A DNA stretch of 64,000 nt from Pseudomonas sp. SL4(2022). Its GTDB lineage: Bacteria; Pseudomonadota; Gammaproteobacteria; Pseudomonadales; Pseudomonadaceae. Within the stretch, counting starts at the first letter, position 1; each line of letters begins with the position of its first letter. The stretch spans positions 1,804,001-1,868,000 of the forward strand of contig NZ_CP113060.1 of assembly GCF_026625725.1 (NCBI RefSeq), written 5' to 3'. The translations under genes and the position numbers were made by a program. The notes beneath the pieces are model-generated. The model was given only the letters and a program-made list of their open reading frames with translations, was not told the origin of the DNA and did not search any database. Shown piece by piece: positions 1-64,000 of the stretch.

Positions 1-600
1 CTTAACCGCGCCGGTTTGTTACTGCTGAACAAGGCCGAAGGGCTGGATGAAGCAACCAGGGCGCGCATTCAGGCGCAACTGGGCGAAAGACCGCTGTATT
101 GGACAGAACAGGGCGCGCTGCCGCTGGCACAATTGCCCGGTTTTGCCGCGCAGGCCACAGAAGGCGACAGTGCACTGAGCCTGCCCAACACTGCTGCGCC
201 CTTAGCGCAACTGTGGCGCAGCGTGAGTGAGCCAATCTGCCAGATTCAGCAACAGGCCGAAGGCTGGAGCATTGGCTGGCGCTGGCACCCCAGCCAGCAC
301 TTTGCGCCGGTGCAGGTGCAGCAATGGCTGAGCAGCTTGCCCTGGCGTCGCGCCAAGCTGGTGCTTTACACCAACGCCGGCTGGCAGTCCGCCAATGCCC
401 TCAACGGCCAGCCGCTGCAGTGGCAACCCAGCGAATGGCGCAAGGACTCGCGGCTGGAGCTGATCTTCAGCGACGCGCAGGACGTGCCCGCCTTGCAGGC
501 TGGGCTGGCTGCCTGTGTATCAGCGCCAGAGCATTTCGGCCAGGCTGCCGAACAGCAGAATCAGCACGGCCAGGGCGCTGATACGCAAAGCCAGGGGTGA
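1..600 (+). CDS. CobW/G3E-family GTPase, C-terminal part (5' truncated by window)
   Basis: The reading frame is open from the first base, so this is the 3' part of a longer gene. It opens with a hydrophobic strand followed by NKAE at about residue 10 of the visible part, which fits the G4 NKxD/E guanine-binding motif of G3E (CobW/YjiA) GTPases. The rest resembles the CobW C-terminal domain: W-rich, with a WRRAKLVLYT-like strand. The family handles zinc or cobalt transfer to client enzymes. The P-loop lies outside the window and no metal-binding CxCC is visible, so the metal and client are unknown. The last 81 bases overlap the 3' end of a convergent gene. Confidence 0.75.
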   Translation, partial: LNRAGLLLLNKAEGLDEATRARIQAQLGERPLYWTEQGALPLAQLPGFAAQATEGDSALSLPNTAAPLAQLWRSVSEPICQIQQQAEGWSIGWRWHPSQHFAPVQVQQWLSSLPWRRAKLVLYTNAGWQSANALNGQPLQWQPSEWRKDSRLELIFSDAQDVPALQAGLAACVSAPEHFGQAAEQQNQHGQGADTQSQG

Positions 601-879
601 GGTGAGCCACTGCAGCACCTGCTGTTTGGGGGCTTCGCGCAGTGCTTGCCACTCGGGCTTGAATACCGGGTCGATGCGCAGGGCAAATAGCCTGTCGCGG
701 TACAGCAGGTGCCGAGCCCTGCTCATCTGACTGTAAAGCGGCAGACGAATAGCAAAGTGCTGTTCGTTGTCAGCGGCGCGTCCCATAGCCAGTACATGGC
801 AGTCGATGCCGGCGCTGCTGAGTTGTGCTTGCAGGTGCTCGATAAAGCCTGCGTGGCTGGATTCCAGTAAAACAAACAC
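520..879 (-). CDS. Hypothetical protein with C-terminal membrane anchor
   Basis: A 119-residue protein. A soluble N-terminal part of about 90 residues is followed by one hydrophobic segment at about residues 94-117 and a short basic tail, which suggests a C-tail-anchored inner-membrane protein. The start (MFVLLESSHAGF) resembles small 'putative signal transducing' folds with an alternating beta-alpha pattern, but I cannot name a family. It converges on and overlaps the GTPase gene by 81 bases and is divergent from the broken hydrolase gene. Function unknown. Confidence 0.55.
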   Translation of the reverse strand: MFVLLESSHAGFIEHLQAQLSSAGIDCHVLAMGRAADNEQHFAIRLPLYSQMSRARHLLYRDRLFALRIDPVFKPEWQALREAPKQQVLQWLTSPLALRISALAVLILLFGSLAEMLWR

Positions 880-991
880 CCTGACGTCCTCCCTGATAGT
901 TCTGCGGCCAGCATGCCGGAGTCAGATAGGACTGACGAGTCCTATGGCGATGCGGATAACGCCCATCAACAAGATCATGCAAGGCATGCCC

Positions 992-1870
992 ATGCACCTT
1001 CAACCCTGGTCCCACGACAGCAGCGCCGGTTTTACCCTGCGCGGCTGGCATACGCCGCCTTCGGGCAAGCCCGTGCTGCATTTTCTGCATGGCAACGGCT
1101 ATTGCGGGCGGGTTTAAACACCGCTGCTGGCGCTGTTGGCCGAGGATTTTGACCTCTGGCTGTGCGATGTGCAGGGACATGGTGAGAGTGATCATGGTGG
1201 GCGCTTCCACGGCTGGAACCGCAGCGCCGAGTTGGCAGTTGAAGCGTTTACCGCCGGTCGTGGGTGCTTTGCCGCTGCCCCGGCCTATGCGCTGGGTCAC
1301 AGTTTTGGTGGGGTACTGACGAGCTTGATCCTGGCGCGTCATCCGGCGTTATTCCAGCGTGCGGTTTTGCTCGATCCGGTGTTGTTCAGCCCGGCAATGA
1401 TCGGCGTGATGGCGTTGTCCGAGGTGGTGGGATTAAGCCGGCGCAGCACCCTGGCCAGCAAGGCGCTCAAGCGCCGCAGCAGTTGGCCGGACCGCGCCGC
1501 TGCGCATACCGCGCTGCAGGGGCATGGGATGTTTCGGGGCTGGAGCGAAGAAGCATTTACCGCCTATATCCAGCATGCCTTGAAAGACAGCGACAAGGGC
1601 GCCGAACTGCGCTGCCGGCCGAGCCGCGAAGCAGACATCTTCAGCTCTTTTCCCAAGCGTCTATGGCCGTCGCTGGCCAGGGTGACGACGCCTACCCAGG
1701 TGCTTTATGGGCAGCGCAGTTACCCCTTTGTCGCCAAGTCGGTGGCGCGCTGGTGTGCCAGTAATGCCCAGGTCAGCGCTCATGTGGTGCCAGGCGGGCA
1801 CTGCTTTATGCAGGAGCATCCGGCCGACAGCGCCGCACGGGTGGCGCACTTTCTGTTGCAGCGCGACTAA
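992..1870 (+). pseudogene. Alpha/beta hydrolase interrupted by an in-frame TAA
   Basis: One reading frame encodes a hydrolase of about 292 codons. The start is ATG 992, with AAGG seven bases upstream. The oxyanion-loop region (HFLHGNGYCGRV) comes first, then a TAA at 1115-1117, then the same frame continues without loss (TPLLALLAEDFDLW) through the nucleophile elbow GHSFGG to a likely catalytic His in the PGGHCF motif near the end. The stop stands where Tyr (TAC/TAT) would be expected, and there is no frameshift. Either the gene carries a recent nonsense mutation or a base is misread. A TTG at 1136 could restart translation but would lack the oxyanion strand. The next gene starts 5 bases downstream. 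Confidence 0.8.
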
Positions 1871-1875
1871 GCCCG

Positions 1876-2235
1876 ATGAGCAGCCGCGAGGATCTCTGGC
1901 TGGCGCTCTCCGAGCTGTGGCTGGACACTGAACTGGACCAGCCCGCGCTCCGATCTATCGCCACGCGGCTGCGCGCCAGTGGTTTGAGCCTGGCTGAATT
2001 GCAGCAGATCTACGCGTATGAGGTGGCGCCGCAGGTCTGGCTTAACCACTGGGCCGTCGCCGGGGTGTGGGAGGGGTTCGAGCCGCAATGGCTGTTTGCG
2101 GGTTGCCGGCGCAATCAGTTGGGCGGGCGTTGGCATCGGTTGAAATGCCGCGTGTTGTGCCGGCCGATGACCCACGGCTGCCGCGCCGAATGGCAGCAGA
2201 TCTTGGCCTTTCTGGCTGATCGGGATTTTAACTAG
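1876..2235 (+). CDS. Conserved hypothetical protein (possibly DUF7079-like)
   Basis: A 119-residue soluble protein rich in Trp and Leu, beginning MSSREDLWLALSELWLDTELD. The pattern (ALSELWLDTELD, later SGLSLAELQQI then EVAPQVWLN and a GVWEGF turn) resembles small Pseudomonas proteins that I associate with DUF7079, with limited certainty. It starts 5 bases after the hydrolase stop, so it is likely cotranscribed and translationally coupled with it. If the hydrolase nonsense codon is real, polarity could affect this gene. No catalytic motif, signal peptide or membrane segment is visible. Confidence 0.6.
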   Translation: MSSREDLWLALSELWLDTELDQPALRSIATRLRASGLSLAELQQIYAYEVAPQVWLNHWAVAGVWEGFEPQWLFAGCRRNQLGGRWHRLKCRVLCRPMTHGCRAEWQQILAFLADRDFN

Positions 2236-2241
2236 TCGGCC

Positions 2242-2643
2242 TTAATGCGGCGTGCTGTTATCCGAATCCTGACGCTGACTGCGCCACTGCTGCATCTCAA
2301 TCACCTGAGCGCTGGGTGCCGGCGGTTCACGGAAAGGGTGCGGCGCCAGTTCGATACGCCCCAGCTGTTTGCCAAACAGGGTGATGCTGCCGACATGCCG
2401 CTGCTCGCCGGTGACGGTGAATTCGAAGCCATACACCCGCGCCAGGCGCTTGCGCCCGCGTGCATCGGGTAACAGGGCGAGCCGTCGCAGGGCGACATTC
2501 TCATCCAGCAATTCGATGTCGGATTTGGCGCAATGTTGTTTCACCAACCCCAGTGCGTGCTCACGCAGACCATGGGCATGCCACAGCCAGGCGCACGCGG
2601 TGGCGAACAGCATCAGCAGAAATACATCGAAGAGGTCGATCAT
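2242..2643 (-). CDS. DUF3301 family membrane-anchored protein
   Basis: A 133-residue protein with one N-terminal hydrophobic segment (about residues 4-22, LFDVFLLMLFATACAWLW). A cytoplasmic or periplasmic domain follows, with ALRRLALLPDARGRKRLARVYGFEF, the core of the DUF3301 family of gammaproteobacterial proteins. The C-terminal 20 residues are polar and Gln/Ser rich. It lies downstream of the diguanylate cyclase on the same strand with a 48-base gap, so the two may form an operon. Function is unknown in the family. Confidence 0.75.
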   Translation of the reverse strand: MIDLFDVFLLMLFATACAWLWHAHGLREHALGLVKQHCAKSDIELLDENVALRRLALLPDARGRKRLARVYGFEFTVTGEQRHVGSITLFGKQLGRIELAPHPFREPPAPSAQVIEMQQWRSQRQDSDNSTPH

Positions 2644-2691
2644 GGCGGCTCCGGCGGCAGGAGGCTGAGCTTAACAGAGCCTGCCGTTCGC

Positions 2692-4230
2692 TTACGCATC
2701 CAAGCAGATACGGTTTCGCCCCTGCGCTTTGGCGTTGTACAGCTGGGTGTCCGCGCGTTGCAGCAGCTGTTGCAGGCTGTCGCCGGGACGGGCGCAGGTC
2801 AGGCCGATGCTGACGGTGATGTGCAGCGGGCCCTGGACAGTGGCGAGGGGCTGCGTGTGCAGGGCATTGCGTAGCCGTTCCAGGCGCTGTTGCGCAGCGT
2901 TGAGGTCGCTGTCGGGCAGGAGAATAACGAATTCTTCACCGCCGAAGCGGGCGAACAGGTCGGTGCTGCGCGCCTGCTGCTGGCACAGTTCGCTGAACGC
3001 CATCAGCACCTGATCGCCGACGGCATGGCCGTACTGGTCGTTGACCCGTTTGAAGTGATCGAGGTCGAGCATCGCCAAGCACAGCGGGGTGCCTTGGCGT
3101 TGATTACGGCTCAGCTCGTGTTCGGCACGTTGCTGGAAGGCGCGGCGGTTCAGGGCGCTGGTCAGCGGGTCGGTGGTGGCGAGTTGGCGCAGCTGTTCTT
3201 CCAGGGCCTTGCGCTGACTGACATCGCGGATCTCGGCGACCTGCTGCTGCGCTTCGGCCAGGCGCGCGATGCTCAGCTCGGCGGCGAATGGCTGGCCGTC
3301 AGCGCGTTGTGCGAGCAGGTCATGGGAGCGGCCATCGGCCTGTTGCAGCAGTTCGCTAAGCGTCTGTTGGCTGCTGCTGTCGAAGAGTCGGGACAGCGGT
3401 TGGCCGAGCAGCTGTTCGCGGGTTTGCGCAAACAGCTGTTCCAGCTTGGGGTTGCTGTCGATGATGCGTCCGCCGTCGAGCACCATCACCCCGGCGTTGC
3501 TCACGCTCATCAGGCGTTCGAAGCGCTCGACGTTGGCAGCCGCCTGCTGGGCGTTGTGCTGGCTGTCGGCGAGGATGCGGCGCATGGTCAGCAGCACCAG
3601 GCCGACCAGGGCCACAAGCCACAGGGGAATGCCGAAGTTGTAGGGCAGCAGGTAGCTCACCGAGCGTGTGACATCCTCGTGGACGATGCCTTGCAGGCCA
3701 TCGTGCAGGCCAATCACGCCGCGCACCAAGGTGACCAGGGCATAACCCAGCAAGGCGATGGCGACAAACCGGCAGACGCCGCGCAGTTCCACCTCGCTGG
3801 GCGCACGCCACAGCGCCCAGCAGGCTTGCAGGGGCAGCAGGCCGCCAATGGCGGCGTACAGCGCGATGAGGTATTCCGAGTTGATGGGGCTGCGCCACCA
3901 GTGCCAGCTCAGGACCAGGCTCATCAACCCGGCGCTGGCGGGGACGGTCCACCAAGGCAGCGGCAGGCCGAGAAAGCGAAACACGCCGAGCAGGATGATC
4001 GCCTCGCCGGCCAGTTGCAGGGCGTTGCCGAGAATATTCAGCAGTTTGCTGCCACTGGCCATAAAACCCATGAACAGCAGGATGCCGATGATCAGGGTCC
4101 AGCTGCCCAGCATCCACAAACCGGGGCCCCGGTAGGGGCGGGAGAAATACCAGAGCCCGCTGCAGGCAATGGCGCTCGCCAGCATCAGGTTCAGGCCCAG
4201 CAGCATGGGGGAAAAATACAGGCTTTCCAT
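2692..4230 (-). CDS. Membrane diguanylate cyclase (7TM-like, PAS, GGDEF)
   Basis: A 512-residue protein. About seven hydrophobic segments fill residues 1-220. A PAS-like domain (NAGVMVLDGGRIIDSNPKLEQLF) spans roughly 240-345, and a GGDEF domain starts near 350 (TDPLTSALNRRAF). The signature is GGEEF at about residue 430, an active form, preceded five residues upstream by RSTD, the RxxD product-inhibition site. It should therefore make cyclic di-GMP from two GTP at the inner membrane with feedback control. The membrane sensor's signal is unknown. It is one of two cyclic di-GMP enzymes in the window. Confidence 0.92.
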   Translation of the reverse strand: MESLYFSPMLLGLNLMLASAIACSGLWYFSRPYRGPGLWMLGSWTLIIGILLFMGFMASGSKLLNILGNALQLAGEAIILLGVFRFLGLPLPWWTVPASAGLMSLVLSWHWWRSPINSEYLIALYAAIGGLLPLQACWALWRAPSEVELRGVCRFVAIALLGYALVTLVRGVIGLHDGLQGIVHEDVTRSVSYLLPYNFGIPLWLVALVGLVLLTMRRILADSQHNAQQAAANVERFERLMSVSNAGVMVLDGGRIIDSNPKLEQLFAQTREQLLGQPLSRLFDSSSQQTLSELLQQADGRSHDLLAQRADGQPFAAELSIARLAEAQQQVAEIRDVSQRKALEEQLRQLATTDPLTSALNRRAFQQRAEHELSRNQRQGTPLCLAMLDLDHFKRVNDQYGHAVGDQVLMAFSELCQQQARSTDLFARFGGEEFVILLPDSDLNAAQQRLERLRNALHTQPLATVQGPLHITVSIGLTCARPGDSLQQLLQRADTQLYNAKAQGRNRICLDA

Positions 4231-4294
4231 GGCCTTACTCGGTGTTATGCGCTGGGCGCGATTGTGCCGGGGGCGTGGGTGGATGTTTGCTCGC

Positions 4295-4780
4295 TCAGTT
4301 TTTTTCTTCGTTCAGCGCCTGGTAGCGCTGCTGCAGTTCTTGGCGGATCTGCCGGCGTTGCAGAGCCTGGCGCTGGCGGCGTTGGGCGTCGCTGGTGGTC
4401 GGTTCGAGCGCGGGTACGACGGCCGGTTTGCCCTGTTCATCGACGGCCACCATGGTGAAAAAGCAGCTGTTGGTATGGCGCACCGAACGTTCGCGAATAT
4501 TTTCCGTGATCACTTTGATGCCGACCTCCATTGACGTGCGCCCGGCGTAATTGACCGAAGCCAGAAAGGTCACCAGCTCACCGACATGAATGGGCTCGCG
4601 AAAGATCACCTGATCCACCGACAACGTGACCACATAGCGTCCGGCAAAACGGCTGGCACAGGCATAGGCGACTTCATCAAGGTATTTGAGCAGGGTGCCG
4701 CCATGCACGTTGCCGGAGAAGTTGGCCATGTCCGGAGTCATCAGAACAGTCATCGTCAGTTGTGCGGTTCCAGGTTCCAT
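4295..4780 (-). CDS. Acyl-CoA thioesterase, hotdog fold (YciA-like)
   Basis: About 161 residues. The hotdog signature GNVHGGTLLKYLDEVAYACA is followed by a second strand region (VDQVIFREPIHVGELV) and VRHTNSCFFTMVAVD, typical of YciA/BFIT-type acyl-CoA thioesterases that hydrolyse acyl-CoA to free acid and CoA. The catalytic Asp/Glu would be in LDEVAY. The ATG at 4780 was chosen because proteins of this type start MEPG and the frame extension upstream begins only at a TTG (4810). The last 40 residues are a charged, Gln/Arg-rich helix. It is flanked by the cyclase and a binding protein on the same strand, with no obvious functional link. Confidence 0.88.
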   Translation of the reverse strand: MEPGTAQLTMTVLMTPDMANFSGNVHGGTLLKYLDEVAYACASRFAGRYVVTLSVDQVIFREPIHVGELVTFLASVNYAGRTSMEVGIKVITENIRERSVRHTNSCFFTMVAVDEQGKPAVVPALEPTTSDAQRRQRQALQRRQIRQELQQRYQALNEEKN

Positions 4781-4843
4781 GAAGCGGCTCTGTGCGAAGT
4801 AATGGTGCAACCCTATCAGGTGCTGAGTGCTCTAGCCTGAGGA

Positions 4844-5575
4844 TCAGGGCAGATTGAACCGTTGTTGCAGTTGTTTCAGCTGGGGGGCTTGCTCTGTCAG
4901 GAAGCGATCAAAGTCCTTGATCAGCTCCGGGTGTTGGTAACTGCTCAGATGAAAGTGTGTGGTGATCTGGGGCAGCTGCGGGTCTTGCTGGATCGACGCC
5001 GGTGGAATGTCGAGCAGCTGCATGTGGTGCTCGACCACCTTCGGGTTGGCATACAGGGCATCCAGCCGGCCCCGCTCAAGCATGCGGATCATGCTCTGAA
5101 TGTCCTGCACCTCGATCAGTTCGATGGCGTACTTGGGCAGTTGCGTCTGCCAGGCTTCGGCAGTGAAGCCGCGCACAATGCCAATCCGTTTGATCGCCTG
5201 CAGCCCCTGACCCAGGTGCTCGCGGCGTACCAGGGTGGCATCAACGATCTCGACGACCGCCTGGCTGTAGTACAGCGGTTGTCCATCGCGGGCCTGGCGT
5301 GACCAGGCAGGGTTATCGGGAAACAGCAGATCAAGGCTATGTTCGCCCAGCATGTTGCGGTATAGGCGATTGACCGGTTGCGGGCGCAGCTCCAGTTGCA
5401 GCCCCTGATGCTTGGCAAAGGCCTGCAGCAATGCGATGCAGTAGCCTTCGAATGCCTGGCCCTCTACGGCTTTGAAGTAGGGGTAGTAGTCGTGTTTTTC
5501 CAGCCCCACGCGCAGGGGGGCGGCGGTAATGAGGGCGCTGTACAGCCAGCAGGCCAGGATAATGCAGAGGCGCAT
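4844..5575 (-). CDS. Periplasmic solute-binding protein, family 3 type
   Basis: 243 residues with an N-terminal signal peptide (MRLCIILACWLYSALITAA, cut near residue 19). The mature part begins PLRVGLEKHDYYPYF and contains EGYCIALLQAFAKHQGLQLELR, the usual opening of family-3 extracellular binding proteins. No permease or ATPase is adjacent, and the order of domains matches the many orphan Pseudomonas 'transporter substrate-binding' proteins. The ligand cannot be inferred. It is distantly like the binding protein at 25538. Confidence 0.8.
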   Translation of the reverse strand: MRLCIILACWLYSALITAAPLRVGLEKHDYYPYFKAVEGQAFEGYCIALLQAFAKHQGLQLELRPQPVNRLYRNMLGEHSLDLLFPDNPAWSRQARDGQPLYYSQAVVEIVDATLVRREHLGQGLQAIKRIGIVRGFTAEAWQTQLPKYAIELIEVQDIQSMIRMLERGRLDALYANPKVVEHHMQLLDIPPASIQQDPQLPQITTHFHLSSYQHPELIKDFDRFLTEQAPQLKQLQQRFNLP

Positions 5576-5630
5576 GAGCCACTCCAGGGTGCTCAGGGTC
5601 TGTACAGCGTAGCTGGTGCTGCTTCAACCG

Positions 5631-6998
5631 TCAGGCGTGGGTCAGGTACCAGCGCCAGTCCTGCTCACCGACTTCGCCCATAAACTGGCGGAATTCGGCC
5701 CACTTGATCGCCAGGAACACCGTGAGGAAGTCCTCGCCCAAGGCTTCCTTGGCCCAGGCGGAGTTCTCCAGCGCGCGCAGGGCGGTCAGCCAGTCGGTTG
5801 GCAGGGTTTCGCGGGCCTGCTCGTAGCCGTTGCCGATGATTTCTTCGCCCGGATCGATCTGGTTGTTGATGCCGTGATGAATACCGGCCAGGATCGCCGC
5901 CGCCGCGAGATAGGGGTTGGCATCGGCGCCGCAGATGCGGTGCTCGACATGCCGGCTCTTGGCCGGGCCGCCCGGTACGCGGAACGACACGGTGCGGTTG
6001 TTCACGCCCCAGCTCTTGGCCAGCGGCGCGTAGCTGTTGGCCTGGAAGCGGCGGAACGAGTTGGCGTTGGGGCAGAAGATCGCCAGTGCATCATTCAGCG
6101 TGGCCATCATGCCGCCGATGGCGTGCTTGAGCAGCGGTGTGCCGTGCGGGTCTTCGGATGCCATCAGGTTGTTGCCGTTTTCATCCGCCAGGCTGACATG
6201 CATGTGCATGCCGCTGCCGGCCAAGTCGCCAAACGGCTTGGCCATAAAGCAGGCCTGCAGCCCGTGTTTGTTGGCCACGCCCTTGACCAGACGCTTGTAG
6301 CGCACGCCTTCATCAATGGCCTGCAGCGCGTCGAAGCGGTGCTCCAGGGTCAGTTCGACCTGGCCGGGTGCGTACTCAGAAATCGCCGTACGCACGGGCA
6401 AGCCCTGTACTTCACAGGCGGCGTAGAGGTCATCGAGGAACGGCTGCAACTGCTCCAATTCATAGACGCCGTACACCTGCGGCGCTTGCGGGCGCACGCC
6501 ATTGGTTTGCAGCGCCGGTTGCGGACGGCCGTTGGCGTCGCGCTGTTTATCCAGCAGGTAGAACTCCAGCTCCACCGCCATCACCGGGTGGTAACCGTCG
6601 GCCTTGAGCCGGTCGATGGCGCGTACCAGTACATGGCGTGGGTCGGCCGGGGCAGCGGGCATGCCCTGAGTCGGGTGCATGCTCACCTGCAGCTGCCCGG
6701 TGGGCGTGGCGCGCCAGGGTTGCAGGGTCAGGCTGCCGGGCAGCGGGTAGGTCCAGCAGTCGGCGTCGGCGACTTCCCAGACCAGGCCGCTTTCTTCCAC
6801 GTCCTCGCCCTGGATGGTCAGCGCCAGGATCGAGCTGGGCAGCGGCCGGCCGTTCTCGTAGATGGCCAGCAGCTCGTCGCGGTGCAGCAGCTTGCCGCGT
6901 GGGATGCCGTTGGCGTCGATCAGCATCAACTCGATGCTGCGCACTTCGGGGTGATTGGCGAGGAAATCACGGGCTTCCTGGGGGTTGGCGAATTGCAT
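5631..6998 (-). CDS. Glutamine synthetase-like gamma-glutamylpolyamine/amine synthetase
   Basis: 455 residues, full-length type-III glutamine synthetase fold of the PuuA/SpuB/SpuI group. Visible motifs are the N-terminal beta-grasp (RSIELMLIDANGIPRGK), VELEFYLLD (metal-binding Glu), GSGMHMHVSL (ATP/metal), NSFRRF and NRTVSFRVPGG with SRHVEHRICGADANPYL (Arg and substrate sites). Family members join glutamate to putrescine, other polyamines, ethanolamine or related amines using ATP. The substrate here is not fixed. It is followed upstream on the same strand by an aminotransferase, separated by an 89-base palindromic repeat. The pair suggests amine catabolism. Confidence 0.85.
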   Translation of the reverse strand: MQFANPQEARDFLANHPEVRSIELMLIDANGIPRGKLLHRDELLAIYENGRPLPSSILALTIQGEDVEESGLVWEVADADCWTYPLPGSLTLQPWRATPTGQLQVSMHPTQGMPAAPADPRHVLVRAIDRLKADGYHPVMAVELEFYLLDKQRDANGRPQPALQTNGVRPQAPQVYGVYELEQLQPFLDDLYAACEVQGLPVRTAISEYAPGQVELTLEHRFDALQAIDEGVRYKRLVKGVANKHGLQACFMAKPFGDLAGSGMHMHVSLADENGNNLMASEDPHGTPLLKHAIGGMMATLNDALAIFCPNANSFRRFQANSYAPLAKSWGVNNRTVSFRVPGGPAKSRHVEHRICGADANPYLAAAAILAGIHHGINNQIDPGEEIIGNGYEQARETLPTDWLTALRALENSAWAKEALGEDFLTVFLAIKWAEFRQFMGEVGEQDWRWYLTHA

Positions 6999-7011
6999 GG
7001 CGGCGGTCTCT

Positions 7012-7100
7012 GTAGGGTGGATGACGCTTTATCCATCCACCGTGGGAATCGGTTATCGGTGCGGCCTGCCGGTGGATGAAAAGAGCGTCATCCACCCTAC
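7012..7100. repeat. Palindromic intergenic repeat, GTAGGGTGGATG family, copy 1
   Basis: An 89-base element with perfect 16-base ends (GTAGGGTGGATGACGC and its reverse complement). A second inner stem is made by CATCCACCG and CGGTGGATG. It fills the gap between the aminotransferase and the ligase genes. Related copies are at 18696-18763, 51511-51591, 62066-62140 and, degenerate, 60745-60811. No coding potential. Probably a REP/MITE-like element. Confidence 0.85.
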
Positions 7101-7113
7101 GAAGTAGGCGGTC

Positions 7114-8505
7114 TTACTCGCGTGCACCGGGGATGGCCAGCAGCTCGGTCAGGGCCTGGTCGAGCATGGCGATCAGTTTGTCCACATCATCAGCCGATGT
7201 GCTCGGGCAGCACAGGGTCATGTTGTGGAACGGGGTGATCAGGATGCCGCGGTTGATCAGGTACAGGTGCAGGGCCATCTGCAGTTCGTCGTGGAATGCC
7301 GCTTCGGCTTCGGCGCCGGTCTTCGGTGACACCGGGCAGAACTGGAACTCACTGCGCGCGCCCAGCTCGGTCACCGACCACTTGAGGTCGTGCTTGCTGA
7401 TCAGGCTGCGGAAGCCATCGGCCAGACGCTTGGCCAGCGGCAGCATGTGCGCGTAGGCGGCGGGTGTCATCACCTGTTCCAGGTTGGCGCGCATGCAATG
7501 CATGGCCAGGGCGTTGGCCGACAGCGTGGTGCCCATGCCGCTGTGACCGTGGCCATGGCTGCCTTCGCTGGCACGTTTGCGCGCAGCGGTCATGGCCTCG
7601 GCCATCGCCGCGCTGCAGCCGAAGATGCCGCACGGCACGCCGCCGGCAATCGGCTTGCCGACCACGAAGAAGTCCGGGTCGAGGTCCCATAATTTAGTGC
7701 AGCCACCCATATCGGTGGAGATGGTGTGGGTCTCGTCGATGATCAGCAGCGCGCCGTATTGTTGCGTCAGCTCGCGGCACTTTTGCATAAAGCCCGGCTC
7801 GGGCAGGACCATGCCGATGTTGGTCATCGCCGGCTCGCAGAGCAGGGCGCAGACGTCGCCTTTCGCCAGCGCCGCTTCCAGCGCCGCCACGTCATTGAAC
7901 GGGATCGAGCGGCTGTACTCAGTCAGGTCGTAGGCCTGGCCGACCAGGCCGGAGCGCGGCACGGTTTCGCCGTCGATGCAGCGCACCATCACATCGTCCA
8001 CCGTGCCGTGGTAGCAGCCATCGAACACCAGCAGGGTTTTGCGTTGGGTGATCGCACGGGCCCAGCGCAGCACGTAGCGGTTCGAATCCGTGGCGGTGGC
8101 GGTGACCTGCCAGAACGGCAGGCCGAAGCGTGCGGCCAGCAGTTCGCCGCAGACCACGGCGTCTTCGCCCGGCAGCATGGTGGTCAGGCCGTTGTTGCCC
8201 TGTTCGGCGATGGCCTTGGCGATCGGGTCCGGGGAGTGGCCGAACATGGTGCCGGTGTCGCCCAGACAGAAATCGATGTACTCATGACCGTCCACGTCAT
8301 AGAAGCGCGCGCCCTTGGCCCGCTCGACAAACAGCGGCACCGGGGTCGACCAGTCGGCCATCCAGTGCATTGGCACGCCGCCGTAAAGCGAGTGACGCGC
8401 ACGCTCGGCCAGGGCCACGGATTTCGGGTTGCGCGCGATAAAGCGCTCACGCTCACGCTGGGCGAAGGTTTCTACGGCGGATGGGTGGATACCACTGGCA
8501 GTCAT
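7114..8505 (-). CDS. Class III PLP aminotransferase (GSA / beta-phenylalanine aminotransferase-like)
   Basis: 463 residues, fold-type I class III aminotransferase. Key regions are ARFYDVDGHEYIDFCLGDTGTMFGH, the phosphate-binding YHGTVDD, LLIIDETHT with the PLP-pyridine acidic residue, and FVVGKPIAGGVPCGIFG with the Schiff-base Lys. The spacing resembles glutamate-1-semialdehyde aminomutase-like and beta-phenylalanine aminotransferases more than ornithine or GABA enzymes. The ATG at 8505 has GAGGTG six bases upstream and is preferred to the 8535 extension. It is transcribed divergently from an SDR gene, with a TGTGATCACA palindrome upstream. It probably moves an amino group from an amine or beta-amino acid in one pathway with the downstream ligase. 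Confidence 0.87.
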   Translation of the reverse strand: MTASGIHPSAVETFAQRERERFIARNPKSVALAERARHSLYGGVPMHWMADWSTPVPLFVERAKGARFYDVDGHEYIDFCLGDTGTMFGHSPDPIAKAIAEQGNNGLTTMLPGEDAVVCGELLAARFGLPFWQVTATATDSNRYVLRWARAITQRKTLLVFDGCYHGTVDDVMVRCIDGETVPRSGLVGQAYDLTEYSRSIPFNDVAALEAALAKGDVCALLCEPAMTNIGMVLPEPGFMQKCRELTQQYGALLIIDETHTISTDMGGCTKLWDLDPDFFVVGKPIAGGVPCGIFGCSAAMAEAMTAARKRASEGSHGHGHSGMGTTLSANALAMHCMRANLEQVMTPAAYAHMLPLAKRLADGFRSLISKHDLKWSVTELGARSEFQFCPVSPKTGAEAEAAFHDELQMALHLYLINRGILITPFHNMTLCCPSTSADDVDKLIAMLDQALTELLAIPGARE

Positions 8506-8542
8506 GTTGAACACCTCGTTCGAATATCTGCACATGCTATTT

Positions 8543-8552
8543 TGTGATCACA
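8543..8552. promoter_or_regulatory. Palindromic operator TGTGATCACA, site 1
   Basis: A perfect 10-base palindrome within TTTGTGATCACAGAAA, upstream of the aminotransferase start. An identical palindrome lies 63 bases away (8606-8615). Two copies in one divergent intergenic region, with an FCD-type GntR gene next door, make this a likely GntR operator. This is inference from position and symmetry. Confidence 0.7.
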
Positions 8553-8605
8553 GAAAACTCAAGCATTGGTTTGATTCGGCTTTATTGCTAGATTAACGCC
8601 ATATT

Positions 8606-8615
8606 TGTGATCACA
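8606..8615. promoter_or_regulatory. Palindromic operator TGTGATCACA, site 2
   Basis: Second copy of the palindrome, in ATTTGTGATCACAGGA. It touches the ribosome-binding site (AGGA 8615-8618) of the SDR gene, so a bound repressor would block expression of that side directly. The centre-to-centre distance to site 1 is 63 bases, close to six helical turns, which would allow both to be bound on one face. Confidence 0.7.
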
Positions 8616-8627
8616 GGATGTTATGGA

Positions 8628-9398
8628 ATGGTCTTCCAACAGCACGTTGCGTTAATCAGTGGCGCAGGCAGTGAGTCGGGTATCGGTCTGGCCATCGCCC
8701 GCCGCTTGGGTCAGCAAGGTGCGCGCGTGCTGCTCACCGCCAGCAGCGCCCGCGTTGAACAGCGTGCCGCTGAGCTGTGTGCCGAAGGTATTGAAGCACG
8801 CGGCCGCGCTGCTGACCTCACCGATGAGCAGCAGGTCGGTGAATTACTCGCCTGGGCGCAGGCGCAGTGGGGCCAGATCGACATTCTGGTGAACAACGCC
8901 GGCATGGCCATGCAAGGCAGCCCCGAGCCGTTTGCCGAGCTGGCGGACATGGACCTGGCGACCTGGAATCTGTCCATCGCGCGTAACCTCGGCACGGCAT
9001 TCTTGCTCACCCGCGCCGTGCTGCCGGGCATGCGCACACGCGGCTATGGCCGTATCGTCAATATCAGCTCAACCACCGGCACCCGTGGCAGCAACCCCGG
9101 TGAATCCGCCTACAGCGCGGCCAAGGCCGGTATGCTTGGCCTGTCCATGGGGCTGGCGCTGGAGGTAGCCAAGCAGGGCATTACGGTTAACAGCGTGGCG
9201 CCGGGGTGGATCGCCACCGGTTCCAGCACCGAAGAAGAACGCCACGCGGCTGCTTACACGCCGATGCGTCGCGCCGGGCGACCGGAAGAAGTCGCTGCTG
9301 CCGTCGCCTTTCTCGCCTCGCCTGAGGCCAGCTATATCACCGGCGAGGTGCTGGTTGTGGATGGCGGTAACTGCCTGATTGAGAACAAGGCCCCGTGA
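8628..9398 (+). CDS. SDR-family NAD(P)-dependent oxidoreductase
   Basis: 256 residues, classical short-chain dehydrogenase. It carries the Rossmann motif [10 protein letters not shown] near residue 10, the NNAG motif near 87, catalytic Ser in NISSTTG, YSAAK with Tyr and Lys of the active site, and the C-terminal GEVLVVDGG. The expected reaction is NAD(P)-linked alcohol/ketone interconversion. ATG 8628 is preferred because AGGA lies nine bases upstream and the protein then starts just before the first beta strand; a GTG at 8607 would add seven residues over the operator. It precedes the GntR regulator on the same strand and diverges from the aminotransferase and ligase. Confidence 0.9.
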
Positions 9399-9542
9399 GC
9401 GCCTCTGCGTCGGTCAGGCGTTGTTGCAGGGATACTTGAAAATGCTCATTGACTGCAGTCAACTCCGCTTTTCAAGCACCCCTGCGCCTAGCCAGCCTCT
9501 AGCAGAGCCACTCAGACCATTTTCTAAACATCGGAGAACTTC

Positions 9543-9605
9543 ATGCACAACTGCTCGCTGACCCTCGCCCAACTCCCCGCGCCGCCGGTACAAGGACGCC
9601 GCTGA
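9543..9605 (+). other. 20-codon in-frame ORF directly ahead of the GntR gene
   Basis: ATG 9543 has a strong Shine-Dalgarno (GGAG, six bases upstream) and encodes 20 residues ending QGRR, then TGA at 9603-9605. The frame is the same as the GntR gene, whose ATG follows after only one more codon. The segment looks like the flexible N-terminal arm that GntR/FCD proteins often carry before their helix-turn-helix. It is either a former N-terminus cut by a stop or a leader ORF coupled to the regulator. Confidence 0.5.
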
Positions 9606-9608
9606 ACC

Positions 9609-10262
9609 ATGGCCGATAATCTGCAGGAACACCTTTACCAACGTATTCGTGAAGGCATGCTGGTTGGCCGCTTTCAGCCCGGCGAGCGCCTGAAAATCCG
9701 TGACCTGGCCGCCGAGTGGGGCACCAGCCCGATGCCGGTGCGGGCCGCGCTGCAGCGGTTGGTTGCCGAGGGCGCGCTGGAGGGCGAGCCACAGCGCTCG
9801 GTGCGCGTGCCGCCGATGACTCGCGAACGCTATGAGCATATCTTTCAGGTTCGCCTGGGCCTTGAAGGTTTGGCCGTGGAGTTGGCCACTCCGCGTCTGA
9901 CGCCTGCCGATTTGGCCGAACTGCGTGGTTGCGTGGCGCGTATGGACCAGGCTATCGAGCAGCGCCATATCCATGCCTATCTGGATGCCAACAGCCAGTT
10001 TCATCTGCGCCTCTACAGCGCCTGCGGTAACCCGGTGCTCCTGCGCAGCATTGAATCGCTGTGGCTGCAGGTCGGCCCCTTCTTCAACCGTCTGTTTACC
10101 GGTGCAGATTTATCGCTGCGCTTGAACGATTTTCACGAAGATGCCTTTACCGCTATCGAAGCCGGCGATGCCAAGGCCGCACGTCAGGCGATGGAGCAGG
10201 ATCTCCTATATTTCGCGCGTTTTCTCCTCAATTTGCTCGATCTTGAGCAGGGTCAGCGTTGA
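9609..10262 (+). CDS. GntR-family regulator, FCD (FadR-like) subfamily
   Basis: 217 residues. An N-terminal winged helix-turn-helix (YQRIREGMLVGRFQPGERLKIRDLAAEWGTSPMPVRAALQRL, about 10-55) is followed by an all-helical FCD domain. Its metal/ligand residues fit the pattern: FHLRLY near 125 and DFHEDAFTAIEAGDAKAARQAM near the end. FCD regulators usually bind short palindromes and release them on binding a carboxylate. The two TGTGATCACA sites upstream of the neighbouring divergent genes are the obvious targets. The gene has no good Shine-Dalgarno of its own and follows a 20-codon in-frame ORF, so translation may depend on coupling. Confidence 0.88.
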   Translation: MADNLQEHLYQRIREGMLVGRFQPGERLKIRDLAAEWGTSPMPVRAALQRLVAEGALEGEPQRSVRVPPMTRERYEHIFQVRLGLEGLAVELATPRLTPADLAELRGCVARMDQAIEQRHIHAYLDANSQFHLRLYSACGNPVLLRSIESLWLQVGPFFNRLFTGADLSLRLNDFHEDAFTAIEAGDAKAARQAMEQDLLYFARFLLNLLDLEQGQR

Positions 10263-10292
10263 CTGGATGCTGAAGCGCGGGCAATACGGTAG

Positions 10293-10409
10293 CCGACAAC
10301 TGAAAGCAACGAAGACGAAACCCAGGAGTCGGTCTGGCACTGGGTGCGCGCCGGCTGGCTGGAAAGCCACGAATTTTTCACGATCGACAATACGGCCCTG
10401 CGGCGTTAA
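10293..10409 (+). pseudogene. Decayed C-terminal fragment of an SMI1/KNR4-like protein
   Basis: After a stop at 10290-10292, the frame reads NEDETQESVWHWVRAGWLES and then an extra tail ending LRR-stop at 10407-10409. The first part nearly matches the C-terminus of the SMI1/KNR4 gene at 14675-15085 (NEDETWESVWHWVRDVWLES). Nothing upstream encodes the rest of such a protein. This is a remnant of a paralogue or an old duplication. Confidence 0.7.
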
Positions 10410-10424
10410 CACGACGCAGGGCCG
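10393..10424. terminator. Perfect 10-base hairpin, terminator-like
   Basis: CGGCCCTGCG and CGCAGGGCCG form a perfect stem around a 12-base loop that contains the stop codon of the SMI1-like remnant. No clear T-run follows on either strand, so it may be a weak or Rho-assisted terminator, or only an RNA-stability hairpin. Confidence 0.4.
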
Positions 10425-10910
10425 CAGTCGCTTCAAGGCAGATAAATCCGAAGGCGATGTACTTGTCGTCCCAAACAGCTTTTTAAGGGGCATTAAAGAG
10501 CGGTAACGGGTGGATTACGCGATGCTCGAAATACGTGATTCCCCGCCAGAATCACCCTCAGCGCCGCTAACCACCCTATAAAAGGTTTCTGCAGCGGGTA
10601 GCTGGGGCATAGCCAATCCGAAACACTCCTCCCCCCAGCAGAGCACCATGCGCCGGTTCGAGATGGCCATGCACAGCATTGCGTTGATGCCGTTTGGCGA
10701 TGCGCCCGGCACAGCACAGGCTCATACCGGTGTTACCGGTACTGTGCTTGAGGTGGGGTACTGCGCTGCCTGCAAGTAATTTTTGGGCTGTCTGCTGCAC
10801 GTACAGGGCTGATGTTTTGGTTTGGCTGTTCAGCGTTGGTTCAGTAATACCGGTTTAGGCTGTTCGTCCATTCCGATAGCCACGCCACCATAGCGTGATG
10901 AGTACAGACA
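10425..10910. other. Non-coding gap, nothing convincing seen
   Basis: Short open frames exist on both strands, for example 43 codons at 10648-10779 and about 65 codons on the minus strand, but none has a recognisable domain, a good ribosome-binding site or neighbour support. There are no repeats of the families seen elsewhere. The last part probably holds the promoter of the repeat-containing lipoprotein gene. Confidence 0.5.
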
Positions 10911-11711
10911 ATGAACAGAGCTATTTTGCTTGGCTGCACGCTGGGCTTACTCAGTGGCTGCGCAGAGTTGCAGCAAATACACAACGAGCAAGTGGCGCGC
11001 GATTGCCAAGCAGGCTTTGCCCACCAGCGCGGCCTGCGTGATAGTGCCATGGGCACAGCGCAGGACAGCAACTGGTTCAACGCCTTCTGCCCTGTTCAGC
11101 AGCGCACTGTCGCCGTGCAGAGCTATCTGCAAGGCTACCAAGCGGGACTGGCCGGGCGTAAACCTGCTCCGCCGCCACGGCCACAGGTGCAGCCACCGCA
11201 AGTGCTGCGACCACAAGTCACGCCGCCAGGAGCCATAGTTGTGCCGGATTACAACGAAATTGCCGGGCGTGTAGTCACGCCGCCAGGAGCCATAGTTGTG
11301 CCGGATTACAACGAAATTGCCGGGCGTGTAGTCACGCCGCCAGGAGCCATAGTTGTGCCGGATTACAACGAAATTGCCGGGCGTGTAGTCACGCCGCCAG
11401 GAGCCATAGTTGTGCCGGATTACAACGAAATTGCCGAGCGTGTAGTCACGCCGCCAGGAGCCATAGTTGTGCCGGATTACAACGAAATTGCCGGGCGTGT
11501 AATCACGCCGCCAGAACCGGGCATAGTTGTGCCGGATTACAATGAAATTGCCGGGCAGGTCATTGCCCCGCCGGAGCAGCCGCAGGTGGTGCCGGAGGCA
11601 GAGTGGCCGTCGCCAACCCTTGAATCGGCGCAGCCTCTATTACTGCCAGAGCCTCAGGTGCTTCTCGAGCAGCCAGAAACGCTGGCTGTAGAGGTAGATG
11701 ACTGGAGTTGA
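10911..11711 (+). CDS. Lipoprotein with six tandem 19-20-residue repeats
   Basis: 266 residues with a lipoprotein signal (LLGCTLGLLSGC, lipidated Cys17). A domain of about 70 residues with two Cys (DCQAGFAHQRGLRDSAMG and FCPVQQRTVAVQSYLQGYQAGLAGR) resembles the DUF2799-type lipoprotein core. A Pro-rich hinge follows, then five near-identical copies of VTPPGAIVVPDYNEIAGRV and a sixth diverged 20-residue copy. The acidic, Pro/Glu-rich tail has no membrane segment. The repeats look like an extended periplasmic or surface stalk, possibly variable in number between strains. Function unknown. Confidence 0.8.
   Translation: MNRAILLGCTLGLLSGCAELQQIHNEQVARDCQAGFAHQRGLRDSAMGTAQDSNWFNAFCPVQQRTVAVQSYLQGYQAGLAGRKPAPPPRPQVQPPQVLRPQVTPPGAIVVPDYNEIAGRVVTPPGAIVVPDYNEIAGRVVTPPGAIVVPDYNEIAGRVVTPPGAIVVPDYNEIAERVVTPPGAIVVPDYNEIAGRVITPPEPGIVVPDYNEIAGQVIAPPEQPQVVPEAEWPSPTLESAQPLLLPEPQVLLEQPETLAVEVDDWS
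11217..11561 (+). repeat. Six tandem 57-base in-frame repeats
   Basis: Units start at 11217, 11274, 11331, 11388, 11445 and 11502. Copies 1, 2, 3 and 5 are identical at base level. Copy 4 has one G-to-A change (Gly to Glu). Copy 6 is 60 bases long and diverged. This identity points to recent expansion by slippage or recombination. Confidence 0.95.
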
Positions 11712-11879
11712 TGCTCGGCAGTTGACTGGCCCCACCAGGCCGCGTCGACAGCGCTTTCAGCAGGGCCACACGCCCCAGCTCAGCACAATTCAGTTCTCTG
11801 CGCATGGACAGCATGGGCGGGATCGCCTGCACCCATATACACTGAAGCGATTCTGAGGCGTCAGTAAAAGGGCTCTGCA

Positions 11880-13481
11880 ATGCTGGATTACGGCAGTAAA
11901 CGCATTCTGATCGTCGATGATTTTTCCGACTTCCGCAGCTCGCTGAAATCCATGCTGCGTGACATGGGCGCGCGTGATGTGGACACCGCCGACCGTGGCG
12001 AAGAAGCCCTGAGCATGTGCCGTAACAAGCGCTACGACATCATCCTGCACGACTACAACCTGGGCGGCGGCAAGAATGGCCAACAGGTGCTGGAGGAGTT
12101 GATCGCGGGCAGGCTGATCAGCCATCAGTGCATCTTTGTCATGGTCACTGCCGAAAGCAGTCAAGCTATGGTGCTCAGTGCCCTTGAGCACGAACCGGAT
12201 GCTTACCTGACCAAGCCATTCAACCGTGCCAGCCTCGATCAGCGGCTGGATAAGCTGGCTGAGCGTAAGACAGCACTCAAAGGCATTCTCCAGGGGCTCG
12301 ATAAGCAGGACCCCTCCGCTGTTCTGGAGGCCTGCAAGGTCCTCAGTCAACAGGACAAGCGTTACCTGCCACTATGCCAGCGCTACCACGCCACCGCTCT
12401 GCGTGAATTGGGCCGGTTGGACGAACTGGAGCAGCTGCTCAATGGCGTCTTGGCCGAGCGGCCTTTGCCTTGGGCGCAGGTGGCAATGGCCAGTCTGGCG
12501 CACAAGCGCGGCGATTTGGCGCGCGCACAGAGTCTCTACGAACAGGGGCTCAAACTGTTTCCGATGATGCCATCGCTGTATGACGGCCTGGCCGCTGTTC
12601 TGCAGGCTCAGGGTGACAGTCTGCGTGCCCAGCAAGTCCTGGAGGATGCGGTCAAGCTGGCGCCGCTGGCGATTCGACGGCAGATGCAACTGGGCAAGCT
12701 GGCCCTTGATAACCAGGACTTTGGTAGCGCCGGCAAGGCCTATCGCCAGGCCATGGAGCAGGGCCGCACCTCCAAGTTCAAAAGCCCGGAAAACTACCTG
12801 GGGCTGGCCCAGGCGATCACTGCACAGGCTGGCGATGGCACACTCGACAAACGCCTGCAGATTGAGGTCAACCAAGCCCTCGGCGAGCTGGACAGAAATT
12901 ATGCTGGCGACCCCAATGTGCAGCTGCGCTCGCGCCTGGCCATGGCCAGTAGCCTGATGAAATCCGGTGAGCCCAAGAAGGCCGCGCAACTGGCTGCCGA
13001 GGCTGCTGCTGCACTGGCCCGTTTGCCGCAATTGTTTGCCGCCGATGCCGCCCTCAGTGTTGCCAGTCAGTTGCGCGCCCTGGGTCAGGGCGAGGCGAGT
13101 GACACGCTGCTGAAAACCTGTGTTGAAGCCTACGGCGACGACCCGCAGGTGATGCAGGGGGTGGCGAGGCAAACCGATAACAGCGACATTCTTTCGGGTG
13201 GTAAGGAGGCGGTCGAACTTAACCGGCAAGGTGTGCGTTGCTACCAGCAGAAGCAGTATGACGAAGCGCTGCGACTGTTCCGCCAGGCGTTTGCCCTGCA
13301 GCCCAAAAATCTCAGTATTGCCCTCAACACTGCGCAGTCATTGTTGCAGTTAGGCGCGCAGAACCTGTCGGCCGAGTTGCTGGCCGAATGTCGGCACTGC
13401 CTGGCAATAGCCAGCCAAATGCCCACCACGGATCCTCGCCATGCCCGTTATCTGCAACTGCAACAGCGGGTAGCCGGCTGA
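11880..13481 (+). CDS. Response regulator with TPR output domain
   Basis: 533 residues. An N-terminal receiver domain (1-125) has the acidic pair Asp13/Asp14, phospho-acceptor Asp58 in HDYNLG, the Thr switch in MVTAES and Lys in YLTKPF. The rest, about 400 residues, is helical with TPR-like repeats (for example LARAQSLYEQGLKLFPMMPSLYDGLA and YDEALRLFRQAFALQPKNLSIALNTA). There is no DNA-binding or enzymatic domain, so output should be a protein-protein interaction. The stop overlaps the start of a histidine kinase gene (ATGA), so the two form a cognate coupled pair. Confidence 0.9.
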   Translation: MLDYGSKRILIVDDFSDFRSSLKSMLRDMGARDVDTADRGEEALSMCRNKRYDIILHDYNLGGGKNGQQVLEELIAGRLISHQCIFVMVTAESSQAMVLSALEHEPDAYLTKPFNRASLDQRLDKLAERKTALKGILQGLDKQDPSAVLEACKVLSQQDKRYLPLCQRYHATALRELGRLDELEQLLNGVLAERPLPWAQVAMASLAHKRGDLARAQSLYEQGLKLFPMMPSLYDGLAAVLQAQGDSLRAQQVLEDAVKLAPLAIRRQMQLGKLALDNQDFGSAGKAYRQAMEQGRTSKFKSPENYLGLAQAITAQAGDGTLDKRLQIEVNQALGELDRNYAGDPNVQLRSRLAMASSLMKSGEPKKAAQLAAEAAAALARLPQLFAADAALSVASQLRALGQGEASDTLLKTCVEAYGDDPQVMQGVARQTDNSDILSGGKEAVELNRQGVRCYQQKQYDEALRLFRQAFALQPKNLSIALNTAQSLLQLGAQNLSAELLAECRHCLAIASQMPTTDPRHARYLQLQQRVAG

Positions 13482-14173
13482 TGAGTGATGAGCCTGGGGC
13501 GCTGGATTTTTCCTTGGTGATTGCCTCAACCGTGCATGACATGAAGAACTCCCTGGCCATGCTGACCCGTGCCCACGCGCAGTGGCAGGCGCAGTTGCCT
13601 GCCGAACAGCAGACCGTTGCCGAGCAAGGGGTGATCGATTACGAGTTTGCCCGTCTCAACGGCATGCTGGTGCAGTTGCTCGGCCTGTATAAGCTCGGCG
13701 TCAACCAGCTGCCGATGCGCCCCGGTTATCACGAAGTCGACGATTTTCTTCAGGCCCAGTTGGCACGGCATTTCGAGGTGCTGCAAAGCCGGCAGATCAG
13801 CGCACGTTGCGAGGTCGAGAGCTTCGACTTGATGGGTTTCTTTGATCAGGAACTGCTTGGCTCAGTGGTCGCCAACATCATCACCAACTCCATCCGCTAC
13901 GCCCACAGTGCCCTGTTGATCAGTGCCTGGGAGGAGAACGGGCAGCTGGTACTGGCGATCTGCGACGATGGCCAGGGCTACCCCGAGGAAATGCTCGTCC
14001 AGCAGTCCAACTACGTCCTTGGTCTCAGGCACAGTACTGGCAGCACCGGCCTGGGCCTCTATTTCGCAGGTCGGATTGCCGAACTGCACGAGCGCAATGG
14101 CCTACGCGGGCATATCGAACTGGCCAACGGCGCGCCGCTGGGCGGCGGAGTATTCCGGATCTATCTGCCCTGA
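13481..14173 (+). CDS. Soluble histidine kinase lacking a sensor domain
   Basis: 230 residues. The H-box is at the very start (STVHDMKNSLAML, His19), followed by a helical region and a complete ATPase domain: N-box NIITNSIRYA, G1 DDGQGYP and G2 TGSTGLGLYFAGRIAELH. No signal peptide, membrane segment or PAS/GAF domain is present, so the input must come from a partner or the cytoplasm. The start codon overlaps the stop of the response regulator-TPR gene in an ATGA junction, and the same frame extends upstream only inside that gene. It most likely phosphorylates Asp58 of that protein. Confidence 0.88.
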   Translation: MSDEPGALDFSLVIASTVHDMKNSLAMLTRAHAQWQAQLPAEQQTVAEQGVIDYEFARLNGMLVQLLGLYKLGVNQLPMRPGYHEVDDFLQAQLARHFEVLQSRQISARCEVESFDLMGFFDQELLGSVVANIITNSIRYAHSALLISAWEENGQLVLAICDDGQGYPEEMLVQQSNYVLGLRHSTGSTGLGLYFAGRIAELHERNGLRGHIELANGAPLGGGVFRIYLP

Positions 14174-14198
14174 AGCAGGTTGTGGCCTGCCGTTGTGT

Positions 14199-14660
14199 TT
14201 ATTCGCTGTCTGGCACCTGCGCTGGCCAGTCAGCTTTAGGTTTGCCCAGATGCGGCAGCCAGTCCGCGGGATGCTGTGGTACCGCCTGATTCGGCCAGTT
14301 TTCCGGTCCACAGTGTTTCTTAAAGTCTCGGGCTTGTCGCAGCCAGCCGCGATAAGCGTTTTCACTGGCCATGCTGGAAGCATTTTCCAGCCTTACCGAC
14401 TCGCGGGCAGCCTGGTACAAGTCATCGACACGGCGCAAACAACGGGTGTAAGTCCGGTTGTCCATGGCGTGGTATGCCGATGGCTCCTCGCGCCACCACT
14501 CGATGGCGCGCCAGCTCGCACCGATGAGCATCAGCATGATGGTGCAGGCTGCGAATAGGCTGGCAAACAGGGCGAAAGGCAGCAATCCCAGTAGCTGGTA
14601 ATACGCGGTGTGAGGCTGTTGCCGCCTGTTCATGTGTTGAGTTGCTGGGGCGTGTGCCAT
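14199..14660 (-). CDS. Hypothetical membrane protein paired with an SMI1/KNR4 protein
   Basis: 153 residues from ATG 14660. A polar N-terminus is followed by one long hydrophobic stretch (about residues 22-46, LLGLLPFALFASLFAACTIMLMLIG). A soluble C-terminal domain of about 100 residues follows, rich in Trp, Arg and Glu (NRTYTRCLRRVDDLYQAARESV, PENWPNQAVPQHPADWLP). It starts 14 bases after the SMI1/KNR4 gene on the same strand, which suggests an operon. No family recognised. Confidence 0.65.
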   Translation of the reverse strand: MAHAPATQHMNRRQQPHTAYYQLLGLLPFALFASLFAACTIMLMLIGASWRAIEWWREEPSAYHAMDNRTYTRCLRRVDDLYQAARESVRLENASSMASENAYRGWLRQARDFKKHCGPENWPNQAVPQHPADWLPHLGKPKADWPAQVPDSE

Positions 14661-14674
14661 CCCTGGCCCATTAT

Positions 14675-15085
14675 TCAGCTCTCCAGCCAAACATCGCGTA
14701 CCCAGTGCCAGACCGATTCCCAGGTTTCGTCTTCGTTGATTTCCTCGGTTTCGGCTTCCCACAGCAGCACGGTGCCGTCTTCTTCGACCACGTAGTAATT
14801 GCCATGGTCTTCGCACAGCGGCACGTACTCGCGTGGCACGCCGAGTGACCAGGCGGTGGCGGCGACTTCCGGCAGGTAGGTGTGCGATTGCGGATCGCTG
14901 GCGGTGACGGGCTCCAGGCGGCCGTAGACCACATCGCTGACCTGCAGCAGGTATTCACGCAGGCCAAAGGGCAGGTGGATCAGGATTTGCTCCTGAATCT
15001 CCACTAAGGTTTCTTCATCGGGGAGTTCCAGCGGGACGGGCACCGGCTCGTTGAGTTCGCGCAACTGTTCGATGACTTCTTCCAC
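14675..15085 (-). CDS. SMI1/KNR4 (SUKH)-family protein
   Basis: 136 residues, acidic. It shows the SMI1/KNR4 pattern: an N-terminal helix, PFGLREYLLQVSDVVYG, and a strand pair at about residues 90-110 (PLCEDHGNYYVVEEDGTVLLWE) ending in SVWHWVRDVWLES. SUKH proteins often act as immunity proteins against toxins, but many stand-alone copies exist and no toxin gene is visible here. A fragment of a paralogue's C-terminus survives at 10293-10409. About 200 bases of non-coding DNA upstream hold the likely promoter. Confidence 0.78.
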   Translation of the reverse strand: MEEVIEQLRELNEPVPVPLELPDEETLVEIQEQILIHLPFGLREYLLQVSDVVYGRLEPVTASDPQSHTYLPEVAATAWSLGVPREYVPLCEDHGNYYVVEEDGTVLLWEAETEEINEDETWESVWHWVRDVWLES

Positions 15086-15283
15086 GGTGTAGGCCTCATG
15101 TATGACGGGTAATACGGGAGCGTTTTATACCGTAGAACGGGTTCTGGGGCATCGTGGATGCGCGCTTAAGGCCTGCGGATTGAGCCGTTGTGCAGGTGTT
15201 GCCTGACGCCAAGCAGGAGGCTGGCAAAGTGCTATCGTTGTACATGATGTGTCAATTTTTGAACGTCATAAAACGGTCTTCCT

Positions 15284-15874
15284 ATGAAAAGCCAAGCGCA
15301 AGAGTCAGATGACGGTGTGCTCAGCGAAGAGGAGCGGTTACAACTGCTGACCAAGGCCGGTCAGCGCAATCGCTTGTTTATCCTGGCCTTGGCTGGGGTG
15401 TTGGGCACGTTGATGTTGGTGTCGGTTGGCCTGAACATCCACAACCTGTTCAGTGCAGGCGATGAACCGCGTATTCAGGCACTGGAGAAGCAGGTTAAAC
15501 GGCTGGAAGAGCAGCTTAAGGTGCAGCAGAGCGCGCTGAATAACCAGGAGGAGTTGCTGGCCAGCCAGCAAGCGTCACAGCTCACCGGGCTGTTTGAGCG
15601 GGCGGAAAACCCCAACAGCATCGCCCAAGTCAGCCAGGTGCTGCGCGCGCAGGAGCGTGATTACCAGCAGGTGATGAATGGGTTGAAGGCGGGGATGCGT
15701 GATTTGGCCAATATGCTGCCGGGTTCGCGCAGTTGGCTGGCCGATTACAACGAAATGATCGACCGCGCCCTGCTGAACAGCCGCAAGCGCAGTGAGGAAG
15801 TTGAGGCCTGGAGCGACAAGGCCCAGCAAGCTGCGCCGGCAGCCAAGCCGCCGGGCAGTGTCAATCGGGGGTGA
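15284..15874 (+). CDS. Hypothetical membrane-anchored coiled-coil protein
   Basis: 196 residues. A charged N-terminus (about 28 residues) is followed by a single hydrophobic segment (about 30-55, LFILALAGVLGTLMLVSVGLNI). A heptad-like coiled coil follows (IQALEKQVKRLEEQLKVQQSALNNQEELLA, about 65-100), then a helical domain and an Ala/Pro-rich tail. The topology suggests a bitopic inner-membrane protein with the coil in the periplasm. No named family recognised. It is convergent with the VOC gene 14 bases downstream. Confidence 0.65.
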   Translation: MKSQAQESDDGVLSEEERLQLLTKAGQRNRLFILALAGVLGTLMLVSVGLNIHNLFSAGDEPRIQALEKQVKRLEEQLKVQQSALNNQEELLASQQASQLTGLFERAENPNSIAQVSQVLRAQERDYQQVMNGLKAGMRDLANMLPGSRSWLADYNEMIDRALLNSRKRSEEVEAWSDKAQQAAPAAKPPGSVNRG

Positions 15875-15888
15875 GGCGGGGTGGGCTT

Positions 15889-16257
15889 TTAGCCCATGTG
15901 GAAGAACGCCAGCTTGTTGCCGTCCAGGTCGCGGAAGTAAGCCCCGTAAAAGCCGGGCATGCGTTCGCCCGGCTGACCGTCGCACGTCGCGCCCAGTTCG
16001 AGGGCTTTGGCGTAGAGTCTATCGACACCCTCACGCGAGCCGCCTGGCAGGGCGATCATGTTGCCATTGCCGGGGGTGGCTGCTTGTTTGTCGAACGGCA
16101 GGCACACACCCAGCATGGGCTGACCTTTGCCGGTACCGTAGAAGGCCGCACGGCCGACGTCCATCACGATTTTTGCACCCAGTTCAGCCAGTAATGCGGT
16201 GTAGAAAGCCTTGGCTTTTTCCAGGTCATTGGTACCGATCATGCTGTATCCGATCAT
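15889..16257 (-). CDS. VOC (glyoxalase/bleomycin-resistance) family protein
   Basis: 122 residues, one complete VOC domain with paired beta-alpha-beta-beta-beta modules (MIGTNDLEKAKAFYTALLAELGAK and GAYFRDLDGNKLAFFH). Metal ligands would include the final-strand Asp/His and residues in the first strand. Proteins of this size act as dimers, and the substrate (glyoxalase-like, ring cleavage or drug binding) cannot be assigned. The ATG at 16257 has GAGGA nine bases upstream. A second Met five residues in is possible. Stand-alone gene. Confidence 0.85.
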   Translation of the reverse strand: MIGYSMIGTNDLEKAKAFYTALLAELGAKIVMDVGRAAFYGTGKGQPMLGVCLPFDKQAATPGNGNMIALPGGSREGVDRLYAKALELGATCDGQPGERMPGFYGAYFRDLDGNKLAFFHMG

Positions 16258-16390
16258 GCTGCCGTCCTCATCAGAGTGGTTGTGCGAAGGGTGCAGTGTG
16301 CGTCATCAGGTGGGTAAAGGGTATGCAGGTCTTTCGTCCTGTCTGGCCCGTTTGGCGGCTATTTCGGTCGCCTTGAGTGCGCTTAAAAAC

Positions 16391-16418
16391 ACAAAACCCA
16401 GGCAAGCCCGGGTTTTGT
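16391..16418 (-). terminator. Intrinsic terminator of the Tim44-like gene
   Basis: ACAAAACCC and GGGTTTTGT pair around a GC-rich core. On the minus strand the stem is followed by GTGTTTTTAAG. It lies just beyond the stop of the minus-strand gene that ends at 16434. Confidence 0.75.
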
Positions 16419-16433
16419 GGTGAAGCCTGTGGA

Positions 16434-17282
16434 TCAGCCGTTCTGGCGAATACCGGCCACCAACCATGGCTGGTTCTCACCGACTTGACGCTCCAGACGC
16501 CAGCTTTCGCTGAACACTTCGCCTTGGTCGAAGCGCGAGGTCTTGGCCACACCGGTGAAGGTCAGGGTGGCGACAGTCTTGTCGCTGAGGTCATCGACGC
16601 CATCCAGTTGTACGTCGAGGTTGTCGACGTAGGTGGACTGGAAACCGTCGCCCAGGTCGGCGCGCTCGCGGCGCAGGAACTCCAGCAGTTGCGGGGTGAC
16701 GAACTCGGCGATCTTGTCCATCTCGTTGGCATCCCAGTGCTGCTGCAGGCTGAGGAAGTGCTCACGGCCTGCACTCACAAAGCTCTGTTCGTTGAACCAG
16801 GCCGGAGCATTGATCACGGGCTTGATTGCAGCGCCGGCAGCGTTGCCGCCGAAGATCGAGCTAGGGGCCGTCTGGGTCGGCATTTCGCGCTGATACGGCA
16901 CGCCACCGGCGGCCGCTGGCTGGGCCTGGCGACGACGGGCAGCGAGGAAACGGAACAGCAGGAAGGCGATCAGGCCGAAGATCAGCATGTCCATGATCTG
17001 CAGGCCTTCAAAGCCGTCACCCATGAACATGGCGGCCAGTAAACCACCAGCGGCCAGGCCAGCCAATGGGCCTAACCATTTCGATGCGCCGCTGGCTGCT
17101 GCCGGCTGACGACCAGCCGCAGCCGGTGCGGCGGTTTGCTGAGCAGGGGCCTGGCGCGCCTGATGGCTGGGCGCAGAGCCCAAGGATTTGCCGCCGCCCA
17201 TGCGCTTGGCTTCGGCGTCGAAACTCATGGTAAGCCCCAGGCTAAGGCACATGGCCAGGGCGATGCTTAGAAAACGCTGCAT
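16434..17282 (-). CDS. Tim44-like domain membrane protein
   Basis: 282 residues from ATG 17282. It has a cleavable-looking signal (SIALAMCLSLGLTMSFDAEA) and a low-complexity Gln/Ala/Pro region. Two close hydrophobic segments follow at about residues 70-115 (GPLAGLAAGGLLAAMFMGDG and MDMLIFGLIAFLLFRFLAARRR). The C-terminal Tim44/MBA1-like domain (about 160-282) contains FLSLQQHWDANEMDKIAEFVTPQLLEFLRRE. In bacteria such proteins are conserved but little characterised. Mitochondrial Tim44 tethers Hsp70 to the import channel. A Rho-independent terminator follows. Confidence 0.85.
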   Translation of the reverse strand: MQRFLSIALAMCLSLGLTMSFDAEAKRMGGGKSLGSAPSHQARQAPAQQTAAPAAAGRQPAAASGASKWLGPLAGLAAGGLLAAMFMGDGFEGLQIMDMLIFGLIAFLLFRFLAARRRQAQPAAAGGVPYQREMPTQTAPSSIFGGNAAGAAIKPVINAPAWFNEQSFVSAGREHFLSLQQHWDANEMDKIAEFVTPQLLEFLRRERADLGDGFQSTYVDNLDVQLDGVDDLSDKTVATLTFTGVAKTSRFDQGEVFSESWRLERQVGENQPWLVAGIRQNG

Positions 17283-17484
17283 GATGGGCTGTCTCTTGGT
17301 TGATGGATCTACGCGCGGCATCTTGCCCGGCGCACGCGCGGCTGGCTAGGCATAGAGTGTTTCCGACTTTTGCCCACCGTGCGGTTGCGCAGTGATGCTG
17401 GGGCGTGACGCGCAAGTGATGAACCGGCAGCGCGCCGCTGAGTGGCTCAGGCTCCCGCGATGCGAGAGGGTGCAAGACGCGCGA

Positions 17485-18573
17485 TTAACGCCAGTCGTAC
17501 AGCTCTTTTTCCGAGAGCAGGTGCATCTGGCTGACCTGCGCCTGGAAGGCTAGCATCGAGGCCCAGATGCGGCCGTTGAGTTCACTCTGCGCGGCCAGTT
17601 CGCCCAGCACGACCTCGGATTCGCGCTGCAGGGCGTCGAGCACCTCATCCGGGAAGCGCTTGAGCAAGGTGCCCGATTGCTTCAACTGATCCAGCGCGAG
17701 GGCGTTGTGGTAGACGTAATCGTCGAGCATGTCCTGATTGGCGGCGCGGGCCGCTTCGGTGAGGATCGCCTGCAAATCGGCCGGCAGGCTGTCCAGCGCC
17801 TTTTGGTTGATCAGCAGTTCCAGCACAGCCTGTGGCTCCTGCCAGCCGGGGAAGTAGTAATACGTGGCCGCCTTGTGCAAGCCGAAAGCCTGATCGTTGA
17901 ACGGGCTGACCCAGTCCGTGGCATCGATGGCGCGGGTCTGCAGGGCCGTGAAGATCTCCTCGCCAGGCAGGTTGACGGGGGTGGCACCGAGTCGGCTGAG
18001 CACTTCGCCACCCAGGCCCGGCATGCGGATTTTCAGGCCCTTGAGGTCGTCGAGGCTGTTGATTTCGGTGTTGTACCAGCCGCCCATCTGCATGCCGGTA
18101 TTGCCCACCGCCAGCGGCTTCACGCCGAAGGGTGCATAGGCTTCATCCCATAAGGCCTGCCCGCCGCCTTTGCTCAGCCAGGCATTCATTTCGCTGGTGG
18201 ACAGGCCAAACGGTACGGCGCTGAAGAACTGCGCCGCCGGCACCTTGCCCTTCCAGTAATAGGCCGCGCCGTGACCCAGCTCGGCGGTGCCGCGTGACAC
18301 GGCATCGAACACTTCCAGCGGTGGCACCAGTTCGCCACCGGCATACACCTTGATGATCAGGCGGCCATTGCTCATGGTCGCCACCCGCTCGGACAAGCGC
18401 TCGGCGGCGGTGCCCAAACCGGGGAAGTTCTTTGGCCAGGCGGTGACCATCTTCCAGTGGTAGGTCTGCACCGGCTCGGCGCGGGTCTGCGGGGTGGCAG
18501 GTTCTTCCTTGCAGCCAGCCAGCCCGAAGGCGGCGAGCAGGGCGCTGACGAGCAGCAGAGGACGGCGAATCAT
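17485..18573 (-). CDS. Orphan TRAP transporter solute-binding lipoprotein (DctP family)
   Basis: 362 residues with a lipobox (AAFGLAGC, Cys20 or 21). The mature protein is a DctP/TRAP binding protein: YHWKMVTAWPKNFPGLGTAAERLSE at the start, the conserved Arg region LKIRMPGLGGEVLSRLGATPV that forms the carboxylate salt bridge, and DATDWVSPFNDQAFGLHK. The sequence is like the 'ABC-type/TRAP mannitol-chloroaromatic' subgroup that binds 2-oxo acids. No DctQ or DctM gene is adjacent, so its membrane partner must be elsewhere. The lipid anchor is less common than a free periplasmic form. Confidence 0.85.
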   Translation of the reverse strand: MIRRPLLLVSALLAAFGLAGCKEEPATPQTRAEPVQTYHWKMVTAWPKNFPGLGTAAERLSERVATMSNGRLIIKVYAGGELVPPLEVFDAVSRGTAELGHGAAYYWKGKVPAAQFFSAVPFGLSTSEMNAWLSKGGGQALWDEAYAPFGVKPLAVGNTGMQMGGWYNTEINSLDDLKGLKIRMPGLGGEVLSRLGATPVNLPGEEIFTALQTRAIDATDWVSPFNDQAFGLHKAATYYYFPGWQEPQAVLELLINQKALDSLPADLQAILTEAARAANQDMLDDYVYHNALALDQLKQSGTLLKRFPDEVLDALQRESEVVLGELAAQSELNGRIWASMLAFQAQVSQMHLLSEKELYDWR

Positions 18574-18604
18574 GTGAGCCCCTTATGGTTTAAAGGCTGA
18601 GCAC

Positions 18605-18666
18605 GTAGCCCGGATGCAATCCGGGGTGAGTCCATGGCTTGCATCGCTCTCGGATTGCAGCCGGGC
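18605..18666. repeat. Palindromic repeat, GTAGCCCGGATGCAATCCGGG type
   Basis: The left part contains a perfect internal palindrome, CCCGGAT-GCA-ATCCGGG (18609-18625). The right part carries CGGATTGCAGCCGGGC, the inverted match. It lies just upstream of the TRAP lipoprotein gene. It probably belongs to a common Pseudomonas intergenic repeat class. Confidence 0.65.
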
Positions 18667-18695
18667 CACCGGTCCTAAACGATAAAGGGCTAGGC

Positions 18696-18763
18696 CTAGG
18701 GTGGGTGACGCTTCACCCATCCACCAGTTGCGAGGGTGGATGAAAAAGCATCATTCACCCTAC
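18696..18763. repeat. Palindromic intergenic repeat, GTAGGGTGGATG family, copy 2
   Basis: Ends read TAGGGTGGGTGACGC and GCATCATTCACCCTA. An inner CATCCACC/GGTGGATG stem is present. The outer arms have drifted by a few bases from copy 1. It lies between the uvrD stop and the TRAP gene. Confidence 0.8.
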
Positions 18764-18808
18764 AAGGTTACAGGCCATGCAACCCGCGATAAGCACCACG
18801 GCCAGTTG

Positions 18809-21013
18809 TTACAGCGCTTGCAGCTTGGCGTAGCTGAGCATTAGCCATTTACTGCCTTCACTCTCGAAATTCACTTGCACCCGCGCCTGTGCACCGGAGC
18901 CTTCGAAGTTGAGAATGGTGCCTTCGCCGAACAGGCTGTGCTGCACGCGCTGACCCAGGCTGAAGCCGGTGTCCGGCACCGCGCTGCCGGCAAACAGGCT
19001 GTCGCCACTCATGCTGTTGCCGCCCATGTTGCGGCTCACTGCGCCAAAGGGGCGGCTGACGCTGTTGCTCAGGCGCACTTCCTGAATCAGCTGCGGCGGG
19101 ATCTCGCGGACGAAGCGCGACACCTTGTTGTAGGTTTCGCTGCCATACAGGCGACGGGTTTCGGCGTAGGTGATCACCAGCTTGCGCATGGCGCGGGTGA
19201 TGCCGACATAGGCCAGACGGCGTTCTTCTTCCAGACGACCGGGCTCTTCCAGGCTCATCTTGTGCGGGAACAGGCCTTCTTCCATGCCCACCAGAAACAC
19301 CAGGGGGAATTCCAGGCCTTTGGCGCTGTGCAGGGTCATCAGCTGCACGCTGTCTTCGTTCTCGGCAGCTTGGGTGTCACCGGCCTCCAAGGAGGCGTGG
19401 GTGAGGAAAGCTTGCAGTGGAGTCATGTCGTCGCCTTCGTCGTTGTCGAAGGTGCGCGCGGCGCTGACCAGTTCTTCCAGGTTTTCCACCCGTGCCTGAC
19501 CCTTTTCGCCTTTTTCCGCCTGGTGATAGGCAATCAGACCGCTTTGCTCGATGACCGTCTGCGTCATCAGGTGCAGGGGCATGTCCTGCACCTTGGCCGA
19601 GAGGTTATTGATCAGTTCTATAAAACCGGCCAACGCGCCCGAGGCGCGTGCGGGCAGCGCTTTGCTGCTCACCATCAGGTGCAGCGCGCCCCACATCGAC
19701 ACCTCATGGGCGCGGGCGTACTCGCGGATGGCCTCGATGCTTTTCTCACCGATGCCGCGTGCCGGCACGTTGATGATGCGCTCCAGCGCCGCGTCGTTGC
19801 CACGCCCGTCGAGCAGGCGCAGGTAGGCCATGGCGTTTTTGATTTCGGCACGTTCGAAGAAACGCTGGCCGCCGTAAATGCGATACGGAATTTTCTCGCG
19901 CAGCAGGGCTTCTTCGAGCACCCGCGACTGGGCGTTGGAGCGATAGAGAATGGCGATTTCGCTGCGCTTGAGGCCGTCCTTGCGCAGGGCGTCTTCGATG
20001 GACTCGACCACGTAACGCGCTTCGTCGTGCTCGTTGAACGCCGAATACAGGTTGAGCGGCTCGCCATCGCCGTCTTCGGTCCACAGTTCCTTGCCCAGGC
20101 GGCCCTGGTTGTTGGCAATCAGCGCGTTGGCGGCCTTGAGGATGCCGGCGGTGGAGCGGTAGTTCTGCTCCAGGCGGATCACTTCGGCGTCGCTGAAGTC
20201 GTCGGAGAACTGCTGGATATTCTCGATCTTCGCCCCGCGCCAGCCGTAGATCGACTGGTCGTCGTCGCCCACTACCATCAGGCTGTCGCTGCCCTTGGCG
20301 AGCAGGCGCAACCAGGCGTACTGCACGGCGTTGGTGTCCTGGAACTCGTCGACCAGGATGTGCCGGAAGCGCCGCTGGTAATGCTCCAGCAGGCCCGGTT
20401 TATCACGCCACAAGTCGAGCGCGCGCAGCAGCAGTTCGGAAAAGTCGATGACCCCGGCGCGGGCGCAGGCGGCCTCGTAGGCTTCGTAGATTTTCAACAT
20501 GGTGGCGAGGAACAGGTCGCCGCCGGGCTGAATGTTTTTTGGCCGCAAGCCTTCGTCTTTCTGCCCGTTGATAAACCACTGTGCCTGTTTCGGCGGCCAG
20601 CGTTGTTCGTCCAGGCCGAGGTCGCGGATCACCCGCTTGACGATGCGCTGCTGGTCGTCGGAATCGAGGATCTGGAAGTTCTCGGCCAGGCCGGCTTCCT
20701 GCCAGTGCGCGCGCAGCAGGCGATGGGCCAGGCCGTGGAAGGTGCCCACCCACATGCCGGCCGGGTTCTGCCCAAGCATCTGCTCAATGCGGTGGCGCAT
20801 TTCGGCGGCGGCTTTGTTGGTGAAGGTCACCGACAGGATGCTGTGCGGCGAGGCCTGCTCGATCTGGATCAACCAGGCGATGCGGTGCACCAGCACGCGG
20901 GTTTTACCGGAGCCGGCACCGGCCAGCACCAGTTGGCGGCCCACGCGCGCGGCCACGGCCTGGCGTTGGGCATCGTTCAGAGAAGCAATCAGAAGTTCGG
21001 GGTCATTGTGCAT
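18809..21013 (-). CDS. uvrD: DNA helicase II
   Basis: 734 residues, full-length UvrD (E. coli about 720). Superfamily 1A motifs appear in order: Walker A LAGAGSGKTRVLVHR (about 30), TFTNKAAAEMR (Ia), VDEFQDTN (II), VVGDDDQSIYGWRGA (III), RLEQNYRST (IV), LMTLHSAKGLEFPLVFLVG (V) and RRLAYVGITRAM (VI). The C-terminal Tudor-like domain (FSLGQRVQHSLFGEGTILNFEGSG) binds RNA polymerase or UvrB in homologues. It unwinds DNA 3'-5' in nucleotide-excision and mismatch repair. The position next to the GGDEF-EAL gene matches the PA5443/PA5442 order that I recall from P. aeruginosa. Confidence 0.97.
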   Translation of the reverse strand: MHNDPELLIASLNDAQRQAVAARVGRQLVLAGAGSGKTRVLVHRIAWLIQIEQASPHSILSVTFTNKAAAEMRHRIEQMLGQNPAGMWVGTFHGLAHRLLRAHWQEAGLAENFQILDSDDQQRIVKRVIRDLGLDEQRWPPKQAQWFINGQKDEGLRPKNIQPGGDLFLATMLKIYEAYEAACARAGVIDFSELLLRALDLWRDKPGLLEHYQRRFRHILVDEFQDTNAVQYAWLRLLAKGSDSLMVVGDDDQSIYGWRGAKIENIQQFSDDFSDAEVIRLEQNYRSTAGILKAANALIANNQGRLGKELWTEDGDGEPLNLYSAFNEHDEARYVVESIEDALRKDGLKRSEIAILYRSNAQSRVLEEALLREKIPYRIYGGQRFFERAEIKNAMAYLRLLDGRGNDAALERIINVPARGIGEKSIEAIREYARAHEVSMWGALHLMVSSKALPARASGALAGFIELINNLSAKVQDMPLHLMTQTVIEQSGLIAYHQAEKGEKGQARVENLEELVSAARTFDNDEGDDMTPLQAFLTHASLEAGDTQAAENEDSVQLMTLHSAKGLEFPLVFLVGMEEGLFPHKMSLEEPGRLEEERRLAYVGITRAMRKLVITYAETRRLYGSETYNKVSRFVREIPPQLIQEVRLSNSVSRPFGAVSRNMGGNSMSGDSLFAGSAVPDTGFSLGQRVQHSLFGEGTILNFEGSGAQARVQVNFESEGSKWLMLSYAKLQAL

Positions 21014-21233
21014 CGCGGCATTCTAGGGGGCTGCGCCAGGCAGGGCAAACCGCGTCGTGCCCGCACTTGACCGGACGACTGGTCGGTCATCCAAGTCAAC
21101 CAGATGGCCGCGCCGCTGACTGACCGAAAGTTTGGTAATTGATGTGTGAATTGCTGCACATCCGGCTTGGGCGAAGCGTCTAGCTCGCGTATGCTGCGCC
21201 GACGTCCAGGCAACCACTATAAGAAAATCGCCT

Positions 21234-24116
21234 ATGACCGCATCGACTTCATTTGCCCAGGCAAATGGCCTCAAGCCGACTTCCGGGCGGGAAGTGGCTC
21301 AGCTGTTTGCCACCGATATTGCCGCCGAGCGCACCCGTATGCTGTATCAGGGGTCGCGGGTGCCGACCCTGTTCATGCTGCTCAGTGGCGTGGTCTGTGC
21401 GTACCTGTTGTGGGGCGCGTTGCCAGCAGTGTTACTGGTCAGTTGGGTCATCTGGCTGGTGATCCTCGCCGTGCTGCGCCTGGTGCAGGTGCGCGCCTTT
21501 GAGCAGGCGCGGCCCAGCCGTCAGGCAGAAGTGCATTGGCAGCGGCTGTTCTTGCTAGGTGCCGGTGTTTCCGGACTGACCCTGGCGTTCGCCGCCATCG
21601 CCCTGGTGCCGGCGAATGTGTTTTATCTGCAAGCGCTGGTTTACGGCCTGATCGGTGCTGCCATTCTCTCGGCCAGTGTGGCCTATGCCATCAGTTTCAC
21701 GGCATTTCTGTCGTTTGCCTTACCCTGCCTGTTGCCGTCGGTGGGTTACCTGTTGCTCAGTGACAATGCGTTGCAGCAAGGCTGGGGGTTGCTTGGCAGT
21801 ATTCTGCTGTTGGCCTTGCTGGTGGTGGGCTGGCAGGTCAATCGCCTGGTGCAGCGCAGCCTGCTGCAGCGCTTTCAGAATCAAGCGCTGATCAGCAACC
21901 TGGAGCAGGCCAAGCATCAGGCTGAAGGACTTAACAGCGAATTGGCCCACGAAGTGGAGCAGCGCCGGCGGGCTGAGCGCGAATTGCGCCAGGCCCATGG
22001 CGAGCTGGAAATGCGCGTCGCCGAGCGCACCCTGGAACTGGATGAAACCACCTATGCGCTGAGCAAGAGCCGTGCGCGCCTGACCCTGGCCATTGATGCC
22101 AGTGAGCTGGGACTGTGGGACTGGGACCTGCAGAGTGACGAGGTGCATCACTCGCGGCTCAAGGAAATTTTCGGCCTGGAGCCGCATGAGGTGCAGGTGA
22201 TGCTGCGTGACCTCAAGCCACGTCTGCACCCGGATGATATCGGGGTGTTGCGACGGGCGTTGGTTGAGCACATGAAAGGCCGCACAGAGGATTACCAGGT
22301 CGAATACCGCATTCAACATGCCCAAGGCCATTGGGTGTGGATCGAGGATCGCGGCCGGGCGGTCGAGCGTGATGCCGAGGGCCGCGTGCTGCGGATGCTC
22401 GGTACGCGCCGCGACATCAGTGCGCGCAAGGTGCAGGAACAACAGCAGCAACTGGCGGCGACCGTGTTCGAAGCAGCCAGCGAAGGTATCGTGATTCTCG
22501 ATCCGGATTACCGTCTGCTGTCGGTCAATCAGGCCTTCAGTGATGTCACCGGCTATCGCCAGGACGAAGTGGTCGGCAAAAGCGTGATCAGCCTGATCAG
22601 CAGCGGCGACAGCCGCCGGCAGTATCAGATGATTCGTCTGGAGCTGGAAAACAGTGGCACCTGGCGCGGCGAGCTGATCGAAACGCGCAAGAACGGCGAG
22701 CTCTATCCGCAGTGGCTACAGCTGAATGTGGTGCGCGATTCGCGGGGTAATGTCAGTCATATCGTGGGCTTCTTCGCCGATTTGTCGTCGCGCCGGGAAG
22801 CCGAGGAACGCCTGCGTTACCTCTCGCACTACGACGAACTGACGGGGCTGGCCAACCGCAGTCTATTCAAAGAACGTCTGCACGAAGCCAGCCAGCGCTC
22901 GCGTCAAAGTGGTCGCAGCATTGCTCTGTTGCACGTCGATTTGGACCGTTTCAAGCTGCTCAATGACAGCCTTGGCCATGAGGTCGCCGACCAGCTGCTG
23001 CGTCAGGTCAGTCGTCGTCTGACTCAGGCGATACCTGAAGCCGATACCCTGGCGCGCTTGTCCGGCGATGAATTTGCCATCCTCATCGACTCCTACGGCA
23101 GCCTCTCCAGCCTGGCACGGTTGGCCAGCCGCCTGTTGAGCAAGCTGCGCGTGCCGATGACCGTTGGTGGGCACGAACTGGTGGTCAGCGCGTCTTTGGG
23201 CATCAGCCTGCTGCCGGATAATGCGCGGGAGATTTCCGCCCTGGTCAGTCAGGCCAATATGGCCATGCAACATGCCAAGCACTTGGGCGGCAATACCTTC
23301 CAGTTCTTCACTGATAACCTGCAGGCCTGCACCCTGGAGCGCCTGCAACTGGAAAACCAGCTACGTAAAGGTATCCACGAAGGCCAGCTGGAGGTGTTCT
23401 ATCAACCCAAGCTGTGCCTGGCCTCCGACAGCCTCAATGCGGCCGAGGCGCTGGTGCGCTGGCGTCACCCGGAACTGGGGTTGGTGCCACCGAGCGACTT
23501 TATTGGCCTGGCCGAAGAAACCGGGCTGATTGGTGCTATCGGTGAATTCGTGCTGCGCCAGGCTTGCCAACAGGTGAGTGCCTGGCAGTTACAGGGGTTG
23601 GCGCGGATTCGCGTGTCGGTGAATCTCTCGGTGCATCAGTTACGTCAGGGCAACCTGCTCAGTCTGGTCCGTCAGGTGCTTGAGGAGACCGGCCTGGCGC
23701 CACACTATTTGGAGCTGGAGCTGACCGAGAGCCAGTTGCTGGACAATGTTGAGAGCGTCATCAGCACTTTCCGGCAGCTGCGTGAGCTGGGGGTCAAGCT
23801 GGCGATCGATGACTTCGGGACCGGTTATTCCTCGCTCAGCTACCTCAAGCGCTTCCCGGTGGATTACGTGAAGATCGACCAGACCTTTATTCGCGACCTC
23901 ACCGCAGGCAGTGAAGATGCCGCGATCACTCGAGCCATTATTGCCATGGCTCACAGCCTGGAGCTCAAGGTCGTCGCCGAGGGCGTGGAGACTCAGGCGC
24001 AGATGGATTTCCTCAAGAGCCAGCGCTGCGACGAGATCCAGGGTTACCTGATCAGTAGACCGGTGCCGGCCGAGCAATTCGCCCAGCTGTTGCGCGAGCA
24101 GGCCAGCAAGTTCTGA
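21234..24116 (+). CDS. Membrane GGDEF-EAL protein with tandem PAS domains
   Basis: 960 residues. Six hydrophobic segments (about 45-200) are followed by a coiled coil (about 220-280). Then come PAS-PAC ([18 protein letters not shown] and the [27 protein letters not shown]), a second PAS ([22 protein letters not shown]), GGDEF and EAL. The GGDEF signature is SGDEF, and the position of the RxxD inhibition site reads PEAD, so the cyclase half may be weak or regulatory. The EAL half keeps [38 protein letters not shown] and EGVET, so phosphodiesterase activity on cyclic di-GMP is expected. It resembles PA5442 by recalled gene order. Confidence 0.93.
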
Positions 24117-24118
24117 CT

Positions 24119-24152
24119 GCCAAGCCGGCGGCTTGTCTGCCGCCGGCTTGGC
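24119..24152 (+). terminator. Perfect 14-base hairpin after the GGDEF-EAL gene
   Basis: GCCAAGCCGGCGGC and its reverse complement flank a 6-base loop (TTGTCT) starting 3 bases after the stop. The T-run is weak (CGCTTTTGC some 20 bases later), so it may be a partial terminator or an RNA-protecting hairpin. Confidence 0.6.
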
Positions 24153-24190
24153 CGCTACTGTCGCGCTTTTGCTGATTTGCAGGATGCTCC

Positions 24191-25447
24191 ATGCCGCCCA
24201 CTTCTTGCGTTCCCGCCGCGCGTCCGGCCAATGCCACCCTGATTCTGCTGGCTTCGCTGTATTGCGCGCAGGGGTTGCCTTCGGGATTGGTGGCCCATTC
24301 GTTGCCGGTGTTGCTGCGCCAACACGGCGTTGATCTGGCGTTGATTGGTCTGCTCAAGTTATTGGCCTTGCCTTGGCTGCTCAAGGTGCTTTGGGCGCCC
24401 TGGGTCGATCGGCTGGCTTCGTCGCGGCTGGGGCATCATCGTGGCTGGATTTTGCCCTTGCAGCTGGGTGTTATTGCGTTGATTGCGAGCCTGGCGCTGA
24501 TCAATCCTGCGCGGTTATTCGACAGCTATTTCCTTGTGCTGATCAGCCTGTTGCTGCTGGTCAACCTGGCGGCCGCGACCCAGGATGTTGCCACCGATGG
24601 CCTGGCCGTGCGCCTGTTGCCGGAGCGTTGGCGCGGCCTGGGTAACAGTTTGCAGGTGGGTGGCTACAAGGTCGGCATGTTGGTCAGCGGCAGTGGTCTG
24701 CTGCTGGCTATGGATGTCCTGGGCTGGCACCTGAGTCTGGCGCTGGTGGCAGGCCTGCTGATGCTGATGACGCTGCCGATCTGGCGCTTTAACGAAAAGC
24801 GCGAGTTGCCGTTTCAACTGGCACAGGCGGAACCGGCCGGGCCGGGCCTGTTACTGCGGCATTACCGTGGTTTGCTGCAGCAGCCCGGCATGTTGTTCTG
24901 GCTGGCGGTGCTGCTGAGTTTCAAGCTGGGTGATGCGCTGGGTTCGCCGATGATCAAGCCGATGTTGGTGGACCAGGGCTGGAGCAACGCCGAGCTGGGC
25001 CAGCTGACGTTGATCAGCAGCCTGGCCGGTATCGCGGGAGCATTTCTCGGCGGTTTGCTGTATGCCCGCATTGGCGCGCTGAGGGCGTTGCTGCTGTTCG
25101 GCCTGTTGCAGGCGCTCGGTATCGCTGCAATGGCGTTGCTGGTGAGCGCTGCCGGCAATGTCGGCCTGGTCTATCTGCTGGCGTTGTTCGAACAGACTGC
25201 CGATGGCATGTCCACGGTGGCGCTGTTTGCCGTGATGATGCGCCAGTGTCGCCCCGAGCATGAAGGCGCCGACTTTACCCTGCAGGCCAGCGTGCAGCTG
25301 CTGCTGGCCGGTGTGGTCGGCGCGACCAGCGGGCTGTTGGCCACGTGGCTGGGGTATCAGGTGCTGTTTGTCGGTGCCGGTACTTTGGGTGTGCTGGCGT
25401 TGGCAGTGGTGCTGCTGTACTTCCGCGCGTATCGCCATGAGCGCTAG
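24191..25447 (+). CDS. MFS transporter, AmpG/AmpP-like muropeptide permease family
   Basis: 418 residues, twelve predicted membrane segments with no large loops. Shared MFS/AmpG features are QGLPSGLVAHSLPVLLRQHGVDLALIGLL near the N-terminus, LLVNLAAATQDVATDGLAVRLL in segment 4-5, and GLGNSLQVGGYKVGM. The length fits AmpP or short AmpG proteins; P. aeruginosa AmpG has an extra C-terminal extension that is absent here. AmpG imports GlcNAc-anhydro-MurNAc peptides for cell-wall recycling and AmpC induction. The substrate here is inferred only. It follows the GGDEF-EAL gene by 74 bases including a hairpin. Confidence 0.75.
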   Translation: MPPTSCVPAARPANATLILLASLYCAQGLPSGLVAHSLPVLLRQHGVDLALIGLLKLLALPWLLKVLWAPWVDRLASSRLGHHRGWILPLQLGVIALIASLALINPARLFDSYFLVLISLLLLVNLAAATQDVATDGLAVRLLPERWRGLGNSLQVGGYKVGMLVSGSGLLLAMDVLGWHLSLALVAGLLMLMTLPIWRFNEKRELPFQLAQAEPAGPGLLLRHYRGLLQQPGMLFWLAVLLSFKLGDALGSPMIKPMLVDQGWSNAELGQLTLISSLAGIAGAFLGGLLYARIGALRALLLFGLLQALGIAAMALLVSAAGNVGLVYLLALFEQTADGMSTVALFAVMMRQCRPEHEGADFTLQASVQLLLAGVVGATSGLLATWLGYQVLFVGAGTLGVLALAVVLLYFRAYRHER

Positions 25448-25537
25448 CGCTTTCACCACTGGGCGGTGCGGGTGGTCCTCGGTGCTGCTACGACCTAGAG
25501 TGATGCGCACCTTTTGGCCTCGTTTGAGGTGTCTGCC

Positions 25538-26287
25538 ATGACCGCTTCACGGCTGCTATGCCTGCTGTTGATGATGCTTGTGTCGGCTCATGTGACGGCT
25601 TCCGAGGCCTTTATGGTTTTTGGTGCACATGACGGGTTTCCCAAGTATTACGAGGAAAACGGTGAGGCCAAAGGCATCGTGGTGGATATCAGCCGCCAGT
25701 GTCTGGATGAAATACAGGTGCCTTACCGCATCCGCCTGATGCCCTGGATGCGCGCCTACACCATGGCCCAGCGTGGTGAGGGTGGGGTGATTGGCCTGTC
25801 GATGAATGACGAGCGCCTGGCCCTGTTCGATTTTTCCGAGCCGATCTTTACCGAGCGCATTGTCTTGGTGGTGAAGCAGGGCCGTGAGTTTCCCTTTCAG
25901 CAGGTGGGCGATCTGCGTGGCAAGCTGATTGGTGCGAGCATCGGCGCCAGTTATGGCAATGTCTTTGATGCGGCGGTGGCGGATGGCACGTTGACCATTA
26001 TCGGGTTCAATGAAACGCGCAATGGTCTGGCCATGTTGATGCGCGAGCGCATTGATGCGATTTTGCTGGGCTCCAGCATTGACCTCAAACGCCTGGTGCG
26101 AAACAACCCGGATCTGCAAGGCGCGATGTTCGTTACCTTGCCGGAGCCGTTCAAGACGGACAGCAAGTACCTGGGCATCTCCGCTGGCCTGAAAATGGGC
26201 TGGTTTCTGCAGAAATTCAATCAATGCCTGGAGCGCGGATACCGCTCGGGAGCGTTTGATTCGATTATTTATCAGTACAGCAACTGA
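25538..26287 (+). CDS. Periplasmic solute-binding protein, family 3 type
   Basis: 249 residues with a signal peptide (LLCLLLMMLVSAHVTASEA). ATG 25538 is chosen for GAGGT upstream. Mature regions such as GIVVDISRQCLDEIQVPYRIRLMPWMRAYTMAQRGEGGVIGLSMNDERL are typical of Pseudomonas orphan family-3 proteins. They are often annotated as amino-acid binding but lack an adjacent permease. Some related proteins act with signalling receptors. It shares architecture with the protein at 4844-5575, at low identity. Confidence 0.78.
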   Translation: MTASRLLCLLLMMLVSAHVTASEAFMVFGAHDGFPKYYEENGEAKGIVVDISRQCLDEIQVPYRIRLMPWMRAYTMAQRGEGGVIGLSMNDERLALFDFSEPIFTERIVLVVKQGREFPFQQVGDLRGKLIGASIGASYGNVFDAAVADGTLTIIGFNETRNGLAMLMRERIDAILLGSSIDLKRLVRNNPDLQGAMFVTLPEPFKTDSKYLGISAGLKMGWFLQKFNQCLERGYRSGAFDSIIYQYSN

Positions 26288-26483
26288 CTTTTGATAGGGG
26301 CGCAACGCGCGAGGGGTGGCACTGCGCGGGTGGCGTTTCTTCCATTCCCAATCCCTTGGCTAGGCTGACGCTGTGATGTGGTGGGGCGGGTCGGCAGGGG
26401 CGACTAACCCAATCAAAGATGGCTGCCTTTGTCCTGATGGCGCGCAATCCTGACAGCCTGGACGGATTGAGTGGAGGTTGCGT

Positions 26484-27158
26484 ATGCCCAAACCCGCGAG
26501 CCTGAGTGTCGGCCTGCGCCTGTTGTTGGCGTCCCAGGCCATGGCCCCGTTGAGTGTCAAGCTGGGCCTGGTGCAGCAGCTGGGGGCAGAGAAGGCGGCA
26601 TTGTTGGCGCCGCACATGCCGCCCGGGCAGTTGCGCGAGCTGATCATGGCCATGCCCATCGAGTTTGCCGCAGCGGTGACGGTGCACCTCGATCCACGGT
26701 TGATTCTCGACACCTACCTGAGCCTGCCGGATAGCCTGCACTTGGAGGTGGCTCGACAGCTCTGCGCCGATGGCGCCTTTGCCACGGCGGCGCGTTATGC
26801 CGAGTGCCTGTCGGCCAAGCAGATCAAGGTGCTGATCTACGGCATCAACGATGTTGACCATGTGCTGCAGATTGCCCGACATATCGTCGACATGCCGCTG
26901 ATCAGCGAGAGCCTGCGCAGTTTCTCCACCGGCTATCTGTGCAAACTCACTGAAGCGGCGGTGGCCGATCGCAACCTGCCGGTGGCCGCCCAGGTGCTGG
27001 GTGGTTTGTCACTGGTGCGGCAGGCCGATGTGTGCGCCGGCTTGCAGCCGAGTACGTTGCGGCAACTGCTGCCGCTGCTGCTGCTGATCAGCGGTGAAGG
27101 GCTGCGTAAACAGTTACCGGAGGCTGTGCTGGAGCTTTTTGAGCAGCAACTGGCCTAG
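26484..27158 (+). CDS. Conserved hypothetical all-helical protein
   Basis: 224 residues from ATG 26484, which has GGAGG seven bases upstream; a TTG six bases earlier is less likely. The sequence is almost entirely amphipathic helix, rich in Leu and Ala, with repeated modules such as RELIMAMPIEFAAAVTVHLDPRLI and ISESLRSFSTGYLCKLTEAAVADRNLPVAAQVLGGLS. It recalls HEAT-like or MgtE N-domain-like helical stacks, but no family is certain. No signal peptide. It converges on zwf with an 8-base gap. Confidence 0.65.
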   Translation: MPKPASLSVGLRLLLASQAMAPLSVKLGLVQQLGAEKAALLAPHMPPGQLRELIMAMPIEFAAAVTVHLDPRLILDTYLSLPDSLHLEVARQLCADGAFATAARYAECLSAKQIKVLIYGINDVDHVLQIARHIVDMPLISESLRSFSTGYLCKLTEAAVADRNLPVAAQVLGGLSLVRQADVCAGLQPSTLRQLLPLLLLISGEGLRKQLPEAVLELFEQQLA

Positions 27159-27166
27159 CCGCTGGG

Positions 27167-28609
<1,443 letters not shown>

Positions 28610-28653
28610 GGTGGGAACTCCGACTCGGTTTAGCCGTGCGGGGGCGGCGGCCA

Positions 28654-28669
28654 TGTAGTATAACTACAA
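28654..28669. promoter_or_regulatory. HexR-type operator between zwf and the RpiR regulator
   Basis: The minus strand reads TTGTAGTTATACTACA, close to the inverted repeat TTGTAGTN5ACTACAA known for HexR. A further ACTACAA half-site lies at 28674-28680, making a direct repeat ACTACAA-N4-ACTACAA on the plus strand. The palindrome contains TATACT, a plausible -10 box for zwf, so binding would repress it. Which RpiR protein binds is inferred. Confidence 0.75.
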
Positions 28670-28766
28670 GGTCACTACAACCCATCGTGCGCCGATCATA
28701 ACCGAGTCATGCCAGTGAATGCGGCGTGCTTGATGGATTCGTTAGCCAAATGTCGAGCCTAAACCT

Positions 28767-29633
28767 GTGAACCTGTTGCAGCACATTGCCCAGTCGCGCC
28801 CCCTGTTACGCAAGTCCGAGCTGAAGGTGGCGGATCATGTTCTGCTCGACCCGGCCTCGGTCATGCACAGTTCCATGGCCGAGCTGGCCCACAGTGTCGG
28901 CATCAGTGAGCCGACCATCGTGCGCTTCTGCCGGGCGATTGGCTGCACCGGCTTTCAGGACCTTAAGCTCAAACTGGCACAGAGCCTGGCTGCCGGCGCC
29001 AGTTTTGGCCAGTTCGCGATTCATGAAGACGATTCGGTGGCGGACTTCAGCCTGAAGATCTTCGACACCACCCTGCACACCCTGATCGAGGTGCGCGAGA
29101 AGCTCGACACCCAGGCCCTGCAGCAGGCCATTGCGGCGATCGCCAATGCGCAACGGGTGGAATTCTATGGCTTCGGTGCGTCCGGCGCGGTGGCAGCGGA
29201 TGCTCAGCACAAGTTTTTCCGCCTGCTGCTGACTGCAGCGGCCTATTCCGACCCGCACATGCAGGCGATGAGTGCAGTGACCTTGAAGCCCACTGACGTG
29301 GCCATCTGCATTTCCCAGTCCGGACGCTCCAAGGACCTGCTGATCACTGCCAATCTGGTCCGCGAGGCGGGCGCGACGCTGATCACCCTGTGTCCGAGCC
29401 AGACCCCGCTGGCCGACCTGGCCACCGTCAACCTGGCCATCGATGTGCAGGAAGACACCGAAATCTACACCCCGTTGACTTCGCGCATTGCGCATCTGGT
29501 GGTGATCGACGTGCTGGCCATGGGCGTGGCCATGGCCCGCGGGCCAGGCCTGGTCAACCACCTGAAGAGCGTCAAGCGCAGTTTGCGCAGCCTGCGCTTG
29601 TCGCCCAAGGCGCACAAGAACAGCGACGACTGA
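28767..29633 (+). CDS. RpiR/HexR-family transcriptional regulator
   Basis: 288 residues. An N-terminal HTH of RpiR type (RKSELKVADHVLLDPASVMHSSMAELAHSVGISEPTIVRFCRAIG, about 15-60) is followed by a SIS sugar-phosphate-binding domain (RVEFYGFGASGAVAADAQHKFFRL and CISQSGRSKDLL). HexR proteins bind 2-keto-3-deoxy-6-phosphogluconate and release glucose-catabolic promoters. This one differs from the HexR encoded next to the main zwf-pgl-eda operon of P. putida and looks like the PA5438 paralogue. It is divergent from zwf across a HexR-type operator, so autogenous control of both is likely. Confidence 0.88.
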   Translation: MNLLQHIAQSRPLLRKSELKVADHVLLDPASVMHSSMAELAHSVGISEPTIVRFCRAIGCTGFQDLKLKLAQSLAAGASFGQFAIHEDDSVADFSLKIFDTTLHTLIEVREKLDTQALQQAIAAIANAQRVEFYGFGASGAVAADAQHKFFRLLLTAAAYSDPHMQAMSAVTLKPTDVAICISQSGRSKDLLITANLVREAGATLITLCPSQTPLADLATVNLAIDVQEDTEIYTPLTSRIAHLVVIDVLAMGVAMARGPGLVNHLKSVKRSLRSLRLSPKAHKNSDD

Positions 29634-29721
29634 TTTCATCATCGCGTTATCGCTTGGCCATCAAAGCGTCATCTAGGCAGCCGATGCTGGTACTCCCTTA
29701 TTCAGCTTGGGAGTTGCCCCT

Positions 29722-29946
29722 ATGTCTGGCTATCTGGATCAACCGCAATCTCGTGAAAGCAGCGACGCCAAAGCCCGGCGCAAGCTGTTGGATCAGCGCC
29801 GTATGGAGTACCGCCGCGCCATTGAGAGCTATGCCGAGCAGCGCCAGTTGCAACAGCAGCTGGCGGATTATCCGGAGCTGATTGCGGTCAACTACCTGGC
29901 GGGCAAGCAGGCATTGGCGCGGCAAAGCGTTCAGCCAGGGCGTTGA
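29722..29946 (+). CDS. Small conserved hypothetical protein
   Basis: 74 residues from ATG 29722, with GGGAG eight bases upstream. The sequence is highly charged and helical (DAKARRKLLDQRRMEYRRAIESYAEQRQLQQQL, then DYPELIAVNYLAGKQALARQ). It has no signal peptide, Cys or membrane segment. Its 3' end overlaps the convergent LysR gene by 59 bases. Length, codon pattern and ribosome-binding site support a real gene. Function unknown. Confidence 0.6.
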   Translation: MSGYLDQPQSRESSDAKARRKLLDQRRMEYRRAIESYAEQRQLQQQLADYPELIAVNYLAGKQALARQSVQPGR

Positions 29947-30850
29947 TCAGGCTGCGTTGATCGCGCACAAAGGCGAAAAACGCCTGGGCCACCGGTGACA
30001 GGTATTTGCTGCGCGGGTGTACCAGGCACCAGCTGCGCAGCAGCGGCAGCTCGGCCACCGGCAGTTCGCGCAAGGCGCCGCATTCCAGCTCGCGGCGCAC
30101 GGCGTGGCGTGGCAGCAAAGCCAGGCCGAGGCCGGCGATGACACCTTCGCACTGGCCTTCCATGGAGCCGACTTCCAGGGTTTGCGCAAAGTGCGCGCGC
30201 TTCTGGTGGCAATACTCCTCACAGGCCTGGCGTGTGCCAGAGCCGGCTTCGCGGATCAGCAGCGGAAATGCGGTGAGGTCCTGCAGGCTCAGCGGACCCT
30301 GCATGCACAGCGGGTGATCGGGCGGTGCCACGGCGATGATCGGGTTATTCAGGAAGGGCAGAAACTCCAGATTCATGTCCGTCGGCACGCGTGACATGAT
30401 CAGCAGGTCATCGCGGTTGGCGTTCAGACGCTTGAGCGCCTGGCTGTGATTGGTGACCACCAGCTGTAAGTTGACTTCTGGGTATTGCTGACGAAAAGCG
30501 GCGAACAGGTGGGGAGCGAAGTACTTGGCGCTGGATTCGATGGCCAGGCTCAGTTGCCCCTGCAGCGAGCCTTGCAGGTCAGCGAGCTGCATATCAAGGC
30601 TTTCCAAGCGGCCGAAAATATCCGCACTGGCGCGCAGCAGGGCTTCGGCCGCTTCGGTCAGGTAGAGCTTTTTACCGACATAGTCGAACAGCGGCTGGCC
30701 GATCAGCTCCTCCAGCTGGCGAATCTGCAGGCTGACCGCCGGCTGGGTCAGGGCCATTTCCTCTGCCGCGCGGCTGTATGAGAGGTGGCTGCACACCGAG
30801 CGGAATACCTGAATCTGACGAAATGTCATACGCAACAGAGACTTACGCAC
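29888..30850 (-). CDS. pycR: LysR-family regulator of pyruvate carboxylase (PycR-like)
   Basis: 320 residues from GTG 30850 (AGGT upstream); ATG 30829 is an alternative. The N-terminal HTH (QIQVFRSVCSHLSYSRAAEEMALTQPAVSLQIRQLEELIG) and effector domain (REAGSGTRQACEEY, VEVGSMEGQCEGVIAGLGLALLPRHAV) are complete. It is divergent from the biotin carboxylase gene across 189 bases, the classic LysR layout. P. aeruginosa PA5437 has the same position and has been named PycR. Control of the carboxylase operon is inferred from that. Confidence 0.88.
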   Translation of the reverse strand: MRKSLLRMTFRQIQVFRSVCSHLSYSRAAEEMALTQPAVSLQIRQLEELIGQPLFDYVGKKLYLTEAAEALLRASADIFGRLESLDMQLADLQGSLQGQLSLAIESSAKYFAPHLFAAFRQQYPEVNLQLVVTNHSQALKRLNANRDDLLIMSRVPTDMNLEFLPFLNNPIIAVAPPDHPLCMQGPLSLQDLTAFPLLIREAGSGTRQACEEYCHQKRAHFAQTLEVGSMEGQCEGVIAGLGLALLPRHAVRRELECGALRELPVAELPLLRSWCLVHPRSKYLSPVAQAFFAFVRDQRSLINALAERFAAPMPACPPGS

Positions 30851-31039
30851 GATTATTACCTGTTTTGCGGAGTCGGGCAGTTCCAACTATAAGCTTTAGC
30901 TAATGCCTAACCCAATAATTATTGATTTTGGTTAATCACCAAGCCGGCGTAGCGTGAGCGCCTGACCGCTTCTACAGCTGTGGTCACACGTCGACCGGTT
31001 TTGTCGGTTGCCTGCTCACGTGATCGAGGATGCTGGCTC

Positions 31040-32458
31040 GTGATCAAGAAAATCCTGATAGCCAACCGCGGTGAGATTGCCGTGCGCATCGTGCGGGCCT
31101 GTGCCGAAATGGGCATTCGCTCGGTGGCGGTATATTCCGATGCCGATCGCCATGCGTTGCACGTCAAACGCGCTGACGAAGCCCACAGCATCGGTGAAGA
31201 GCCGTTGGCCGGTTATCTGAACCCGCGCAAGCTGGTCAATCTGGCGGTGGAAACCGGTTGTGATGCGTTGCACCCCGGTTATGGCTTCCTCTCCGAGAAC
31301 GCCGAACTGGCGGAAATCTGCGCCGAGCGCGGGATCAAGTTCATCGGCCCTTCGGCGGAAGTGATCCGGCGCATGGGCGATAAGACCGAAGCGCGGCGCA
31401 GCATGATCGCCGCCGGTGTGCCCTGCACTCCCGGCACCGAAGGCAACGTGGCGGATATCGCCGAGGCACTGCGCGAAGGTGACCGCATCGGCTACCCGGT
31501 GATGCTCAAGGCCACCAACGGCGGTGGCGGTCGCGGTATCCGCCGCTGCAACAGCCGCGATGAACTGGAGCAGGCCTACCCACGGGTGATCTCCGAGGCG
31601 ACCAAGGCCTTCGGTCGCGCCGAAGTGTTTCTGGAAAAATGCATCGTCAATCCCAAGCACATTGAGGCGCAGGTTCTCGCCGACAGCTTCGGCAACACCG
31701 TGCACCTGTTCGAGCGCGACTGCTCGATCCAGCGGCGTAACCAGAAACTGATCGAAATCGCCCCCAGCCCGCAGCTGACGCCTGAGCAGCGTGCCTACAT
31801 CGGCGACCTGTCGGTGCGCGCGGCCAAGGCCGTCGGTTATGAGAACGCCGGTACCGTGGAGTTTCTGCTGGCCGAGGATGGCGAGCTGTACTTTATGGAG
31901 ATGAACACCCGGGTGCAGGTGGAACACACCATCACCGAGGAAATCACCGGCATCGATATCGTCCGCGAGCAGATTCGCATCGCCGCCGGCCTGGAGCTGT
32001 CGGTCAAGCAGGAAGACATCATCCACCGTGGTTATGCCCTGCAGTTCCGCATCAATGCCGAGGACCCGAAGAACAACTTCCTGCCCTCGTTCGGCAAGAT
32101 CACCCGCTACTACGCCCCCGGTGGCCCCGGCGTGCGCACCGACACGGCGATCTACACCGGCTACACCATTCCGCCTTACTACGACTCCATGTGCCTGAAG
32201 CTGGTGGTCTGGGCGCTGACCTGGGAAGAGGCGCTGGCGCGCGGCCTGCGCGCCCTGGATGACATGCGTGTGCAGGGGGTGAAAACCACCGCCGCCTATT
32301 ACCAGGAAATCCTGCGTAACCCGGAATTTCGCAGCGGCCAGTTCAACACCAGTTTCGTCGAGTCTCACCCGGAGTTGACCGAATACTCGATCAAGCGCAA
32401 CCCGTCGCACCTGGCCATCGCCATCGCCACCGCCATTGCTGCCCACGCCGGCCTGTAG
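31040..32458 (+). CDS. pycA: Pyruvate carboxylase subunit A (biotin carboxylase)
   Basis: 472 residues from GTG 31040, with AGGA nine bases upstream; longer frames lack a ribosome-binding site. Biotin-carboxylase features are complete: KKILIANRGEIAVRI at the start, the ATP-grasp glycine loop KATNGGGGRGIR, FLEKCIVNPKHIEAQV, the bicarbonate-site FERDCSIQRRNQKLIE, and FMEMNTRVQVEHTITEEITG. It carboxylates biotin with ATP and bicarbonate. The partner gene starts 16 bases downstream and carries the transcarboxylase and biotin domains, so together they form a two-subunit alpha4beta4 pyruvate carboxylase of the Pseudomonas type. Confidence 0.95.
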   Translation: MIKKILIANRGEIAVRIVRACAEMGIRSVAVYSDADRHALHVKRADEAHSIGEEPLAGYLNPRKLVNLAVETGCDALHPGYGFLSENAELAEICAERGIKFIGPSAEVIRRMGDKTEARRSMIAAGVPCTPGTEGNVADIAEALREGDRIGYPVMLKATNGGGGRGIRRCNSRDELEQAYPRVISEATKAFGRAEVFLEKCIVNPKHIEAQVLADSFGNTVHLFERDCSIQRRNQKLIEIAPSPQLTPEQRAYIGDLSVRAAKAVGYENAGTVEFLLAEDGELYFMEMNTRVQVEHTITEEITGIDIVREQIRIAAGLELSVKQEDIIHRGYALQFRINAEDPKNNFLPSFGKITRYYAPGGPGVRTDTAIYTGYTIPPYYDSMCLKLVVWALTWEEALARGLRALDDMRVQGVKTTAAYYQEILRNPEFRSGQFNTSFVESHPELTEYSIKRNPSHLAIAIATAIAAHAGL

Positions 32459-32474
32459 GGGAAGGAATCAGACC

Positions 32475-34283
32475 ATGAACAAGAAGATCACCATCACCGA
32501 TACCATCCTGCGCGATGCCCACCAGTCGATCATCGCCACGCGCATGCGCCTGGATGACATGCTGCCGATCTGCGCCAAGCTTGACCAGGTTGGTTACTGG
32601 TCGCTGGAAGTCTGGGGCGGCGCGACCTTCGATGCCTGTGTGCGCTTCCTCAAGGAAGACCCCTGGGAGCGTCTGCGCAAGCTCAAAGCCGGCCTGCCCA
32701 ACACCCGCCTGCAGATGCTGTTGCGCGGGCAGAACCTGCTTGGTTATCGCCATTACAGCGATGACGTGGTGCGCGCCTTTGTGGCCAAAGCCGCCGTCAA
32801 TGGCATCGACGTGTTCCGCATCTTTGATGCGATGAACGACGTGCGTAACCTGCGTGTGTCCATCGAAGCGGTGAAGGCTGCCGGCAAACATGCCCAGGGC
32901 ACCATTGCCTACACCACCAGCCCGGTGCACACCGTCGAGGCGTTCGTGAAGCAGGCCAAGGCCATGCAGGCCATGGGCATCGACTCCATCGCGATCAAGG
33001 ACATGGCTGGCCTGCTGACGCCATATGCCACCGCTGATTTAGTGCGGGCATTGAAAGCGGAAGTCGACCTGCCGGTGTTTATCCACAGCCATGACACCGC
33101 TGGCATGGGCTCGATGTGCCAGCTCAAGGCGATTGAAGCCGGTGCTGACCATATCGACACCGCCATCTCCAGCTTTGCCTGGGGCACCAGCCATCCGGGC
33201 ACCGAGTCGATGGTCGCCGCACTCAAGGGCAGCCCCTACGACACCGGGCTGGATCTGGCGTTGATTCAGGAGATCGGCCTGTACTTCCATGCGGTGCGCA
33301 AGAAGTACCACCAGTTCGAGAGCGAATTCACCGCCGTGGACACCCGCGTGCAGGTCAACCAGGTGCCGGGCGGGATGATGTCCAACCTGGCCAACCAGCT
33401 CAAAGAGCAGGGCGCGCTGAATCGCATCAACGAAGTGTTTGCGGAGATTCCGCGGGTGCGTGAAGACCTCGGCTTCCCGCCGCTGGTCACGCCGACTTCG
33501 CAGATTGTCGGCACCCAGGCGGTGTTCAACGTCCTCGCCGGCGAGCGTTACAAGACCATCACCAACGAGGTGAAACTCTACCTGCAGGGCCGCTACGGCC
33601 TGGCGCCGGGCAAGGTCAATGAGCAACTGCGCAAGCAGGCGATTGGCAGCGAAGAAGTCATCGAAGTACGCCCGGCCGACCTGATCAAGCCGGAGATGGC
33701 CAAACTGCGCGAGGAAATCGGCAGCCTGGCCAAGTCCGAAGAAGATGTGCTGACCTACGCCATGTTCCCGGATATCGGGCGCAAGTTCCTCGAGGAACGC
33801 GCTGCCGGCACCCTGACGCCGGAAGTGCTGCTGCCGATTCCGGAAGCCGGCGGTGTGGCCCCAGCCGGTGGTGAAGGTGTACCGACCGAATTCGTGGTGG
33901 ATGTACACGGCGAAAGCTACCGCGTCGACATCACCGGTGTCGGCGTGAAGAGTGACGGCAAGCGCCACTTCTACCTGTCGATTGACGGCATGCCGGAAGA
34001 AGTGGTGTTCGAGCCGCTCAATGACTTCGTTGCCGGCAGCGGTGGCAAACGCAAACAGGCCAGTGCGCCGGGCGATGTCAGCACCAGCATGCCGGGTAAT
34101 ATCGTCGATGTGCTGGTCAAGGTCGGTGACACGGTCAAGGCTGGTCAGGCGGTGCTGATCAGCGAAGCCATGAAGATGGAAACCGAAGTGCAGGCGCCAA
34201 TTGCCGGCACCGTGACGGCGGTACATGTGACCAAGGGCGACCGGGTCAACCCGGGAGACGTACTGGTGGAGATCGAAGGTTAA
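32475..34283 (+). CDS. oadA: Pyruvate carboxylase subunit B / oxaloacetate decarboxylase alpha
   Basis: 602 residues. The N-terminal carboxyltransferase barrel (TDTILRDAHQSIIATRMR, metal His in HSHDTAGMGSM, the carbamylated-Lys region SIAIKDMAGL) spans about 1-300. A conserved helical region follows. The C-terminal biotinyl domain contains SEAMKMETEV with the biotinylated Lys about 35 residues from the end. The subunit transfers carboxyl from biotin to pyruvate, giving oxaloacetate. The sodium-pump OadB/OadG subunits are absent, so a biosynthetic, anaplerotic carboxylase is preferred over a decarboxylase. GAAGGAA lies ahead of the ATG. Confidence 0.95.
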   Translation: MNKKITITDTILRDAHQSIIATRMRLDDMLPICAKLDQVGYWSLEVWGGATFDACVRFLKEDPWERLRKLKAGLPNTRLQMLLRGQNLLGYRHYSDDVVRAFVAKAAVNGIDVFRIFDAMNDVRNLRVSIEAVKAAGKHAQGTIAYTTSPVHTVEAFVKQAKAMQAMGIDSIAIKDMAGLLTPYATADLVRALKAEVDLPVFIHSHDTAGMGSMCQLKAIEAGADHIDTAISSFAWGTSHPGTESMVAALKGSPYDTGLDLALIQEIGLYFHAVRKKYHQFESEFTAVDTRVQVNQVPGGMMSNLANQLKEQGALNRINEVFAEIPRVREDLGFPPLVTPTSQIVGTQAVFNVLAGERYKTITNEVKLYLQGRYGLAPGKVNEQLRKQAIGSEEVIEVRPADLIKPEMAKLREEIGSLAKSEEDVLTYAMFPDIGRKFLEERAAGTLTPEVLLPIPEAGGVAPAGGEGVPTEFVVDVHGESYRVDITGVGVKSDGKRHFYLSIDGMPEEVVFEPLNDFVAGSGGKRKQASAPGDVSTSMPGNIVDVLVKVGDTVKAGQAVLISEAMKMETEVQAPIAGTVTAVHVTKGDRVNPGDVLVEIEG

Positions 34284-34288
34284 CCTCG

Positions 34289-34342
34289 GAAGCCCCGGCT
34301 GTTTGAACAGGCATTTGAATGGTTTTTTTGGGGCTTCTTTTT
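34289..34342 (+). terminator. Intrinsic terminator of the pycA-oadA operon
   Basis: GAAGCCCC (34289-34296) pairs with GGGGCTTC (34330-34337), followed by TTTTT. It starts 6 bases after the oadA stop. Confidence 0.85.
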
Positions 34343-34400
34343 ACACCACCGACGCTGCGTTTAGCGGCGCCGGCATGGGTTTTTAGGCCAAGTGCCTGGG

Positions 34401-34518
34401 CAAGTCTCGCGAGCTAGAGTCATGCAAGGCGAAAGCAGGCGAGGACGCGGCGTGTACGAGTTGTACATGAGCATCCGAGCCTGCTTTCAACGCAGCAGGG
34501 CCGACGCGCAGCAGACGT
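34401..34518. repeat. Interspersed repeat, TCTCGCGAGCTAGAGT family, copy A
   Basis: A 118-base element reading TCTCGCGAGCTAGAGT, then a core GTACGAGTTGTACATGAGCAT, then AACGCAGCAGGGCCGACGC. The same order, reverse-complemented, occurs at 37498-37714 and 52504-52670. It is bounded on each side by the 8-base direct repeat TGCCTGGG (34393-34400 and 34519-34526), which could be a target-site duplication. No coding potential. Confidence 0.75.
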
Positions 34519-34549
34519 TGCCTGGGTGCTTAGTGCCTGAGTCCCCTAA

Positions 34550-34570
34550 GAGCCGTACGGCTCCTTTTTT
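34550..34570 (+). terminator. Second intrinsic terminator upstream of the bicarbonate permease
   Basis: GAGCCGTACGGCTC is a perfect self-complementary hairpin, followed by C and TTTTTT. With the terminator at 34289-34342 it brackets repeat copy A, so the sbtA-like gene is isolated from the pyc operon. A short transcript ending here cannot be excluded. Confidence 0.8.
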
Positions 34571-34728
34571 CGGTTATGCCCCGCTGTGCAGGGTTCTGCT
34601 GTTCTCGGCAGGAAACTGGGCAAAACTGCGGGTATCAGCACAACGCGTGGTGGGGGCATGACCTTTTATTCGAGCAGATGTGACGCGGCAAGCGTCTTAA
34701 TGGCAGTTCAATACAGGAGCAATGCGCG
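34571..34728. promoter_or_regulatory. Likely promoter region of the SbtA-like gene
   Basis: This 158-base segment follows the second terminator and precedes the GTG start. It includes AGGAG nine bases ahead of the start. No clear -35/-10 pair stands out. Confidence 0.35.
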
Positions 34729-35670
34729 GTGAGTCTGGATCCGGTGGTGCTGTTCTTTGTTTTCGGCCTGTTGGCGGGTCTGCTGAGAAGTGAGTTGAAA
34801 CTGCCGCCAGCGTTGTATGAAACCCTCTCGATCATTCTGCTGCTGGCCATTGGTCTGCACGGTGGTGTGGAGTTGGCCGAGCAGGCCAGTTGGCAGTTGC
34901 TCGGGCAGGCGGCCTGGGTGCTAGGCCTGGGTGTGGCGCTGCCGCTGCTGGCCTTTGCTGTGCTGCGTGGCCTGGGCTTCGACCGGGTCAACGCCGCGGC
35001 AGTGGCGGCGCACTATGGTTCGGTCAGCGCCGGTACGTTCGCCGTGGTAGTGGCCTATATGCTGGCCAAGGGCATCGAATTCGAAAGCTACATGCCACTG
35101 TTTGTCGCCATTCTGGAAATCCCGGCGATTCTGGTCGGCATCCTGCTGGCCAAGGGCATTGCCCGTGACACCGACTGGGGCGAGTTGGGTCGGGAGATCT
35201 TTCTCGGCAAAAGCATCATGCTGCTGCTCGGTGGCCTGATCATCGGTGCGATTGCCGGCAAGGAGGCGATCAAGCCGCTGGAGCCGTTCTACACCAGCAT
35301 GTTCAAGCCGGTGCTGGCGCTGTTTCTGCTGGAGATGGGGCTGATTGCCTCCGGTCAACTCGGCTCGCTGAGGCAGTTTGGCCTGCGCCTGCTTGGCTTT
35401 GCCCTGCTGATGCCACTGCTGGGGGCGCTGATCGGCGCATTGCTCGGCCGCTTTATGGGCCTCAGCCTCGGCGGTACGGCGGTGCTGGCTACGCTGGCGG
35501 CGTCGGCGTCTTATATCGCCGTACCGGCGGCCTTGCGTCTGGCCTTGCCCGAAGCCAACCCGTCGCTGTCGCTGACGGCGTCGCTGGGCATCACCTTTCC
35601 CTTCAATATCATCGTCGGCATCCCGTTGTACCTGATGCTGGCCGAACAGCTGATGGCCTGGGGGCTCTGA
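34729..35670 (+). CDS. Sodium-dependent bicarbonate permease (SbtA family)
   Basis: 313 residues starting at GTG 34729 with AGGAG nine bases upstream. About ten hydrophobic segments in two inverted halves. Family features are the opening DPVVLFFVFGLLAGLLRSELKLPPALYETLSIILLLAIGLHGGVEL, AAHYGSVSAGTFAVV and SASYIAVPAALRLALPEANPSL in the second half. SbtA imports bicarbonate with sodium in cyanobacteria. Its partner gene for a PII-like protein follows with one base between stop and start. It sits just after pyruvate carboxylase, which consumes bicarbonate. Confidence 0.88.
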   Translation: MSLDPVVLFFVFGLLAGLLRSELKLPPALYETLSIILLLAIGLHGGVELAEQASWQLLGQAAWVLGLGVALPLLAFAVLRGLGFDRVNAAAVAAHYGSVSAGTFAVVVAYMLAKGIEFESYMPLFVAILEIPAILVGILLAKGIARDTDWGELGREIFLGKSIMLLLGGLIIGAIAGKEAIKPLEPFYTSMFKPVLALFLLEMGLIASGQLGSLRQFGLRLLGFALLMPLLGALIGALLGRFMGLSLGGTAVLATLAASASYIAVPAALRLALPEANPSLSLTASLGITFPFNIIVGIPLYLMLAEQLMAWGL

Positions 35671-35671
35671 A

Positions 35672-35974
35672 ATGGACGCGCATATCCGCACCCTGCTTAC
35701 CGTGATCTGCGAAGCCGCGCTGGAGAAAAAGCTGGTGGCTGACCTGGAACAGCTCGGCGCGCCGGGTTGGACCATCTCCGATGCCCGTGGCCGGGGTGGC
35801 CGAGGCGTGCGCAGCGCCGGCTGGGACACCGAAGGCAATATCCGCGTGGAAATCATCTGCACCCGCGATGTCGCCGGGCGTATCGCCGGCCATCTGCAGG
35901 CGCGCTACTACGCCAACTACGCCATGGTCTGCTACCTGGCCCAAGTGGAAGTGCTGCGCCCGGAAAAGTTTTAG
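35672..35974 (+). CDS. PII-like regulator of the bicarbonate permease (SbtB-like)
   Basis: 100 residues with the ferredoxin-like PII fold: an N-terminal strand TLLTVICEAALEKKLVADLEQLGAPGWTISDARGRGGRGVRSAGW (T-loop region about 35-52), then NIRVEIICTRDVAGRIAGHLQARYY and a C-terminal strand. SbtB proteins bind adenyl nucleotides such as cAMP or AMP and gate SbtA. The gene starts one base after sbtA and its last bases overlap a convergent lipoprotein gene. A regulatory role on its neighbour is inferred from family and context. Confidence 0.82.
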   Translation: MDAHIRTLLTVICEAALEKKLVADLEQLGAPGWTISDARGRGGRGVRSAGWDTEGNIRVEIICTRDVAGRIAGHLQARYYANYAMVCYLAQVEVLRPEKF

Positions 35975-36366
35975 CGGCGCAGGCGATGGGCGGTGCGCAG
36001 TTCCAGCAGGTCTTGATAGGTGCAGGTCTGCGGTGCTTCGCCGGTCAGATCAAAGCAGCGTTGGCCGAAACCCATTGGCCAGTAAGCGATGCCGACTGGT
36101 GGCCAAAAGATCGAGGCCACTCGGAAGCGGCTCTTCAATTTGCCAGAGCGAATGGTATTGGCCTGATTGTCTTCGATACGGTAGGGAATACCTGCGCTGG
36201 CGCCCCAGGAGAAGGGACGGCTGCGGACAAGCCCCTGGTTGTTCTTCGCCGGTCGTTCGTTGATCACCAGGGTGCTGTTTTCCGGCAGTTTGAACCAGGC
36301 GCCGGTGGAGCAGCCTGCACAGGCTAGGGCGATAAGTAACAGGGTGCTGAAGCGGAGTGCGGACAT
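35971..36366 (-). CDS. Hypothetical lipoprotein
   Basis: 131 residues with a lipoprotein signal (LLLIALACAGC, Cys19). The mature domain has NSTLVINERPAKNNQGLVRSRPFSWGASAGIPYRIED and the C-terminal Cys pair in RCFDLTGEAPQTCTY, perhaps a disulfide. Pseudomonas has similar small outer-membrane lipoproteins of unknown role. The stop overlaps the SbtB-like gene by 4 bases. No family named. Confidence 0.72.
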   Translation of the reverse strand: MSALRFSTLLLIALACAGCSTGAWFKLPENSTLVINERPAKNNQGLVRSRPFSWGASAGIPYRIEDNQANTIRSGKLKSRFRVASIFWPPVGIAYWPMGFGQRCFDLTGEAPQTCTYQDLLELRTAHRLRR

Positions 36367-36582
36367 GCGTGTCGATCCTTATGGTCATCCGTGAACATTC
36401 ACGAGCAGGCGTCAATCTGGCCATTGGCCAGCGGCGCGGGCGCGCAATATACCCAGTTTTGATCGGGTTTGCCTGTGCCGGGGTGTTCCTGAAAAGTATT
36501 CCGGCCCCGGCTGTGATCAGCGTCTTGCCGCCAGCGTCTAGCCACAGAGCCCGGGCGTCTGGGCGCCGCTAAGGGCCTGAGC

Positions 36583-37491
36583 ATGCAAGCGCTGTTGAAT
36601 GAAATTATTGATCAAGTCCGCCCGCTGATCGGGCAAGGGAAAGTGGCCGATTACATCCCGGCGCTGGCCGATGTGCCGGCCAACCAGCTGGGCATCGCGG
36701 TGTACAGCAACGACGGCGAGCTTTACTGCGCCGGTGATGCGCACACGCCGTTCTCGGTGCAGAGCATTTCCAAGGTGTTCAGCCTGGTGCAGGCGATTCA
36801 GCATTCCGGCGAGTCCATCTGGCAGCGTCTGGGCCATGAGCCGTCCGGCCAACCCTTCAACTCGCTGGTGCAGCTGGAGTTCGAGCGTGGCAAGCCGCGC
36901 AATCCATTTATCAATGCCGGCGCCCTGGTGATCTGCGACATCAATCAGTCGCGCTTTGCCGCGCCGGTGCTGTCGATGCGCGACTTCGTGCGCCGTTTGG
37001 CCGGCAATCCCGAGGTGGTGGTGGACCGGCACGTGGCTGAGTCGGAATACCAGTACCGTGCGCGCAACGCGGCGGCCGCCTACCTGATGCAGTCCTTCGG
37101 CAATTTTCACAATGATGTGGAAGCGGTGCTGCGCAGCTATTTCAGCTACTGCGCGCTGCGCATGAGCTGCGTCGACCTGGCGCGGGCCTTCTGTTTTCTG
37201 GCCAACGATGGCTTCTGCAAGCACAGCGGTCAACAGATCCTCAGTGCGCGGCAGAGCAAGCAGGTCAACGCAATCATGGCCACCAGCGGCCTGTATGACG
37301 AGGCAGGCAACTTCGCCTACCGCGTCGGCCTGCCGGGCAAGAGTGGTGTTGGCGGCGGTATTGTCGCCGTGGTGCCGGGGCGTTTCAGCGTGTGCGTGTG
37401 GTCACCGGAGCTGAACGCCGCCGGCAACTCCCTGGCCGGGATCAAGGCCCTGGAGCTGCTGAGTGAGCGGATCGGCTGGTCGGTGTTCTAG
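36583..37491 (+). CDS. glsB: Glutaminase (serine-dependent, GlsA/GlsB type)
   Basis: 302 residues, full length for this family (about 300-310). It is a beta-lactamase-like fold with the catalytic Ser-x-x-Lys in [12 protein letters not shown] near residue 65, [17 protein letters not shown], and the Tyr-containing [14 protein letters not shown]. The C-terminal [15 protein letters not shown] holds the second catalytic region. It hydrolyses L-glutamine to glutamate and ammonia. The ATG is assigned at 36583; the region upstream (36367-36582) has a CTGGCCATTGGCCAG palindrome but no identified regulator site. Its end abuts repeat copy B. Confidence 0.93.
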
Positions 37492-37497
37492 CGCGTC

Positions 37498-37714
37498 ACG
37501 ATCTGTTGCGCGTTGGTGATACTGCGTTAAAAACAGCCTCGGAAGCCGCTTGCGGCTAACGCGCTTCAGCACGACCCGAAGGGCGAGTGAAGCGAGTCAT
37601 GCTCATTTACAGTCGTAAACTCGCGTGCGAGCCCAGTCCGCTTCCTCGGCTGCTTTGACCAGCCGGAGGCTGTTACTACGTAGCGCCTTGTCTCACTCTA
37701 GCTCGCGAGATCGT
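37498..37714. repeat. Interspersed repeat, TCTCGCGAGCTAGAGT family, copy B
   Basis: A 217-base element in the orientation opposite to copy A. It begins ACGATCTGTTGCGCG and ends with the matching inverted AGATCGT (7-base ends). It carries the core ATGCTCATTTACAGTCGTAAA and the ACTCTAGCTCGCGAG end. It starts 7 bases after the glsB stop and fills the gap to the deaminase gene. The middle part (TCGCGTGCGAGCCCAGTCCGCTTC) is also in copy C. Confidence 0.8.
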
Positions 37715-37754
37715 AAACCCGCCCTGGGTGTCGTGGATTAGCCGACTACGCGTT

Positions 37755-39110
37755 TTACCCGGCAATCAGCTCCTTCGCCGCCTGGCGGTGATCGGCGATC
37801 AGCTTGGCCACATCCAGGCCTTCGATCTGGCCGTCAATCACCCGCCACTGGCCGCCGATCATCATCCGGTCGGCCTTGTCGGCGCCGCACAGCAGCAGCG
37901 CGGAAATCGGGTCGTGGCTGCCGGAGAAGCGCAGCTCATCCAGTTTGAAGAAGGCTAGGTCGGCCTGCTTGCCCACGGCCAGCTCGCCAATATCGCTGCG
38001 CCCCAGCAGCTTGGCCGAACCCTTGCTGGCCCAGCCCAGTACCAATTCCGGGGTGATTTTTTCGGCGCCGTAGCGCAGGCGCTGGATATACAAAGCCTGA
38101 CGCGCTTCGAGGATCATGTTCGAGGCATCGTTGGACGCCGAACCATCCACGCCGAGGCCGATCGGTGCGCCGGCCGCTTCCAGTTCAAGGGTCGGGCAGA
38201 TGCCCGAGGCCAGGCGCATATTCGAGCTTGGGCAGTGGCAGATACCGGTGCCGGCCTGGCCCAGGCGCGCAATTTCGTCCGGGTTGAAGTGGATGCCATG
38301 CGCCAGCCAGGTGCGTGAGCTGAGCCAGCCGACGCTGTCCAGATAGTCCACGGTGCGCAGGCCGAAGCGCTGCAGGCAGAAGTCCTCTTCATCGAGGGTT
38401 TCCGCCAGGTGGGTGTGCAGGCGTACGTCCAGCTCCTCGGCCAGTTCGGCGCTCTGGCGCATGATTTCCTGGGTTACCGAGAACGGTGAGCAGGGTGCCA
38501 GGGCGATCTGGATCTGCGCGCCGTCGCCGCGCTGGTGGTAGTCCTGGATCAAGCGCTGGCTGTCGGCCAGGATCACTTCGCCCTGTTGCACGGTCTGCTG
38601 CGGCGGCAGGCCGCCATCGGCCTCGCCCAGGCTCATCGAACCACGGGTGAGCATGGCGCGCATGCCCAGTTCGCGCACGGCTTCGACCTGTACATCGATG
38701 GCGTTTTCCAGGCCGCCGGGGAACAGGTAATGGTGATCCGCCGCGGTGCTGCAACCGGACAGCAGCAGTTCGGCCAGGGCTACTTTACTGGCCAGGGCGA
38801 GCTTCTCGGGCGTCAGGCGGGCCCATACCGGGTACAGGGTTTTCAGCCAGGGAAACAATGGCTGGTTGACCACCGGACCCCAGGCGCGGGTGAGGGTTTG
38901 ATAGAAGTGGTGGTGGGTGTTGATCAGGCCCGGCAGCACCACATGCTCGCGGGCATCGAAGGTGCGAGTGCAGGGTTGGCTCGGCTGCTGGCCGACGTTG
39001 AGCAGTTCGCTGATCACACCGTCTTCAATCACCAAGCCGCCGGCAGCGTCGAGGTTGTTGGCAGTGAAGATGGCGAGGGGGTTTTTGATCCAGATACGTG
39101 TAGCAGCCAT
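37755..39110 (-). CDS. 8-oxoguanine deaminase / amidohydrolase
   Basis: 451 residues, amidohydrolase-superfamily (TRZ/ATZ) deaminase. Metal ligands are visible: NTHHHFYQTLTR near residue 63, RLHTHLAETLDEEDF about 233, and HGIHF with the GVDGSASNDASNM Asp. The nearest characterised relatives are the 8-oxoguanine deaminases of Pseudomonas (PA0142-type), which convert 8-oxoguanine to urate. Hydroxyatrazine-type hydrolases are a close alternative. It is a single-gene unit, with GAGGAG ahead of the ATG. The upstream 169 bases before the next gene hold no obvious element. Confidence 0.88.
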   Translation of the reverse strand: MAATRIWIKNPLAIFTANNLDAAGGLVIEDGVISELLNVGQQPSQPCTRTFDAREHVVLPGLINTHHHFYQTLTRAWGPVVNQPLFPWLKTLYPVWARLTPEKLALASKVALAELLLSGCSTAADHHYLFPGGLENAIDVQVEAVRELGMRAMLTRGSMSLGEADGGLPPQQTVQQGEVILADSQRLIQDYHQRGDGAQIQIALAPCSPFSVTQEIMRQSAELAEELDVRLHTHLAETLDEEDFCLQRFGLRTVDYLDSVGWLSSRTWLAHGIHFNPDEIARLGQAGTGICHCPSSNMRLASGICPTLELEAAGAPIGLGVDGSASNDASNMILEARQALYIQRLRYGAEKITPELVLGWASKGSAKLLGRSDIGELAVGKQADLAFFKLDELRFSGSHDPISALLLCGADKADRMMIGGQWRVIDGQIEGLDVAKLIADHRQAAKELIAG

Positions 39111-39279
39111 TGAGTTGGCTCCTCTGAAGTGGGGTTCAGGTTAGCCAGCTCAGTGTTTACCCTGTCTGCTGATCCAGGTGCGCGGCCGGCGCAGGTGGCC
39201 GGGCGTGGCGCAAAAGATAGCGCCGTAATCTGCCTGCGGCAAGAGCGCATGGCAGAATTTCTGACCACGAGGTCAGTGC

Positions 39280-39735
39280 TTAGAATAGCTTGCGGTACTG
39301 CACAAACCCCGAGCGCTCGGCGATGCGCTCATACAGCAGCATGGCCTTGGCGTTGCTCTCATGGGTCAGCCAGTGCACCCGTGAACAGCCGTGCTGTTTG
39401 GCCTGCTGGTAGACGTATTCGATTAGCTGGCGCCCGGCACCGTTGCTGCGCACGTCCTTGCCGATAAACAGGTCCTGCAGGTAGCAGTAGTCGCCGGTGG
39501 TCCAAGTCGATCGATGGTAGATCCAGTGCACCAAACCGATCGGCTGGCCTTCGTGCCAGGCCAGCGCGGCGTGCATCGGTTCGGCCGGATCGAGAAAGCG
39601 CTGCCAGGTGGTGTCGCTGGTCGCTGTGGCGATCTCGGTCATATAGAACCGTTGATAGCCCTGCCACAGCGGCAGCCAGACCGCATGATCGGCGGCAGTC
39701 ACAGGGCGGATCTCGACGGGGATGCGAACGGGCAT
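39280..39735 (-). CDS. GNAT-family N-acetyltransferase (paralogue of 47126-47569)
   Basis: 151 residues. It has the GNAT motif A (LQDLFIGKDVRSNGAGRQLIEYV, acetyl-CoA loop) and the preceding strand ALAWHEGQPIGLVHWIYH, ending LYERIAERSGFVQYRKLF. The protein matches that at 47126-47569 along its whole length, with the same openings (EIRPVTAADHA) and ends, so they are paralogues within the window. Substrate unknown. GGAG lies upstream of the ATG. Confidence 0.85.
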   Translation of the reverse strand: MPVRIPVEIRPVTAADHAVWLPLWQGYQRFYMTEIATATSDTTWQRFLDPAEPMHAALAWHEGQPIGLVHWIYHRSTWTTGDYCYLQDLFIGKDVRSNGAGRQLIEYVYQQAKQHGCSRVHWLTHESNAKAMLLYERIAERSGFVQYRKLF

Positions 39736-39793
39736 GGCGACACTCTCCTTGGCTGGGTAAAACCCTTACAGCCTAGCCGTAAGGGCCCAAGCT

Positions 39794-40780
39794 TCAATCG
39801 GCGCGTTCACCACAGACATCCAGGGCGAACCAGTGTTCGACTTCGGCCTGGCTCAGGCCCACACCGAGCAGGGCGAACAGCTTGCCCAGCGCCGCTTCGC
39901 GGGTCATGCCGCCGGCGGAAATCAGCCCGGCGCTGGCCAGTTGACTGCCGGCGGCATACACGCCGAATTCGACATGGCCGTGCGGGCACTGGCTGATAGC
40001 CGCCAGCACTACGCCACGTGCATGGGCGGCCTTGAGCACATCGAGCAGTTCAGCGTTGTCTGACGGGCCTGTGCCGCTGCCATAGCACTCCAGCAGCAGG
40101 CCTTGCACGCCGCTGTCCAGCAGGGCGCGCACGTGGTTTGCCTGGATACCGGGGTAAAACGGCAGTACGGCCAGATTGACCGGTTGTCGCGTCTGGCGGT
40201 AATCGATAGTCGCCGGGATGCTCTCGGCGCGGGCGCTCTGGCGCTGACGCGGCAGCACGTGAAAGGCGTCGAAGGCATCGCTGCGCAGTTTGCTGACCCG
40301 TGCGCCGTGCAGCAGCGCACCGTTGAAATACAGGTGCACACCGTGCGCGACGCCGGCCTGCAGCGCGCGCATGGCGCCGAACAGGTTGCCCCAGGCATCG
40401 CTGCCCTCGGCACCGGCCGGCAGCATCGAACCGCTGAGAATCACTGGTACGGGCAAACCCAGCAGCAGAAAGCTCAGGGCGGCAGCGCTGTAGGCCAGGG
40501 TGTCGGTGCCGTGCAGCAGCAGTACGCCATCGCAGCCGTCCTGCTCGATGCCGGCGCGAATCGCCGCGACCATCGCCAGCCAGTTGTGCTGGTTCATATT
40601 GGCGCTGTCGATTGGCGGCAGCAGCTCGCGGAAGGTCCATTGCGGCAGCGGCTGAGACTCCAGCGCTTGCTGGCGGCGCAGGCGCTCATCGAAACCGGAC
40701 GCTGGGGCCAGGCCCGTGGCGCTCATTTGCATACCGATGGTGCCACCGGTGTAGAGCACCAGAAGATTGCTACAACCCAT
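39794..40780 (-). CDS. ansA: L-asparaginase, type I (cytosolic)
   Basis: 328 residues from ATG 40780 (GGAG upstream). The first catalytic Thr is in LVLYTGGTIGM, the second motif in GVLLLHGTDTLAYSAAAL, and LSGSMLPAGAEGSDAWGNL follows. There is no signal peptide, which fits the cytosolic AnsA type rather than periplasmic AnsB glutaminase-asparaginase. It hydrolyses asparagine to aspartate and ammonia. It lies 79 bases after the alanine symporter and is separated from it by a terminator, so it has its own promoter. Confidence 0.9.
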   Translation of the reverse strand: MGCSNLLVLYTGGTIGMQMSATGLAPASGFDERLRRQQALESQPLPQWTFRELLPPIDSANMNQHNWLAMVAAIRAGIEQDGCDGVLLLHGTDTLAYSAAALSFLLLGLPVPVILSGSMLPAGAEGSDAWGNLFGAMRALQAGVAHGVHLYFNGALLHGARVSKLRSDAFDAFHVLPRQRQSARAESIPATIDYRQTRQPVNLAVLPFYPGIQANHVRALLDSGVQGLLLECYGSGTGPSDNAELLDVLKAAHARGVVLAAISQCPHGHVEFGVYAAGSQLASAGLISAGGMTREAALGKLFALLGVGLSQAEVEHWFALDVCGERAD

Positions 40781-40814
40781 CAGGGGTCTCCGTACTTTCA
40801 TTGTTCTTATAAGA

Positions 40815-40839
40815 AAACAGGGGGCCAAGCCCCCTGTTT
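40815..40839 (-). terminator. Intrinsic terminator of the alanine symporter gene
   Basis: AAACAGGGGG and CCCCCTGTTT form a perfect 10-base stem with a 5-base loop. On the minus strand TTCTTATAAG follows, giving a short T-rich stretch. Confidence 0.75.
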
Positions 40840-40859
40840 ATCACAGCTATTACAGCGAC

Positions 40860-42302
40860 TTAGCGCTGATGCACGCTGTTGCCGATTTCCGCATGGTTGG
40901 CCGGGGCGTTTTGCGCCGCGTTTGGCCAGGCGGCTGGGTCGAGGTCCAGATCAGCGAAGTTTTTCGCATCGAATACTGGGGACTCTACACCGGCTTTGCG
41001 CTGGTCGTCATAGTCGCGCATCAGGCGCAGGCCAGTCTTGAACAGCAGGAACATGGCGGTCAGGTTGACCAATGCCAGCAGACCCATGGTTACGTCGGCG
41101 AAGCCGAATACGGTCGACAGGTCCTGCATCGAGCCCCACAGCACCAGCGCAATCACCATCACGCGGTACAGCTGCAGCAACCAGCGCTTCTTGCTGAAGA
41201 AGCTCAGGGCGTTCTCACCCAGGTAGTAGTTGTACACCAGGGTGGTGAAGACGAAGAGCAGCAGCGCCATGCTGACGAACACGCGGCCCCATTCGCCAAC
41301 TTCGGCTGCCAGAGCGGTTTGGGTCAGAACGACGCCCGCCATTTCGCTACCCGGCTGATACACGCCCGACAGCAGGATGATCAGCGCGGTGCTGGTGCAT
41401 ACCAGAATGGTGTCGATAAACACGCTGAGCGACTGCACGATACCCTGAGCGGCCGGGTGCTTGACCTCGGCGACGGCGGCTACGTTTGGCGCACTGCCCA
41501 GGCCCGCTTCGTTGGAGAACAGGCCGCGTTTCACGCCCATGAGGATGGCCGCACCGATACCGCCGGCGAAAGCTGGCTCCAGGCCGAAGGCGCTACGCAC
41601 GATCAGGGCCAGGGTTTCTGGTACTTCGGTGATGTTCATGCCCAGTACCACCAGCGCCATGCCGATGTAGGAGAACGCCATGATCGGTACCAGCACGTCA
41701 GCCATGCTGGCGATGCGCTTGATGCCGCCGAAGATGATCAAGCCGATGACCGCGACCAGTACCAGACCGCTGACATAGGTCGGCAGGCCGAAGGTGTCAT
41801 GCAGCGAAGTGGCGACGGTGTAGGACTGTACGGCGTTAAAGCCGAAGCCGAAGGTCACCAGCAGCAGGATTGAGAACACCACCGCCATCCAGCGCTGACC
41901 CAGGCCGTGCAGGATGTAGAAAGCCGGGCCACCACGGTAGGTGCCATCAGCCTCGCGGCGCTTGTACAGCTGCGCCAGGGAGCATTCGAAGTAGCTAGTG
42001 GCCATACCGAGCAGCGCCACCAGCCACATCCAGAATACGGCGCCAGGGCCGCCGAGCATGATCGCCACGGCGACGCCGGCGATGTTGCCGGCCCCTACGC
42101 GGCCAGCGACCGACAGCATCAGTGCTTGAAACGAGCTGAGCTGGCCTGGCTGGCGCTCAAAGGCTTCGGCGAAGATGCGGAACATGTCGCCGAAGTAACG
42201 GAATTGGACGAAACGCGAGCGAATCGAGAAGTACAGACCGAGCCCGACCAGGGCGACGATGAGGACCTTGCTCCAGAGCAGGTCGTTGAGCAGATCGAGC
42301 AT
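40860..42302 (-). CDS. Sodium:alanine symporter (AGCS/DagA family)
   Basis: 480 residues with about eleven membrane segments. AGCS features are ALGLGLYFSIRSRFVQFRYFG near the start, SVAGRVGAGNIAGVAVAIMLGGPGAVFWMW in segment 2-3, GVKRGLFSNEAGLGSAPNVAAVAEVKHPAAQGI, and LVYNYYLGENALSFF. These are the known sodium and substrate regions. It imports alanine or glycine with sodium. The C-terminal tail is soluble, Asp-rich and about 40 residues long. It is transcribed alone, divergent from an XRE regulator that may control it. Confidence 0.92.
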   Translation of the reverse strand: MLDLLNDLLWSKVLIVALVGLGLYFSIRSRFVQFRYFGDMFRIFAEAFERQPGQLSSFQALMLSVAGRVGAGNIAGVAVAIMLGGPGAVFWMWLVALLGMATSYFECSLAQLYKRREADGTYRGGPAFYILHGLGQRWMAVVFSILLLVTFGFGFNAVQSYTVATSLHDTFGLPTYVSGLVLVAVIGLIIFGGIKRIASMADVLVPIMAFSYIGMALVVLGMNITEVPETLALIVRSAFGLEPAFAGGIGAAILMGVKRGLFSNEAGLGSAPNVAAVAEVKHPAAQGIVQSLSVFIDTILVCTSTALIILLSGVYQPGSEMAGVVLTQTALAAEVGEWGRVFVSMALLLFVFTTLVYNYYLGENALSFFSKKRWLLQLYRVMVIALVLWGSMQDLSTVFGFADVTMGLLALVNLTAMFLLFKTGLRLMRDYDDQRKAGVESPVFDAKNFADLDLDPAAWPNAAQNAPANHAEIGNSVHQR

Positions 42303-42465
42303 GATGAGGTTGCCTCTCTTGTTGTTTTAGATAGGTTGACACCGCGCCACCGTGCGGCCCCGGCATGGTTGTGCAAGGGCCTTTGCCGTGCAATTTCGCG
42401 GGTGGCGGCGACCTGACGCGAGTTGATGCTAGAATCGCGTCGCTCGCATCACCTGGAAATTCGCC

Positions 42466-43284
42466 ATGTCCGACTGCCTAGGGCTCAATCTCAAGCTGTT
42501 GTGCAGTCACTACCGGTCCATCGCCGAGGTGTGCCGCAAGCTGGCGATCAACCGTGCCCAGTTCAACAAATACCTCAGCGGACAGAGCCGGCCGACGGCC
42601 TACAACCTCAAGCGTATCTGCGATTTCTTCGGTGTTGAGGCGTACGAACTGAGTCTGCCGGCCGAGCAGTTCGCCGACCTGATTGGCGCCCGTACACCGG
42701 ATCAGCTCGCGGGCAATCGCAGCGACGCCTTGCTGGAACTGCTCAAGCCGTTGCGCGCGCATGCCGGCAACCTGTCGCGCTATTGCGGTTACTACTTCGA
42801 GTACTCCAACTGCATGTCGGTGCCGGGCACCGTGCTGTTGTCGCTGGTGCAGCTGTGGGAAGAAGACGGCGATTTTCTCTTCGAACGCCAGGAACGTCAG
42901 GAACGTTCCGCCAGTGCCGATGTGCAGGGTGAGGACTGGGTGCGCTGCCGTTACCTGGGCGCGGCCTTCCAGCTGCAGGACCGATTGTTTCTGATGGACT
43001 ATGAATCGCTGACCCTCAACGAGATGAGCCAGACCATCCTCATCCCCAGCTACAAGAGCCGCATCACCCGCCTCAATGGCCTGAAAACCGGCGTCTCCAG
43101 CGGCGACCGCCGTAGCCCGGCCTGCACCCGCGTGGTGTGGGAATACCTGGGCACGGAGATCAACCGCATCAGCGCCTACCGCCAGGTGCGCCTGTACCGC
43201 CCGGACGATCCACGGATCGACGATGACGTGCGCCAGCGCCTGGCCGACGCACCGCTGAAGAACGGCTTGTTTGAGATCGAGTGA
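42466..43284 (+). CDS. XRE-family transcriptional regulator with large C-terminal domain
   Basis: 272 residues. An N-terminal helix-turn-helix (RSIAEVCRKLAINRAQFNKYLSGQSRPTAYNLKRICDFFGV, about 20-62) is followed by about 200 residues without a named domain. That part has mixed strands and helices (GYYFEYSNCMSVPGTVLLSLVQLWEE, QTILIPSYKSRITRLNGLKTGVS). The DNA-binding part is of the XRE/Cro type. The ligand domain is unlike typical cupin or peptidase partners. It is divergent from the alanine symporter with 163 bases between, so regulation of that gene is plausible but unproven. Confidence 0.8.
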   Translation: MSDCLGLNLKLLCSHYRSIAEVCRKLAINRAQFNKYLSGQSRPTAYNLKRICDFFGVEAYELSLPAEQFADLIGARTPDQLAGNRSDALLELLKPLRAHAGNLSRYCGYYFEYSNCMSVPGTVLLSLVQLWEEDGDFLFERQERQERSASADVQGEDWVRCRYLGAAFQLQDRLFLMDYESLTLNEMSQTILIPSYKSRITRLNGLKTGVSSGDRRSPACTRVVWEYLGTEINRISAYRQVRLYRPDDPRIDDDVRQRLADAPLKNGLFEIE

Positions 43285-43360
43285 GTCACTGGGCCGGTCC
43301 GCGTGATGGCGTGAGCTGCAGCCCTCAGGTCCATCACCACAGCGGGGCGCGTTGTTGCTG

Positions 43361-46264
43361 TCAGAACCCCATTTGCCATTGCGCGACAATCGCGTGGTTC
43401 TGCGCGTTGCTGCCCAACTCGCCGCTGTAACCCATGCTGAGGCTTTGGGTGCTGCTCAGGTCGATGTTGACGCCGGTATCGAGCAGCAGGCTGTTGCGGT
43501 CCAGGGCGCTGCCTTCGACGCTGAAGGCGCTGCCGCCGCTGAGGAAGGACTGGCGGGTCGTGCTGTCGACGTTACCGTAGGTGTGGCGCCAGGCCGCTGA
43601 TAGATACGGGGTGAACGGCGTGCCGTTCGCCAGCCTGTTGAGGTGGGCCAGGCGCACACCGAAGGTGCTGGTGAGGTTGCCTTGGTCCTGGTCATCCACC
43701 TGCAGTGCGGCGGCGCCGCCTTTTTCGTCGTAGCTGTCGCGGGCATAGTACTGGTAGCCCAGGGCGGCAAAGGGTTCAGCCTGCAACTTACCACTGCCCA
43801 TGGCGTAGCCCAGCTCGCTGAAGGCCTGGAAGCTCTCGGCATCATAGCGGCCACGCAGGCGGTCGCTGAAGCCGGCAAAGGCCACTTCGCGTTTGCTTTG
43901 ACCATCGTGAAGGCTGTAGGCCACGCCCAGACGTAAAGCCAGTGGGCCGCTTTGGCGCAGGCTGTAGACGCCCAGATGCATGCTGTCGGTATCACCGTTG
44001 AAACCGCTGCCAGCTTCCAGATCGGTACGTGAATACCCGCCAAGCACGCCCAGGCGCCAGTCGCCAGCCACAGCCCAATCCACGCCGGCTATGGCGCCGC
44101 GAGACTCGCTGTCCAGGTCGTGGCCACTCTGACTGCCGTCGAGGCGGCCGCGGCTACCCAGTGCCTGGACCCAGAGCCGACCGCGCGCGGAAGGGTCATT
44201 GAGATTGCGGGCTCCGGTCGGCACGCCCGTGGCCGCCAGCAGCGGACCATCCTCCAGTAATCGTGAACTCTGCAGGTTGCCGCCCAGACCACTGCTGAAA
44301 GATTGCATAGCACCGAGCATGACGCCGCTGACCTGGCTTGTGCTGCCCAGGGTGCTGCCAGCCAGGCTGGCGTTGTTCGGCGCGGCCAGCTGGTTCAAGG
44401 CCTCGCGGGCTTCGCCGGTGCTGCGGGTGACCAGGGCGTTATAGAGCTGCGGGCTGCCCTGGGCGCTGATGCTGCCGGCGACCTTGGCGCCGTTGCCATT
44501 GCCGGCCACGTCGGCGAAGGCGACATCATTGCGGTGCAGGTCCAGCTCCACGCTGTCAGCGGCGTAACGCAGGGTCGGGGTGAGGAAGGCGAAATTGCTG
44601 GTGACGCTGGCGAAGCGACCGCTGACGCCAGCATCGGCCTGGATTACTTGATAGTGGCGGGTGTTCGGGTAGCTGCCGGCGCTGGCGCGCACCTCCAGGC
44701 GGGCGCCATCGAGGGCGACGTGGCCGTCGGCCAGCAGCGGGCTGTGGCTGCCATCGGCGGATACAGCGAAGGCCAGGGTGGAGCCGGCGGCCAGGTTGAG
44801 GTGATGGACATGACCGCCACCGGCGTAGGTACCGCCGGCGTGGATATCGAGGGTGCCGCCGATACGACCGAGGTTTACCAACTCGGCACCGGCGAGCACA
44901 CGGCCGCCTTCGCTGAAGTCATGGCTGTCGAGGGTCCAGCGCCCGGCCTTGACCGCTAGCCATTCAATGTTGACGCTGTTGCCGAAGCTGCCGCCAGCGG
45001 TGTCATCCAGGCTCAGAACATCGCGGCCCGCGCCGCCGTCCACCCGGCCGACGAATTGGCTGCCACTGCGCAGGGTCAGGCTGTCGGCGCCGCCGCCCAG
45101 ATCCAGGGCCACGCCGCCGGTGCTGCTGATCAGGCCGCTGTTGATCACGGTGTCGTTCTGCCCGCCGATGATGCGCACGGCATCGCCGCCCAGACCGAGG
45201 ATCTGCCCGACGTTCTCCAGGTAGGTGGCGTAGGGTGCCCCGCCAGTGGCGCTGTCGTCGATGAGGATGGCGTTGGCCGCGCCGCTGATGGTCGCGCCAG
45301 CGCGGTTGTAGATCGTGCCGCCGCCCATGGCGATGCCTTCGCTGGTGTTGGCCGAGCCGTCCTTGAAGCCGCCGGCGCCGGTGCCTTCGATGATGCCGTG
45401 GTTGTCGATCCAGCCTTCGCCATCGATGTCCACGCCATCGCCGTCACCGTCCGCTACCAGGCCGTTGTAAGCGCCGCTGATGCGTCCGTAGTTGGTAACG
45501 CGGCCGTTGCCATCGGAGCCGAACCCCGAGCCATTGCGGCCGATCACCACGCCGCTGGCATGGTTGATCAGCTCGGCGCCAACATCGGTGGTGATGCCGT
45601 GGCGGCCGCCGGAAAGGGTGCCGTGGTTTTCCACCTTGCCGCCGCTGGAGGCGTCGAAGTCGATGCCATCGTACTTGGCGTCGGCGTTGCTCATGTCACC
45701 GCTACTGATGGTGCCGTGGTTGATGATGGTGGCGTTGTTGCCGACGCGCATGGCGTCTTCCTTCACGCCGCGTATCAGGCCGGTGGCGCGGTTGGTGATG
45801 TCGATCTGCACATTGGTCTTGAGGTCCTTGAGCATGATCGCGCGGTCGGTCTGGGAGATGAGGGTGCCGGCGTTGTCGATGCTCACGCGGGTGCCGGCCA
45901 GGTTGCCGCTGATGCGGATGCCCTGTTTGGCGGCGTCGATGGTGGCGCCTTCGCGGTTGATGATCTGGTATGTGCGTGCGGGGTTGCTGCCCGAGCTGTC
46001 GAGGCCGCGGTCGCCAGTGGACTTGATCAGGCCGCGGTTATCGACGATCACCCCGGTGCCGCTGGTGGCGTTCTTCAGCTCCACGCTCTTGCCGCTGGTG
46101 GTGATGCTGCCCGTGCCGTCGACCTGCAGGGTGGTTTCTCCGCTGAGTACCTGACCGGTTGTGGTGGCACTGTCCACCGTGACGGTGGCGGCCCCGGCCA
46201 GGGAGGTGACGCCGCATACGGCGAGGGCGATGCAGTGGGCGAGCGGAGCACGCGTGCGGTTCAT
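43361..46264 (-). CDS. Type Va autotransporter, beta-helix passenger
   Basis: 967 residues from ATG 46264 (AAGG upstream). A signal peptide (HCIALAVCGVTSLAGA) is followed by a Gly/Asn-rich passenger of about 600 residues made of short parallel-helix repeats (VENHGTLSGG, INHGTISSGD, VTNYGRISGA). The C-terminal autotransporter barrel occupies about 690-967 with SRGRLWVQALGSRGRLDGS and ends AIVAQWQMGF, with the terminal Phe needed for BAM insertion. No serine-protease or lipase motif is seen in the passenger. It is probably an adhesin or biofilm surface protein. The frame continues to 46807, but that extension has no support. Confidence 0.9.
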   Translation of the reverse strand: MNRTRAPLAHCIALAVCGVTSLAGAATVTVDSATTTGQVLSGETTLQVDGTGSITTSGKSVELKNATSGTGVIVDNRGLIKSTGDRGLDSSGSNPARTYQIINREGATIDAAKQGIRISGNLAGTRVSIDNAGTLISQTDRAIMLKDLKTNVQIDITNRATGLIRGVKEDAMRVGNNATIINHGTISSGDMSNADAKYDGIDFDASSGGKVENHGTLSGGRHGITTDVGAELINHASGVVIGRNGSGFGSDGNGRVTNYGRISGAYNGLVADGDGDGVDIDGEGWIDNHGIIEGTGAGGFKDGSANTSEGIAMGGGTIYNRAGATISGAANAILIDDSATGGAPYATYLENVGQILGLGGDAVRIIGGQNDTVINSGLISSTGGVALDLGGGADSLTLRSGSQFVGRVDGGAGRDVLSLDDTAGGSFGNSVNIEWLAVKAGRWTLDSHDFSEGGRVLAGAELVNLGRIGGTLDIHAGGTYAGGGHVHHLNLAAGSTLAFAVSADGSHSPLLADGHVALDGARLEVRASAGSYPNTRHYQVIQADAGVSGRFASVTSNFAFLTPTLRYAADSVELDLHRNDVAFADVAGNGNGAKVAGSISAQGSPQLYNALVTRSTGEAREALNQLAAPNNASLAGSTLGSTSQVSGVMLGAMQSFSSGLGGNLQSSRLLEDGPLLAATGVPTGARNLNDPSARGRLWVQALGSRGRLDGSQSGHDLDSESRGAIAGVDWAVAGDWRLGVLGGYSRTDLEAGSGFNGDTDSMHLGVYSLRQSGPLALRLGVAYSLHDGQSKREVAFAGFSDRLRGRYDAESFQAFSELGYAMGSGKLQAEPFAALGYQYYARDSYDEKGGAAALQVDDQDQGNLTSTFGVRLAHLNRLANGTPFTPYLSAAWRHTYGNVDSTTRQSFLSGGSAFSVEGSALDRNSLLLDTGVNIDLSSTQSLSMGYSGELGSNAQNHAIVAQWQMGF

Positions 46265-46430
46265 GGCGGCAACCTTGATTGTGATATTGGTGGTTGGCCG
46301 CCGTTTATAGGGAAAAAGTATTACGACTTCATAACAGACTATTGATAAGTAATAAGCCCACGCTCTGGTCGTGCGCTCAACCAGGCACGGCTTTCGCCGC
46401 CCTGGTTCCGCCGCGTGCCGAGGGTGTCTG

Positions 46431-47111
46431 TCAGTCCCTGCATTCCTCCAGACGGCGCTTCTGCTCACCGTCGGCGCTGAAATTGTCCGCCGCCAGCCAG
46501 CGTTCGAAGGCCGCGTTGCAGGCCGGCCATTCGCTGTCGAGGATGGAGAACCAGGCGGTGTCGCGGTTACGCCCCTTGACCACCATATGCTGGCGAAACA
46601 GCCCTTCGTAGCGGAAGCCCAAGCGCTCAGCCGCGCGCATGGAACGGGCATTGTCGGCGTTGCATTTCCACTCCAGGCGGCGGTAACCAAGCTCGCCCAA
46701 GGCCAGCTTGGCCAGCAGGTAAACCGCCTCGGTCGACGCCGGGCTGCGCTGCATGGCGCGGCCGAAAGCGATATGGCCGATCTCGATACAGCCATCCTTG
46801 GGCGCAATGCGCAGATAGCTCAGCAGACCAACTGCACGCTGCTGGCTCAGGTCGATCACGCTAAAGAACAACGGATCGCGACTGGCCGCATGACCGCTCA
46901 GCCAGGCATCGAACCTCGCGCGTTCGCTGAATGGACCGTAGGGCAGGTAATCCCAGAGTGCTGGGTCGCTGTGCGGGCCTTGCAACGCCTGCCATAGATC
47001 GTCGCCATGGTGCGCCGGGTCGAGCGGTTCGAGGCGCACATACTGGCCGTCCACGGGTTGATGGGCTGGGGTAGGCGCGGGCTGCCAGCCGAGTAGCGGT
47101 TGCTGGGACAT
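46431..47111 (-). CDS. GNAT acetyltransferase, RimJ/RimL-like
   Basis: 226 residues from ATG 47111, with AGGAG eight bases upstream; the longer frame overlaps the upstream gene. It shows the RimJ/L layout: VRLEPLDPAHHGDDLW, IEIGHIAFGRAMQRSPASTEAVYLLAKLALGELGYRRLEWKCNADNARSMRAAERLGFRYEG, and HMVVKGRNRDTAWFSI. Relatives acetylate ribosomal proteins, amino-acid analogues or small amines. The gene follows the small GNAT by 14 bases in the same orientation, and the two are likely cotranscribed. Convergent spacing to the autotransporter is 166 bases of AT-richer DNA. Confidence 0.87.
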   Translation of the reverse strand: MSQQPLLGWQPAPTPAHQPVDGQYVRLEPLDPAHHGDDLWQALQGPHSDPALWDYLPYGPFSERARFDAWLSGHAASRDPLFFSVIDLSQQRAVGLLSYLRIAPKDGCIEIGHIAFGRAMQRSPASTEAVYLLAKLALGELGYRRLEWKCNADNARSMRAAERLGFRYEGLFRQHMVVKGRNRDTAWFSILDSEWPACNAAFERWLAADNFSADGEQKRRLEECRD

Positions 47112-47125
47112 GCGGCGGCTCCTGC

Positions 47126-47569
47126 TTAGAACTGTTTGCGGTATTGGATAAAGCCCGAGCGCTCGGCGATGCGGTCGTAGAGCTGGCGGCCTGGGTAATT
47201 GGTTTCCTGGGTCAGCCAATGCACGCGGCTGGAGCCGGCCGCCTGGGCCTGGGCATAGACGTGCTCAATCAGCAGGCGACCGATGCCGCCGCCGCGCTGA
47301 TCGCTACCGACAAACAGATCCTGCAGGTAGCAGCTGTGCTCCACCGACCAATTAGTGCGGTGGAAGATCCACTGCACCAGCCCTACGGCCTGGCCGTCAC
47401 GCCAGGCGAGGGCGGCATGGGTCGGCTCGCTCGGGTCGAGAAAGCGCTGCCAGGTCATGGCGCTGACCTCGGCGGGCAACGCGCTCTGGTAAAAGTGCAG
47501 ATAGCCCTGCCACAGCGGCAACCAGGCGGCGTGATCGGCGGGAGTGATGGGTCGGATTTCGATAGACAT
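47126..47569 (-). CDS. GNAT-family N-acetyltransferase (paralogue of 39280-39735)
   Basis: 147 residues, GNAT fold with LVQWIFHRTN and the acetyl-CoA loop LQDLFVGSDQRGGGIGRLLIEHVY. Start ATG 47569 has AAGGA six bases upstream. It is paralogous to the 39280 protein over its full length, which is unusual 8 kb apart and suggests an older duplication. It stands first in a row with the RimJ/L-like gene and follows the PaiB-like gene by 14 bases, all on the minus strand. Confidence 0.85.
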   Translation of the reverse strand: MSIEIRPITPADHAAWLPLWQGYLHFYQSALPAEVSAMTWQRFLDPSEPTHAALAWRDGQAVGLVQWIFHRTNWSVEHSCYLQDLFVGSDQRGGGIGRLLIEHVYAQAQAAGSSRVHWLTQETNYPGRQLYDRIAERSGFIQYRKQF

Positions 47570-47583
47570 GGTTCTTCCTTGGG

Positions 47584-48216
47584 TTAGTGACTGTCGTTTA
47601 TGCGTGCGGCCAGTTCGCGGTCGCGTGGGTCATGGCTGGCATGCAGGCCCTCGCGCACGCCGGTTTGGTCGGCCTGGCTGCGGTTTTGCCCGAGCTTCCA
47701 TTTGCCTTCAAGACGCTCGATGGGCAGGGCGAAGCCGACAATCGCGCGCAGCATGCTGTCGATGTAGTCGCGCGGTGCATCGCTGACCGCCCAGGGCTGC
47801 GGACGCTCGGCTTCGTGCAGCGCGCTGAGGCGGCTGACCAGCTGCAGCAGGCGCTCGGCGTCATCGAATACTTCGGCGCGGCCATGGGCCTGCACGCTGA
47901 TGTAATTCCAGGTCGGCACCACCTTGCCGTGCTCGGCCTTGGCGGCGTACCAGGACGGGCTGATATAGGCCTCCGCCCCCTGGAAAATCACCAGCGCCGG
48001 GCTGCCCTCAGCTAAATCACGCCACTGCGGGTTGGCTCTGGCGAAGTGTCCGTACAGCGTGCCGTATTGGCCCTCGCCAGGTTCCAGCAGCAGCGGTAAG
48101 TGGCTGGCGAGCAAGCCCTGGCTACCGTGGCTGACCAGCGTCGGCAGGCGCGTGGCACGCATCTGCTGGTGCAGCGTGGCGAGGTCGTCCTGGCGAAAGG
48201 CGGCGGGCGTGTACAT
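47584..48216 (-). CDS. FMN-binding negative regulator, PaiB family
   Basis: 210 residues from ATG 48216 (AGGAG upstream). The split-barrel flavin-binding family PaiB is recognised from MYTPAAFRQDD, THLPLLLEPGEGQYGTLYGHFARANPQW-like region, VIFQGAEAYISPSWYAAKAEHGKVVPTWNYISVQAHGRAEVF and GFALPIERLEGKWKLGQNR. In Bacillus PaiB is linked to a spermidine acetyltransferase (PaiA). Here two GNAT genes follow on the same strand. It is divergent from a MocR regulator over 91 bases. Confidence 0.88.
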   Translation of the reverse strand: MYTPAAFRQDDLATLHQQMRATRLPTLVSHGSQGLLASHLPLLLEPGEGQYGTLYGHFARANPQWRDLAEGSPALVIFQGAEAYISPSWYAAKAEHGKVVPTWNYISVQAHGRAEVFDDAERLLQLVSRLSALHEAERPQPWAVSDAPRDYIDSMLRAIVGFALPIERLEGKWKLGQNRSQADQTGVREGLHASHDPRDRELAARINDSH

Positions 48217-48307
48217 GGGCGGGCTCCTGAGCTGATGGAGCCATGCTAGGCTGCGTATTGGTCTGTTGTAAGATCCACTTTCTGCGACTTTTATGGAGCC
48301 AATCGTC

Positions 48308-49798
48308 ATGGCCATTTCGCCCGCTGCGCCGCTACCGGTCGATCTGTCCGGCATTCACCTCGATCCACAGCACGGCCTGGCGCGCCAGCTGTATCAGGCG
48401 CTGCGCGAACGCATCCTCGATGGTCGCCTGCAACGCCGTACACGCTTGCCGGCCAGTCGTGATCTGGCGAACCTGCTGGGTATCTCGCGCAACACCGTGA
48501 CCCGCGCCTTCGATCAGCTGTATGCCGAGGGTTATATCGAGGGGCGCATCGGTGCCGGCACTTATGTGGCCGAGTTGAGTGGGGCGACGCGGCCAGCGCC
48601 CGCGCCCTCTGTCCAGGCTCAGCCGTCTGGCAGCCCGCAGAGTGCCGCTTTGCAGCTGTTGCAGACGCACCATCTGAATCCGCCCTTGAGCGGCGCACCC
48701 CGCGCATTTCGCGTCGGTGTGCCGGCCTTTGACCTGTTTCCCTTTGAGACCTGGGCGCGCTTGTCTGCGCGCTTCTGGCGCAAGCCATCGCCGGCACGCC
48801 TGGGCTATGGCGACCCGGCCGGCGATTGGCAATTGCGCGAGTTGATCGCCGCCTACCTGCGAAACAGTCGCGGCCTGCACTGCGATCCGGCGCAGATTGT
48901 GGTGACCAATGGTGCGCAGCAGGCCATCAGCCTGTGCGCGCAACTGCTGGTTACCCCTGGCGCGCGGGTGGCCGTGGAGAACCCTGGCTACCGCGCCGCC
49001 GGCCATGCGCTGGCGATTGCCGGGGCGCAGCTGTGCGGGGTGGCGGTGGATGGCGAAGGACTGAACACTGCTGCGTTGGAACAGATTGAAGAGTGCCGGC
49101 TGGTTTACCTGACGCCCTCGCACCAGTACCCGACCGGCGTCACCCTGTCGCTGGCACGGCGTCTGCAATTATTGGAATGGGCCGAGCGCAATGACGGCCT
49201 GATTATCGAAGACGACTACGACGGTGAGTACCGCTACAGCGGCACGCCGTTGGCACCGTTGGCGGCGCTCGACCGCCAGGGCCGCGTGCTCTACGTCGGC
49301 ACCTTTTGCAAAATTGCCTTTCCGGCGTTGCGTCTGGGTTATCTGGTATTGCCGCCGGCGCTGGCCGAAGCCTTTGCCCAACGCCGCGCGCTGGATATGC
49401 GCCATTCGGAAATCGGCACCCAGGCGGTGATGGCCGAATTTATTGCCGCCGGGCACTTCCAGCGGCATATCCGCCGCATGCGCACGGCGGCCCGCAGCCG
49501 CCGCGATGCACTGTTGGCCGGCTGGCCTGCGGATGTGCCGGGCTGTGCGCCGCTGCCGGTGGTGGAAGCGGGGCTGCACCTGTGTGTGCGGGTAAGCAGC
49601 CTGGCCCGCGAGCGCGAGCTGATCAGCGCCGCCGAGCGGGTTGGCGTGGAGATGACGGCGCTTAGCAGCTACTGGCTACCCGACAGCGCCACGCCGGAAG
49701 GCCAGCGCGCCGGGCTGGTGCTGGGGTTTGCGGCGGTGCCTGAGGCGCAGATTAATGAGGCGTTGGCAGTGTTGCGCCAGGTTTGGAATGCGCATTAA
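48308..49798 (+). CDS. MocR/PdxR-type regulator (GntR HTH fused to aminotransferase)
   Basis: 496 residues from ATG 48308 (GGAG nine bases upstream; ATG 48293 adds five residues). It has an N-terminal GntR winged helix (LARQLYQALRERILDGRLQRRTRLPASRDLANLLGISRNTVTRAFDQLYAEGYI). A linker and a fold-type I aminotransferase domain follow, with NPGYRAAGHALAIAGA, IIEDDYDGEYRY (pyridine Asp) and YVGTFCKIAFPALRLGYLV with the PLP Lys. Such proteins sense PLP and small amines. It is divergent from the PaiB-GNAT row and likely regulates it. A strong bidirectional terminator separates it from aspA. Confidence 0.9.
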   Translation: MAISPAAPLPVDLSGIHLDPQHGLARQLYQALRERILDGRLQRRTRLPASRDLANLLGISRNTVTRAFDQLYAEGYIEGRIGAGTYVAELSGATRPAPAPSVQAQPSGSPQSAALQLLQTHHLNPPLSGAPRAFRVGVPAFDLFPFETWARLSARFWRKPSPARLGYGDPAGDWQLRELIAAYLRNSRGLHCDPAQIVVTNGAQQAISLCAQLLVTPGARVAVENPGYRAAGHALAIAGAQLCGVAVDGEGLNTAALEQIEECRLVYLTPSHQYPTGVTLSLARRLQLLEWAERNDGLIIEDDYDGEYRYSGTPLAPLAALDRQGRVLYVGTFCKIAFPALRLGYLVLPPALAEAFAQRRALDMRHSEIGTQAVMAEFIAAGHFQRHIRRMRTAARSRRDALLAGWPADVPGCAPLPVVEAGLHLCVRVSSLARERELISAAERVGVEMTALSSYWLPDSATPEGQRAGLVLGFAAVPEAQINEALAVLRQVWNAH

Positions 49799-49811
49799 CG
49801 TCAGGCAAAAA

Positions 49812-49835
49812 AAGGGATGGCCGTGGCCATCCCTT
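49812..49835. terminator. Bidirectional terminator between mocR-like gene and aspA
   Basis: AAGGGATGGCC pairs perfectly with GGCCATCCCTT. On the minus strand TTTTTTT follows, giving a strong terminator for aspA. On the plus strand only CTTGAGG follows. Confidence 0.85.
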
Positions 49836-49878
49836 GAGGAGTGGAGGCAGGGGAGCCTCCTGTTACGCAGGGGTTCGC

Positions 49879-51303
<1,425 letters not shown>

Positions 51304-51460
51304 GATCAAGGTCATCTCAGGAAATACGGCAAATGCCGCGATGGCCCGTAGATTAGGGGCTGCAGCTTGGTTGTGGCCAATGCTGTTAAACGCTGGGTCA
51401 TGCATAATCGGCATAACGTGGGTGTGACGCGCCGCTTGACCAGAGCGTACGCCGTACCTG

Positions 51461-51508
51461 TAGGAGGGGCTTTAGCCGCGACCGTCGCCGCTGAAGCGCC
51501 TCCCACAA
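51461..51508. repeat. REP-like element, GGAGGGGCTT type
   Basis: TAGGAGGGGCTTTAGCCGCG is matched by the inverted CGCCGCTGAAGCGCCTCCCACA. This is the typical Pseudomonas REP layout (GC-rich arms around CTTCAGCCGCG). It adjoins the GTAGGGTGGATG-family copy at 51511. Confidence 0.8.
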
Positions 51509-51510
51509 TA

Positions 51511-51591
51511 GTAGGGTGGATGACGCTTTACCCATCCACCACAGTCGAATGTGTGCCGGGCGGTGGATGAAAACAGCGCCATCCACCCTAC
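51511..51591. repeat. Palindromic intergenic repeat, GTAGGGTGGATG family, copy 3
   Basis: Ends GTAGGGTGGATGACGC and GCGCCATCCACCCTAC differ by one base in the arms. The inner CATCCACC/CGGTGGATG stem is present. It lies directly ahead of the LysR gene, whose AGGAG ribosome-binding site begins six bases after it. With the neighbouring REP it fills the aspA-LysR divergent region of 303 bases. Confidence 0.85.
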
Positions 51592-51606
51592 AAAACAGGA
51601 GTGACG

Positions 51607-52521
51607 ATGAACCTCGAAAGCAAATGGCTGGATGACTTTGTCACCCTGGCCGCCACCCGCAGTTTCTCCCAGGCGGCACACAAGCGCTTTGTCACCCAGC
51701 CCGCGTTCAGCCGACGGATTCGCAGCCTGGAAGCGGCGCTGGGGCTGACCTTGGTTAACCGCGCCTGCACACCGATTGAGCTGACCGAATCCGGCCAGTT
51801 GTTTCTGGTCACCGCCCGCAGCATGGTTGAGCAACTCGGCGAAGTGGTGCGTCACCTGCATAACCTTGAAGGCCAGCAGGGCGAGGTGTTGCAGATCGCC
51901 GCTGCGCACTCGCTGACCTTGGGCTTCTTCCCGGAATGGATCGCCCGCCTGCGCCGTGAAGGCTTGCCGCTGAACACGCGGCTGGTGGCGACCAATGTGG
52001 GCGAGGCGGTGCATGCCCTGCGTGAGGGGGCGTGCGATTTGATTCTCGCCTACTACGACCCGGATGCTGCCTTGCAGATGGACCCGGAGATCTTCCCCTC
52101 GCTGCACCTGGGGCGTACGGAAATGCTGCCGGTGTGTGCCGTGGGCGAAGGCGGTGCGCCGCTGTTTGACCTGTCCAGTGGCCAGAGTGTGCCGCTGCTG
52201 GCCTACAGCGCCGGGGCGTTTCTCGGTCGCTCGGTCAACCTGCTGCTGCGTCAGCGGGCGTTGCGCTCCACCACGGTGTATGAAACGGCGATGGCCGACA
52301 GCTTAAAAAGCATGGCCCTGCAAGGCATGGGCGTGGCCTGGGTGCCGCGCTTGAGCGTGACCGGCGAGTTGGCCCGTGGCGAGTTGGTGGTGTGCGGTGA
52401 TGAGCAGTGGCAGGTGCCACTGGAAATCCGCTTGTACCGCTGCGCCCTGGTGCGCAAGGCGGCGGTCAGGTTGCTGTGGCGCAAGCTGGAAGCCGGCACC
52501 GGAGCGGCTAACGCGCTTTAG
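51607..52521 (+). CDS. LysR-family transcriptional regulator (HypT/YjiE-like)
   Basis: 304 residues from ATG 51607 (AGGAG upstream). N-terminal HTH ESKWLDDFVTLAATRSFSQAAHKRFVTQPAFSRRIRSLEAALGLTLVNR is followed by a typical effector domain (EVLQIAAAHSLTLGFFPEWIARLRREG, YETAMADSLKSMALQGMGVAWVPRL). The HTH region resembles HypT/YjiE-type regulators. It is divergent from aspA. The last four or five residues and the TAG stop come from interspersed repeat copy C, which begins inside the gene at about 52504, so the original C-terminus has probably been replaced. Confidence 0.88.
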   Translation: MNLESKWLDDFVTLAATRSFSQAAHKRFVTQPAFSRRIRSLEAALGLTLVNRACTPIELTESGQLFLVTARSMVEQLGEVVRHLHNLEGQQGEVLQIAAAHSLTLGFFPEWIARLRREGLPLNTRLVATNVGEAVHALREGACDLILAYYDPDAALQMDPEIFPSLHLGRTEMLPVCAVGEGGAPLFDLSSGQSVPLLAYSAGAFLGRSVNLLLRQRALRSTTVYETAMADSLKSMALQGMGVAWVPRLSVTGELARGELVVCGDEQWQVPLEIRLYRCALVRKAAVRLLWRKLEAGTGAANAL

Positions 52522-52670
52522 CGCGACCCGCAGCGCGAGTAGAACGAGTCATGCTCATTTACAGCTCGTAAACTCGCGTGCGAGCCCAGTCCGCTTCATT
52601 CGCCGCTTTGACCCGCCGGAGGCTGTTACTAACGTAGCGCCTTACAGGACTCTCGCTCGCAAGAGCGTAA
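52504..52670. repeat. Interspersed repeat, TCTCGCGAGCTAGAGT family, copy C
   Basis: GCGGCTAACGCGCTTTAGCG through the core ATGCTCATTTACAGCTCGTA and CGTGCGAGCCCAGTCCGCTT, ending CTCTCGCTCGCAAGAGCGTAA. It matches copy B over most of its length but lacks the outer left segment. It overlaps the last 18 bases of the LysR coding region and occupies the gap to aauR. Confidence 0.8.
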
Positions 52671-52701
52671 ACAGGTTCTTAGGCGTAGGGTGGGTTTGTG
52701 G

Positions 52702-54021
52702 CTACAGCCCGTACTTTTTCACCTTATCGAACAGTGTGGTCTTGGCCATGCCCAAGGCCTGGGCGGCCTGGCTGAGGTTACCGGCGTGGCGGCCCAGGGC
52801 GTCGCTGAGCAGGCTGCGCTCAAAGGCTTCCACCGCTTCGGCAAAGCTCGGGCTGCTGGCGTTGCTCAGTTCGCTGCCTTTGAACACCGGCAGGCCGAGG
52901 GCAAAACGCTCGGCGACATTGCGCAGTTCACGCACATTGCCCGGCCAATCATGGGCCATCAGGCGGGTCAGGGTCTGGCGGTCGAGCACCGGCGCCGGGC
53001 GGTCGAAGCGCAGCGCGGCCAGTTGCAGAAAGTGTTCAAACAACAGGCCGATATCCTCACGCCGTTCACGCAGTGGCGGCAGCGCCAGGCTCACCACATT
53101 GAGCCGGTAGTAGAGGTCGCTGCGAAACTGGCCGGCCTTACCCTGCTGCTCCAGGTCGGCTTTGGTGGCGGCGATCACCCGGCAGTCCACCGCCACACTC
53201 TGGTTCGAGCCGAGGCGCTCCAGGCTGTGTTCCTGCAACACGCGCAGCAGTTTGATCTGCAGGTTCAGCGGCATGCTCTCGACTTCGTCGAGAAACAGCG
53301 TGCCGCCGCTGGCGTGCTCGATCTTGCCGATGCGCCGCTTGCCCGCGCCGGTAAAGGCGTGGGCCTCGTGGCCGAAGATTTCGCTCTCAAACAGGTTTTC
53401 CGGCAGGCCGCCGCAGTTGAGCGCGACAAACGGCTTGGCCTGACGTCGGCTGAAGTCGTGCAGGCAGCGCGCCACCAGCTCCTTGCCGGTGCCGGTTTCC
53501 CCTTCGATCAGCACATTGGCCCCGGTATCGGCAACGTTGGCGATCAGTTCACGCAGTTGCTGCATCGCCGGCGAGCGGCCGATCAGGCGCTGTTCCAAGG
53601 CCTGGCGGCCGGCCAGCTGGCGGCGCAGGGCCGTTACTTCGCGGGCCAGGCTGCGCTGCTCCAGGGCGCGGCGCACCACATCCACCAGGCGCTCGGGGGA
53701 GAAGGGCTTCTCCATAAAGTCGTAAGCGCCGTCACGCATGGCATTGACCGCCATGTCGATGTCGCCGTGACCGGTGATCAGCACCACCGGCAGGCTGGGG
53801 TCGCGCTGTTTGAGACGGCTGAGCAGTTGCAGGCCGTCGATGCCGGGTAGGCGGATATCGCTGATGACGATGCCGGCAAAGTCTGCATTGATGCGTTGCA
53901 GGGCTTCTTCGGCGCTGCCCACGCCGACGCTGGGAATGTCTTCCAGGGTCAGTGCCTGTTGGCAACCGAGCAATACGTGGGGATCGTCTTCGACGATCAG
54001 AACGCTCAGTGGCTCAGTCAT
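52702..54021 (-). CDS. aauR: Sigma-54-dependent response regulator of acidic amino acid uptake
   Basis: 439 residues, NtrC/DctD architecture. The receiver (1-120) has phospho-Asp in VISDIRLPG (about 55) and KPFSP. The AAA+ domain has GETGTGKELVARCLHDFSRR (Walker A), FLDEVESMP (Walker B) and the arginine finger region RSDLYYRLNVVSLALPPLRERREDI. A C-terminal Fis HTH follows (LSQAAQALGMAKTTLFDKVKKYG). The usual GAFTGA loop reads HAFTGA. Together with the kinase upstream, overlapping by 8 bases, and the aat genes beyond, this is AauR rather than DctD. The target would be the TTCGGN4CCGAA site at 59559. Confidence 0.9.
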   Translation of the reverse strand: MTEPLSVLIVEDDPHVLLGCQQALTLEDIPSVGVGSAEEALQRINADFAGIVISDIRLPGIDGLQLLSRLKQRDPSLPVVLITGHGDIDMAVNAMRDGAYDFMEKPFSPERLVDVVRRALEQRSLAREVTALRRQLAGRQALEQRLIGRSPAMQQLRELIANVADTGANVLIEGETGTGKELVARCLHDFSRRQAKPFVALNCGGLPENLFESEIFGHEAHAFTGAGKRRIGKIEHASGGTLFLDEVESMPLNLQIKLLRVLQEHSLERLGSNQSVAVDCRVIAATKADLEQQGKAGQFRSDLYYRLNVVSLALPPLRERREDIGLLFEHFLQLAALRFDRPAPVLDRQTLTRLMAHDWPGNVRELRNVAERFALGLPVFKGSELSNASSPSFAEAVEAFERSLLSDALGRHAGNLSQAAQALGMAKTTLFDKVKKYGL

Positions 54022-55933
54022 GGCGTGGGGTCTCCTGGTGGGCGCTGACTTTGGCCAGGTTCAGCTCGAAGGCTGTACCGCCGCTGTCGGGGTGTTGCAC
54101 GGTCAGGCTGCCGGCGGCGGCGGCCGCCAGGCTGGCGGAAAGTGTCAGGCCAAGGCCCAGACCTTTCTCACCGGGTTTGGTGGTGAAGAACGGCTCGAAC
54201 AGGTGCTCACGCACATCCGCAGCGATCCCCGGGCCGTTGTCGCGCACGCTCAGGCGGTAGCGTTCGCCGTCATCGTGGCCGGTCAGCCAGAGCTGGCGCT
54301 CGGCTTGCTCGCTCATGGCCTCGAGGGCGTTGGCGATCAGGTTGACCAGAATTTGCTCCAGGCGCGTCTGTTCGATGGCCAGGCGCACATCGGCCGGGCC
54401 GTGGGCATAGTCACGGTGCAGCTGCACGGCGGCATAGCCGGGGTGGTTCTGCAACAGCAGCAGGGCGGCGTCCACCGCCTGCTCCAGGCTCGCCTCGCCC
54501 TGGTCGCCACTGCGGCGGGCAAAGGCGCGCAGGCTGGCGGTGATTTTGCCCATGCGGTCGACCAGCTCGCCGATGGTTTGCAGGTTGCTGCTGGCCACAT
54601 CCAGTGCGCCGCGTTGCAGGAAGCGCACGGTGTTGCCGGACAGGGTGCGCAGCGCCGCCAGCGGCTGATTCAGTTCGTGGGCGATGCTGGTGGACATTTG
54701 CCCGATCACCGCCAGCTTGCCGGCCTGCACCAGTTCATCCTGCGCTTGGCGCAAGGTGGTTTCCGCTTGCTGACGTTCGCGCACTTCGGCCTGCAGGCGC
54801 TGGTTGCTGGCCTGCAGGTCGGCGGTGCGTTCGGCGATCTTGCGTTCCAGTTCGTTGTTGGCCTGTTCCAGTGCCTCGCGGGCGGCCAGGCGGGTGGCGA
54901 TCACCTTGCGCCGCTGGTTCAGCGCCAGGCCGAGGAAGATCAGCAGGGCGCAGGCCACGGCCGCCAGCATGGCGTGGCTGAGGGCGGCGCGACGTTGCTC
55001 CTGCAGCGGCGTGAGCAGGGTCAGGTGCCAGGGGGTGTCGTTCAGCGGGCGAGTCTGTGCCAGGTAGGTGATCGGCCCAGCGTCCGCCTCGCCGTCCTGG
55101 TCGGCGGCGAAGCTGACTTGCTCCAGGCCGTCGCCGAGGGTGCGGCGGGCCAGCGGTTGCAGTTCTTCCAATGCCCACCAGTGGTACTGCAGGCTGCGCG
55201 CCAGGCGCTCGCGGGTGTTCGGGCCCAGCGGATGCACGGCCTTGAGGCGGCGGCTGGGGTTGCTGGAGAGGATGATGATGCCGTTCTCGTCGCTGACATA
55301 CGCCTGCAGACGGGCGCGCTGCCAGCGCTGTTCCAGGCTGTCCAGGCGCACTTTGACCACGGCCACGCCGATGATCCGCTCGCCGCTTTTCAGGCCGTGA
55401 GCCAGGTAGTAGCCGGGCTCGCCGGTGGTGCTGCCGATGCCGTAGAAGCGTCCGGGTTTGCCCTCGATGGCGTCCTGAAAGTAAGCGCGGAACGACAGGT
55501 CTTCCCCCAGGTAGCTGCTGGGCGTCCGCCAGTTGCTGGTGGCCAGTACCCGGCCGCTGCGGTCCAGCACGTAGATGGCCAGGCTGCCACTGCGCTGGTT
55601 GAGGCCTTCGAGGTAATCGTTGACCAGGCCCCGGCGGTAGGTGGTGGGCGTTTGCAGCAGGCGGCCGACGCTGTACTCCAGCTCCAGCAGGCTGGGCAAA
55701 TAGGTGTACTTGGTGATTTCGCTCTCCACCGCGCGGGCGTTGAGTTCCAGCTGGCGTTCGCCCCCTTCGGCGAGGTCACGGATGCCGCTGCGTTCGCTGA
55801 GGTGATAGCCGGCATAACCGCAGCCGAGCACCAGCAGGAGCAGCAACAGGATCAGCAGCAGAAGACGGGCGAGGCGCGGTTTCACGGTCAGGGCTGGCGG
55901 CACGGCGCAAGGAGAGGCGGTGGAGCATTGCAT
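54014..55933 (-). CDS. aauS: Sensor histidine kinase of acidic amino acid uptake
   Basis: 639 residues from ATG 55933, with GGGAGGA six bases upstream; the longer frame runs through a REP element. Two membrane segments (about 25-45 and 305-325) enclose a double-Cache-like periplasmic sensor (TYLPSLLELEYSVGRLLQTP, LAIYVLDRSGRVLATSNW). A coiled coil follows, then the H-box STSIAHELNQPLAALRTLSG and an ATPase domain with NLIANALEAM, DNGPGI and GLGLGL. It senses an acidic amino acid, by analogy with AauS, and phosphorylates AauR. Its stop overlaps the aauR start by 8 bases. Confidence 0.9.
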   Translation of the reverse strand: MQCSTASPCAVPPALTVKPRLARLLLLILLLLLLVLGCGYAGYHLSERSGIRDLAEGGERQLELNARAVESEITKYTYLPSLLELEYSVGRLLQTPTTYRRGLVNDYLEGLNQRSGSLAIYVLDRSGRVLATSNWRTPSSYLGEDLSFRAYFQDAIEGKPGRFYGIGSTTGEPGYYLAHGLKSGERIIGVAVVKVRLDSLEQRWQRARLQAYVSDENGIIILSSNPSRRLKAVHPLGPNTRERLARSLQYHWWALEELQPLARRTLGDGLEQVSFAADQDGEADAGPITYLAQTRPLNDTPWHLTLLTPLQEQRRAALSHAMLAAVACALLIFLGLALNQRRKVIATRLAAREALEQANNELERKIAERTADLQASNQRLQAEVRERQQAETTLRQAQDELVQAGKLAVIGQMSTSIAHELNQPLAALRTLSGNTVRFLQRGALDVASSNLQTIGELVDRMGKITASLRAFARRSGDQGEASLEQAVDAALLLLQNHPGYAAVQLHRDYAHGPADVRLAIEQTRLEQILVNLIANALEAMSEQAERQLWLTGHDDGERYRLSVRDNGPGIAADVREHLFEPFFTTKPGEKGLGLGLTLSASLAAAAAGSLTVQHPDSGGTAFELNLAKVSAHQETPRHD

Positions 55934-55975
55934 CACAGTCCTCCCTGGCTGGGTAGTTGTGGGTGCGGCTAATCC

Positions 55976-56094
55976 GTGGGAGGGGCTTTCGGCTCTGGCA
56001 TCCTGCTTCGCTCTAACTCCTGCATCCATGCAGTCGTAGCCGCGATGCTGTTGCAACCTGGGCCGGGCAATCGCCGCTGAAGCGCCTCCCACAA
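55976..56094. repeat. REP-like element pair between aauS and aatP
   Basis: GTGGGAGGGGCTTTCGGC at one end and TCGCCGCTGAAGCGCCTCCCAC at the other, with another CAGTCGTAGCCGCGATGC half-unit between. It occupies most of the intergenic region where P. aeruginosa has further genes. Confidence 0.75.
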
Positions 56095-56124
56095 GCGCTC
56101 AGCGGCCTGGTCCCACCTTTGGGG

Positions 56125-56859
56125 TTAGTGCTGGAGAATCTTCGCCAGGAACTGCTGGGCGCGCTCGGAGCGCTGGCTGACGTCGCCGAAGAATTCTTCC
56201 TTGGCGCAGTCTTCGACGATCTGCCCGGCGTCCATGAAGATCACCCGGTCGGCCACCTTGCGCGCAAAGCCCATCTCGTGGGTCACGCACATCATGGTCA
56301 TGCCTTCCTGGGCCAGCTGAACCATCACGTCGAGCACTTCGTTGACCATCTCCGGGTCGAGGGCCGAGGTCGGTTCGTCGAACAGCATCACCACCGGGTC
56401 CATGGCCAGTGCACGGGCAATCGCCACACGCTGCTGCTGGCCGCCGGAAAGCTGGCCAGGATGCTTGTGCGCATGCGCCGACAGGCCGACACGCTCCAGC
56501 AGCTTGAGGCCTTTCTCAGTGGCCTCGGCCTTGCTGCGGCCGAGCACCTTGATCTGCGCGATGGTCAGGTTCTCGGTGATGGTCAGGTGCGGGAACAGTT
56601 CGAAGTGCTGGAACACCATGCCGACCCGCGAACGCAGCTGCGGCAGGTTGGTTTTCGGGTCGGCAATCGAGGTGCCATCGACCACGATGTCGCCCTTCTG
56701 GAACGGTTCCAGGGCGTTGACGCACTTGATCAGGGTGGATTTGCCGGAACCGGACGGCCCGCATACCACCACCACTTCACCCTTCTTCACTTCGGTGGTG
56801 CAGTCGGTCAGCACCTGGAAGTTTCCGTACCACTTGTTGACGTTCTTGATGGAAATCAT
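56125..56859 (-). CDS. aatP: Acidic amino acid ABC transporter ATPase
   Basis: 244 residues, complete polar-amino-acid ABC ATPase: Walker [19 protein letters not shown]-loop [13 protein letters not shown], signature [19 protein letters not shown], Walker [17 protein letters not shown]-loop [11 protein letters not shown]. It is the energising subunit for glutamate/aspartate import with the two permeases that precede it. Its ATG overlaps the aatM stop by 4 bases, showing operon coupling. Confidence 0.95.
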
Positions 56860-57524
56860 ACGGCTAACCTTTTTTGCAGATGCTTGACCAGCAACGAGGC
56901 GGAGAAGCTGATGAGGAAGTACACCAGGCCGGCGAAGATCAGGAATTCATGGGGCTGGCCGATGATGTCGCCACGCGAGCGGGCGGCGTTGAGGAAGTCC
57001 ATCAGGCCCACGGTGTAGACCAGCGAGGTGTCCTGAAACAGGATGATGCTCTGCTGCAACAGCAGCGGGGTCATCTTGCGGAACGCCTGTGGCAGGATGA
57101 TCAGGCGCATGGTCTGCCCGTAGTTCATCCCCAGCGCCTGCGCAGCGCCCATCTGGCCACGGGGGATGGCCTGAATACCGGCGCGGACGATCTCGCAGAA
57201 GTACGCCGCTTCGAACATCACGAACGCCACCAGGCACGAGGTGAAGGCGCCCACCGGGGTGTCTTCGCCGGTGATCCAGCGCAGGATGAACGGCACCGCA
57301 AAGTAGAACCAGGTGATCACCAGCAGCAGCGGGATCGAGCGGAAATAGTTGACGTAGGCGGCGGCGATCTTCGCCAGCAGCACGTTGTGCGACAGGCGCA
57401 TGAGCGCCAGCACGGTGCCCAGGACCACGCCGCCAATGACACCCATGACCATCAGCTGCAGGGTCATGGCCATGCCATCCCACAGGCCTGGCAGGGCTGG
57501 AACGATTGCACTGAAATCCATCAC
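56856..57524 (-). CDS. aatM: Acidic amino acid ABC transporter permease (GltK/HisM type)
   Basis: 222 residues with five to six membrane segments and the HisM/GltK EAA loop ([47 protein letters not shown]), which contacts the ATPase. It is the second permease half. Its start overlaps the aatQ stop by 4 bases and its stop overlaps aatP by 4 bases, so all three are translated together. Confidence 0.94.
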
Positions 57525-58267
57525 TTACCTCCCACGGCGATCAGGCCAGGCACTGCGACTTTCTTCTCGATCAGGCGCATCAGCAGCATCAGGCTCATGT
57601 TCAGGGTGAAGTAGATCAGCGTGGCCAGGGTGAAAGCCTCGAACAGGTTGGCGCTGAACTCGGCGGTCTGTTTGGTCTGCGCCAGCAGCTCCATCAGGCC
57701 GATCAGCGAGGCCACCGAGGAGTTCTTGAAGATGTTGAGAAACTCGCTGGTGAGCGGTGGAATGATGATCCGGTAAGCCTGCGGCAGCAGCACGTTGCAG
57801 TAGATCTGTGGCAGGCGAAAACCCATGGCGTAGGCCGCCGCCGTCTGGCCCTTGGGCAGCGCCTGGATGCCGGTGCGCACCTGCTCGCAAACCCGCGCCG
57901 CCGTGAACAGGCCGAGGCATACCACCACGCTGAGGTAGGCCGAGGTGGCGGGGTTCAAGTCTTGCTTGAACCAGATTTCCAGCGGCTCGGGCAGCAGGTC
58001 TGGCACCAGGAAGTACCAGAGAAACAGCTGCACCAGCAGCGGTACGTTGCGGAAGATTTCCACGTAGGCGGTGGCGATGCCGGCGATCCAGCGGTTCGGC
58101 ACCGTGCGCATCACGCCGAGCAGCGAGCCCAGCGCCAGGGCGATGATCCAGCCGGCGATGGCGATGGCGATGGTCCAGCCCAGGCCGGTGATGAACCAGT
58201 CCAGGTAGATCTCGCTGCCGATGCCGGTGGACTTGAAGAAAATGCCCCAGTCCCAGTTGTAGTTCAT
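57521..58267 (-). CDS. aatQ: Acidic amino acid ABC transporter permease (GltJ/HisQ type)
   Basis: 248 residues. The opening MNYNWDWGIFFKSTGIGSEIYLDWFITGLGWTIAIA is typical of GltJ/AatQ. About five membrane segments and the EAA loop (CEQVRTGIQALPKGQTAAAYAMGFRLPQIYCNVLLPQAYRIIIPPLTSEFLN) are present. It forms the permease heterodimer with AatM. AGGGG lies eight bases ahead of the ATG. The 181 bases between it and aatJ hold GC-rich hairpins. Confidence 0.95.
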   Translation of the reverse strand: MNYNWDWGIFFKSTGIGSEIYLDWFITGLGWTIAIAIAGWIIALALGSLLGVMRTVPNRWIAGIATAYVEIFRNVPLLVQLFLWYFLVPDLLPEPLEIWFKQDLNPATSAYLSVVVCLGLFTAARVCEQVRTGIQALPKGQTAAAYAMGFRLPQIYCNVLLPQAYRIIIPPLTSEFLNIFKNSSVASLIGLMELLAQTKQTAEFSANLFEAFTLATLIYFTLNMSLMLLMRLIEKKVAVPGLIAVGGK

Positions 58268-58414
58268 ATGGGTTGCCCCTTGGGTGTCGCGAAATAGGCC
58301 GTGGGTCGGACGAGGCCGGGCAGGTGTGTGCCTGCCCCGTTCGCGGGTGGCGAACGTGCCTCGATCCAGTCAGATGGAAGGTGGAAGACGGGTGCTTCCG
58401 GGGTTCCCCGTCTA

Positions 58415-58437
58415 CCGCCGCTCTTGTGAAGCGGCGG
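58415..58437. promoter_or_regulatory. Intergenic hairpin between aatJ and aatQ
   Basis: CCGCCGCT and AGCGGCGG pair around a short loop, right after the aatJ stop on the minus strand. A second GC-rich fold (GCCGGGCAGGTGTGTGCCTGCCCC) lies further on. Such hairpins after the binding-protein gene commonly stabilise its mRNA and raise its yield relative to the permeases. There is no T-run that would make it a full terminator. Confidence 0.55.
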
Positions 58438-58448
58438 CAGGCGTACCG

Positions 58449-59357
58449 TCAGATCTGCTCGGCAGACTTGTCGGTGGGGTTGGCAATGAGCTTTTTCAGT
58501 TCATCGCTCATGGGGAAGTTGAGGTTGAGGCTCTTCGGTGGGATTGGTTGCATGAACCACTTGTCATAGATGGCGTTGACTTCACCGGAGGCAAAGGTGG
58601 CGCTGATGGCCTTGTCGACCACCTGCTTAAAGCCTTCGTCACCTTTGCGCATCATGCAGCCGTAAATCTCGAAGGACTGCGGCTCGCCAACCACCACCCA
58701 GTCAGCCGGCTGTTTGGCCTTGGCCATTTCGCCGTAGAGCAGGGCGTCGTCCATCATGAAGGCCAGGGCGCGGCCGGATTCGAGCATCAGGAAGGACTCG
58801 CCATGGTCCTTGGCCGAGATGATGTTCATGCCCATCTGCTTCTCGGCATTCATGATCTTCAGCAGGCGCTCGGAGGTGGTGCCGGCGGTGGTCACCACGT
58901 TCTTGCCCTTGAGATCAGGGAAGTCGCTGACCCCCGAGGTTTTCTTGGTCAGCAGGCGGGTACCGACTTCGAAGATGCCAACGGAGAAGTCCACCTGACG
59001 CTGGCGCTCAATGTTGTTGGTGGTGGAGCCGCACTCCAGGTCGACGGTGCCGTTCTGCACCAGCGGGATACGGGTCTGCGAGGTGACCAGGTTGTAGCGC
59101 ACCTTGAGGTCCGGCATTCCCAGTTCCTGCTTGATCGCTTCAACCACTTTCAGTTGCAGGTCGTGGGAATAGCCCACCGGCTGCTGCGGATTGTCGCCGA
59201 AGTAGGAGAAGGGGATGGAGGCGTCGCGGTGGCCCAGGGTGATGGTGCCGGAGTCTTTGATTTTTTTCAGGGTGCCGGTCAGTTCGCTGGCGAAGGCCGG
59301 GCTGCTGATCAGGGCGGCGGCAATGGCCGCACTCAGTACGCGGGGGACAATACGCAT
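58449..59357 (-). CDS. aatJ: Glutamate/aspartate periplasmic binding protein
   Basis: 302 residues from ATG 59357 (GAGGAA seven bases upstream). The signal peptide is LSAAIAAALISSPAFASE. The mature protein begins LTGTLKKIKDSGTITLGHRDASIPFSYFGDNPQQPVGYSHDLQ, the usual GltI/AatJ start, with NLVTSQTRIPLVQNGTVDLECGSTTNNIERQRQVDFSVG carrying the ligand Arg/Ser residues. It binds glutamate or aspartate and delivers it to AatQM. The expression signals upstream are a sigma-54 promoter and an AauR-type palindrome. Confidence 0.95.
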   Translation of the reverse strand: MRIVPRVLSAAIAAALISSPAFASELTGTLKKIKDSGTITLGHRDASIPFSYFGDNPQQPVGYSHDLQLKVVEAIKQELGMPDLKVRYNLVTSQTRIPLVQNGTVDLECGSTTNNIERQRQVDFSVGIFEVGTRLLTKKTSGVSDFPDLKGKNVVTTAGTTSERLLKIMNAEKQMGMNIISAKDHGESFLMLESGRALAFMMDDALLYGEMAKAKQPADWVVVGEPQSFEIYGCMMRKGDEGFKQVVDKAISATFASGEVNAIYDKWFMQPIPPKSLNLNFPMSDELKKLIANPTDKSAEQI

Positions 59358-59426
59358 GAATCTGTTCCTCGATGTTGTTCTTATGGGCGGCTGCGGAAGA
59401 GCTATCGCATTCCTGCCCGTACAGGG

Positions 59427-59442
59427 AGCAGGATGCATGCCA
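59427..59442 (-). promoter_or_regulatory. Sigma-54 promoter of aatJQMP
   Basis: Minus strand reads TGGCATGCATCCTGCT: GG and GC are ten bases apart, matching the consensus TGGCACG-N4-TTGC at most positions. It lies about 70-85 bases ahead of the aatJ start. The regulator AauR is a sigma-54 activator, which supports function. Confidence 0.85.
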
Positions 59443-59512
59443 GGCCATCGAGGGTTTTTAAGAATAGATAAGTTATTGAAATATATGAATAAATTATAAA
59501 TTTTGGCGGATG

Positions 59513-59539
59513 AAAAACGCCCAGCTGTTCGGCTGGGCG
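59513..59539 (-). terminator. Intrinsic terminator of the PotF-like gene
   Basis: CGCCCAGC and GCTGGGCG form an 8-base stem with a 6-base loop. On the minus strand TTTTTC follows. It separates the PotF-like gene from the aatJ promoter. Confidence 0.8.
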
Positions 59540-59558
59540 ATTATTCAGTGGCGTGGCA

Positions 59559-59572
59559 TTCGGAAAACCGAA
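59559..59572. promoter_or_regulatory. AauR-type upstream activator site
   Basis: TTCGGAAAACCGAA is an exact instance of TTCGGN4CCGAA, the motif recalled for P. putida AauR. It lies about 120-145 bases upstream of the sigma-54 promoter of aatJ, a typical enhancer distance, just beyond the stop of the PotF-like gene. Confidence 0.85.
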
Positions 59573-59594
59573 CGCTTTCGGGGCTGATGGGCGA

Positions 59595-60707
59595 TCAGGT
59601 CCCCGACTTGATGGTGTTCCACACCCGTGTACGTACGCGTTCGGTCTTCTGCGGCAGCGGTTGCAGCACGTAGAGGGTTTTTTGCGCGGCGGCGGTCGGG
59701 GTCAGGCCGGGGTTGTCGCGGATTTCGGCGCCCACCAGTGGCATGCTGTCCTTGTTCGGGTTGGGGTAGCCGAGGAAGTCGCTGACCGGCGCAATCACCT
59801 TGGGGTCGAGCAGGTTGTTGAGGAACTCATGGGCCTCGGCGACGTTTTGCGCGCTTTTCGGGATGGCGAAGGAGTCGTACCACAGCGGCGCGCCTTCCTT
59901 CGGCAGGCGCCAGTCAACCACTACGCCGTTGCCGGCTTCCTTGGCGCGGTTGGCGAACTGGTAGAAGCTGCCCGAGTAACCGATGGCCACGCAGATGTCG
60001 CCGTTGGCGATATCGGTCATGTACTTGGCCGAGTGGAAGTAGGCGACGTGGGGGCGAATCTTCAGCATCAGCGCGCTGGCTTTCTCGTAGTCCTCGGGCT
60101 TGGTGCTGTTGGGGTCCAGGCCCAGGTAGTGCAGGGCGATCGGCAGGATATCGCCGGGCGAATCGAGCATGGCCACGCCACACTGCTTGAGCTTGCTGAT
60201 GTTCTCTTCCTTGAAAATCAGGTCCCAGCTGTCCACCGGGGCATCAGCGCCGAGCACGGCTTTGACCTTGTCCGGGTTGAAGCCGATCAGCACGGTGCCG
60301 TACATGTAGGGCACGGCGTACTGGTTGCCGGGGTCGTTGGCGGTCATCAGCTGCAGCAGGCCGGGGTCGAGGTGCTGCCAGTTGGGCAGTTTGCTCTTGT
60401 CCAGCTTCTGGAACACACCGGCCTTGATCTGGGTGTCGAGGAACGTGTTGGACGGCACCACCAAGTCGTAGCCGGAATTGCCGCTGAGCAGCTTGGCTTC
60501 CAGTGTTTCGTTGCTCTCGTAGACGTCCCAGGTGAGCTTGATGCCGCTTTTTTCCTGAAACTCTTTGGGCACCGCCGGGAGCATATAGTCAGCCCAGTTG
60601 TACACACGCAGTTCGCGCGGTTTCTCGGCTGTTTGCGCCTGCACCGCGCTGGTGATCAAGGTTGCGCCGCAGACAGCGACGGCGAGTAGGTGTTTGATTG
60701 TTGTCAT
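59595..60707 (-). CDS. Polyamine-binding periplasmic protein (PotF/SpuD-like)
   Basis: 370 residues from ATG 60707 (AAGGTG six bases upstream; the GTG further upstream is unsupported). Signal peptide LLAVAVCGATLITSAVQAQ. The mature protein starts PRELRVYNWADYMLPAVPKEFQEKSGIKLTWDVYESNETLEAKLLSGNSGYDLVVPSN, the PotF opening, and has Trp/Asp residues that hold putrescine or spermidine amines (WDLIFKEEN, GYSGSF). No PotGHI genes are adjacent. By position it corresponds to PA1410 beside aphA, so it may bind acetylpolyamines or other amines. Confidence 0.9.
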   Translation of the reverse strand: MTTIKHLLAVAVCGATLITSAVQAQTAEKPRELRVYNWADYMLPAVPKEFQEKSGIKLTWDVYESNETLEAKLLSGNSGYDLVVPSNTFLDTQIKAGVFQKLDKSKLPNWQHLDPGLLQLMTANDPGNQYAVPYMYGTVLIGFNPDKVKAVLGADAPVDSWDLIFKEENISKLKQCGVAMLDSPGDILPIALHYLGLDPNSTKPEDYEKASALMLKIRPHVAYFHSAKYMTDIANGDICVAIGYSGSFYQFANRAKEAGNGVVVDWRLPKEGAPLWYDSFAIPKSAQNVAEAHEFLNNLLDPKVIAPVSDFLGYPNPNKDSMPLVGAEIRDNPGLTPTAAAQKTLYVLQPLPQKTERVRTRVWNTIKSGT

Positions 60708-60744
60708 CGTATTCACCTTTTTAGACGTTATGAAACTCTAGATC

Positions 60745-60811
60745 GTCGGGTGGGGCGGGACGCGCTCGCGGTGGATGAGAAGAGCGTCAGCTGCGCGCCC
60801 CGGTCCACCCA
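60745..60811. repeat. Palindromic intergenic repeat, GTAGGGTGGATG family, degenerate copy
   Basis: TCGGGTGGGGCGGGACGCG at the left, GCGGTGGATGAGAAGAGCGTC and CCGGTCCACCC at the right. Arms are eroded. It separates the PotF-like gene from the amidohydrolase. Confidence 0.5.
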
Positions 60812-60816
60812 ACGCG

Positions 60817-61845
60817 CTACCGGCCCTCGAAACCTTCCAGTACGTTGACGGCGTTGACCCCGATGGCTTCCACCGCATAGCCGCCTTCCATCACGAACAG
60901 CGTCGGCTTGCCGAGGGCGGCGATGCGTTGACCCATGGCCAGGTAATCCGGGCTGTCGAGCTTGAACTGGGAAATCGGGTCGTCTTTGAAGGTGTCCACG
61001 CCCAGCGACACCACGATCACTTCAGCACCGTATTCGGCAATCCGCTGGCAAGCTTCATCCAGCGCGGCGCTCCACACGGCCCACGGGCTGCCCATCGGCA
61101 ACGGGTAGTTGAAGTTGCAGCCTTCGCCCGCGCCTTCTCCATGCTCGTCGGCATAGCCGAGGAAGAACGGAAATTCATCGGCCGGGTCGCCGTGGATTGA
61201 GGCGAACAGCACGTCATTGCGGGTGTAGAAGATGTCTTGGGTGCCATTGCCGTGGTGGTAGTCGACATCTAGGATCGCCACCTTTTTGTGGCCCTGGTCG
61301 AGGAACGCCTGGGCGGCGATGGCGGCGTTGTTCAGGTAGCAGTAGCCCCCCATCAGTTCGCCGGCGGCATGGTGACCTGGCGGCCGGCACAGGGCGAAGG
61401 CGCTATGGGCGCCGGCGGCGATGGCGGCCTGGCCGCTTAGCGCCACCTGCGCGGCGCTGTAAGCGGCCTGCCAGGTGCCAGCGGTAATCGGCGCGCCGCC
61501 GTCGAAGCTGTAGTAGCCGAGTTGGCCATGCAAGTCGTTCGGGATGACCTGGCGCAGGGTGCGTGCCGGCCAGGTAAAGGGCAGCAGGTCGCCGTTGCCG
61601 TTCTGCGCTTGCCAGCGGTCCCAGGCACCCTTGAAGAAGTTCAGGTAGGCCGCGCTGTGGATGCGCTCAATCGGTGCCAGGCCGAAATCCTGCGGCGGAC
61701 GCACGTCGCCGAGCTGGCGATGTTGGACGCGTTGCAGGATATGGTCGGCGCGTTGCGGCTTCTCGAAGCAGGGCATCAACTGGCCGTCGATCAGCTCGCA
61801 GCTGCCGTGGTGCAGGTGATGGTCGTCGCTGTAAAAGGTGAGCAT
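60817..61845 (-). CDS. aphA: Acetylpolyamine amidohydrolase, histone-deacetylase family
   Basis: 342 residues from ATG 61845 (GGAG eight bases upstream). HDAC-family motifs are the opening MLTFYSDDHHLHHG, the catalytic-His pair in RPPGHHAAGELMGGYCYLNN, metal ligands in AILDVDYHHGNGTQDIFY with a further Asp in LGVDTFKDDPISQF, and the C-terminal EGGY. Length and motifs match the Pseudomonas AphA/AphB enzymes that remove acetyl groups from acetylputrescine and acetylcadaverine. The neighbouring PotF-like gene fits AphA (PA1409) by recalled order. Confidence 0.85.
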   Translation of the reverse strand: MLTFYSDDHHLHHGSCELIDGQLMPCFEKPQRADHILQRVQHRQLGDVRPPQDFGLAPIERIHSAAYLNFFKGAWDRWQAQNGNGDLLPFTWPARTLRQVIPNDLHGQLGYYSFDGGAPITAGTWQAAYSAAQVALSGQAAIAAGAHSAFALCRPPGHHAAGELMGGYCYLNNAAIAAQAFLDQGHKKVAILDVDYHHGNGTQDIFYTRNDVLFASIHGDPADEFPFFLGYADEHGEGAGEGCNFNYPLPMGSPWAVWSAALDEACQRIAEYGAEVIVVSLGVDTFKDDPISQFKLDSPDYLAMGQRIAALGKPTLFVMEGGYAVEAIGVNAVNVLEGFEGR

Positions 61846-61968
61846 GTGACACGGCTCCAGGCTTGTTGTTGTGCCTGCATTGTTCGCCTGCATAGCCCGG
61901 ATGGTGAACGCTGACAACGGCCAAAAGGGGATCGAAGTGGCCAAGTTGCGTGGCCGCCTTGGCATTTC

Positions 61969-62031
61969 GTGGGCAGCGCTTCAGCGGCGGGCCGTTTGAT
62001 CGGGGTTGTCGCGGCTGAAGCCCCTCCCACA
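61969..62031. repeat. REP-like element upstream of aphA
   Basis: GTGGGCAGCGCTTCAGCGGCG is mirrored by TCGCGGCTGAAGCCCCTCCCAC. Same class as the elements at 51461 and 55976. Confidence 0.75.
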
Positions 62032-62065
62032 AATGCCTGTAATCACGCCACGCAGGTTCAGCCTG

Positions 62066-62140
62066 CAGGGTGGATGGCGTTCTTTTTATCCGCCAGTGTT
62101 GGTCATGGCTTGGTGGATGGAGAAAGCGTCATCCACCCTG
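62066..62140. repeat. Palindromic intergenic repeat, GTAGGGTGGATG family, copy 4
   Basis: CAGGGTGGATGGCG and GCGTCATCCACCCTG form the arms, with an inner ATCCGCC/TGGTGGAT part. It lies between the aphA and AraC genes, next to the REP. Confidence 0.75.
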
Positions 62141-62157
62141 GGTAACTGCCATTGCCC

Positions 62158-62190
62158 GTTGGGCGTTGTCGCTTCGCTCTTCAGCCCAAC
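62158..62190. repeat. GTTGGGC hairpin at the end of the AraC gene
   Basis: GTTGGGC (62158-62164) and GCCCAAC (62184-62190) flank a Cys/Thr-rich spacer. It abuts the TAG stop of the AraC gene (62191-62193). It could act as a weak terminator for that gene and has the look of another interspersed hairpin. Confidence 0.55.
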
Positions 62191-63183
62191 CTACGCGCGG
62201 AAACGGCTCGGTGCCACACCGCTCCAGCGCTGAAAGGCGTGACGAAAGCTGGCGGTTTCACTGAAGCCCAGGTGCTCGGCAATCCGGCAGATTGGCCAGT
62301 CTTCCTGGCCGAGCAGGGTTTTCGCTTGCTCGAAGCGCAGTTCGTCGAGCAGTTCCTGATAGTGCGTGCCGAGTTCCTGCAGATGGCGCCGCAGGGTGCG
62401 CGGTGAGCAGTGCATCTGTTGCGCCAGTTGTTCCAGCCCGGGTGGTGTGGGCAGCTGACTGGCGAGCAGTTGGCGTACCCGTTCGAGCCAGGCCTGGCGG
62501 GTGTAAAACTCGCTGTTCTGTTTGCGGCAGCGCGCCAGCATTTCCCGGTGCGTCACTGCATCGGCCAGTGGTAATGGCTCTTGCAGCCAGCGGGCCGGGA
62601 AGGCGAAGGCGTTGCGCGGTGCATTGAATTGCAGAGGGCAGGCGAAGCTGCGGGTGTAACGAGCGCTGTAGTCCGGTTCCGCGAAACTGAACTGTGCGGC
62701 GCTGAGTGGCAGGTTCTGGCCAAGCAGGTCGTCACTGGTGAGCTTGAGTGAGGCCAGGCACATTTCCAGGTTGAACACTTCCAGTTCAGTGCTGTGCTGG
62801 TATTCGCTGGCACTGACCCAGGCCAGCTGTCCTTCAATCTGCAAATCCAGTTTGAAGTAGGTACCAAGCAGTGCCGGATACTGCAGCAGCAGCCGCCAGG
62901 CGTCACCAAAGGTTGCACTCGACAGGGCTGCGTAACCGACCATGCCATAGGCTGATACATGCATGCGCCGACCCAGTTCCAGACCCAGGTCACGGCGTAG
63001 CTGTAATGCATTGGCGCAGACCTTCAACTCCTGGGTGCGGGTAATGCGCGTGTCGGCGCAGGCCAGGTCAGCGCTGGCAATGCCACTGTCGGCGAGCAGC
63101 TGTTGAGTCAGCTCGGGCTGTGTTGAAAACACTTCAAGAATCAGGGAAACCACATGCAAGGTGGTCAGGTGGGCATGCAACAT
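62191..63183 (-). CDS. AraC-family transcriptional regulator
   Basis: About 330 residues from ATG 63183. An N-terminal ligand-binding domain of the arabinose-binding-like type used by OruR/ArgR-like Pseudomonas proteins is followed by the C-terminal double HTH (PPGLEQLAQQMHCSPRTLRRHLQELGTHYQELLDELRFEQAKTLL and DWPICRIAEHLGFSETASFRHAFQRWSGVAPSRFRA). The longer frame to 63330 overlaps the next gene and lacks support, but the start has only a weak ribosome-binding site. It lies divergent in function from aphA but on the same strand. The inducer is unknown. Confidence 0.82.
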   Translation of the reverse strand: MLHAHLTTLHVVSLILEVFSTQPELTQQLLADSGIASADLACADTRITRTQELKVCANALQLRRDLGLELGRRMHVSAYGMVGYAALSSATFGDAWRLLLQYPALLGTYFKLDLQIEGQLAWVSASEYQHSTELEVFNLEMCLASLKLTSDDLLGQNLPLSAAQFSFAEPDYSARYTRSFACPLQFNAPRNAFAFPARWLQEPLPLADAVTHREMLARCRKQNSEFYTRQAWLERVRQLLASQLPTPPGLEQLAQQMHCSPRTLRRHLQELGTHYQELLDELRFEQAKTLLGQEDWPICRIAEHLGFSETASFRHAFQRWSGVAPSRFRA

Positions 63184-63274
63184 CGGAGGGACCGCAGCTG
63201 TTCTGAATGCCAGTAATGAGGCAAGAAGTATGCCGCGGTCGGCCAGTGAGCTGGCGCACGGTGGTTCGTGTACG

Positions 63275-64000
63275 TCAGCGATTACGCAGGAATGCGTTGA
63301 TAAAGTCGCCCTGATTGGGTGCTTTTTCATGGGTGGTGAAGGTCAACGTCGCCTCGTTTTCGCGCAGCTTGAGTTTCTGCGCAAAGCTGCACTGCACGGT
63401 TTTCAGGCCGTTGGCGACAGCCTGTTGCTCGTCGCCGTTCTGGCACAGGTTGGCCAGTTGGCTGACCACTTCACCGCAGAAGCTCGGCACGTTCAGGCGT
63501 TTGAGTGTGTCGTCGTCGATGGCGTTCCAGTCAACCTGGGTGTTCAGCGGCGTGTTGCAGGCCTTCGAGGCGTCCTGGTCGATCTGCTGCAGTTGCTGGG
63601 TGAAGTCGGCCACGCGCTTTTCCCGGTCGAAGCGGCTCAGCTTGTCCTGAATGCCTGTTTTCTTCTGCTGCTCGTAGAGTGCCAGCAGGTTGGCCGCTTT
63701 GGTCTCTTTGCTTTTGGTTTCATTGAAGCCCAGCTCGAAGCCGTCGGTGTTTGGCAGGTACAGCTGGTAGTGCTCGCCACCCCAGCCCTGGCGCTTGATC
63801 AGCATGTTGTAGGCGCTGCCGTCGAGGGTGGTGGTGTAATCGCGCTCATCGTTACCGCGCTCGTTGACTGTGCTCAGCAGCACCACTTCATCCAGCGGGT
63901 GGTTGATGCCGCTGACCTGGATCAGCGCCTGCTTGCCGTCGCTGCTGGGCGCGACAGTCACGCTGATGCCTTTGCCGGCATCGAACACTTGCGGGTATTT
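63275..64000 (-). CDS. Hypothetical protein, 5' part beyond window
   Basis: The frame runs off the window end (reading KYPQVFDAGKGISVTVAPSSDGKQ at the visible start), so only the C-terminal 242 residues are seen. The sequence is soluble-looking, with beta strands (ALIQVSGINHPLDEVVLLSTVNERG) and a helical middle (NLLALYEQQKKTGIQDKLSRFDREKRVADFTQQLQQID). Four Cys lie in the C-terminal part (ACNTPL, SFCGEV, NLCQNG, VQCSFA), possibly two disulfides. That hints at an exported protein. No family recognised. Confidence 0.6.
   Translation of the reverse strand, partial: KYPQVFDAGKGISVTVAPSSDGKQALIQVSGINHPLDEVVLLSTVNERGNDERDYTTTLDGSAYNMLIKRQGWGGEHYQLYLPNTDGFELGFNETKSKETKAANLLALYEQQKKTGIQDKLSRFDREKRVADFTQQLQQIDQDASKACNTPLNTQVDWNAIDDDTLKRLNVPSFCGEVVSQLANLCQNGDEQQAVANGLKTVQCSFAQKLKLRENEATLTFTTHEKAPNQGDFINAFLRNR

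Follow-up and report, generated by a model that had tools for sequence, protein, structure and literature searches.

What does a two-component system do when its kinase has no sensor and its response regulator has no classical output domain? The question is raised by two adjacent genes of Pseudomonas sp. SL4(2022), found in a 64,000-nucleotide stretch of its genome (the window). The regulator gene (11880..13481, + strand) encodes 533 amino acids and the kinase gene (13481..14173, + strand) encodes 230; both open reading frames lie where the initial annotation of this DNA had placed them. A longer kinase ORF starting at 13388 was considered and is disfavoured by the lengths of the homologues (median 232 aa). 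The two genes share a single base in a TGATG stop-start sequence (13479..13483, + strand); the annotated overlap is thus present, although it is not the ATGA type originally described. The pair occurs in single copy in the source genome (4.44 Mb, one contig). A 99.8% identical protein is found in Pseudomonas sp. HMWF032 and a 90% identical one in P. anguilliseptica. A promoter and terminator scan found no promoter-like sites, and terminators at about the level expected by chance.

In the regulator, residues 9-123 match the Pfam Response_reg accession (E 1.6e-20) and the residues beyond them match solely TPR families. In agreement with the initial annotation, Pfam identifies no DNA-binding or enzyme domain, and this domain content upholds the absence of a classical output from the unit. 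The AlphaFold2 model (mean pLDDT 94.2, 43 homologues) consists of a CheY-type receiver (residues 1-130; 11880..12269, + strand) and a TPR superhelix (residues 145-533; 12312..13478, + strand), the latter also delimited by Pfam matches and conservation. The receiver superimposes on CheY with Z of about 20-21 and 1.6-1.7 A over about 128 residues; the remainder matches generic TPR proteins, and neither sequence nor fold searches returned a solved full-length REC-TPR relative. All residues expected of the phosphorylatable receiver superfamily are there: the acidic pair D13/D14, D58 (codon 12051-12053), T90 and K112. The residues at D+2 (N60) and T+2 (E92) are those of CheY, where they go with fast turnover. 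Within the TPR domain, W198, D235 and R267 are kept in 153-154 of 154 kinase-paired homologues and conservation across residues 261-300 equals that of parts of the receiver, indicating that this domain has a specific binding function.

Pfam recognizes only HATPase_c in the kinase (E 2.9e-11), and its HisKA model gives no score. The predicted fold (pLDDT 85) nevertheless contains an antiparallel DHp hairpin (helices 10-38 and 47-73; residues 10-73 at 13508..13699, + strand) followed by an ATPase (CA) domain, delimited by Pfam and conservation (residues 82-230; 13724..14170, + strand), and Foldseek matches the whole chain to the catalytic cores of CpxA and HK853. The phospho-acceptor H19 (codon 13535-13537) lies within the H-box S-T-V-H-D-M-K-N-S-L, so that fold and residues place the protein among the HisKA-type histidine kinases even though the Pfam model does not. 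Both His19 and Asp58 had been numbered correctly in the initial annotation. Among 39 kinase homologues between 11 and 92 residues precede the histidine (median about 20); the term sensorless thus holds for the whole family. The window kinase is a catalytic core only (DHp and ATPase domains), with no space for a membrane segment or sensor. The catalytic residues are almost invariant in paired homologues: H19 is kept in 149/154, N23 and N136 each in 153/154 and D162 in 154/154. The N and G box residues N136, D162, G164, G166 and G192 are kept in 153-154 of 154, and with H19, D/E20 and N23 included the range is 149-154. The HDxxN motif is the one that gives HisKA kinases phosphatase activity, and its presence here makes it likely that the small kinase is a bifunctional kinase/phosphatase. 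In one Marinomonas locus (L147, 11610-13004) the adjacent kinase has lost its phospho-acceptor histidine (SVKDMRNSL), and behind it, in convergent orientation, lies another small kinase that has the sequence HESKN; a split between a pseudokinase and a kinase is possible there.

The two genes are closely associated across genomes. By a search that is independent of ORF starts, a small kinase of this family adjoins the regulator on the same strand at 154 of 185 distinct regulator loci, 144 times downstream and 10 times upstream; 25 of the remaining loci have no adjacent kinase and the other 6 are truncated by the end of a contig. That the genes stay adjacent in either order speaks for a functional unit. 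In 148 genomes of the family, both genes are found in 38, the regulator alone in 1 (G130), the kinase alone in 1 (a fragmented assembly) and neither in 108 (Fisher p about 5e-33, uncorrected for kinship). Among the 144 downstream junctions, no single type is as frequent as the ATGA overlap of 4 bases (45); 18 are GTGA and 6 are one-base overlaps. Regulator and kinase distances correlate at 0.66-0.74, and those of the two halves of the regulator at 0.74. Covariation was computed from about 102 effective pairs: the expected interface of REC alpha1 with DHp is not enriched, and pairs of TPR and DHp columns make up 7 of the top 20 signals against a 24% background, a signal not separated from phylogeny.

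The phosphorylation chemistry is tied to this pairing. The receiver quintet (D/E13, D/E14, D58, S/T90 and K112) is intact in all 153 readable kinase-paired receivers, and of the 8 decayed receivers 6 have no paired kinase and 2 lie at contig edges. With the edge loci left out, the difference between unpaired and paired receivers has a Fisher p of about 4e-6, uncorrected for kinship and with non-independent lineages. Five of the eight decayed receivers belong to one family, f153 (L188-L192), whose kinase-less REC-TPR proteins carry pseudo-receivers that have lost the second acidic residue; in four of these five D58 is replaced by Glu, a state that resembles a natural phospho-mimic. The initial annotation had proposed that orthologues of the regulator acting without the kinase gene would speak against it, and this is partly what we see, since 25 of 179 assessable loci have no adjacent kinase and 19 of these 25 orphan regulators have intact receiver residues. 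In the six orphan-regulator genomes followed in detail a small kinase was found elsewhere in every case, adjoining a complete second regulator in L201, L203, L204 and L205, beside a regulator cut by a contig end in L200, and beside one split over two frames in L202. Cellvibrionaceae-type regulators without a neighbouring kinase were accordingly rejected as true exceptions, the kinase being located elsewhere in those genomes. Five genomes (G130, G435, G551, G448 and G563) have a regulator but only generic kinase scores, with no recognisable small kinase. Overall, adjacency in either order, near-perfect co-occurrence and invariant phosphorylation chemistry bear out the claim that regulator and kinase form one signalling unit. 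We consider it very probable that they are a cognate pair, and phosphotransfer from His19 to Asp58 within the pair is strongly indicated.

At E <= 1e-40 the regulator is found in 10 of 19 genomes of the genus and 39 of 148 of the family, the kinase being present in the same number of family genomes. At E 1e-30 the regulator is found in 70 of 194 genomes of the order, and at E 1e-25 in 34 of 274 genomes of the class. A profile search matched 42 of 398 genomes in a sample of the phylum, all of them, among the matches listed, within the class. Scanning one genome per species yielded at least 434 confirmed relatives among 587 candidate stretches. Eighty of these include Marinobacter, Marinomonas, Hahella, Cellvibrionaceae, Kangiellaceae, Methylococcaceae, Gallionella and Nitrosomonas; a few metagenome-assembled genomes that carry the label Nitrospirae or Syntrophaceae are also among them and may reflect gene transfer or errors of binning. 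Conservation of the pair across hundreds of aquatic bacteria excludes a chance association of neighbours. No description of the kinase-paired family was found in the open-access papers searched, a search outside which most subscription journals lie.

The genes flanking the pair do not belong to the unit. The initial annotation had included a lipoprotein and a membrane gene, but these are lineage-specific and are absent or eroded in close relatives. In four of these relatives (L095, L096, L098 and L099) a GntR gene immediately precedes the regulator, whereas in the window about 1.6 kb has been inserted between the two. The insert contains a lipoprotein-like gene (10911-11711) and inverted remnants of the 3' ends of the kinase and SUKH genes. 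The lipoprotein-like gene carries a 57-bp in-frame repeat present 5.9 times (VVTPPGAIVVPDYNEIAGR, 11216-11556); P. anguilliseptica and other close relatives gave no match to it, and a match of 84% in the near-identical strain L094 points to differences in the repeat. These decayed remnants correspond to the last 24 SUKH codons (10296-10367, + strand; 79% identical) and the last 49 kinase codons (10603-10752, - strand; 64%), the latter shared by L094, and were left behind by an inverted duplication or recombination. Of the downstream membrane gene, L094 has a full-length copy and L095 a diverged one; L096 and L097 each have a fragment, and no copy was detected in L098 and L099. A recent insertion on one side and a non-conserved gene on the other make the flanks irrelevant to the unit. 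Several close Pseudomonas retain, beside the pair, the SUKH_5 (SMI1/KNR4) gene that lies at 14675-15085 (- strand) in the window, where the 3' end of this gene overlaps a same-strand ORF of a poorly conserved membrane protein. Candidates for a conserved third gene were rejected: besides the kinase there is none, and recurrent neighbours reflect lineage synteny.

More distant loci have other neighbours. In Marinobacter the pair follows a gene for an NahK/ErcS-type hybrid kinase, which in L058, L063 and L064 overlaps the regulator by 4 bases, and in L165 a hybrid kinase gene comes after the pair; such neighbours are found at a minority of loci. In L197 (3297-8808) the pair directly follows genes for a type II/IV secretion ATPase, a platform protein, a prepilin peptidase and coaE, a cluster of the pilB-pilC-pilD-coaE type. 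The REC-TPR protein of that lineage is shortened (403 aa) and its C-terminal TPRs are missing. The hybrid-kinase neighbours fit an output directed at kinases; the pilB/C/D-type neighbours do not.

The closest known relative of the regulator, which the initial annotation missed, is VieB of Vibrio cholerae. The link comes through locus L193 (family f217), where Pfam matches identify a hybrid kinase, a REC-EAL-LuxR and a REC-TPR gene in the order of vieSAB; L194 has the same order by gene sizes, and L195, also of f217, has a REC-EAL neighbour. These domains are the ones reported for VieSAB of V. cholerae (PMC4352251). The comparison protein, the L193 REC-TPR from this vieSAB-like operon and not V. 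cholerae VieB itself, is 31% identical to the window regulator over residues 1-300 (BLASTP, E 3e-35) and aligns with its profile at 1.3e-43 over 312 columns (hhalign, window residues 1-314). Nothing in the VieB-type protein aligns with the C-terminal TPRs (about 315-533), and in the family tree, built by a quick method only, the vieSAB-linked proteins lie on long outer branches. The regulator has REC followed by TPR and is homologous in sequence to proteins from vieSAB-like operons, but it is not encoded in an operon with VieS and VieA: the neighbours differ, and the window genome has EAL-domain matches only and no VieA orthologue. This rules out a vieSAB system there and makes the regulator VieB-like but not an orthologue of VieB. 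VieB is reported to bind VieS, a hybrid kinase, and to inhibit both autophosphorylation and phosphotransfer of this kinase non-competitively, an action weakened by D62E; VieS phosphorylated VieB poorly (PMC4352251), so that the kinase acting on VieB was left unclear. The earlier appeal to unnamed protein partners is too weak in this light, since inhibition of a hybrid sensor kinase by the closest characterised relative gives the window regulator a specific, testable role. The observation itself stands, more firmly than it had been put, and its interpretation is partly supported, with VieB to be added and the flanking genes dropped.

We propose, tentatively and with somewhat less than an even chance of being right, that the small kinase controls the phosphorylation state of a VieB-type adaptor, which binds and probably restrains other signalling proteins, most likely hybrid kinases. 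The sensorless bifunctional kinase, its input probably arriving through a protein contact, would phosphorylate and dephosphorylate Asp58, and the state of Asp58 would alter how the TPR superhelix docks on further signalling proteins. The homology to VieB makes catalytic cores of other sensor kinases, probably hybrid ones, the likeliest targets; the adaptor would restrain and release their autophosphorylation and phosphotransfer. Read from sequence, the architecture, pairing, catalytic residues and VieB-type homology define a soluble two-component unit; kinase control as its output, and the direction of that control, are suggested more weakly. Of the possible outputs, action on other kinases in the manner of VieB has the best support, which comes from homology of the N-terminal 60% and from some neighbourhoods. 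Against it stand the VieB operon, which has no private kinase, the end of the homology near residue 314, the minority share of hybrid-kinase neighbours, the missing VieA orthologue, the orphan receivers with intact residues (19 of 25), the REC alpha1-DHp interface that covariation did not bring out and the pilus-assembly genes upstream in L197.

The L197 cluster would better suit a phospho-switched scaffold, whose TPR domain would bring in or let go a structural protein or an enzyme (of pilus, flagellar or envelope machinery, for example) rather than inhibit kinases. TPR superhelices are general protein-binding scaffolds, the fold matches of the regulator are generic, and the TPR proteins RcbA/RcbB act on a c-di-GMP enzyme (PMC12282931). 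This alternative is possible but doubtful, as the pilus neighbourhood is limited to one lineage, the kinase is the only recurrent gene beyond synteny, and the sole characterised homologue, VieB, targets a kinase. It is unlikely that the REC-TPR protein is instead a sensory input arm, its TPR groove binding a protein ligand and the kinase core serving as a hub to another receiver. No member of the kinase family has a sensor of its own and the TPR-DHp covariation would agree with such an arrangement, but the receiver residues, invariant when paired, point to phosphate arriving at the REC-TPR receiver, and a second receiver gene is not conserved nearby. The CheY-like residues at D+2 and T+2 would also fit an ordinary cognate pair whose signal goes no further than phosphate buffering or cross-talk and whose TPR domain serves stability or localisation only; the strict conservation of W198, D235 and R267 and of residues 261-300 makes this very improbable.

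By its regulator the pair is present in about a third of the sampled genomes of the order, and it reaches distant Proteobacteria; VieB is a single studied case in one pathogen. If the proposed adaptor mechanism is correct, VieB is no curiosity but the part so far seen of a common arrangement, with a small kinase adjusting the activity of others, and harmless environmental bacteria offer a setting for its study. A bolder generalization, which we regard as rather doubtful, is that these are widespread dedicated phospho-controlled anti-kinases, the sensorless kinase gating, through Asp phosphorylation, a VieB-type TPR adaptor that couples or insulates other sensor kinases. The pair would then be a two-component system that acts by setting how active other two-component systems are.

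Among known systems, the catalytic cores of CpxA and HK853 share the DHp and ATPase fold with the entire small kinase, which differs in having no transmembrane or sensor part and a variant H-box (HDxKN) that the HisKA model does not reach. The Rap proteins of Bacillus are also TPR proteins that bind two-component systems; unlike the window regulator they are receiver-less and peptide-regulated, target response regulators, and have no cognate kinase route (PMC3035606, PMC3246441). RcbA/RcbB of Vibrio vulnificus likewise form a two-gene unit in which TPR proteins steer signalling by protein contact, modulating a c-di-GMP enzyme at the pole, but there the TPR protein is combined with a GGDEF partner and neither a receiver nor a kinase is involved (PMC12282931). 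VieB is the most similar, with an N-terminal receiver that has the conserved Asp, followed by TPRs and by no DNA-binding or enzyme domain. Its gene lies with those for VieS, the hybrid kinase, and VieA, a REC-EAL-HTH protein, whereas the window regulator has a private 230-aa sensorless kinase, and this dedicated kinase could carry out the phosphorylation that VieS performs poorly on VieB.
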